Positions 1 to 26,498 of a stretch of 26,498 nucleotides of DNA are shown piece by piece (position 1 is the first letter of the stretch; every line of letters begins with the position of its first letter). The DNA comes from Candidatus Lindowiibacteriota bacterium (lineage in GTDB: Bacteria > Lindowbacteria > 2-12-FULL-62-27): the NCBI GenBank assembly GCA_023249255.1, contig JAHFCY010000003.1:12589-39086 (forward strand), read 5' to 3'. The notes beneath the pieces were generated by a model. The model saw only the letters and a program-made list of their open reading frames with translations. It had not been told where the DNA came from and did not search any database. Position numbers and translations under genes: made by a program.

Positions 1-2
1 TG

Positions 3-1535
3 AACATCCAGGCGCGGATTCATGCATGGTCCGACGATCTGCCCCATGCCGAGGCGATCTATCTAAACATTCTTGAAATCAATCCGGCCGACATCGATGC
101 CCGACAGGGTCTGGTTGACGTGCTGGGGTGGCAGGGAAAGTTTGAAGAGGCGCGGGGCGTGTCGGCCCAATTGGTATCGGCGTCGCCGGACGACGAGGTG
201 ATCGCGTCGACCCACGCGCGGATTCTCGGACAGACCGGGAAACACGGGGAGGCCATCGCGTTTTTACAATCCTTTTTGGACAGGCACCCGGACGCTCCGC
301 AGGCTCGGGCTGAACTTTCCAACGAATTCGTCGCGGACAAGCGGTTCGGTGATGCCGTCAACGAACTGCGAAAATCCATCCAGCTCGACGGGAACAACAA
401 GGATAATTATCTGGCGCTTGGGAAACTCTATTCGTGGCAGGACAAAACGGAAGAAGCGGCGGCGCTGTATCAGTCGGTGCTGGATCACGATCCGGAAAAT
501 CTCCACGCTCTCATCGGCCTTGGCAATACCTACCGGTATGCGGGTCTCAAGGTCAAGGCGACGGAATATTACGAACGGGCGCTCGCTGTCGATCCGCGCT
601 CGCTCGCCGCGCAGGATGCGATGCGGCTCATTCGAGAAGCCGGCGCGCCCCAGACCCGGCTCAAATATTCATTCAGCCGTTACGATGACGCCGATCCGCC
701 GAATCGTCCCGTTCAGACAAGAACGTTCGCGGAAGAGCGCAGTGTCGACTATCGCCATTGTCTGTCTCCGGACAACACGCTCCTGTTCAAGTCCGACCGG
801 ACGAATTTGTTCGAGAAGAACAACCAGGCTGTCACCCGCACCTACAGCCTGACGCGCGAATCGCTCTCGGCGCGCTGGAACAGACAGTGGGACGCAAAGT
901 TCTACAGCGTCTTCAGCGCCAGTCTTCACGAGTACCGTCAGGACGCGATCGCGGCGATCAGTCCCCTGCCCGGCAGGAAAAAGCGGGGAGATTATTACGG
1001 GCTTATTCAGTTGAAAGCCGGCCCGGGGCTCACGACCGTGCTTTACTCGCAGGATGACTACATCACGTCGCAGAACAGCGGGAACCTGCAAATCGGCGAC
1101 ATCGCGAGTTTTGACATCACCCATCAGCGCGATGTGGCACCGGGCTTGAGAATCCTGGCCGAAGCCTCCACCGACCGGTTCAGCGTTTCGAGAGCGACGC
1201 GCGAGACCCGCAAGGGCAGTTTGACTTACACGTTTCCGAAGATCGACGGGCTGGGGATCGAGGGTAGTTATAAACGTACAACTGCCTCCATCACGCGGAC
1301 CCGGACAGCGCGGCTGTTCTGGGCGAAATATTATCCCGAAACAAAAATCTACATTTACGCCCATTACAAATACGAATACGAAAGCCTGTTTCACGACGCC
1401 TTTCACGAAGGCGATCTGCTCTATTCCGGCCCTTTGAAAGGCAACACGGAATACACGGCGGAAGTCCGATACACGGACTACTTCAGCGGAGATCAGTCAT
1501 GGGTCGCGACGGGATATATCACCTACACCTATTGA
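3..1535 (+). CDS. TPR / YaiO-like outer-membrane beta-barrel protein (5' partial)
   Basis: The reading frame is open to the left window edge, so the true start lies upstream; an internal GTG at 120 is not needed. The first ~190 visible residues are tetratricopeptide repeats (for example a helix pair around FEEARGVSAQL, then ALGKLYSWQDKTEEAAALYQ and a third around LIGLGNTYRYAG). The remaining ~300 residues alternate polar and aromatic positions in short strands (KIYIYAHYKYEYESLF) and end in TGYITYTY, typical of an outer-membrane barrel with a C-terminal aromatic residue. TPR plus barrel is the architecture of YaiO and of exopolysaccharide exporters such as PgaA and BcsC. As first gene of the exosortase locus it may assist export or anchoring of a polysaccharide. 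The family call is secure at the architecture level; the substrate is unknown. Confidence 0.8.
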   Translation, partial: NIQARIHAWSDDLPHAEAIYLNILEINPADIDARQGLVDVLGWQGKFEEARGVSAQLVSASPDDEVIASTHARILGQTGKHGEAIAFLQSFLDRHPDAPQARAELSNEFVADKRFGDAVNELRKSIQLDGNNKDNYLALGKLYSWQDKTEEAAALYQSVLDHDPENLHALIGLGNTYRYAGLKVKATEYYERALAVDPRSLAAQDAMRLIREAGAPQTRLKYSFSRYDDADPPNRPVQTRTFAEERSVDYRHCLSPDNTLLFKSDRTNLFEKNNQAVTRTYSLTRESLSARWNRQWDAKFYSVFSASLHEYRQDAIAAISPLPGRKKRGDYYGLIQLKAGPGLTTVLYSQDDYITSQNSGNLQIGDIASFDITHQRDVAPGLRILAEASTDRFSVSRATRETRKGSLTYTFPKIDGLGIEGSYKRTTASITRTRTARLFWAKYYPETKIYIYAHYKYEYESLFHDAFHEGDLLYSGPLKGNTEYTAEVRYTDYFSGDQSWVATGYITYTY

Positions 1536-2401
1536 TCGGCCGGCGTTCGAAGGTTGGCGTTCAACGATTGGATATTGTCCTGCTGATCATCGTCCTCGCA
1601 GGGCTCTGGGCCGATCCAAGTCGCGCGGCCGGGCCGCTGGCGTTCGACACGGTTATCGATACGGAGATGAACGGAGGCAGAGTGTTTGTGGCGACTGCGT
1701 CGTTTATCCGTCCGGATGGAGATCGCCTGTACGATCAGCGGACGTTCACCATCCCGCCGGATATTCTCAAAACAGTTGTCGCCGCCTATCTCTGCGTGAC
1801 GGGAGAGTCCGCACGGATCCAGTCGGACTCGGACATTCCGGCATCCGTGTCCGTTCCCGTCCGGTGCATCGCCCGATACCGGAAACACTCGCTGGAAACG
1901 CTGTACCACGACATTTTTCGAATTGATCCTGAGCGCGTCGGCGCGGCCGGCATCACGGTCAAAGGACTCATGTCCGATGCAGTCAATCCGTCCGGGCAAT
2001 TCAAATTTTCGATGGCGTCGGCGACCGTTGTGGTTATCTACAAAAAACCGGAAAAGATTCTGCGGCGAATCCGCTTCTTCGCCGGCCTTTCCAATCCTCC
2101 TCCGGGCGACGTCTACACGTTTTCATTCCCTCGTGTCTCTGAAAAATATCAGCCCATCCGCCTGACCGTCGGCGGCGGACACGGCATCAAGGGGAACGCC
2201 ACAGGCAATGTATTAAACGGCGTCACGTTGTCCGGCCGTGACGACTGGGACGGTTCTTCCGGGCCGATGTGGGATCTGGACACATACGACTTGAAAAAAT
2301 GGTTGTTTGACAACATAATGAAATATCGGTTTGGGATCGATACCATCCTGAACTGGATCTATCCGGAAATACTCATATTTGAGGAGGAGTTGAAATCTTG
2401 A
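1499..2401 (+). CDS. Secreted protein of unknown function (possible DUF3344-like)
   Basis: This 300-aa protein starts at ATG 1499, inside the 3' end of the preceding gene, with GGAG at 1488-1491 seven bases upstream. A long basic n-region is followed by a hydrophobic core (IVLLIIVLAGLWA) and a likely signal peptidase site after SRAA (about residue 44). The mature part is rich in beta-strand and Gly/Asp turns. Near residue 235-265 it carries a DDWDGSSGPMWDLDTYDL stretch resembling secreted jelly-roll proteins of the DUF3344 type; that resemblance is tentative. Its stop overlaps the TTG start of the next gene, so translation is probably coupled to the sorted protein and exosortase. It could be a surface structural protein or an accessory factor of the locus. 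Confidence 0.72.
   Translation: MGRDGIYHLHLLIGRRSKVGVQRLDIVLLIIVLAGLWADPSRAAGPLAFDTVIDTEMNGGRVFVATASFIRPDGDRLYDQRTFTIPPDILKTVVAAYLCVTGESARIQSDSDIPASVSVPVRCIARYRKHSLETLYHDIFRIDPERVGAAGITVKGLMSDAVNPSGQFKFSMASATVVVIYKKPEKILRRIRFFAGLSNPPPGDVYTFSFPRVSEKYQPIRLTVGGGHGIKGNATGNVLNGVTLSGRDDWDGSSGPMWDLDTYDLKKWLFDNIMKYRFGIDTILNWIYPEILIFEEELKS
2381..2387 (+). promoter_or_regulatory. Shine-Dalgarno deciding a TTG start
   Basis: GAGGAGG lies ten bases before TTG 2398, inside the end of the upstream gene. It supports the unusual TTG start and the TTGA stop-start overlap of the sorted small protein. Confidence 0.7.
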
Positions 2402-2727
2402 AACGATTCCGCGTGTGGAGTTGGGGTCTATTGATCTGTATGACCGTGATGTCGGCTTCGCTGATTTCGGTGGGTGTATTCCGCGCGGCGAATGCGTTTG
2501 CGAATTCGGAAGACAAGGAGGAGAAGAAGGAAGGAAACGAATCTGAAAAGGACGAGAAAGACGCCGACAAAGGGGAGAAGGGCGAAGATCACGGGGATAA
2601 CGACGACAAAGATAACTCAGGGAAGGTTCCTCCGAGCGCGCCGGAACTTCCCGGAGTCGTGATGATCCTGTCGGCCGCCGGAGCGCTGGGCGCGGGATAT
2701 CTGATCCGAAAACGCCGCAAGGCTTGA
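2398..2727 (+). CDS. Small charged protein with PEP-CTERM-like sorting signal (likely exosortase substrate)
   Basis: This 109-aa protein has an N-terminal signal peptide (hydrophobic LLICMTVMSASLISVGVF, cleavage probably after ANA near residue 37). A ~35-residue mature segment consists almost entirely of Lys, Glu, Asp and Gly, with Asn. The tail has PELP, a ~17-residue hydrophobic helix (VVMILSAAGALGAGYLI) and the basic end RKRRKA. A Pro-Glu motif, a transmembrane segment and a terminal Arg/Lys cluster together form the tripartite PEP-CTERM type signal that exosortases cleave. The PELP variant differs from the common VPEP and VPEID forms. The gene directly precedes the exosortase and overlaps its TTG start. 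The mature product would be a highly charged surface peptide of about 35-45 residues, possibly modified or polysaccharide-associated. Confidence 0.8.
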   Translation: MKRFRVWSWGLLICMTVMSASLISVGVFRAANAFANSEDKEEKKEGNESEKDEKDADKGEKGEDHGDNDDKDNSGKVPPSAPELPGVVMILSAAGALGAGYLIRKRRKA

Positions 2728-3536
2728 GTTCCCGCTCGCGCGCGGCCACCGCGTGTCTGCTTCATGCCGGATTGATCCTTTTTTTCCGCGATGTGTTTGT
2801 CTGGTACGGATTAAATTCCCTCAAAAATCCCTATTACAATTTTTCCCTGTTTTACATCGGTCTCTGGCTTGCGGCCCAGTTTATTCTCAAAATTGAATCC
2901 CGCTCCGCGGATCGTCCGGTTGCGGGTCTGCTCCTGACGTGTGCCGCCTGGTCGGCCTATATAATATGGAAGGGACCGTATATTTCCGCCGTCTGTTTTC
3001 TGTCGACGTCGATGCTGATCATGCGGTGGGCGTCACCGCCCGCGTGCCGGCGGATCGACGGACTTTACACAGCCGTATTCCTGACCCTGCCGTTTCCCTG
3101 CTATGTTGAAGTCTTATCGGCTCTGCAGATGTTCACCCTGCGCGAGTCGCTGGCCTTGTGCCGCGGTTTCGGTTGGACGTTTGATCATCAGGGATCCCTT
3201 GTGTTTTTGAGGGACGGGCCGGTTCGGATTGCCGCCGCATGTTCCGGATTTCAGTCCCTTGTTGTTTTCCTGGCCCTGGCCGGCATGCTCGGGTGTTTTT
3301 TACGGCTTGCGCTGCCCGGCAAATTTCTCATGCTGATCTCGGCGCTGGTCATTGCCATCGCCTTCAACATCGCCCGCGTTTTCGCGATGCTTCTTGTCGG
3401 GAACCACTGGAGCGTGGCCGCCGCGGAGGAATTCTGGCACGGGGTTTCCGCGTGGTTGTTTTACGCGGGCGCGCTGGGTAGCATGTCGGGCGTCGGGTTG
3501 TGGTTGAGGAATCGCCGCAGACTGACGATCTCTTAG
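2724..3536 (+). CDS. Exosortase (EpsH/Xrt family transmembrane transpeptidase)
   Basis: This is a 270-aa polytopic membrane protein with about 7-8 hydrophobic segments. The family's catalytic residues are all visible: Cys173 in AAACSGFQSL, Arg218 in FNIARVFAM, and His239 in EFWHGVSAWLFY. Exosortases cut C-terminal sorting signals such as PEP-CTERM at the inner membrane, and the encoded substrate is the neighbour just upstream. The start is TTG 2724, overlapping the preceding TGA; a TTG start with a one-codon-register overlap is also used by the preceding gene. The family is certain from the motif trio; the subtype is not assignable by eye. Confidence 0.93.
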   Translation: MSSRSRAATACLLHAGLILFFRDVFVWYGLNSLKNPYYNFSLFYIGLWLAAQFILKIESRSADRPVAGLLLTCAAWSAYIIWKGPYISAVCFLSTSMLIMRWASPPACRRIDGLYTAVFLTLPFPCYVEVLSALQMFTLRESLALCRGFGWTFDHQGSLVFLRDGPVRIAAACSGFQSLVVFLALAGMLGCFLRLALPGKFLMLISALVIAIAFNIARVFAMLLVGNHWSVAAAEEFWHGVSAWLFYAGALGSMSGVGLWLRNRRRLTIS

Positions 3537-3548
3537 AATGCGCCGGCG

Positions 3549-5525
3549 GTGCTGAAACGCCGGTTGAGGCGGCGAAGCGGGATGGCGGGACGCGCGGGTT
3601 TCTGGCTTGTTTTTCTCTGGTCTGTTCAAATTGCCGGTCCGGCGTCTGCAGGCCGGACGTTCACCTCCATCTGCGACGTAAATTCGTATTTTTACACCGA
3701 CCACGAGTCACGTCTGACGATGTCGTCAGATCTGTTTTACCGGAACAACTTCCAGCGCATCCCGTTGCAATTCGGGTCATGGAAAGCCGCGCAGTTGGAC
3801 CAAAAGACCGATCCCTATGTCAGTACGTGGCTCTATACGGACAATTCGACCGGCGCCGAGGTTTATTTCATGATGGTTCACGGCGCGATCGAAAGTGATT
3901 TTCATATTCCGGAAGTCTGCTACATTGACGACGGTTGGTCTCTGGACGAACGGAAATTCAAAATGATCGCGCATGGCGCCGACGCCATGCAAGTCAAATA
4001 CGTTCGCGCAACATACGGGGCCGAGGTCCACCACATCTATTATTTTTTTCTGTGGAAAAACGCCGCCCGACAGACTGCCTCCGACGGCGCCTATATGTTT
4101 CGCGTCTCCGTTCGCGGCGCCACCGCAGGTTCGCAAACACCCGACGCAATTTTCGCAAATTTTCTGACGGCGTTGAGCGGAACGCAATTCGGGGAGACCG
4201 AATCCGCAACGGCAATTTATCCGACGCGGTTGGTCAGGGAGAGATTCAAATCCGCGGCGGTCGGATCGGTGCGTCGTATTGAGTCGATGTCACAGCTTGA
4301 ATCTTTTCTTCTCGGGCAGATGGTCCCCAATCCGACCGTCCCCTCGCCGGCATCCGTGCGCCGCGGCCTGATCCTGTCATACAATCAGTCTCCTGGCGCG
4401 CCCGGATACCGTTACACCTTTTCGCGTTCCTCCATCTACGACGACGCCGTTGCGGTCGTTGCGCTGACGATGCTGGACCGCTCCCGGGAGGCGTCCCTGA
4501 TCATCAACGGGATGATGCGCAGTGCCCGTCCAAACGGCGATCTCTGGTTCGAACTGAACACCCACAACACCTGGCCGGACGAAAAAGACAGCGATGGCGC
4601 GATCATCCGAACCGGCGCGAGTTCGTGGGCCGGGTACGCGGTCTGCTACCACATTCTCGCGGCGCTGTCGAAAAATCCGAATGCGCTGAACGATGACGCA
4701 ATCCTCGCAGATTATCTTCATTTCGCCCGGAGGATTGCAGCCGGCGTGATGTGGCGGCAGATTCGCAATCCTGCGGATCCGCGCAACGGGCTGGTGACCG
4801 GCGGCGCCGGCTCGTACACGTTGGACACCGTGAACGGCGAGTTGCAGGAAACCTACAGGCTGGGCGAAGTCGCCTGGTGCAGTACGGAGCACAACATTGA
4901 CGCCTTCTTTTTCCTCCGGGATCTTGCCTACATCACCGGGGACGACACCTTCTCGATTGCCGCGGACATGATCCGGCAGGGACTGCTCGGAAATTTGAAT
5001 CCGTCTTCGGGTCAGTTCAACCGGGGATTGAGCGCAACCGGTCCGGACACCGTCATGGCGCTGGACTGCGCGTCGTGGGGCGCGATGTTTCTGGAGGCCA
5101 TCGGGAAACGCGGCCCTGCGTCGTCGGCGTTGGCGTCGGCGGTCCGATACGAGAATCGTTCCGCCGGCATTTCGGGTTACCGGCCGTATTTTGATCTGCC
5201 AGTCTACGAGGACACAGCCGCGCAGTCGCGATTTTTCAGCCGGACCCCCGATCTTACGTGGAGGGATTATTCGATGGTCTGGTCCGAGGGATCGCTTGGC
5301 GTGGCGCTGGCATCCGCGCGACTCGGAAAGGAACGTGCTGCGGAGGAAATTCTGAACAACATGCTTGATCCGAAAATGAATATTGGCGGCGGAATCCGGT
5401 ATGCGGACAAAGAATTGCAGTATCAGTTTTCGTCATCGCCGTCCGCCATAGGGACCGCGTGGGCGATTCTGACCGGAAAAAAACTGGAAGGCGGATTTCT
5501 GCCGGATCTGTTCTGGAGTCCTTAG
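3549..5525 (+). CDS. EpsI-like domain fused to six-hairpin glycosidase-like domain
   Basis: This 658-aa protein has a GTG start at 3549 (alternative ATG 3582). A signal peptide or membrane anchor is followed at about residues 60-220 by an EpsI/DUF3485-type region: WLYTDNSTGAEVYFMMVHG, then HIPEVC (His119-Cys124) and GW at 129-130, the conserved histidine/cysteine signature of exosortase-associated EpsI. Residues ~240-658 form a helical repeat region with YDDA (297-300), LWFELNTHNTWP, and WCSTEHNIDAFFFLRDLA (443-460), which looks like an (alpha/alpha)6 glycosidase or epimerase fold. EpsI normally stands alone or is fused to the exosortase, so this combination is unusual. It probably trims or remodels a polysaccharide linked to the exosortase pathway. 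The EpsI call is strong; enzyme activity of the C-terminal domain is inferred only. Confidence 0.75.
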   Translation: MLKRRLRRRSGMAGRAGFWLVFLWSVQIAGPASAGRTFTSICDVNSYFYTDHESRLTMSSDLFYRNNFQRIPLQFGSWKAAQLDQKTDPYVSTWLYTDNSTGAEVYFMMVHGAIESDFHIPEVCYIDDGWSLDERKFKMIAHGADAMQVKYVRATYGAEVHHIYYFFLWKNAARQTASDGAYMFRVSVRGATAGSQTPDAIFANFLTALSGTQFGETESATAIYPTRLVRERFKSAAVGSVRRIESMSQLESFLLGQMVPNPTVPSPASVRRGLILSYNQSPGAPGYRYTFSRSSIYDDAVAVVALTMLDRSREASLIINGMMRSARPNGDLWFELNTHNTWPDEKDSDGAIIRTGASSWAGYAVCYHILAALSKNPNALNDDAILADYLHFARRIAAGVMWRQIRNPADPRNGLVTGGAGSYTLDTVNGELQETYRLGEVAWCSTEHNIDAFFFLRDLAYITGDDTFSIAADMIRQGLLGNLNPSSGQFNRGLSATGPDTVMALDCASWGAMFLEAIGKRGPASSALASAVRYENRSAGISGYRPYFDLPVYEDTAAQSRFFSRTPDLTWRDYSMVWSEGSLGVALASARLGKERAAEEILNNMLDPKMNIGGGIRYADKELQYQFSSSPSAIGTAWAILTGKKLEGGFLPDLFWSP

Positions 5526-5545
5526 AAGTCATTTCATCATGGAGT

Positions 5546-6388
5546 TCAGACTGCCAGCGCGGTGAGCATTTGATGGAGTTCGTTCAATCGCGAAGCGTCG
5601 TTCAGTTCGGCGTAGACGGCCTGAAGATTTCGAAGCATTCGGGCGATGATTTCCCGGTTGTCCACGCGTGGAAAAGGGTCAACGCCATCCGGCAGAGTCC
5701 CGATGAGACGTTTGGCCTGATCATCTTTTAAAAAAAGTCCGCCACCGTAACAATCGACATAGGTTGTCTGGCCGTTATCCTCGACGGCCAGCATGAATCG
5801 TCTGGGAGAGCCGATCGGCAGAAGCGGGAGAGACATTCGTCCGGCGACGAGGAGCGTCAGAAGCGAAAGCGTGATGGGGATGCCTTTACGCCGTTCGACG
5901 ACCGCCGCGAGGAAGCTGTTGGCGGGATCCATGTGGTTGTCCTCATTTCCGGAAAATCCGATTTCTTCAAACAGGTAGCGACAGAGGGAGCGCGCCGATT
6001 CGATCGGACGCTCACGCAGATCCGCGCGTGTGATCGAATCGGTCAGATGTCCGGCATAGGCATCGAGTTTGAGTTTCGCCCGCGAGACCGAACGATCCGG
6101 TTCGCCCCACGTTGAAATCAAAAACGCGCCGGTCTCAAGATCAACCCGGTCAGCCGGCCACGATGCCATTTGAAGAAATTGATCCATCGCCCGCAGGCGC
6201 TGAGCGTGCAGAATCGCCGGCGGAGTTGAATTCCCAAACCGCCGCCGCCATTCACCCGAGAGATCCGCCAGCCGTTCGTCCGAAGCGCGTTTCAGTTGTT
6301 CCGCGAGGGAGAGAACGACGTCCGGATCGTCGTCCTCAAGGAGTTTCAGGATGGCCTCCGTCTGCGCATCGCGCGATTCGGATGTCAT
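5546..6388 (-). CDS. SirB1-like transglutaminase-fold protein
   Basis: This 280-aa protein has the SirB1/transglutaminase-like core at about residues 125-215: a DPANSFLAAVVERRKGIPIT segment, then LPLLPIGSPRRFMLA and YVDCYGGGLFLKDD. In the family this fold has often lost strict protease function; members are of unclear biochemical role and often sit near peptidoglycan or LPS genes. The ATG at 6388 is chosen because it overlaps the stop of the upstream heptosyltransferase (ATGA); the open frame further upstream translates unlike the family and overlaps that gene. It is convergent with the exosortase operon, with 20 bp between the two stops and no clear terminator. Confidence 0.85.
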   Translation of the reverse strand: MTSESRDAQTEAILKLLEDDDPDVVLSLAEQLKRASDERLADLSGEWRRRFGNSTPPAILHAQRLRAMDQFLQMASWPADRVDLETGAFLISTWGEPDRSVSRAKLKLDAYAGHLTDSITRADLRERPIESARSLCRYLFEEIGFSGNEDNHMDPANSFLAAVVERRKGIPITLSLLTLLVAGRMSLPLLPIGSPRRFMLAVEDNGQTTYVDCYGGGLFLKDDQAKRLIGTLPDGVDPFPRVDNREIIARMLRNLQAVYAELNDASRLNELHQMLTALAV

Positions 6389-7425
6389 GAGCGTGATTTC
6401 GATTCGCCGAGAAGTTCCCGGCACGCCTGAACGACTTCGTCCGGTTGGATATCTTCCAGACAACGCGAGCGTTTGGTTCCAGCACAGCCATCCTTGCCGC
6501 AGGGACAGCATGACCATCCGAGGCGCTGGATGGACCGATAGGGTACCTGCCAGGGCCGCCATTCGGTCTGACCCGACGGGCCGAAGAGGACGACCACGGG
6601 CGTGCGGACGGCGCTGGCAATGTGGACCGGCGCGCTATCCACGCCGACGAAAATTTTTGCGCGCTGGATGAGTGCGGCGAGCATGAGGAGCGAAGTTTCT
6701 CCCGCCAGAGATAAGGGTTTGATTTTACAAAGATCGAGAATTCGACGGACCCTGGATATCTCGGTTTCAGACGGACCGGAGGTGACGACTGGCCGGAGAT
6801 TCAGCGTGCGTTCGACCCCGTCAAGAAATGCCGCGTTGCCATCGTCTGTCCAGCACTTGAACATCCAGCGGGATGCGGGATGAAGAAGCAGAATCGGCTC
6901 GTTGTCCCCGACCCCGGCCCGTCGCAGAAGCGATTCGGCGCGCTCACGCGCCTCGTCCGGAATGGAGAGCTGAAGGGGTGGATCGGCGGACAAATCGTGA
7001 GCCGCATCCGCCAGTTCCACCAATTCGAGATTGGCCGTGACGGTGTGCGCCGTTCCCATGGCGCGCGCTTGAGTGTAAAAGGGCCATACAGGAACCCGTT
7101 TTCGAAATCGGTAGCCGATCCGCCGGGGCGCTCCGCTGATCATGCCCCAGAGCGCGCTTTGAGTGTCCCATGAAAAATCAACGACGAGATCGTACGATCT
7201 CTGACGGATCCGTCGGGCCAGCCGGAGGCGTTCGGTGTAATCGGATGGAAATTCAAACACCTCATCGACAAGCGACCAGGCGCGAAAGATGTCCGCCCCG
7301 CCGCCTTTTTGGGGAACCAGATAGGTCAGATGCGCGCCCGGATAACGTTTTTTCAGCGCCGCAAGCGCAGGCGTCGCCAGCAGGTTGTCGCCGACGTGTT
7401 TAAGTTTGATCGCGAGGATGTTCAT
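6385..7425 (-). CDS. Glycosyltransferase family 9 heptosyltransferase (WaaQ/RfaQ-like)
   Basis: This ~346-aa GT-B enzyme has an N-terminal IKLKHVGDNLLATPALAALK motif that is diagnostic for ADP-heptose:LPS heptosyltransferases. The C-terminal half has LLHPASRWMFKCW, FVGVDSAPVHIASA and VVVLFGPSGQTEWRPW, the donor-binding region of the family. A cysteine cluster (CCPCGKDGC, then RCL) near the end matches the RfaQ/heptosyltransferase III subgroup. It adds heptose or a related sugar to the LPS core on the cytoplasmic face of the inner membrane. Two in-frame ATGs exist (7431 and 7425). Neither has a clear Shine-Dalgarno; a -10-like TATAAA overlapping the first favours 7425. It is translationally coupled to the SirB1-like gene by an ATGA overlap. 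Confidence 0.9.
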   Translation of the reverse strand: MNILAIKLKHVGDNLLATPALAALKKRYPGAHLTYLVPQKGGGADIFRAWSLVDEVFEFPSDYTERLRLARRIRQRSYDLVVDFSWDTQSALWGMISGAPRRIGYRFRKRVPVWPFYTQARAMGTAHTVTANLELVELADAAHDLSADPPLQLSIPDEARERAESLLRRAGVGDNEPILLLHPASRWMFKCWTDDGNAAFLDGVERTLNLRPVVTSGPSETEISRVRRILDLCKIKPLSLAGETSLLMLAALIQRAKIFVGVDSAPVHIASAVRTPVVVLFGPSGQTEWRPWQVPYRSIQRLGWSCCPCGKDGCAGTKRSRCLEDIQPDEVVQACRELLGESKSRS

Positions 7426-7430
7426 GCCCA

Positions 7431-7460
7431 TTTATACCAAATCAAACCCCTGCCGGTCAG
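7431..7460 (-). promoter_or_regulatory. Candidate promoter giving a near-leaderless heptosyltransferase mRNA
   Basis: On the minus strand CTGACC (7460-7455), an 18-nt gap and TATAAA (7436-7431) resemble a -35/-10 pair. The expected transcription start falls within a base or two of ATG 7425, and no Shine-Dalgarno precedes either ATG. The -35 matches consensus at 4 of 6 positions, so this is tentative. Confidence 0.35.
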
Positions 7461-7500
7461 ATACGGGCGCACGGGCGCACGACGGAATTTTGAGTACGGA

Positions 7501-8127
7501 CTACTTCGACTTCGCGTCCTTGGAGTCCTTCATTTCCTTCTTCTGAATCCCCTCGATTTCAAGGGTGATCTTCACGTCCTCGCCCACGGTCGCTCCGCCG
7601 GCTTCGAGCGCCTTGTTCCAGACGATGCCGTAGTCCTTGCGGTTGATGGTGGTGGTCGCCGAAAATCCGGCCCGGATATTTCCGCCCGGATCGGTGATGG
7701 TCCCGCCGGCCTCGGCATCGAGCGTCACGGATTTGGTCACGCCGTGCAGGGTCAGATCTCCGGCGATTTTGAAATGGTCCTTTTTGACATCTTTGATTTC
7801 CCGGCTGACGAACAGAACGTCCGGAAATTTTTCAACATCGAAAAAATCGGCGCTGCGAAGATGTCCGTCGCGTTTTTCGTTGTCGGTGTTGATGCCGGCC
7901 GCGTCGATTTTGGCCTCGGCTTTGGACGCTTTCAGATTTTTTGGATCATATGAAAACGATCCGGAAAATTTGCCGAACCGTCCGGTGACACTGCTGACCA
8001 CCATGTGCCGGATCTTGAACGATACACTGCTGTGCGCCGGGTCGATCGCATAGTCGGCGGCCCAGGTCGCCGAAGCGACAAGCAACGCCAGAACCGTAAC
8101 AAAGCAGATGAGATTTGATCGTGTCAT
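7501..8127 (-). CDS. YceI-family periplasmic lipid-binding-like protein
   Basis: This 208-aa protein has a clear signal peptide (NLICFVTVLALLVASATWA, cleavage before ADYAIDPAHS). The mature protein is a complete YceI domain: YAIDPAHSSVSFKIRHMVVS, GRFGKFSGSFSYDP, a DGHLRSADFFDVEKFP stretch, GDLTLHGVTKSV and NRKDYGIVW. YceI proteins are lipocalin-like barrels that bind isoprenoid or polyprenyl lipids in the periplasm. The C-terminus carries a lysine/aspartate tail (KKEMKDSKDAKSK) beyond the domain. AAAGGATGG about 12 bases upstream of ATG 8127 is a plausible ribosome site. Length and motifs are normal for the family. Confidence 0.94.
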   Translation of the reverse strand: MTRSNLICFVTVLALLVASATWAADYAIDPAHSSVSFKIRHMVVSSVTGRFGKFSGSFSYDPKNLKASKAEAKIDAAGINTDNEKRDGHLRSADFFDVEKFPDVLFVSREIKDVKKDHFKIAGDLTLHGVTKSVTLDAEAGGTITDPGGNIRAGFSATTTINRKDYGIVWNKALEAGGATVGEDVKITLEIEGIQKKEMKDSKDAKSK

Positions 8128-8173
8128 GTGAAATCACCATCCTTTTTGAATAATTGTCCGGCTGACTACTGAC

Positions 8174-8247
8174 CGCGCCCGGAGGGAGTCGAACCCACGA
8201 CCTACGGCTTCGGAGGCCGTCGCTCTATCCAGCTGAGCTACGGGCGC
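8174..8247 (-). tRNA. tRNA-Arg (anticodon CCG)
   Basis: Read on the minus strand, the acceptor arms GCGCCCG (8247-8241) and CGGGCGC (8181-8175) pair perfectly over 7 bp, with G73 next. The D arm contains AGCTCAGCTGGATAGAGC. The anticodon stem ACGGC/GCCGT encloses loop CTCCGAA, giving CCG (codon CGG, Arg). The T arm carries GGTTCGACTCC. CCA is not encoded. It lies between yceI and the adenylate cyclase gene. Confidence 0.95.
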
Positions 8248-8309
8248 AACTAAATTTCAAAATGCATAAAAAGTGAAACATATAGGGCAATGTTTGAAAA
8301 GACGGGGGG

Positions 8310-11057
8310 TCAGCCTTTCGCCAAAGCGGCATTTAAAGTTTTCTGGAGCGTCAATTTGATGTTCAAGAGTGCGCCGGCCGGCAGAGCCGACGATTTGTCG
8401 AGGATGACATGCGTGACCTCGAACGCCGCCGCTCCGGCATGCCGGGCCGCGGCAATCCACGCCGTCCGCTGGCGGGCGTCGGATGGATCGATCAAGCCCG
8501 TGTCCGTTTCGATCGTGAAATGGGACAGGTCACCGGCGGCTGGATCGGGGAATTCCGATTTCTGGACGGCTTTGACGCGGGCCACAGCGACATCCCCGCC
8601 GGTTGCGTTCGCGAATCGATCCGGATTCATCGGCGCCACGGCGACTTTCCCGTTCGTCTCGGTTATGTCGTAAAAATTGATCTTTCGCTTCGGATCGATG
8701 GCCGACACGAAGGATCGGATTCCCCGCAATTCGCGGTCCCGGCTCAATATGGGCACCAACCCGGCCGTCACACGGTTGAGGTCGTCGGAAACGAAAACGA
8801 CCGCGTGCGCGCCGTTGACCGCTCCGGCAAATACGTCGAACTCGCCGTTTCGAAAATGATTGGCGGCGGGCGCAAAATAGCCGCTGTGGGCAAGCTCGGC
8901 GTCGAACAAATAACTTCTTGGCAGGTCGCTTTGAATCTCGCGCCGAATCAACGCGAGCAGGCCATACAGGCTGGGGTGCCGGAAACACCGCACGTCCGAT
9001 CCGAGCGCGGCGTATCCGACGTGCTCGCCCGACCGCGCAGCGAGAAAAATTCCGACCGAACGTTCTGGCCGGAGCGGACGAAACGCCGACAGCATATCCA
9101 TGAGACGGCCTTTGAACGCAAGAAGCTCTTTCATGCCGCCCGCGACGGAATGGAACGTCAGAAACTGGATGGGATTTGGCCGGCCCTGCCGGATGTAACC
9201 GGACAGAAGTGCGCAGATGAGCGGCTCCATCTCCGTTTCCGATGTGAAATGTTCCGCAAAGACCTCTCCCCAACTGTTCATGTAAAACACGCTGAATTGG
9301 TCAATCGCATCAGACAGATCGAGCCGGCACGTGAAAAAGGCGCGCTGGATGAACGGCTCCTCGAGATAGTGCTTGGACTTTGCAGACGAATGGGACAGAA
9401 ACGGGTCAGCCATGGCGGTGATCAGTTTGGAAAGATCACTGCTGGAAATGTTGGAATCAGTGAAAAAGACGCCAAGTTTGGTGTGGTTCGGATTAAAAAT
9501 TTTGCTGTTGGCAATCCAGAGGCAGAGGTCGGTGAGATGCGTCCCGGAGTACAGCAGATTGGAGAACTTGAGCTGGTGTTTATCCCGGACGGCCTCGCCG
9601 CGATACAGTTTCCATCCGTCATTCTCCCGGGCGATGTTGAGTTCCGATTCGAAAACACTCTCGCCAAACGTGAAACAAAAATTTCTGACCTTTTTCGGCT
9701 TGGGCAGATAATACGACATGAGCTTGCGCGTGATGACCGTGAGATCGTTTTCGGTCAGAAGGTTGGAGTCGCTGAATGACTCGTGGGACTTGCTGAGCTG
9801 GGAGAACGACTGGATCATGTAGACTTTCAGTTCGTGGTCGAATTTGAGGATGTCATCCATCGGCCAGAGGTGGAACGAGTCGAGCCGCCGGATGCGCGAT
9901 GAGTCCCAGCCCCAGCTTTTCACGCGCTGGTCCATAAGGATGAGCTTCTGGCTGCCGGCCCGGACATTGCGGCTTAATCCTGACAGGTTCGCCTCGACTT
10001 TCATGTAGAAACAAGTCCGGAGCAGATCCAGTTCCCGCTGTTTGTCCCGCGAGAGAAAAAAGTCCTCCACGGATTTGAACATCAGGAGGTACCCGTCCGT
10101 GCAGGCGGTGTCGAGACATTCCTTCTGGAGGATGTTTTCCTTCAGCGTGTTCGAGAGAAGCACGACGTGGTTGTCCGAATCGGAAAAAAGATATTTTTCA
10201 ATCAGGCACATTTTGATAAAGGATTTGAACGGGTATCGGAGGGATTTCACGAGTTGCCAGAGCGCCGCGCCGAAAAATTCGCCCTTGTTGATTTGCCCGA
10301 CGTTGCCGATGTCGATGTAGTCCTTCGAAAAGGCGCCATTGCCCTCAAGACATTTTTCATGGAAGCGGTCATAGTCCTCGTCGGTCGCGCCGGGCTCGAC
10401 CATCCACCAGTACGGAATCTTGCCGGCGATGAGAATGGCCGTGCGATAGTATTCGTCCTTCAGCATGAGCGCCTGAGCCGAGCCGCACGATTCGTCGTCG
10501 ACCGCTCCGAAGACGTTATTTTTGACCGATTTGATGTCGGTCGGAAAGAAGTGGACTTCGAGCCGCAGGGTCTCGAGCCATTCCTCGATCGCGCGCAATT
10601 TCTGGAGAAACCGGCGGTAGGACTCGTCGTCCACGGCGTCGCGGTGAATGCCGACCCACATGTCAAAATCGGAATTGCGCGTCTGCGCGACCGACCCCAC
10701 GCTTCCCATGACGCTCAAAAATTCGATGAATCCCTCCGACCGGTCGTCCTTCTGCGCGAGTTTGACCTTTTTCGAAAAATAGCGGTCGACGTAAAGGACA
10801 GCGTCCTCGTCCGGCGTGTGGAATTTGATGCCGTGCGGAGTCTCCGGGTGATCCACAAACCCGGGAAGACCCCGGAAGTTGGTGTGGAGAAGGAACGGGA
10901 CAATTTTGAAAATCAGATAATAATTGTCCGGGAACACGGTATAAACATTTTGAAACCGCTGCCGGTTGAATTTATCAAAAAGGGACCGGTTCCTCGACAG
11001 ATCTATCCCCTCTGCCGACGAACGGTCCCCCCCCTGCGGCGTTATCCGAGTCGCCAT
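8310..11057 (-). CDS. cyaA: Class I adenylate cyclase
   Basis: This ~915-aa protein synthesises cAMP from ATP. The N-terminal nucleotidyltransferase-type catalytic region shows NRQRFQ, then GSVGSVAQTRNSDFDMWV (GS at about residue 118, Asp130 and Asp132 as likely metal ligands), LEVHFFPTDI, CGSAQALMLKDEYYRTA and IDIGNVGQINKGEFFGAALWQL, matching the class I (CyaA) family over ~450 residues. The C-terminal half is much less conserved and is presumably regulatory. ATG 11057 is preferred (GGGG upstream); an in-frame GTG at 11075 is possible. It is divergent from the secreted-protein operon at 11200, sharing a ~140-bp promoter region. Length is slightly above the enteric 848 aa. Confidence 0.92.
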   Translation of the reverse strand: MATRITPQGGDRSSAEGIDLSRNRSLFDKFNRQRFQNVYTVFPDNYYLIFKIVPFLLHTNFRGLPGFVDHPETPHGIKFHTPDEDAVLYVDRYFSKKVKLAQKDDRSEGFIEFLSVMGSVGSVAQTRNSDFDMWVGIHRDAVDDESYRRFLQKLRAIEEWLETLRLEVHFFPTDIKSVKNNVFGAVDDESCGSAQALMLKDEYYRTAILIAGKIPYWWMVEPGATDEDYDRFHEKCLEGNGAFSKDYIDIGNVGQINKGEFFGAALWQLVKSLRYPFKSFIKMCLIEKYLFSDSDNHVVLLSNTLKENILQKECLDTACTDGYLLMFKSVEDFFLSRDKQRELDLLRTCFYMKVEANLSGLSRNVRAGSQKLILMDQRVKSWGWDSSRIRRLDSFHLWPMDDILKFDHELKVYMIQSFSQLSKSHESFSDSNLLTENDLTVITRKLMSYYLPKPKKVRNFCFTFGESVFESELNIARENDGWKLYRGEAVRDKHQLKFSNLLYSGTHLTDLCLWIANSKIFNPNHTKLGVFFTDSNISSSDLSKLITAMADPFLSHSSAKSKHYLEEPFIQRAFFTCRLDLSDAIDQFSVFYMNSWGEVFAEHFTSETEMEPLICALLSGYIRQGRPNPIQFLTFHSVAGGMKELLAFKGRLMDMLSAFRPLRPERSVGIFLAARSGEHVGYAALGSDVRCFRHPSLYGLLALIRREIQSDLPRSYLFDAELAHSGYFAPAANHFRNGEFDVFAGAVNGAHAVVFVSDDLNRVTAGLVPILSRDRELRGIRSFVSAIDPKRKINFYDITETNGKVAVAPMNPDRFANATGGDVAVARVKAVQKSEFPDPAAGDLSHFTIETDTGLIDPSDARQRTAWIAAARHAGAAAFEVTHVILDKSSALPAGALLNIKLTLQKTLNAALAKG

Positions 11058-11199
11058 AACCCCATATTGTACCACGATCCGACCCGATGGACAAATTTCT
11101 CTTTTTTTTCACATCCCGTGTTCGGTTTCAGCCTCCGGCCTCGTTCAGATCATCAGAGGGCGATTAAGCCCGAGACTACGATTCAGGGAGGTGTGGTTT

Positions 11200-12024
11200 A
11201 TGAAGAATGACGTACGAAGCCCGAGCATGGCCCGTCTTGCTCGAACGCTTGCCGTGTTGGTCGCGTTGAACGGCGTGGCCGGATTTATTCCGGACGGATC
11301 CGCTGCCGGATTCGATCTTAAGGAGATGTTGAAGATCAAACGGGTGGACGACGGCAAACCCGCCGACAAAAACGACAGGATAATTGTTTTGTTGGCGGAC
11401 AATAAGTTGCCGGACCTGTCCAGACTGAAATGGGAGGACATCGAATCTCTGCCGCCGTCGCTGGCGCAGAAGGTTCTCCTCGCAAGAGCCGGATCATCCC
11501 GGGAGCGGGCGATCGAAGATTGCAAGACGGCGCTTCGGAGCGAAAGCAATCAGGCGAGATTTCTGGTGTATGCCGTCGCGTTTCGCCATCCGCCTCTCGG
11601 CAGGCAACTGGCCAAGCTGGTCGACGGATATTCGTCCGTCAAGTCAGCCGTATTTCTCTCGCCGGCCGAAAAGGCTGTCTTTTTGTCGCTCACGTCGACA
11701 GGTGGTCTTCCGGCCGGTGACAATCCGCGCGCCCGCCCGCTCGTCCTCCAGCGAAACGCGGTGCTGAACGAGCTTCGCGAAGGCAAACCGAAGGATTCGA
11801 CGGTGAACGCGCTTATCAAGGAAACCGCCGATGTGGTTTCGGCGATGAATCTCGATGGCGTCTTCTCGCCCGTCGTTCCCCGGGCGTCCGTGGCGGACGT
11901 TTCGACGACGGCCAACAGCGACAACTTTTCAGCGGCGCTGGCGCTGGCCGTCAAACCCTATCTCGACTCGCCGGTTGAAGACCTGAAACTGCTCTTTCAG
12001 GGCGAACAGACCAAAACGAGGTGA
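11200..12024 (+). CDS. Secreted protein of unknown function, first gene of envelope operon
   Basis: This 274-aa protein starts at ATG 11200, supported by AGGGAGG 7-9 bases upstream. The N-terminus is a signal peptide (RLARTLAVLVALNGVAG, cleavage probably after the DGSAA segment near residue 35). The mature protein is helical and without a recognised motif; LPPSLAQKVLLARA and ERAIEDCKTALRSE look like repeat helices. Its stop overlaps a GTG and lies 5 bases before the likely ATG of the next gene, so they are co-translated. The position in front of a coiled-coil protein and TonB/ExbB/ExbD-like genes suggests a periplasmic component of that machine. I do not recognise the family. Confidence 0.7.
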   Translation: MKNDVRSPSMARLARTLAVLVALNGVAGFIPDGSAAGFDLKEMLKIKRVDDGKPADKNDRIIVLLADNKLPDLSRLKWEDIESLPPSLAQKVLLARAGSSRERAIEDCKTALRSESNQARFLVYAVAFRHPPLGRQLAKLVDGYSSVKSAVFLSPAEKAVFLSLTSTGGLPAGDNPRARPLVLQRNAVLNELREGKPKDSTVNALIKETADVVSAMNLDGVFSPVVPRASVADVSTTANSDNFSAALALAVKPYLDSPVEDLKLLFQGEQTKTR

Positions 12025-12029
12025 TGACC

Positions 12030-12899
12030 ATGAACCGATGGATGTTGTTCCTATTGACGGCGATTGTCTTCGCGTGGCCCGGTTGCACCCGCGCATTTTC
12101 GGACGAACTGGTGCTCGAGCAGGTCAACCGCGTGCGTGCCGCGCTTGAAGCCGCCCGCGTCAACGAAGCGGACAAATTGGCGAGCATGAAACAGCGGTAC
12201 GCGGAACTTGACTCGATGAAAGACCGCGGGGAAATATCCGACGAGGATTGCCAGAAACAGCGATTGCGCATCCGCGAGAGTTATCTCATCGCCCGCGTGG
12301 AATTTCTGGACAGGCTGGAAGAGGGAACTCGACAGCAGGTGAATGTCTACAAGAAACAAAAAACCGCGGTTGAGGAGCCGATCCAGAAACTTGACGAGAC
12401 CCTGAAGGATCTTGAAACGGCCGGGGATCAGTCCGAAGCCGACCTCAAGAATCTGGCGCAGACACAGGAACTCATCAAGCTGGCGATGGCGCGAGGCGCC
12501 TACGTCGACACGAGTTACTTCAACACCGTCAACTCGCTCGCGCCCATCCACGCTGAAAACCTTGAGTTCATCGACCACGAACTCAAGTCCATCAAGGATC
12601 AGGTGGCCATTTGCAAGAACACGCAACAGCGGCTCCAGCTCCTCGAACGGTCCGCCGATCTGCGCCTCATGCGCGTGGAACTCCAGAACCGGATTGCCAA
12701 GTCGGCGCTGAAGGTGACGCAGATTCTCCTCGAGTTTGAAACACCCATCGCCAGAGAATTTCCGGCTTGGCTGGACCCGGGCAAACTTGAAGTCCCGATC
12801 ATGGAGGATCCGGCGGCAGACGGCCAGAAGGCGTCCAACGAAACGTCTTCCGGGGCCAATCCCGCCGACATTTTGAAAAAGAGAGGCGTTGGTTACTGA
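12030..12899 (+). CDS. Exported coiled-coil protein, possible lipoprotein
   Basis: This 289-aa protein has an N-terminal MNRWMLFLLTAIVFAWPGC export signal. The Cys after WPG could be lipidated, but the lipobox is poor (P at -2), so ordinary cleavage after TRAFS is equally likely. Residues ~30-235 are long heptad-rich helices (LEQVNRVRAALEAARVNEADKL and later ones), predicting an extended coiled coil. The start at ATG 12030 is preferred over ATG 12024 and GTG 12021 because GAGG at 12018-12021 is then 8 bases away. Its stop overlaps the ATG of the TonB-like gene by one base. A periplasm-spanning or scaffold role in the envelope operon is inferred; no family recognised. Confidence 0.68.
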   Translation: MNRWMLFLLTAIVFAWPGCTRAFSDELVLEQVNRVRAALEAARVNEADKLASMKQRYAELDSMKDRGEISDEDCQKQRLRIRESYLIARVEFLDRLEEGTRQQVNVYKKQKTAVEEPIQKLDETLKDLETAGDQSEADLKNLAQTQELIKLAMARGAYVDTSYFNTVNSLAPIHAENLEFIDHELKSIKDQVAICKNTQQRLQLLERSADLRLMRVELQNRIAKSALKVTQILLEFETPIAREFPAWLDPGKLEVPIMEDPAADGQKASNETSSGANPADILKKRGVGY

Positions 12900-13756
12900 T
12901 GGACATCCTCAAACGCATCTGGCCCGCCCTTGTTGTCGGCGCCTTGTGGCTGATCTTCCTTGCGCTCCGGCTGGCCACGCCGGACGGAGCGGCCAAGACC
13001 GTTTCAATGACACCCCAGTTTTACGATTATCACCGTCCCGCAGTCGAGGAGAAGACGCCCGCGAAAGAACCACACCCGCTGACGAAGGAGACCCGAAGGG
13101 TTCAATCCCCTTCGACCGATCCTTTGCCACGGCCGGTTCAGGCCGAAAAATCCACGGAAGAAAAAGTGGAAGCGCCGCCCCCGCCCACGCCAGCGGAACC
13201 GGCGCCGGTGAAAGAAGCGCCTCCCGCCGTGGCGAGTAAATCCGTGTCAGCGGAAGTACCGTCGCCTGCGATCTCCACCCCGCTGAATCCCGCCCCCGTG
13301 GTTGAACAGCCTGCGGTTGCGAGCATCCCGGCGGCAGCAGTCGTGGCCTCGCCGGGCGTTGAGGTTGCGCACATTTCGGATACGCCTCCTCCCGCTCCCA
13401 TCTCGCTCGATGAATTACCGCAGGCCGTCAACCGCACCATCAAGGGAGCGATGCTAACGATTGAACTTGAGCCACCCGCAGGAACGGACCGCGACGAGTT
13501 TCTCGAAAGCCTCGGCGCGCGTCGCGTCAACGAACTGCAACTGTGGGACACGCAGGTCATCCGGAAATACGAACTGTCGGGCCAGGTCTACGTGTTCAAA
13601 TTGTCCGGCGGCGGCCGGGTTCTCCTGCCCCCGCTACTTCTGGCCCGCATCATTTCCGCGATTGAAGCGGAGACCAACGGAGAACTTCTCTATCGCGGCA
13701 GGATCCTTCTCGGACCGCAGGGCCGGATTACCGTCCGGGAAGCGGTTAAATTGTAG
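12899..13756 (+). CDS. TonB/TolA-like protein: membrane anchor, Pro-rich linker, C-terminal domain
   Basis: This 285-aa protein has one N-terminal transmembrane helix (IWPALVVGALWLIFLALRL). It is followed by ~130 residues dominated by Pro, Ala, Glu and Val (for example VEAPPPPTPAEPAPVKEAPP), then a folded C-terminal domain of ~110 residues (LPQAVNRTIKGAMLTIELEP to the end). The layout matches TonB and TolA, which reach across the periplasm and transmit proton-motive-force energy from an ExbB/ExbD or TolQ/TolR motor. The C-terminal domain lacks the classic TonB signature. It resembles the C-terminus of the next protein (LPPLLLARIISAIEAETNG against VPKTVLARIVSRLEEKYGG). A start-stop overlap ties it to the coiled-coil gene. 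Confidence 0.68.
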   Translation: MDILKRIWPALVVGALWLIFLALRLATPDGAAKTVSMTPQFYDYHRPAVEEKTPAKEPHPLTKETRRVQSPSTDPLPRPVQAEKSTEEKVEAPPPPTPAEPAPVKEAPPAVASKSVSAEVPSPAISTPLNPAPVVEQPAVASIPAAAVVASPGVEVAHISDTPPPAPISLDELPQAVNRTIKGAMLTIELEPPAGTDRDEFLESLGARRVNELQLWDTQVIRKYELSGQVYVFKLSGGGRVLLPPLLLARIISAIEAETNGELLYRGRILLGPQGRITVREAVKL

Positions 13757-13772
13757 GAAAGGAGAAAATCAG

Positions 13773-14525
13773 ATGATTCGCGGAATATTGGTAGTTGCCG
13801 TTGTCCTTGCAGTCGCCGTTTTCTGGTCGAATCTGATCTGTCCGCCCGAGGAACGCCGTGTATCGATCCCGGGCTGCGTCGCCATTTCACAGGTTGTCGA
13901 CACGCCGACTGTGTCCATGCGTGAACGGCTGTCCAGACGGGAGGACCCGATCGCCGCGATCAAGACAAAAATCGCGACGACGCCGACAACGCCGAAAATC
14001 AAGACGCTGATGGATCCAAACGACCGGCCCGATATCGCCCGGTCGCGCCGCGCCGTCCAAAGGGATACGGTCGAGCCAAGTGTCGTGGCGATGGATGTTG
14101 TTCCGTATCTGGAACCGGAAACTGAACCGGCCGCCGTAGATACGCCTCCGATTTCCGAACCTGCCACGCCGCCGTTTGATCCGGCGCTGGCAGATGAGGC
14201 TCCGGATAAACTGTCGCGGATGGTCGGCCACGCGTTTCTAATCATTCACACGCCGGACACGTTTCAGATTCCGCCATCGTGGAAAGGCGCCGACGTCGCC
14301 GTCGCGGCGTTGCAGGACGCCCTGTGGTCTGAAAACGCCGGGCACGACAGGGGCTGGGCCGTCAAAGACGGGCTGGGCAGGAAATTTCTGGTTCCCAAGA
14401 CGGTTCTCGCAAGGATTGTCAGCCGTCTTGAGGAAAAATACGGCGGCTCGCAGGCCCCGTTGTACCGAGTGGACGTTTTTCTTAACACCGAAGACATCGT
14501 TGATGTCCGGGTTGAATACTTCTGA
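13773..14525 (+). CDS. Second TonB-like protein, paralogue of the preceding gene
   Basis: This 250-aa protein starts at ATG 13773, with AGGAAAGGAG at 13755-13764 upstream. The open frame continues further left but lies inside the preceding gene. A transmembrane helix (GILVVAVVLAVAVFWSNLI) is followed by a Pro/Glu/Thr-rich linker of ~120 residues and a C-terminal domain. That domain shares a core with its neighbour: a Leu-x-Pro step, LARI(I/V)S, an acidic helix, then LYR and beta strands. Two adjacent, diverged copies suggest a hetero-oligomer or two alternative energy-transducing arms. The TonB-like label is architectural; no substrate receptor is visible nearby. Confidence 0.65.
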   Translation: MIRGILVVAVVLAVAVFWSNLICPPEERRVSIPGCVAISQVVDTPTVSMRERLSRREDPIAAIKTKIATTPTTPKIKTLMDPNDRPDIARSRRAVQRDTVEPSVVAMDVVPYLEPETEPAAVDTPPISEPATPPFDPALADEAPDKLSRMVGHAFLIIHTPDTFQIPPSWKGADVAVAALQDALWSENAGHDRGWAVKDGLGRKFLVPKTVLARIVSRLEEKYGGSQAPLYRVDVFLNTEDIVDVRVEYF

Positions 14526-14529
14526 TCGC

Positions 14530-14590
14530 GTAACTACCACCTCCTCTCCACCCGAAGGGGGGGAGAGGATTGAGGTGAGGGGGCAGTTAC
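14530..14590. repeat. Palindromic REP-like element, copy A
   Basis: This imperfect hairpin is bounded by GTAACT (14530-14535) and AGTTAC (14585-14590). The inner arms CACCTC...CTCTCC and GGAGAG...GAGGTG surround a short G-rich turn. A core of about 46 nt (14538-14583) recurs at 15316-15360 with only two or three differences. It fills the gap between the second TonB-like gene and the ExbB-like gene and may attenuate or stabilise the transcript. Confidence 0.8.
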
Positions 14591-14619
14591 CCGATCGCTA
14601 TGAAAGTCGGTGATGGAAC

Positions 14620-14982
14620 ATGTCAAATCTGTTTGAGTTTCTGATCAAAGGCCCAAGCATCTGGTTTTTGATCATCCTGTTTGGTCTCAACATCCACTGG
14701 GCGGTTCTTCGCATGACGGGCAATTCCAAAACGGCATGGAGCCTTCTGTGGCTCGGGCCGCTGATCGCGCTGGCGTTTACCCAGTACGGCATCAGCGAAG
14801 CCGCATCGTTTGCCGGGCAGGTGGATTCTGAATCCCAGGCGGCGTTTCGCAGGGCGATCCGGCTGTCGCTAAGCCCGACAGTCCTGTCGATCAGCAACAT
14901 CACATTTTTGTTCTGGCTGGACAAGTTCTTTGATCGGACCCCGCAGGCGTCGGAATCGGACTCTGGCGGAGAGGAGGAGTAA
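14620..14982 (+). CDS. Miniature ExbB/TolQ/MotA-like membrane protein
   Basis: This 120-aa protein has three hydrophobic segments: IWFLIILFGLNIHWAVL, LLWLGPLIALAFTQYGI and LSPTVLSISNITFLFW. The second and third, with the SESQAAFRRAIRLSL stretch between them, mirror the TolQ/ExbB order: TM2 with LG-x-L, a short loop, then an EAL-type helix leading into TM3. The ~100-residue cytoplasmic loop of normal ExbB/TolQ (about 220-245 aa) is missing, and the tail is acidic (SESDSGGEEE). The ATG at 14620 has only a weak ribosome site. It is followed nine bases after its stop by the ExbD-like gene. The relationship is inferred from topology, residue pattern and context, not from a clear family signature. 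Confidence 0.55.
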   Translation: MSNLFEFLIKGPSIWFLIILFGLNIHWAVLRMTGNSKTAWSLLWLGPLIALAFTQYGISEAASFAGQVDSESQAAFRRAIRLSLSPTVLSISNITFLFWLDKFFDRTPQASESDSGGEEE

Positions 14983-14990
14983 ACCAAATC

Positions 14991-15350
14991 ATGAAATCGA
15001 AATTTTTCCTCGTCCAGACGGACGTCTTTCTCTCGATCTGCGTCATCCTGATCATCAACACCATGCAGTCGGTTTCCGTTTTTTCGGCCGCGCAGGCCAG
15101 GGCCGGACATTCGCAGGAGAATTTGGGCACGCTGGAAATTCACGTGTCCGAAGACGGCAGAATCGCCGTCGTCTCCGGTGACACGTCCTGCGAACGCGCC
15201 CTTGTCATGATCCATCCCGCCGCCCCGGCCGGGACATTCGAAATGCAACTTGGCAATCTCTTGGCCAACAGCGAAGTGAAAAGCGTCGCCCGGATTATTT
15301 CGTCGCCTAACCATTCACCTCCTCTCCACCCGCAGGGGGGAGAGGATTGA
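14991..15350 (+). CDS. ExbD/TolR-like protein
   Basis: This 119-aa protein starts at ATG 14991 with a strong GAGGAGGAG at 14971-14979. A short cytoplasmic N-terminus leads to one transmembrane helix, TDVFLSICVILIINTM, holding an aspartate (Asp11) at its start, as in the DV-L-LLI helix of ExbD and TolR where this Asp carries protons. A periplasmic domain follows with LEIHVSEDGRIAVVSGD, the beta-strand pattern of ExbD. The last ~15 residues (SPNHSPPLHPQGGED) are encoded by the palindromic element copy B, so the native C-terminus may have been replaced. Context and the Asp helix support an energised motor subunit; homology is otherwise weak. Confidence 0.6.
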   Translation: MKSKFFLVQTDVFLSICVILIINTMQSVSVFSAAQARAGHSQENLGTLEIHVSEDGRIAVVSGDTSCERALVMIHPAAPAGTFEMQLGNLLANSEVKSVARIISSPNHSPPLHPQGGED

Positions 15351-15361
15351 GGTGAGGGGGT
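15313..15361. repeat. Palindromic REP-like element, copy B
   Basis: The second copy of the CACCTCCTCTCCACCC ... GAGGTGAGGGGG hairpin has a core at 15316-15360. It overlaps the last codons and stop of the ExbD-like gene. It differs from copy A mainly by GCA against GAAG in the loop and by lacking the outer GTAACT/AGTTAC arms. Confidence 0.8.
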
Positions 15362-15472
15362 ACGTGAACAGTCATCAATTTTTTTGATATTTGTTGTTCG
15401 GTTTTCCCCCCTGCCTGCGTTCTATAGAGTGGAGGCAAGTTGAGCCTCAAAAAACAAGCAGGAGGTAGTGAG

Positions 15473-15772
15473 ATGAAAAAGACAGTGATGGTGATCGGAA
15501 TTCTGGGAGGGTTGATGATGGGTGTGACGGGAGCAAACGCCGATGTTCATGTCCGCGGCAATTTCCGCTCGAACGGAACGTACGTCGAGCCGCACTTTCG
15601 AAGCAATCCGGACGGCAACCTGAACAACAATTGGAGCACCAGCGGCAACTACAATCCTCACACGGGCAGTCTCGGTACGCGCAATCCCTACGGTTCGTCT
15701 GATATGCTGTCCCGGCCTGGGAATTCGGATAATCTGCTCGGCCAATCGTGGGGTTCTTCGAGGCTGTACTAA
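15473..15772 (+). CDS. Small secreted protein of the 'NPDGN...NN(W/Y)S' type
   Basis: This 99-aa protein starts at ATG 15473, supported by AGGAGG at 15460-15465. It has a signal peptide (TVMVIGILGGLMMGVTGANA) and a low-complexity mature part: HVRGNFRSNGTYVEPHFRSN, PDGNLNNNWSTSGNYNP and GSLGTRNP. This GTYV-PH-RS-PDG-NN pattern recurs in small exported proteins of many proteobacteria, function unknown to me. Its stop overlaps an ATG of the PP2C gene (TAATG), so the two may be coupled. The 122 bases upstream hold a small GAGGC/GCCTC hairpin (15432-15448) but no convincing promoter. Confidence 0.78.
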   Translation: MKKTVMVIGILGGLMMGVTGANADVHVRGNFRSNGTYVEPHFRSNPDGNLNNNWSTSGNYNPHTGSLGTRNPYGSSDMLSRPGNSDNLLGQSWGSSRLY

Positions 15773-16557
15773 TGTTTGAAACACGAGAGGGGATTCGGAA
15801 AATGGAAAATATCCAACCGGTTCTAATCCGGCAGGATCAGGGGGCCCGGATGAACATGGAGGACCGATACAGCATCCTCGATAAATCCGGGATGGGAACG
15901 TTCGTCGGAGTCTACGATGGCCATGGCGGGTCCGACGTGGCCGATATTCTCGTTCACACGATTTCCGAGGAATTCTTCAGCGCCTTGTCCGCCGCCGGTG
16001 ATCAGGAAGCCGCCATGAAAATGGCCTACGGGGCGGCCGACCGAAAAACGTCGGACTACGATTGCGGCGCGACCGCGGCCAACGCCTTTATCAACTGCCA
16101 AAAGATGGTCTACGCCAATGCCGGCGACTGCGCGATATTCGTGTCCGGTTTGAAAACCAAGCGGCTCACCCCTTACCACCGCGTCAACAATCCGGCCGAA
16201 CGAGCGCGGATTTCAAGCGCCGGGGGATTGCTGATGGATCCTTATTACGTCCACAAGGGAAAAGGCTTGATGCCCACGCGCGGGTTTGGGGACAAGACCA
16301 TGCGGGAAGTCGGCCTGCATTCGACGCCGGACGTCGGCTGTTACATATTTTCTCCGGGCGATCGATGCGTCATTCTGACCACCGACGGCATTTCGGACGT
16401 GGTCGACATCCCGCTGATCGATCAGATCATGAATAACCGGCCCGACCTGCAGGCGGCCGCGCAGATGCTCGTTCAGGAGGCGATCGCACGGGGCGGCGAT
16501 GACAATATGACCGTCCTCATCGCACCGGTCCGGGGCTACAAGTCTTGCGTAGTGTGA
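15772..16557 (+). CDS. PP2C-family serine/threonine protein phosphatase
   Basis: This 261-aa protein is a single cytoplasmic PPM/PP2C domain with no transmembrane segment. Motifs in order are RQDQGARMNMEDRY, VGVYDGHGGSDVAD (metal-binding Asp), CGATAANAF, VYANAGDC, LTTDGISDVVD and GGDDNMTVLIA, so the metal ligands appear intact. It removes phosphate from Ser/Thr residues. No partner kinase lies in the window. ATG 15772 overlaps the previous stop; ATG 15802, with GAGAGGGG upstream, is an equally good start and would remove ten residues. It borders the island: what follows is a broken CHAT gene. Confidence 0.93.
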   Translation: MFETREGIRKMENIQPVLIRQDQGARMNMEDRYSILDKSGMGTFVGVYDGHGGSDVADILVHTISEEFFSALSAAGDQEAAMKMAYGAADRKTSDYDCGATAANAFINCQKMVYANAGDCAIFVSGLKTKRLTPYHRVNNPAERARISSAGGLLMDPYYVHKGKGLMPTRGFGDKTMREVGLHSTPDVGCYIFSPGDRCVILTTDGISDVVDIPLIDQIMNNRPDLQAAAQMLVQEAIARGGDDNMTVLIAPVRGYKSCVV

Positions 16558-16575
16558 AATCTGACGGAATGTTAG

Positions 16576-17019
16576 GGTGGCAATAAATGTCCAGCAACAA
16601 TGTTGTTGTCCGGCCTGGTTCTGGCGGGCGCAAACGACCGAAAGAAGGAATCGGACCGTGACGACGGCTATCTGACAGCGGAAGAAGTCACCACGATTAA
16701 TCTGACGGGCACGCGTTTGGTGGTCCTCTCGGCCTGCGACGCCGGATTGGGAAAGCTCGAGCGCGGGGAAGGCATCATGGGCCTGCGCCGCGCGTTTCTT
16801 CTCGCGGGCGCGCAGAATCTGGTCATGAGTTTATGGAAAGTCCCGGACCGGGAGACCCGCGAAATCATGGATTATTTTTACGACGACTGGATCAAGACAC
16901 AGGACGCCGGAGCCGCGATGCAGACGGCGAGTTTAAGAATGCTGGAATCGAGACGAAAGAAAGGCCTGTCGGAAAACCCCATCTATTGGGCGTCTTTTAT
17001 TTGCGTCGGTAGACCGTAG
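16576..17019 (+). pseudogene. 5'-truncated CHAT-domain protein (caspase-like), C-terminal fragment
   Basis: From about 16600 the frame encodes the last ~139 residues of a CHAT domain: LLSGLVLAGAN, DGYLTAEEV, RLVVLSACDAGLGKLERGEG (catalytic-type Cys), GLRRAFLLAGAQNLVMSLW and NPIYWASFICVG. The upstream half with the catalytic His, and the TPR array usual for CHAT proteins, is absent; an in-frame TAG at 16573 and the phosphatase stop at 16557 close the frame. Without the His it cannot be a protease. ATG 16600 could still allow a peptide to be made. Probably a recombination remnant at the island's left edge. Confidence 0.85.
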
Positions 17020-17043
17020 GTTTTTTTCCTCTAAAAAACCAAG

Positions 17044-17092
17044 AATCGGTCGCTGGGAAAATGCAGAGAGGACGAAGGATGGGGTTTGGAAC
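17044..17092 (+). repeat. 49-nt dispersed direct repeat, copy 1
   Basis: AATCGGTCGCTGGGAAAATG and the following ~29 bases match 20472-20520 at 46 of 49 positions with no gap. It starts 25 bases after the CHAT fragment. In one frame both copies read as SLGKCR(D/E)DEGWGLE, so the repeat may be a gene remnant rather than a structural element. Confidence 0.85.
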
Positions 17093-17101
17093 CACGTGGC
17101 G

Positions 17102-17151
17102 GCAGGATCGGGTTTCAATATTTATAAACCTTGAAAACCTTCCGATCCTGC
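17102..17151. repeat. Inverted repeat upstream of first DUF433/DUF5615 pair
   Basis: Perfect 10-bp arms GCAGGATCGG (17102-17111) and CCGATCCTGC (17142-17151) flank a 30-nt AT-rich spacer, which itself contains GGTTT and AAACC. It lies about 50 bases before the antitoxin-like gene and could be an operator or a transcript hairpin. Confidence 0.6.
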
Positions 17152-17204
17152 GGTAGGTTTAGACAAGCGGTGTTGCAGTGGCTGTGGAAAGGAGATTTGG
17201 GCGC

Positions 17205-17435
17205 ATGGAAATATTTCCCGGGATTGATCAGAATCCGGATATTCGGTTCGGCAAGCCGTGTCTGAAAGGCACACGGATAGATGTTGCGACCATCATCGGC
17301 GTGATGGCAGTCGGTGAATCCGAGCAGACGATCTGTCAAAGCTATAAAGTCACTCCGGCCCAGATTAAGGATGCCCTGCAGTACGCCGCTCATATCTCGG
17401 AGTATGTGCCTCCCGCCCGCCGGAGCGTTGCCTAG
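17205..17435 (+). CDS. DUF433 antitoxin-like protein
   Basis: This 76-aa DUF433 protein reads MEIFPGIDQNP, then RFGKPCLKGTRIDVATI and YKVTPAQIKDALQYAAH, which covers the whole family signature. DUF433 proteins are winged or helix-turn-helix-like antitoxins (VapB45 type) paired with DUF5615 PIN-like toxins. ATG 17205 is chosen because AAAGGAG lies ten bases upstream; a GTG at 17178 is less likely. It overlaps the next gene, as expected for a type II toxin-antitoxin operon. An inverted repeat upstream may be its operator. Confidence 0.88.
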   Translation: MEIFPGIDQNPDIRFGKPCLKGTRIDVATIIGVMAVGESEQTICQSYKVTPAQIKDALQYAAHISEYVPPARRSVA

Positions 17436-17817
17436 GCCTCAAAAGATTCTCCTGGACGAGAATTTCCCCCTGGATTTGCATCAGCAATTAAAATCGTTGG
17501 GCCACGATGTCGACCATATTATCCCCCTTCGGATCCGGGGAATACCCGATCAAGAAATTGTGCGGCGAATGCGGGAGTCGCCCTGTATTTTTCTGACGCA
17601 AGACGACGATTTTTTCGACCAGCCGAAGATGGGCGACTCCGTCGTTTTGCTCTCTCGCGTTCCGCAGAGGTTGCCGATATCAGAACGTACCCGAATCTGG
17701 GTCAAAGCAATCCAGACATTTTTTGAGAACTTCAAAGATTCCAAACCCCGTCTGTATGAAATCGGTCCCACCGGAGAAATCATTCCGTGGAAAACGATCG
17801 ATGCCCGACTTGACTGA
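17404..17817 (+). CDS. DUF5615 PIN-like toxin
   Basis: This ~137-aa protein reads KILLDENFPLDLHQQLKSLG, then DVDHIIPLRIRGIPDQEIV and IFLTQDDDFFDQ, the acidic DEN and DDDF motifs of the DUF5615 (Mut7-C/PIN-like) nuclease fold. It is longer than the minimal ~115-aa toxin, with a C-terminal extension (PRLYEIGPTGEIIPW). The start is uncertain: ATG 17404 gives a 32-nt overlap with the antitoxin gene; TTG 17428 is the alternative. Neither has a good ribosome site, which suggests coupling. Predicted RNase toxin counteracted by the upstream DUF433 protein. Confidence 0.83.
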   Translation: MCLPPAGALPRPQKILLDENFPLDLHQQLKSLGHDVDHIIPLRIRGIPDQEIVRRMRESPCIFLTQDDDFFDQPKMGDSVVLLSRVPQRLPISERTRIWVKAIQTFFENFKDSKPRLYEIGPTGEIIPWKTIDARLD

Positions 17818-17886
17818 ACTGCAGAAAACTCGATACGTTCCCGCGGCGATTCGGATAGCGAGTTTTTAAAAATACAGAGGTCCCTG

Positions 17887-17915
17887 TTGACACCCTCCCT
17901 TATTTGTAATAAACT
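17887..17915 (+). promoter_or_regulatory. Candidate promoter of RHH/PIN toxin-antitoxin operon
   Basis: A perfect TTGACA (17887-17892), a 17-nt gap and TAAACT (17910-17915, 4 of 6) precede the antitoxin gene by ~30 nt. The -10 region sits inside a near-palindrome (GTAATAAACTTTAATAC, 17905-17921), a plausible operator for the ribbon-helix-helix antitoxin. Confidence 0.55.
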
Positions 17916-17946
17916 TTAATACACTTGAATCAAAGGAGGAGATGCC

Positions 17947-18168
17947 ATGCGCAACGTGACGTCGGTGAGCCTTCCGCCGGATCTGGTGAAGGCGGTCGGG
18001 CGATTTGGCAGGCAAAAAGGGGTGAGCGTGTCCGAGATCGCCCGGGATGCTCTGCGGGATTATCTGTATTGGCAGGAACTCGAAGAAGCCCGGCGCCATT
18101 TTACGGCGCATGTCCAAAAACGGGGAATCGCCTCTGAATTGGATTTGGTCCGGACACTCGATAAGTGA
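17947..18168 (+). CDS. Ribbon-helix-helix (CopG-like) antitoxin
   Basis: This 73-aa protein has TSVSLPPDLVKAVGRFGRQKG and SVSEIARDALRDYL, the beta strand plus two helices of a ribbon-helix-helix DNA-binding domain. A ~25-residue helical tail presumably binds the toxin. A strong AAAGGAGGAG at 17932-17941 supports ATG 17947. Its TGA overlaps the GTG start of the PIN toxin. As in related modules it probably represses its own promoter. Confidence 0.88.
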   Translation: MRNVTSVSLPPDLVKAVGRFGRQKGVSVSEIARDALRDYLYWQELEEARRHFTAHVQKRGIASELDLVRTLDK

Positions 18169-18593
18169 AAATCGTCTTTGACACGAGCGTTCTGATTGCC
18201 GCCTTTTACAAGCCTCTCCATGCGCCCTGTTTTTCAAAAGACGTGTTCGACTACGTCGTCCACTATGAAGAGGGCATCGTGTCGGCGGACATTTTGAAAG
18301 AATTCCGGGACAAATGCGTCAAGAAACTGGGATTCCCGCTTCAAAGAACCCTGCGGCTTGAATCGATCGTCAAGCGGAAGCTTCATCTGGTCCGGCCCGG
18401 CCGACTGCATGTCAAACTGCCCAATGTGCTCAAACTACGGGACCCATCCGACAGACATATTGTCGACCTGGCCTTGGCCGTCAAGGCCGATTTGATTTTG
18501 ACGTGGGATCAGGACCTTCTGTCCTTAAAGCAAGTCCGCCACATCCGAATTTTCAGCCCTTCCAACTTCTGGAATTCTCTCCAACAGATGTAG
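18165..18593 (+). CDS. PIN-domain toxin (COG1569-like)
   Basis: This 142-aa protein starts at GTG 18165, overlapping the antitoxin stop. The PIN motifs are present: KIVFDTSVLIAAF with the first catalytic Asp, SADILKEFRDK with the central Glu, and RDPSDRHIVDLALAVKADLILTWDQDLL with the C-terminal acidic cluster. The ending (RHIRIFSPSNFW) matches the family of 'putative toxin component, PIN family'. A Mg-dependent endoribonuclease is expected. All catalytic acids appear intact. Confidence 0.9.
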   Translation: MKIVFDTSVLIAAFYKPLHAPCFSKDVFDYVVHYEEGIVSADILKEFRDKCVKKLGFPLQRTLRLESIVKRKLHLVRPGRLHVKLPNVLKLRDPSDRHIVDLALAVKADLILTWDQDLLSLKQVRHIRIFSPSNFWNSLQQM

Positions 18594-18638
18594 TGCTTGC
18601 CTGGGAGCCGGCTTTCCCGATGGACAAATTTGGCGGAT

Positions 18639-18822
18639 ATTTACAACCCGCCGCGTGAAACTTAAGGTACGTCTATGAAACCTGCGGTGGATTACCGGTC
18701 GAAGGTTCGGCGGCCGGCATGGGTTGAAATTCGTCTGGATCGGCTGGTTCGAAATGTGCGGCGGTTTCAAGCGATCATCGGGGAATCGGATCTGGCGGCG
18801 GTGGTGAAAGCCGATGCGTATG
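18639..18822 (+). pseudogene. Partial duplicate of alr promoter and 5' end
   Basis: These 184 bases align without gaps to 21084-21267, with about 23 mismatches by my count (87-88% identity). They cover 36 bases of leader, the start codon (18675) and 49 codons, ending just after the PLP-lysine motif VVKADAY. Beyond 18822 similarity stops abruptly and the frame ends after 15 unrelated codons. Most codon differences (about 14 of 18) are synonymous, so the two copies diverged as working genes before this one was truncated. Confidence 0.9.
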
Positions 18823-18836
18823 ATGGAAAGTGCGCC

Positions 18837-18929
18837 GGAGATTTACAAATTTACAAACCGGGCCATTAATAAATATTCTTCTGCGGGATGCCGGGCGGCA
18901 GTATGACCTTTGTAAATTTGTAAATATCC
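18837..18929. repeat. Long-spaced inverted repeat with ATTTACAA iterations
   Basis: The left arm GGAGATTTACAAATTTACAAA (18837-18857, each arm containing two ATTTACAA units) is mirrored by 18909-18929 with one mismatch. The spacer is ~51 nt. It begins 15 bases after the alr fragment ends, at the recombination junction. No open frame uses it. Confidence 0.75.
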
Positions 18930-19047
18930 GGGCCCGTGTTGCCATCCTCGTGCTTGCCACGTGGAATCCGGATTCCGGAGAATAAGCCCGCCTACAACAG
19001 TTCGTTTATGAAGATTTTGACCACGGTTCGCCATGATTGATCTTTTT

Positions 19048-19398
19048 CTATCGGCGGGTGATGCCTGCCGTTCCGACGGTCACAAGCGTGTTTGGGAAAT
19101 TCTCCGGGCGAAGATGGGAGATCGCGTCCAAAACGAGTTGGGTTTCCTCCGGTCCGGTGCGGTTGCCGTGACGGATAAACAGAATCCCCGGAGTTCCGTT
19201 CAGAGGAAAACGAATGGGATTGGTGAAGTGGCGGTCGCGGGTCACCAGAACGCGGTTTTCGGTGACTATTCGGCGAAAGACCTCCGGGTCGCCTTTCCCA
19301 TGCAACCCGGCCTCGGACGCGGTCAACACGTCATGCCCCGCGCGGCGCAGGGCAGGCGTCACATCAGCGCTGACGTTTTCGTCGATCAGGAATTTCAA
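19048..19398 (-). CDS. DUF5615 PIN-like toxin
   Basis: This 116-aa protein has the typical short DUF5615 length: FLIDENVSADVTPALRRAG, DVLTASEAGLHGKGDPEV, VLVTRDRHFTNP and GILFIRHG. The DEN and RDRHF motifs supply the acidic residues of the PIN-like fold. It overlaps the DUF433 gene upstream by 4 nt. It is only distantly like the DUF5615 protein at 17404, so the two modules are separate acquisitions rather than a recent duplication. Predicted RNase toxin. Confidence 0.88.
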   Translation of the reverse strand: MKFLIDENVSADVTPALRRAGHDVLTASEAGLHGKGDPEVFRRIVTENRVLVTRDRHFTNPIRFPLNGTPGILFIRHGNRTGPEETQLVLDAISHLRPENFPNTLVTVGTAGITRR

Positions 19399-19616
19399 TC
19401 AGGAAGAATTTTTTCCGATGCGAGAAACGCGCCGTATTCAAGACAGGCCAGAACGTCCTCGCGCGTGATCGACGGAAACTGCCGGAGAACCTCATCGATC
19501 TCCTCACCCGCTGCCAGGTGCCCAAGCACCACGCCGACGCCAATCCGCGTGCCCTTCACGCACGCCTCACCCCCGCAGATGTTCGGATCGCTCACAATCC
19601 TCTCGGCCACTTTCAT
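19395..19616 (-). CDS. DUF433 antitoxin
   Basis: This 73-aa protein has IVSDPNICGGEACVKGTRI, GVVLGHLAAGEEIDEVLRQF and REDVLACLEYGAF, a complete DUF433 domain. GGGAGTGG lies upstream of ATG 19616. It partners with the DUF5615 toxin that starts inside its stop codon (ATGA). This is the canonical antitoxin-first operon order, on the strand opposite to the first DUF433 pair. Confidence 0.9.
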   Translation of the reverse strand: MKVAERIVSDPNICGGEACVKGTRIGVGVVLGHLAAGEEIDEVLRQFPSITREDVLACLEYGAFLASEKILPD

Positions 19617-19711
19617 GACCTATTTTTACCACTCCCGCTATGAGGGGTCAAGAAACCTCGTCGGGGATACAAGGAAGGAACGTAATAACCCAGTCAAGAC
19701 GCCGAATCGGC

Positions 19712-19741
19712 CCCAAGCGCCCTGTGGCCTTGGGTTTTTTT
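19712..19741 (+). terminator. Rho-independent terminator without an obvious gene
   Basis: The stem CCCAAG-c-GCC / GGCCTTGGG with a CTGT loop is followed by seven T residues on the + strand. No + strand coding region ends nearby; the nearest is 1.1 kb upstream. It may end an untranslated RNA from 19617-19711 or a remnant operon. Confidence 0.65.
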
Positions 19742-19931
19742 ATTTCGTCTGTTCTGCCGCGCGCGCAGTGAATTCCGGGGATGGGATTCGAATTCCGAAT
19801 TTTGCCTTGATCGTTCGGGTCGCGCGGCCAATTTCGGCGGCGATCCGGTCAGCCGTCAATCCCTTCCATTTTCTGGCCATGCGGTGTCGAATCCGATGAA
19901 TCTCGCGCATGGACTCGGGTTCTTTTCTCAT
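19740..19931 (-). CDS. Small antitoxin-like protein
   Basis: This 63-aa protein begins MRKEPESMREIHRIRHRM. The P-x-SM-EIH-IR pattern is common in short antitoxin-like proteins next to PIN toxins. ATG 19931 is preferred over 19955 because GGAGGAG lies about nine bases upstream. It follows, with overlap, a 40-codon remnant of a PIN toxin, and no toxin gene follows it, so it may be an orphan left after deletion. Function inferred from pattern and context only. Confidence 0.6.
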   Translation of the reverse strand: MRKEPESMREIHRIRHRMARKWKGLTADRIAAEIGRATRTIKAKFGIRIPSPEFTARAAEQTK

Positions 19932-20050
19932 TCCAGTATCTCCTCCGGCTGGCAAATTTCGATTTCATGAATCGCGGCTCTGATGCGGTCCGCCTCCGGT
20001 TCCGGCACGTAGATTTTGATCAAAGCGCTGGTATCCAGATAAAGAGGCAT
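19928..20050 (-). pseudogene. Truncated PIN (VapC-like) toxin, N-terminal 40 codons
   Basis: On the minus strand ATG 20050 opens MPLYLDTSALIKIYVPEPEA, the unmistakable N-terminus of a VapC-type PIN toxin with its first catalytic Asp. The frame stops after 40 codons at the ATG of the small antitoxin-like gene. The ~90 residues with the other acidic residues are missing, so the protein cannot be active. Its start overlaps the stop of a damaged antitoxin gene upstream. Confidence 0.8.
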
Positions 20051-20304
20051 CAGTATTTTTCCTCACGGCGATTGTCGATCACAGCCTGGGACAGGTTCAA
20101 GTTCCGCCCGTCAAATTGCCGGCCGAACCGACGGATATCTTCCAGCCACTGTTCCAAGTCCTAGCGGTCCGGTCCCGCCATCGCAACCTTCCCGTCCGGC
20201 ACGTTCACCACCACTTCAACCGGTCCGGGTGGGACGCCCGGGGGAAGAACGATCTCGATTTTTCGGTCGGCGGACACATTCGCGCTGAAATGCAATGCTG
20301 CCAC
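20050..20304 (-). pseudogene. Antitoxin gene interrupted by an in-frame TAG
   Basis: From GTG 20304 the minus strand reads a 47-codon swapped-hairpin-like segment (KIEIVLPPGVPPGPVEVVVN) and then TAG at 20163-20161. The same frame continues for 36 codons (LEQWLEDIRRFGRQ ... DNRREEKY) to a TGA that overlaps the PIN fragment's ATG. The two halves together resemble one ~84-aa antitoxin of the LPPGVPPG type that partners PIN toxins. A single base change would restore it. Either decay, or a sequencing error to exclude. Confidence 0.7.
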
Positions 20305-20324
20305 GACATTTTTATACCACAGCC

Positions 20325-20560
20325 ATGACTGAACGACAATTTTCGGCTTCCCGCGGCTGGCCGTCCATGATTCGGTTTAACCGACTCGGCTCCATCGCGG
20401 GGTTTTTGTTGCTCGCGAGTTTTATAATCTCTCTCGCCCCGATCAGTTTTGCGAAGAATTATTTGTCCATTAATCAGTCGCTGGGAAAATGCAGAGATGA
20501 CGAAGGATGGGGGTTGGAACTTCGAGGCGAGGGAGAGTACTTCGCGCCGTGTTTCCCAGT
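20325..20560 (+). pseudogene. Remnant 5' end of a secreted-protein gene
   Basis: The + strand frame from ATG 20325 (or 20367) encodes a convincing signal peptide (LGSIAGFLLLASFIISLAPI, then SFA before KNYLS). It then runs into the 49-nt repeat (SLGKCRDDEGWGLE). Beyond ~20560 the frame runs antisense through the DUF2283 and DUF4258 genes and no longer looks like protein. Probably a truncated gene rather than a functional one; family not recognised. Confidence 0.5.
20472..20520 (+). repeat. 49-nt dispersed direct repeat, copy 2
   Basis: Matches 17044-17092 at 46 of 49 positions, same orientation, 3.4 kb apart. Here it lies in frame within the secreted-protein remnant. The three differences change Q/R and D/E or are silent in the frame shared by both copies. 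Confidence 0.85.
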
Positions 20561-20764
20561 TCAGGCAGCAGCCAGTTTGACCGACTTGGGCAGGGTGGCG
20601 ACAGGGAGGCGTTTTCGGGCGTGCAGGATTTCGATGCCGACGATCTTCTCGTCCTCCGTCACGTGCAGGATGATGCCTTCCTGCAGTTCGATAGCCCCCT
20701 TCGGGCGTTTCTGTGACAGCCGCATGAAAACGGCGTCCACTTCCTTGTCGTACGTGACCTTCAT
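20561..20764 (-). CDS. DUF2283 family protein (antitoxin-like)
   Basis: This 67-aa DUF2283 domain reads MKVTYDKEVDAVFMRL, GAIELQEGIILHVTEDEKIV and GIEILHARKRL. ATG 20764 is chosen over the upstream start at 20779 because GGAGG lies eight bases before it. It overlaps the stop of the DUF4258 gene by 4 nt. DUF2283 proteins commonly sit beside DUF4258 partners and are regarded as toxin-antitoxin-like; experimental roles are poorly defined. Confidence 0.85.
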   Translation of the reverse strand: MKVTYDKEVDAVFMRLSQKRPKGAIELQEGIILHVTEDEKIVGIEILHARKRLPVATLPKSVKLAAA

Positions 20765-21009
20765 CCTTTGTGCCTCCATTTCCGCCGGATCAGTGGATAC
20801 GCTGAAACAACCACGTTGTCGGCGTCATTCGCGACGACTTTCAACGGAACATCGTCGAACCGTCCCGCGAACTTCTTCAAGTATACCGTGTAGACGTCTT
20901 CGGAATCAACCTTGTCGGGACGTTCGATGGCCGCGTCCACCTCGGCCCGCTCAATTTTGTACAGCCGCAGGTTGTTTTTCGCATGGCGGCTCAGACGATG
21001 CTCACTCAC
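20761..21009 (-). CDS. DUF4258 family protein (toxin-like)
   Basis: This 82-aa protein has RLSRHAKNNLRLYKIERAEV, AAIERPDKVDSED and PLKVVANDADNVVVSAYP, matching DUF4258, a RelE/BrnT-like fold. It is first in a two-gene unit with DUF2283 and lies ~75 bp from the intact alr leader, transcribed away from it. A toxin role is inferred from family and pairing. Confidence 0.78.
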   Translation of the reverse strand: MSEHRLSRHAKNNLRLYKIERAEVDAAIERPDKVDSEDVYTVYLKKFAGRFDDVPLKVVANDADNVVVSAYPLIRRKWRHKG

Positions 21010-21119
21010 AGCACGACCCTACCAGAAACCCGCCGTAGTCGGCAATTGATCCTCCCAAGATTGCCATGGCGCCGATTTTTGGGATTTACAACCCGCCGCG
21101 TGAAACATAAGGTACGCCT

Positions 21120-22286
21120 ATGAAGCCTACGGTGGATTATCGTTCGAAAGTTCGGCGGCCGGCATGGGTTGAAATTCGTCTGGACCGGGTTGTGCGCAAC
21201 GTCCGGCGGTTCCAGGCGATCATTGGAAAGTCGGCGCTGGCGGCGGTGGTGAAAGCGGATGCGTATGGACACGGCATCGAGGAGGTCGCGGTTGCGCTTC
21301 ATCGGGCTGATGTGCGGTGGTTTTGCGTGTCGACGGCGGAAGAGGCCCACCGGGTTCGAGACGTCCTTGCGCGCGCCCGGATCATGCTGATGGGACCGGT
21401 CGATTTGCGCGACGTTCCGGATCTGGCTCGCCGCCGCGTCGTCTTTACACTGTTTACGATCGACTTCGCCGACGACCTTGATCGTCTGGCCCGCCGTCTC
21501 GGGCATCGCGTCGATGTCCATCTTAAAATTGATACGGGCATGAATCGGCTCGGCGTTTTGTGGCCGCAGGCGAAGGATTTTGTCCTGCGGCTCGGGCTGT
21601 TTCGTGGTGTACACGTCGAGGGAATTTACTCGCACCTTGCGACGGCACTCGAGGATCGCACGTTCATGAATCTCCAGAGACGTCGGTTCGAATTGTGCCT
21701 GCGCGAAATTCATCGCATTGGTCTGGTACCCCGGATTCGACACCTTGCCAACACAGGCGGCGTTCTGGCGTCGAAGGCGTTTCACTACGATCTGGCGCGC
21801 GTGGGATTGGGGCTCTATGGCGTCGCTCCGTCTCCCGGCCGGATCGCGGTTGGTCTTGAGGAGGCGATGATTGTGAAGGCGCGATTGATTTCCGTGAAGT
21901 GGGTGGAGGCGGGCGAAGGCGTCGGATATGGCTTGGGCGGCCGGGTTCGCAAACTCACGCCCGTTGGTGTGGTCCAAGTCGGCTATGCGGACGGCCTCGA
22001 ATGGCGGCTGGGACTTGCGGCCCGCGATGCGCGCCGAAACGCATACGCGTATTATCGGGGGCGGAGACTGCCGTTGATCGGACGGATCTGCATGGACCAA
22101 TGTTTTCTCGATCTGACAGCCGTCGCGGACGAAATCGAAATTGGCGATCCGATTCTCATTCAGGGGAACGATCCGACTCACGGATCGATTGGCATGTGGG
22201 AAACGGCGGAAAAAATCGGGACGATTCCGTATGAAGTCATGACTGGATTCGGGAAAAGGTTGCCGAGGAAATATGTCCGGGCGTAG
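21120..22286 (+). CDS. alr: Alanine racemase
   Basis: This 388-aa PLP enzyme interconverts L- and D-alanine for peptidoglycan. PLP lysine Lys45 sits in VVKADAYGHG; HLANTGGVL is in the barrel; the second catalytic tyrosine Tyr270 sits in GVGYGLGG; and GRICMDQ lies in the C-terminal domain. Length and motif order are normal and the gene appears intact. AAGG 7 bases upstream supports ATG 21120. Its leader and first 49 codons are duplicated at 18639-18822, so it forms the right border of the accessory island. Confidence 0.96.
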   Translation: MKPTVDYRSKVRRPAWVEIRLDRVVRNVRRFQAIIGKSALAAVVKADAYGHGIEEVAVALHRADVRWFCVSTAEEAHRVRDVLARARIMLMGPVDLRDVPDLARRRVVFTLFTIDFADDLDRLARRLGHRVDVHLKIDTGMNRLGVLWPQAKDFVLRLGLFRGVHVEGIYSHLATALEDRTFMNLQRRRFELCLREIHRIGLVPRIRHLANTGGVLASKAFHYDLARVGLGLYGVAPSPGRIAVGLEEAMIVKARLISVKWVEAGEGVGYGLGGRVRKLTPVGVVQVGYADGLEWRLGLAARDARRNAYAYYRGRRLPLIGRICMDQCFLDLTAVADEIEIGDPILIQGNDPTHGSIGMWETAEKIGTIPYEVMTGFGKRLPRKYVRA

Positions 22287-22397
22287 AAACCTTGTGCCAC
22301 AGACAGACATCCACAGACGTTCACAGACACAGACAGTTTTCATAAGGGCGGGTGGGGGTCTGTGCGTGAAGGTGAGTGTCTGTCAGTGGCCAAGGTT
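22285..22397. repeat. Imperfect long palindrome between alr and thiL
   Basis: AACCTTG-GCCAC-GACAGACA...CACAGAC (about 22288-22328) is mirrored by GTCTGTG...TGTCTGTCAGTGGCCAAGGTT (about 22359-22397), arms near 40 nt with several mismatches. The arms are built from repeated CACAGAC units. It ends ~28 nt before the thiL start and could form a long hairpin in the alr-thiL transcript. Confidence 0.7.
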
Positions 22398-22424
22398 TAT
22401 CCTTGTGGAAATCATGTGTTCAAT

Positions 22425-23399
22425 ATGATGAACGAACAAACCGTGGTGAATGCCGCGCGGAAAATGTTTGGCGGCCGTGCCGGTGGGCGTGTCCGGGTCG
22501 GGATTGGCGATGACGCGGCTGTTGTCCGCATTGGGCGGACGGACGTGGTTCTCACGATCGATTCGGTTGTGGAGGGCGTCGATTTTGATTTTCGGTACTT
22601 CACGTGGACGGATGTGGGATTCAAGGCGGTGTCGGCGGCCGTGTCGGATTTGTACGCGTGCGGTGCGCGGCCCTGTGCGATCCTCGTTTCTGTCGGATTA
22701 CCGGCGGGGACCCGCGCGTCGGATACGCGGGCGTTGATGAGCGGGTTACGGGATGCGGCGCGCGTCTACGGCGCGAAGATCGTCGGTGGAGACACCAGCG
22801 CGTCGCCGCGATTGTTTGTCGACGTCTGCGCCGTTGGCGAGATCGCGGGGTCGTTCAAAAGCCGCTCCGGCGCAAAACTTGGCGACTGGATTTTTTTGTC
22901 CGGCCCGGTCGGAGCTTCCCGCGCGGCGCTTGGGTTGTTTCAAAAAAAATTGCGTGTATCGCCCGCGCTTAGAGGCGCGCATTGCCGGCCGATCGCCGCC
23001 GCCAGCGATGGGATCCGGCTTGCGCGTGAGCCCCGAGTCACGGCGATGATGGACGTGTCGGATGGACTCCTGATTGATCTTGCCCGGATGTGTGCCGCCA
23101 GCCGTGTGTCGGCCGGAATTTTTCCGTCGCGAGTGCCGGTTTTGCAGGCGACCCGGGATGCCTTCCGCAGACTTCGACGCGATCCGGTGCAGGAGGCCAT
23201 GGTCGGCGGCGAAGATTACGTCCTGCTGTTTTGCGTCCGGCCCCCCGTCCCGGATGGGCTGGCCGGGCGGTATTCATGTATTGGCCAGATTCTACCCCGC
23301 CGCAGGGGGGTTCAGACCCCCCTATATAATATGGAGAGGCGGTCGGGAATTCGGCATCCCGCCGGGATTATGGTAAAAGGATTTTTACACCGATTCTGA
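22425..23399 (+). CDS. thiL: Thiamine-monophosphate kinase
   Basis: This ~324-aa enzyme phosphorylates thiamine phosphate to thiamine pyrophosphate, the last step of cofactor synthesis. The AIR-synthase-like fold is seen in GIGDDAAVV, TIDSVVEGVDF, KAVSAAVSDLYACGARP, IVGGDTSASP, MMDVSDGLLIDLARM and VGGEDYVLLF. Twin ATGs at 22425 and 22428 fit the family N-terminus; the open frame extends to GTG 22362 but that lies in the palindrome. The stop overlaps the tsaE ATG by one base. Near its end the coding sequence contains a G6-C6 hairpin and TATAAT. Confidence 0.92.
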   Translation: MMNEQTVVNAARKMFGGRAGGRVRVGIGDDAAVVRIGRTDVVLTIDSVVEGVDFDFRYFTWTDVGFKAVSAAVSDLYACGARPCAILVSVGLPAGTRASDTRALMSGLRDAARVYGAKIVGGDTSASPRLFVDVCAVGEIAGSFKSRSGAKLGDWIFLSGPVGASRAALGLFQKKLRVSPALRGAHCRPIAAASDGIRLAREPRVTAMMDVSDGLLIDLARMCAASRVSAGIFPSRVPVLQATRDAFRRLRRDPVQEAMVGGEDYVLLFCVRPPVPDGLAGRYSCIGQILPRRRGVQTPLYNMERRSGIRHPAGIMVKGFLHRF

Positions 23400-23785
23400 T
23401 GGGGAAGGCGGATCCAGCCGGAGAATTTTTCGCCTTGATCGGGCCGCTTGGCGCGGGCAAAACGACTTACGTCAGACAGTGGGTGCGGGAGCGATCGCCG
23501 AAAAAGGCGAGGCAGGTTGTGAGTCCGACGTTTATTTTGCACGCAATGTATGAACTGCCGAAGGGGGTTGTGCATCATTTGGACTGGTATCGGTTGAAGT
23601 CGGAAGACGAAGTTCTCTCGTTGGGATGGGACGATATTTTGAGGGAGCCGCACGTCGCGATTTTTGTGGAATGGGCGGACAAATTTCCGTCGCTTCTGCC
23701 GCGCCGCCGGACGGTGATGCGTTTCCGCCACGGCCGCCGGCCCGACGAGCGCGTGATCACGGTACGAAAAGTGGGGTTGCGATGA
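23399..23785 (+). CDS. tsaE: tRNA threonylcarbamoyladenosine synthesis ATPase TsaE
   Basis: This 128-aa P-loop protein has a Walker A of GPLGAGKTT (residues 15-23), VVSPTFILHAMYE, HHLDWYRL and VAIFVEWADKFPSLLP, all TsaE hallmarks. TsaE works with TsaB and TsaD to make t6A37 in tRNAs. It is shorter than typical (about 150 aa): the ~18 residues normally before the first strand are missing, and the upstream in-frame sequence has no standard start codon. Overlaps both thiL (1 nt) and tsaB (ATGA), a tight operon. Confidence 0.93.
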   Translation: MGKADPAGEFFALIGPLGAGKTTYVRQWVRERSPKKARQVVSPTFILHAMYELPKGVVHHLDWYRLKSEDEVLSLGWDDILREPHVAIFVEWADKFPSLLPRRRTVMRFRHGRRPDERVITVRKVGLR

Positions 23786-24462
23786 AACGCTCGGAAGATT
23801 TGTTTCTGCTGGTTGATTCGTCCGACAGAATTGGACTCATCGGTCTTTATCGGGCCGGGCAAACTCTATGGGAATCGCGGACGCAGACGGGCCGGCCGTC
23901 GCTGAAATGGATCGGCGATTCGATCATGGAGGCCCAGGGCGTGTCGGGCGTCAATCTGAATCAACTTGCGTTTCTGGCCTGCGGCGTGGGTCCGGGCGGA
24001 TTTACGTCAGCGCGGCTGGGGCTGTCGGTGATCAAGGCAATGAGTCAGGCCCAGGGGTTGCCGCTCGTGAGCCTGAACCGTCTCGAATCAGCGGCGTTCG
24101 GAGAATCGATTCTCTATCCGCGCTCGGGTGAAACGATCTACAGCGTTCGGATGCCGGCCGCAAGGGACCTTGATTATTTCGCAGTGTATCGAATCCGTGA
24201 GGGGCATCTTCCGGAGTGTGTCCGCGAACCCGCGGCCCTGCCGCCGGCAAAAATCGCGCGGTTGCGTATTCCAAAATCAGCCGTGCCGCTGACGCTCTCG
24301 CCGGAATCATATTACGCCGGCCAGCCGCGCCTGGCCTGGACGAAATGGAAATCGGGCGCGACCGTCCCGTTTATCGAGCTTTCCCCGCTGTACCTTCGCG
24401 GCGCCACGCTTGGACCGGTGACATCGAAAGTGAAAATTGTCCGGAAAAAAATCATGCGGTAA
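23782..24462 (+). CDS. tsaB: tRNA threonylcarbamoyladenosine synthesis protein TsaB
   Basis: This 226-aa protein is the TsaB paralogue of the TsaD ASKHA fold. An N-terminal FLLVDSSDRIGLIGLY strand pair is followed by ACGVGPGGFTSARLGLSVIKAM, the family signature, and VSLNRLESAAF. ATG 23782 overlaps the tsaE stop; sequence upstream in frame belongs to tsaE in another frame. TsaB forms the TsaBDE t6A complex in the cytoplasm. The C-terminus is basic (KVKIVRKKIMR). tsaD is not in the window. Confidence 0.92.
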   Translation: MKRSEDLFLLVDSSDRIGLIGLYRAGQTLWESRTQTGRPSLKWIGDSIMEAQGVSGVNLNQLAFLACGVGPGGFTSARLGLSVIKAMSQAQGLPLVSLNRLESAAFGESILYPRSGETIYSVRMPAARDLDYFAVYRIREGHLPECVREPAALPPAKIARLRIPKSAVPLTLSPESYYAGQPRLAWTKWKSGATVPFIELSPLYLRGATLGPVTSKVKIVRKKIMR

Positions 24463-24472
24463 AATATCGGCC

Positions 24473-25528
24473 ATGAAAATCCTGCATGTCCTGATCCCCG
24501 ATTATTATTTGACGGTGGAACGCGCCCGCCGGCGTCTTGCCCCGGAGATCGACATGGTGATTCATTTTCCGGAGACACCGGGATTTGTCGTGACGCAGTC
24601 GTCGGGGGCCGAGGCGCGGGGCGTGAAACCGGCCATGATGTTGGAGAAAGCGCAGGCGCTGGTTCCGGAAGGAACGTTTCTCGAAGCCGATTTTCAAACG
24701 TACAGCCGGGTATCCGAACAGCTCAATGCCGACATCCGGGACTTGTATCCGTTCACGGAACAGATCGACGCAGCCGAATGGTTTTGCGATTTGACCGACG
24801 AGCAGGGCACGGATTTCCGTCCGGCGCTGGAGAACATCCTCCGCGCGAAATTCCCGTTCGACGTCCGCCTTGGCGTTTCCCGGAACAAGTTTCTGGCCAA
24901 GTTGGGCAACGACACAGGCCGGGCCTGCGACGGCGCCGAAGTCCGGCATATTCTCGCCGAGACACCGATCGACCGCTTCTGGGGAATTCCGCAGAAATGG
25001 ATCAAGGAATTCAGGCAGATGGGAATCGCGACGATTGGCGAAGTCGGCGGGCTGGACCCGGCGGTCCTCGAAAAAAAATATCCGAACGCCGGCCTTCGGC
25101 TGGTGCGGCTGGGGCAGGGCGAAGACGATCACGAGGTGCATCCGTTTGCCAAGCCGACGAGACTGTCGCGCGCCGGCCGGATCAAGCTGACCGCGGACGA
25201 GGCGGCAATCCGCGCGTTCATTCAATGCATGGCGGAGGAGTTGTCGGAACAATTGCAAAAGGGCGGGCATGCAGCGTTCACGATATTTTTGGACGTGACC
25301 GGCGCCGGACAGAAAGTGTCGCACCGGTACCGGTTTGTCGTTCCGACCGTCCGGTCGTCGTCTCTGCTGGTCGGCGCGGACGCGATGCTGAAAAAGATCC
25401 GCTCGATGCTTCCGGACAACGTCGCGCTCGATCTGAATCTGTCCGTCTGCGAAATCGTTCCCGACCGCGAATCCTACCAGTTTCATGGCTCGCCCCGCGC
25501 CGACTTTGAAGTGATGCGGGATTTTTAA
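24473..25528 (+). CDS. Y-family DNA polymerase homologue lacking catalytic acids (ImuB-like)
   Basis: This 351-aa protein aligns by eye with DinB/UmuC: KILHVLIPDYYLTVE against the DinB N-terminus, GVKPAMMLEKAQALVP in the palm/fingers, TYSRVSEQLNADIRDLYPFT, then LGVSRNKFLAKLGNDTGRA. The family's metal-binding Asp (DinB Asp8) is Leu7 here, the next Asp is Pro9, and the DE pair (Asp103-Glu104) is Ala101-Glu102. The dNTP-contacting Tyr and Arg of YPAR also appear replaced (SGAEAR). It should therefore bind DNA or partners without polymerising, like ImuB. No imuA or dnaE2 is visible. It sits 10 bp after tsaB and 27 bp before uvrB. Confidence 0.82.
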   Translation: MKILHVLIPDYYLTVERARRRLAPEIDMVIHFPETPGFVVTQSSGAEARGVKPAMMLEKAQALVPEGTFLEADFQTYSRVSEQLNADIRDLYPFTEQIDAAEWFCDLTDEQGTDFRPALENILRAKFPFDVRLGVSRNKFLAKLGNDTGRACDGAEVRHILAETPIDRFWGIPQKWIKEFRQMGIATIGEVGGLDPAVLEKKYPNAGLRLVRLGQGEDDHEVHPFAKPTRLSRAGRIKLTADEAAIRAFIQCMAEELSEQLQKGGHAAFTIFLDVTGAGQKVSHRYRFVVPTVRSSSLLVGADAMLKKIRSMLPDNVALDLNLSVCEIVPDRESYQFHGSPRADFEVMRDF

Positions 25529-25555
25529 AGAGCGCCCGGGAACACGGACAACCGC

Positions 25556-26498
25556 ATGCCTCCGTTTCAAATTCACTCCGAGTTTCAGCCCGCGGGCGAC
25601 CAGCCGCAGGCCATCGACGCTCTGGTGCGGGGCATCGAATCGGGCATGCGGTTTCAGACGCTGGTCGGCGTCACCGGATCCGGCAAAACGTTCACGCTGG
25701 CCAACGCGATCGCCCGGCTCAACCGGCCCGTGCTTGTCATTTCGCACAACAAGACCCTGACCGCCCAGCTTTTTTCGGAATTCGCGCATTTTTTTCCCGG
25801 CAATGAGGTCCACTATTTCGTCAGTTTTTACGATTATTATCAGCCGGAAAGTTACATCCCGCATTCCGACACGTATATCGAGAAGGACTCCGAGATCAAT
25901 GATCGGATCGACCGCCTGCGCCTTGCGGCAACCGCCGCCGTCCTGTCGCGGCGCGACTCGATCGTCGTCTCGTCGGTATCATGCATTTACGGCATCGGCT
26001 CGCCGTCCGATTTTCTCGAGATGGTGCAGATGGTCCGTGTCGGTGAGAGTTATCCGCAGAAAAAACTTCTACGGCGTCTCGTGCAGATGCAGTACCAGAA
26101 TGGCCAGGTCGATTTCCGCCGGGGATCGTTTCGCCTCCGAGGCGACGTGCTTGAAATTTATCTCGCGCACGCCACCTGCGCCTACCGGCTTGAATTTTTC
26201 GGCGACACGCTGGAGCGGATCGTCGAAGTCGAGCCGGTCACGGGCCGCGCCTCAAAAACGCTGGACTTCGCCGCCATCTATCCAGCCAAACATTACGTGA
26301 CGACGGAGGAGAGGCGAAAGACCGCGATGGGGGGGATCGAGGCGGAACTGCGAACCCGTCTGGCCGAACTGGAGACGGAGGGCCAGGGTCTTTACGCCGA
26401 GCGGCTGAAATCGCGAACGCTGTACGATCTGGAAATGCTGACCGAAATCGGATACTGCAAAGGCATCGAAAATTATTCACGTCACCTGTCAGGCCGCG
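25556..26498 (+). CDS. uvrB: Excinuclease ABC subunit B (3' partial)
   Basis: The first ~314 residues of UvrB run open to the window end. Visible are FQIHSEFQPAGDQPQAIDAL, Walker A GVTGSGKT (residues 38-45), HNKTLTAQL, the beta-hairpin YDYYQPESYIP used for damage recognition, DSIVVSSVSCIYGIGSP, and IGYCKGIENYSRHLSGR at the edge. UvrB is the helicase-like subunit that verifies lesions and recruits UvrC in nucleotide excision repair. ATG 25556 is consistent with the family start, though no clear Shine-Dalgarno precedes it. Placement right after the polymerase homologue suggests a shared DNA-damage role. Confidence 0.97.
   Translation, partial: MPPFQIHSEFQPAGDQPQAIDALVRGIESGMRFQTLVGVTGSGKTFTLANAIARLNRPVLVISHNKTLTAQLFSEFAHFFPGNEVHYFVSFYDYYQPESYIPHSDTYIEKDSEINDRIDRLRLAATAAVLSRRDSIVVSSVSCIYGIGSPSDFLEMVQMVRVGESYPQKKLLRRLVQMQYQNGQVDFRRGSFRLRGDVLEIYLAHATCAYRLEFFGDTLERIVEVEPVTGRASKTLDFAAIYPAKHYVTTEERRKTAMGGIEAELRTRLAELETEGQGLYAERLKSRTLYDLEMLTEIGYCKGIENYSRHLSGR

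Follow-up and report, generated by a model that had tools for sequence, protein, structure and literature searches.

A probable dedicated exosortase system outside the named subtypes in a synthase-type polysaccharide locus of a Lindowbacteria-related genome

Can an exosortase serve a single small neighbour as its dedicated substrate, and to what would it attach that protein? Haft and colleagues suggested that the protein is passed to a periplasmic nucleophile of unknown identity, and EpsI had no known function when it was described in 2006 (PMC1569441). Later studies of other bacteria showed a need for exosortases or PEP-CTERM proteins in the formation of flocs and biofilms and linked them to polysaccharide attachment (PMC12188702, PMC9850573, PMC10936215), and the acceptor of bacterial exosortases is not established in the published exosortase work that we searched. 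The locus considered here lies at one end of a window of 26,498 nucleotides, the whole stretch of DNA analysed (G000:C308:12589-39086), from a 3.35-Mb Lindowbacteria-related metagenome-assembled genome (MAG) with a completeness of 88.7%. The closest locus-bearing relative of this host is Candidatus Lindowbacteria bacterium RIFCSPLOWO2_12_FULL_62_27 (MFPR01000006.1), which belongs to the same family.

At 3-5525 on the forward strand, five coupled genes with overlapping or almost abutting open reading frames encode an outer-membrane protein (OMP), a secreted protein (SEC), a small tailed protein, an exosortase and an EpsI fusion, which agrees with the five-gene locus described in an earlier sequence-only reading of this DNA. 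That reading had recommended a check for glycosyltransferases upstream of position 1, and a processive GT2 glycosyltransferase (L002:9382-10827; PF13641 and PF00535 matches) is present there on the same strand, beside a same-strand gene for a HEAT protein (L002:8316-9380). An HDOD-like gene, named by eye without a model, lies between the GT2 and OMP genes on the opposite strand. The OMP gene itself starts upstream of the window at L002:11794 and, ahead of the window, is broken by a stretch of N; the part inside the window (3..1535, +) encodes TPR repeats with Pfam matches and a C-terminal beta-barrel judged from sequence without a model, an arrangement like that of an export porin, and the homologue in a second Lindowbacterium (G001) is full length at 793 aa. 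The PgaA model matched the OMP through its TPRs only and far below cut-off. A GT2 synthase and a TPR/barrel outer-membrane protein, the combination that marks a synthase-dependent polysaccharide locus, are both present. Elsewhere on the contig we noted a collagen-like Gly-X-Y fragment at its start (L002:2-763, +) and, in this Lindowbacterium-like genome, a class I adenylate cyclase (PF01295, PF12633) at window positions 8310-11075 (-).

The exosortase (270 aa; 2724..3536, +) begins at a TTG that overlaps the preceding stop codon. It belongs to the family by PF09721 (E=1.1e-21; 77.8 bits, cut-off 25.7) and passes the broad signature TIGR04178 (54.2 against a cut-off of 23), the sole NCBIfam exosortase model that it passes. 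Its catalytic-type residues, Cys173 (3240-3242), Arg218 (3375-3377) and His239 (3438-3440), had been picked out in the sequence-only reading, and alignment showed that they are kept in G001 and in G132, a genome of another phylum. Members of the exosortase/archaeosortase family have about eight membrane helices; a simple hydropathy count gave four in the window protein and six or seven in its relatives. A sequence search of the exosortase against solved structures returned no significant match. A check for other exosortases found only this one in the host genome, and in G001 we observed a second, short exosortase-like protein (193 aa; L147:8081-8662, -) away from the locus.

Eight exosortases of the loci described below were scanned against NCBIfam 20.0, and none reached a named subtype cut-off; the placing of the window enzyme in a named NCBIfam subtype was rejected on this ground. 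With the general model TIGR02602 the eight scored 49.0-92.5 bits, all under its cut-off of 105.55. XrtA (TIGR03109, cut-off 208) was the best or second-best named subtype for every one of them, giving 54.2 bits for the window exosortase and 48.6-103.6 bits for its relatives. Control exosortases from other genomes, chosen mostly from high-scoring PF09721 matches, all passed TIGR02602 (10 of 10), and four of the ten passed a subtype model. In a tree of 59 exosortases, a step that had also been suggested beforehand, the nine from these loci (including that of G674, left out of the NCBIfam scan) hold together with one orphan from G677 at 94/90; this grouping falls short of the value at which branches are starred, and some of its members sit on long branches. 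The orphan (L145:9240-10106, +) has no SEC, EpsI or GT2 neighbours. Two outlying copies carry substitutions at catalytic positions, Cys to Ser in G459 (L062:5587-6423, -) and His to Lys in the second locus of G678 (L068:8190-9071, -), and these copies may therefore act differently or be degenerate.

The candidate substrate is encoded immediately upstream of the exosortase (2398..2727, +) by a gene with a TTG start and GAGGAGGAG upstream. As had been proposed, the 109-aa product contains a signal peptide and a sorting tail (2629..2724, +) composed of PPSAPELPG, a hydrophobic helix and RKRRKA, and all of these features are present in the sequence; a charged flexible linker lies between them. Alignment of six loci gave the tail consensus P-[SG]-A-P-E-[LM], and the motif was later read in G673 as well, whereas tails are more divergent in G678 (C19), G459 and G678 (C24). 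A description of the protein as a Lys/Glu/Asp-rich peptide proved accurate for Lindowbacteria; in other genomes the middle is Gly/Ser/Arg/Asp-rich or otherwise different, and the conserved features are the signal peptide and the tail. We found both on the small proteins of all ten loci, and in nine of the ten the gene is exosortase-adjacent, between SEC and the exosortase.

A profile built from the six aligned tails gave exactly one strong match (E<2e-17) in each of those six genomes, including the host MAG at about 89% completeness, so the search for other PELP-helix-RKRRK tails did not turn up dozens. Across the nine genomes searched, nothing beyond the strong matches was better than E=0.13, and in G000, G001 and G132 nothing past the known protein was better than E=0.5. 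The profile misses the substrate of G459 and barely finds that of G678 C24 (E=0.2); other divergent tails could thus escape, and 'single' refers to tails of that form only. For PF07589 and TIGR02595, no match to the window protein was listed, and PF07589 had no match over cut-off in the host genome. PF07589 exceeded its cut-off in G678 C24 alone, where the same tail reaches TIGR02595 (20.7 against 16).

The last gene of the locus (3549..5525, +) encodes a fusion protein of 658 aa, for which an ATG at 3582 is possibly the true start. Its first part is an EpsI (DUF3485) domain (3744..4052, +) by PF11984 (31.4 bits against 26.1; E=1.9e-7), so the EpsI-containing fusion of the sequence-only reading stands, the remainder being a separate toroid-like domain. 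Because TIGR02914 gives 26.3, below its cut-off of 42.8, the EpsI domain would be missed if that model were used alone. The remainder (4272..5522, +) is predicted to form an (alpha/alpha)6-toroid resembling sugar-active enzymes: in a model built from two sequences, with a mean pLDDT of 47, residues 231-647 match (alpha/alpha)6 sugar enzymes with VIA-align Z up to 18.3. A sequence search of the toroid against solved structures gave no significant match. Toroid homologues without EpsI adjoin GT2 in G416 and both GT2 and HEAT genes in G294 and G417, and in G418 a GT2 synthase and toroid share one 942-aa open reading frame (L065:7901-10729, +) that is either a real fusion or an assembly indel; no exosortase over cut-off was found in these four genomes. 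The neighbourhood of the EpsI-free toroids links this domain with the synthase, and the fusion in turn links EpsI with the toroid. A tree of the toroid domains is compatible with one origin of the EpsI fusion or with several.

SEC (1499..2401, +) is a marker of these loci. Ten aligned homologues conserve the core GGHGxxGNxxxNxLNG..DDWDGSSGxxWDxD, and the protein had no match in Pfam or NCBIfam. It may resemble secreted beta-domain proteins; an attempt to assign its fold by structure prediction was discarded, the model having a pLDDT of 46 and its Foldseek matches being meaningless. Among 222 genomes of relatives, SEC was present only in G000, G001 and G132, and both SEC and the EpsI-toroid fusion are absent from all 18 other exosortase loci examined.

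The unit occurs in ten loci, distributed over the host, the second Lindowbacterium and seven genomes of one other phylum (G132, G672-G675, G678 and G459), and this recurrence argues that it is not a chance assembly. The order SEC-substrate-exosortase-EpsI-toroid is kept in G001, G132, G672, G674, G675, G678 (C19) and G459. In G673 the contig carries GT2, OMP, SEC and the substrate and then ends inside the exosortase. The second locus of G678 (C24) has SEC, an exosortase and an EpsI without the toroid, and its tailed gene lies upstream and is divergently transcribed. A contig scan with the EpsI fusion, using peptide patterns that are narrow, matched only the known Lindowbacterium. We also observed a CBM30/CBM11-like secreted protein adjoining the locus in G001 and in the phylum of G132 (L007:8618-10585, -; L026:2646-5255, +), a neighbour that hints at a beta-glucan-like polymer; the counterpart of this additional glycan-related gene (CBM30-like in G001) in the host is a weak domain match.

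Taken together, these data suggest that the five genes are probably a dedicated exosortase system, of a subtype that has no name as yet, and that this system forms part of a synthase-type polysaccharide locus. A dedicated or new subtype was what the sequence-only reading had put forward, and neither of the findings that it had set against itself, dozens of like-tailed substrates or placement inside a well-described subtype, emerged. In the mechanism that we propose, the GT2 enzyme would make the polymer and pass it across the inner membrane, the toroid would trim or modify it in the periplasm and the OMP would export it. The small protein would cross by Sec and be held in the membrane by its tail helix until the exosortase Cys attacked near the P-x-A-P-E motif, removed the helix and handed the protein to an acceptor. 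This acceptor would most likely be the polymer itself or else a glycan or lipid attached to it; we infer the cleavage, the acceptor and the polymer identity, and favour the polymer as acceptor because the EpsI-toroid fusion joins an exosortase accessory domain to a synthase-locus domain. The flexible protein would end at the surface, displayed together with the polysaccharide and holding it to the cell. A more specific form of this proposal, which we advance tentatively, is that the exosortase joins the small protein to the GT2 product, either while the chain is still growing or once it is complete, and that the EpsI-toroid protein presents the chain end as acceptor.

The nature of the acceptor is where the closest alternative departs from this mechanism. 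The system could be dedicated to one protein and yet use a membrane lipid, so that the small protein became a lipid-anchored periplasmic or outer-membrane part aiding the synthase-OMP complex without being bound to the polymer. By precedent, a lipid acceptor as in archaea would be as plausible: cleavage and lipid modification are reported for the substrates of archaeosortase ArtA (cited in PMC11980579), and the title of PMC7157517 is Lipid Anchoring of Archaeosortase Substrates. The size of the small protein and its flexible middle would also fit a scaffold. EpsI, however, is here fused to a toroid that elsewhere adjoins the polysaccharide synthase, which points to the polymer, and we regard the lipid-anchored part as possible rather than probable.

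Two further explanations concern the exosortase itself. That the locus is a shrunken ordinary PEP-CTERM/XrtA-type system, whose formerly numerous substrates dwindled to one, would make it a product of reduction and not a separate subtype; XrtA's rank as best or second-best subtype in all eight scanned exosortases and the recognisable PEP-CTERM tail at the second G678 locus are consistent with this. We nevertheless consider reduction improbable, given XrtA scores of 48.6-103.6 against 208, an exosortase group supported across two phyla, and a SEC and EpsI-toroid fusion that the 18 other loci lack. Still harder to credit is that the exosortase chiefly matures another protein, such as SEC or unseen targets, with the small tailed protein serving as an accessory peptide in the membrane. 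In favour of this, SEC occurs just as consistently as the small protein does, and unseen targets could have divergent tails that, like that of G459, escape the profile; but SEC has no C-terminal helix, and the tripartite tail recurs on the small protein in 10 of 10 loci, adjoining the exosortase in 9 of 10, so we judge this very unlikely.

The probable dedicated system shares much with the PEP-CTERM/EpsH (exosortase A) system (PMC1569441), namely a Cys/Arg/His exosortase family with EpsI alongside and polysaccharide genes near, and a substrate with a signal peptide, P-E motif, helix and basic end. It differs in having a single substrate, where the published median is eight, a P-[SG]-A-P-E-[LM] motif unreached by PEP-CTERM models, an exosortase that scores below both the XrtA and the general cut-off, polysaccharide genes of the synthase type, an EpsI fused to a toroid, and SEC. 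Held against the PEP-CTERM/XrtA features, the window locus has EpsI nearby but lacks a score at the XrtA cut-off, a match to the tail models and many substrates. The XrtF system is alike in placing a variant-type exosortase, required there for biofilm formation, beside a partner gene; its targets are not known, whereas the target gene is evident here, and we found no XrtF match at the thresholds used. Synthase-dependent exopolysaccharide systems such as PgaABCD, Bcs and Alg combine a GT2 synthase, a TPR/barrel OMP and a periplasmic sugar-active protein. The GT2 and the OMP recur here, and the toroid is a modelled candidate for the sugar-active protein; the present locus adds an exosortase, a tailed substrate, EpsI and SEC to this set, and a HEAT protein adjoins GT2. 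In one-target rhombosortase/GlyGly-CTERM pairs the sorting enzyme and its sole target also lie side by side, but the enzymes belong to an unrelated serine protease family and no polysaccharide locus is described (PMC3237569). By that analogy, a sorting enzyme with a single adjoining target is already known in principle (PMC3237569); what is new here is that the pair sits in a synthase-type setting, together with a SEC protein specific to such loci and a fusion of EpsI to a toroid. We found no description of a SEC/EpsI-toroid exosortase system in the literature searched, most subscription journals lying outside the search.

Numerous substrates and large gene clusters make most exosortase systems hard to dissect. 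Here the enzyme, a single substrate, an accessory domain and a synthase are gathered in a short operon-like unit of a size that would permit reconstruction, and the fusion of EpsI to the toroid provides a direct lead to the function of EpsI. Such a unit could help to show what exosortases attach proteins to. If transfer onto the chain were true, it would be a one-protein, one-polymer coupling that finally supplies exosortases with their missing acceptor and gives EpsI a role.
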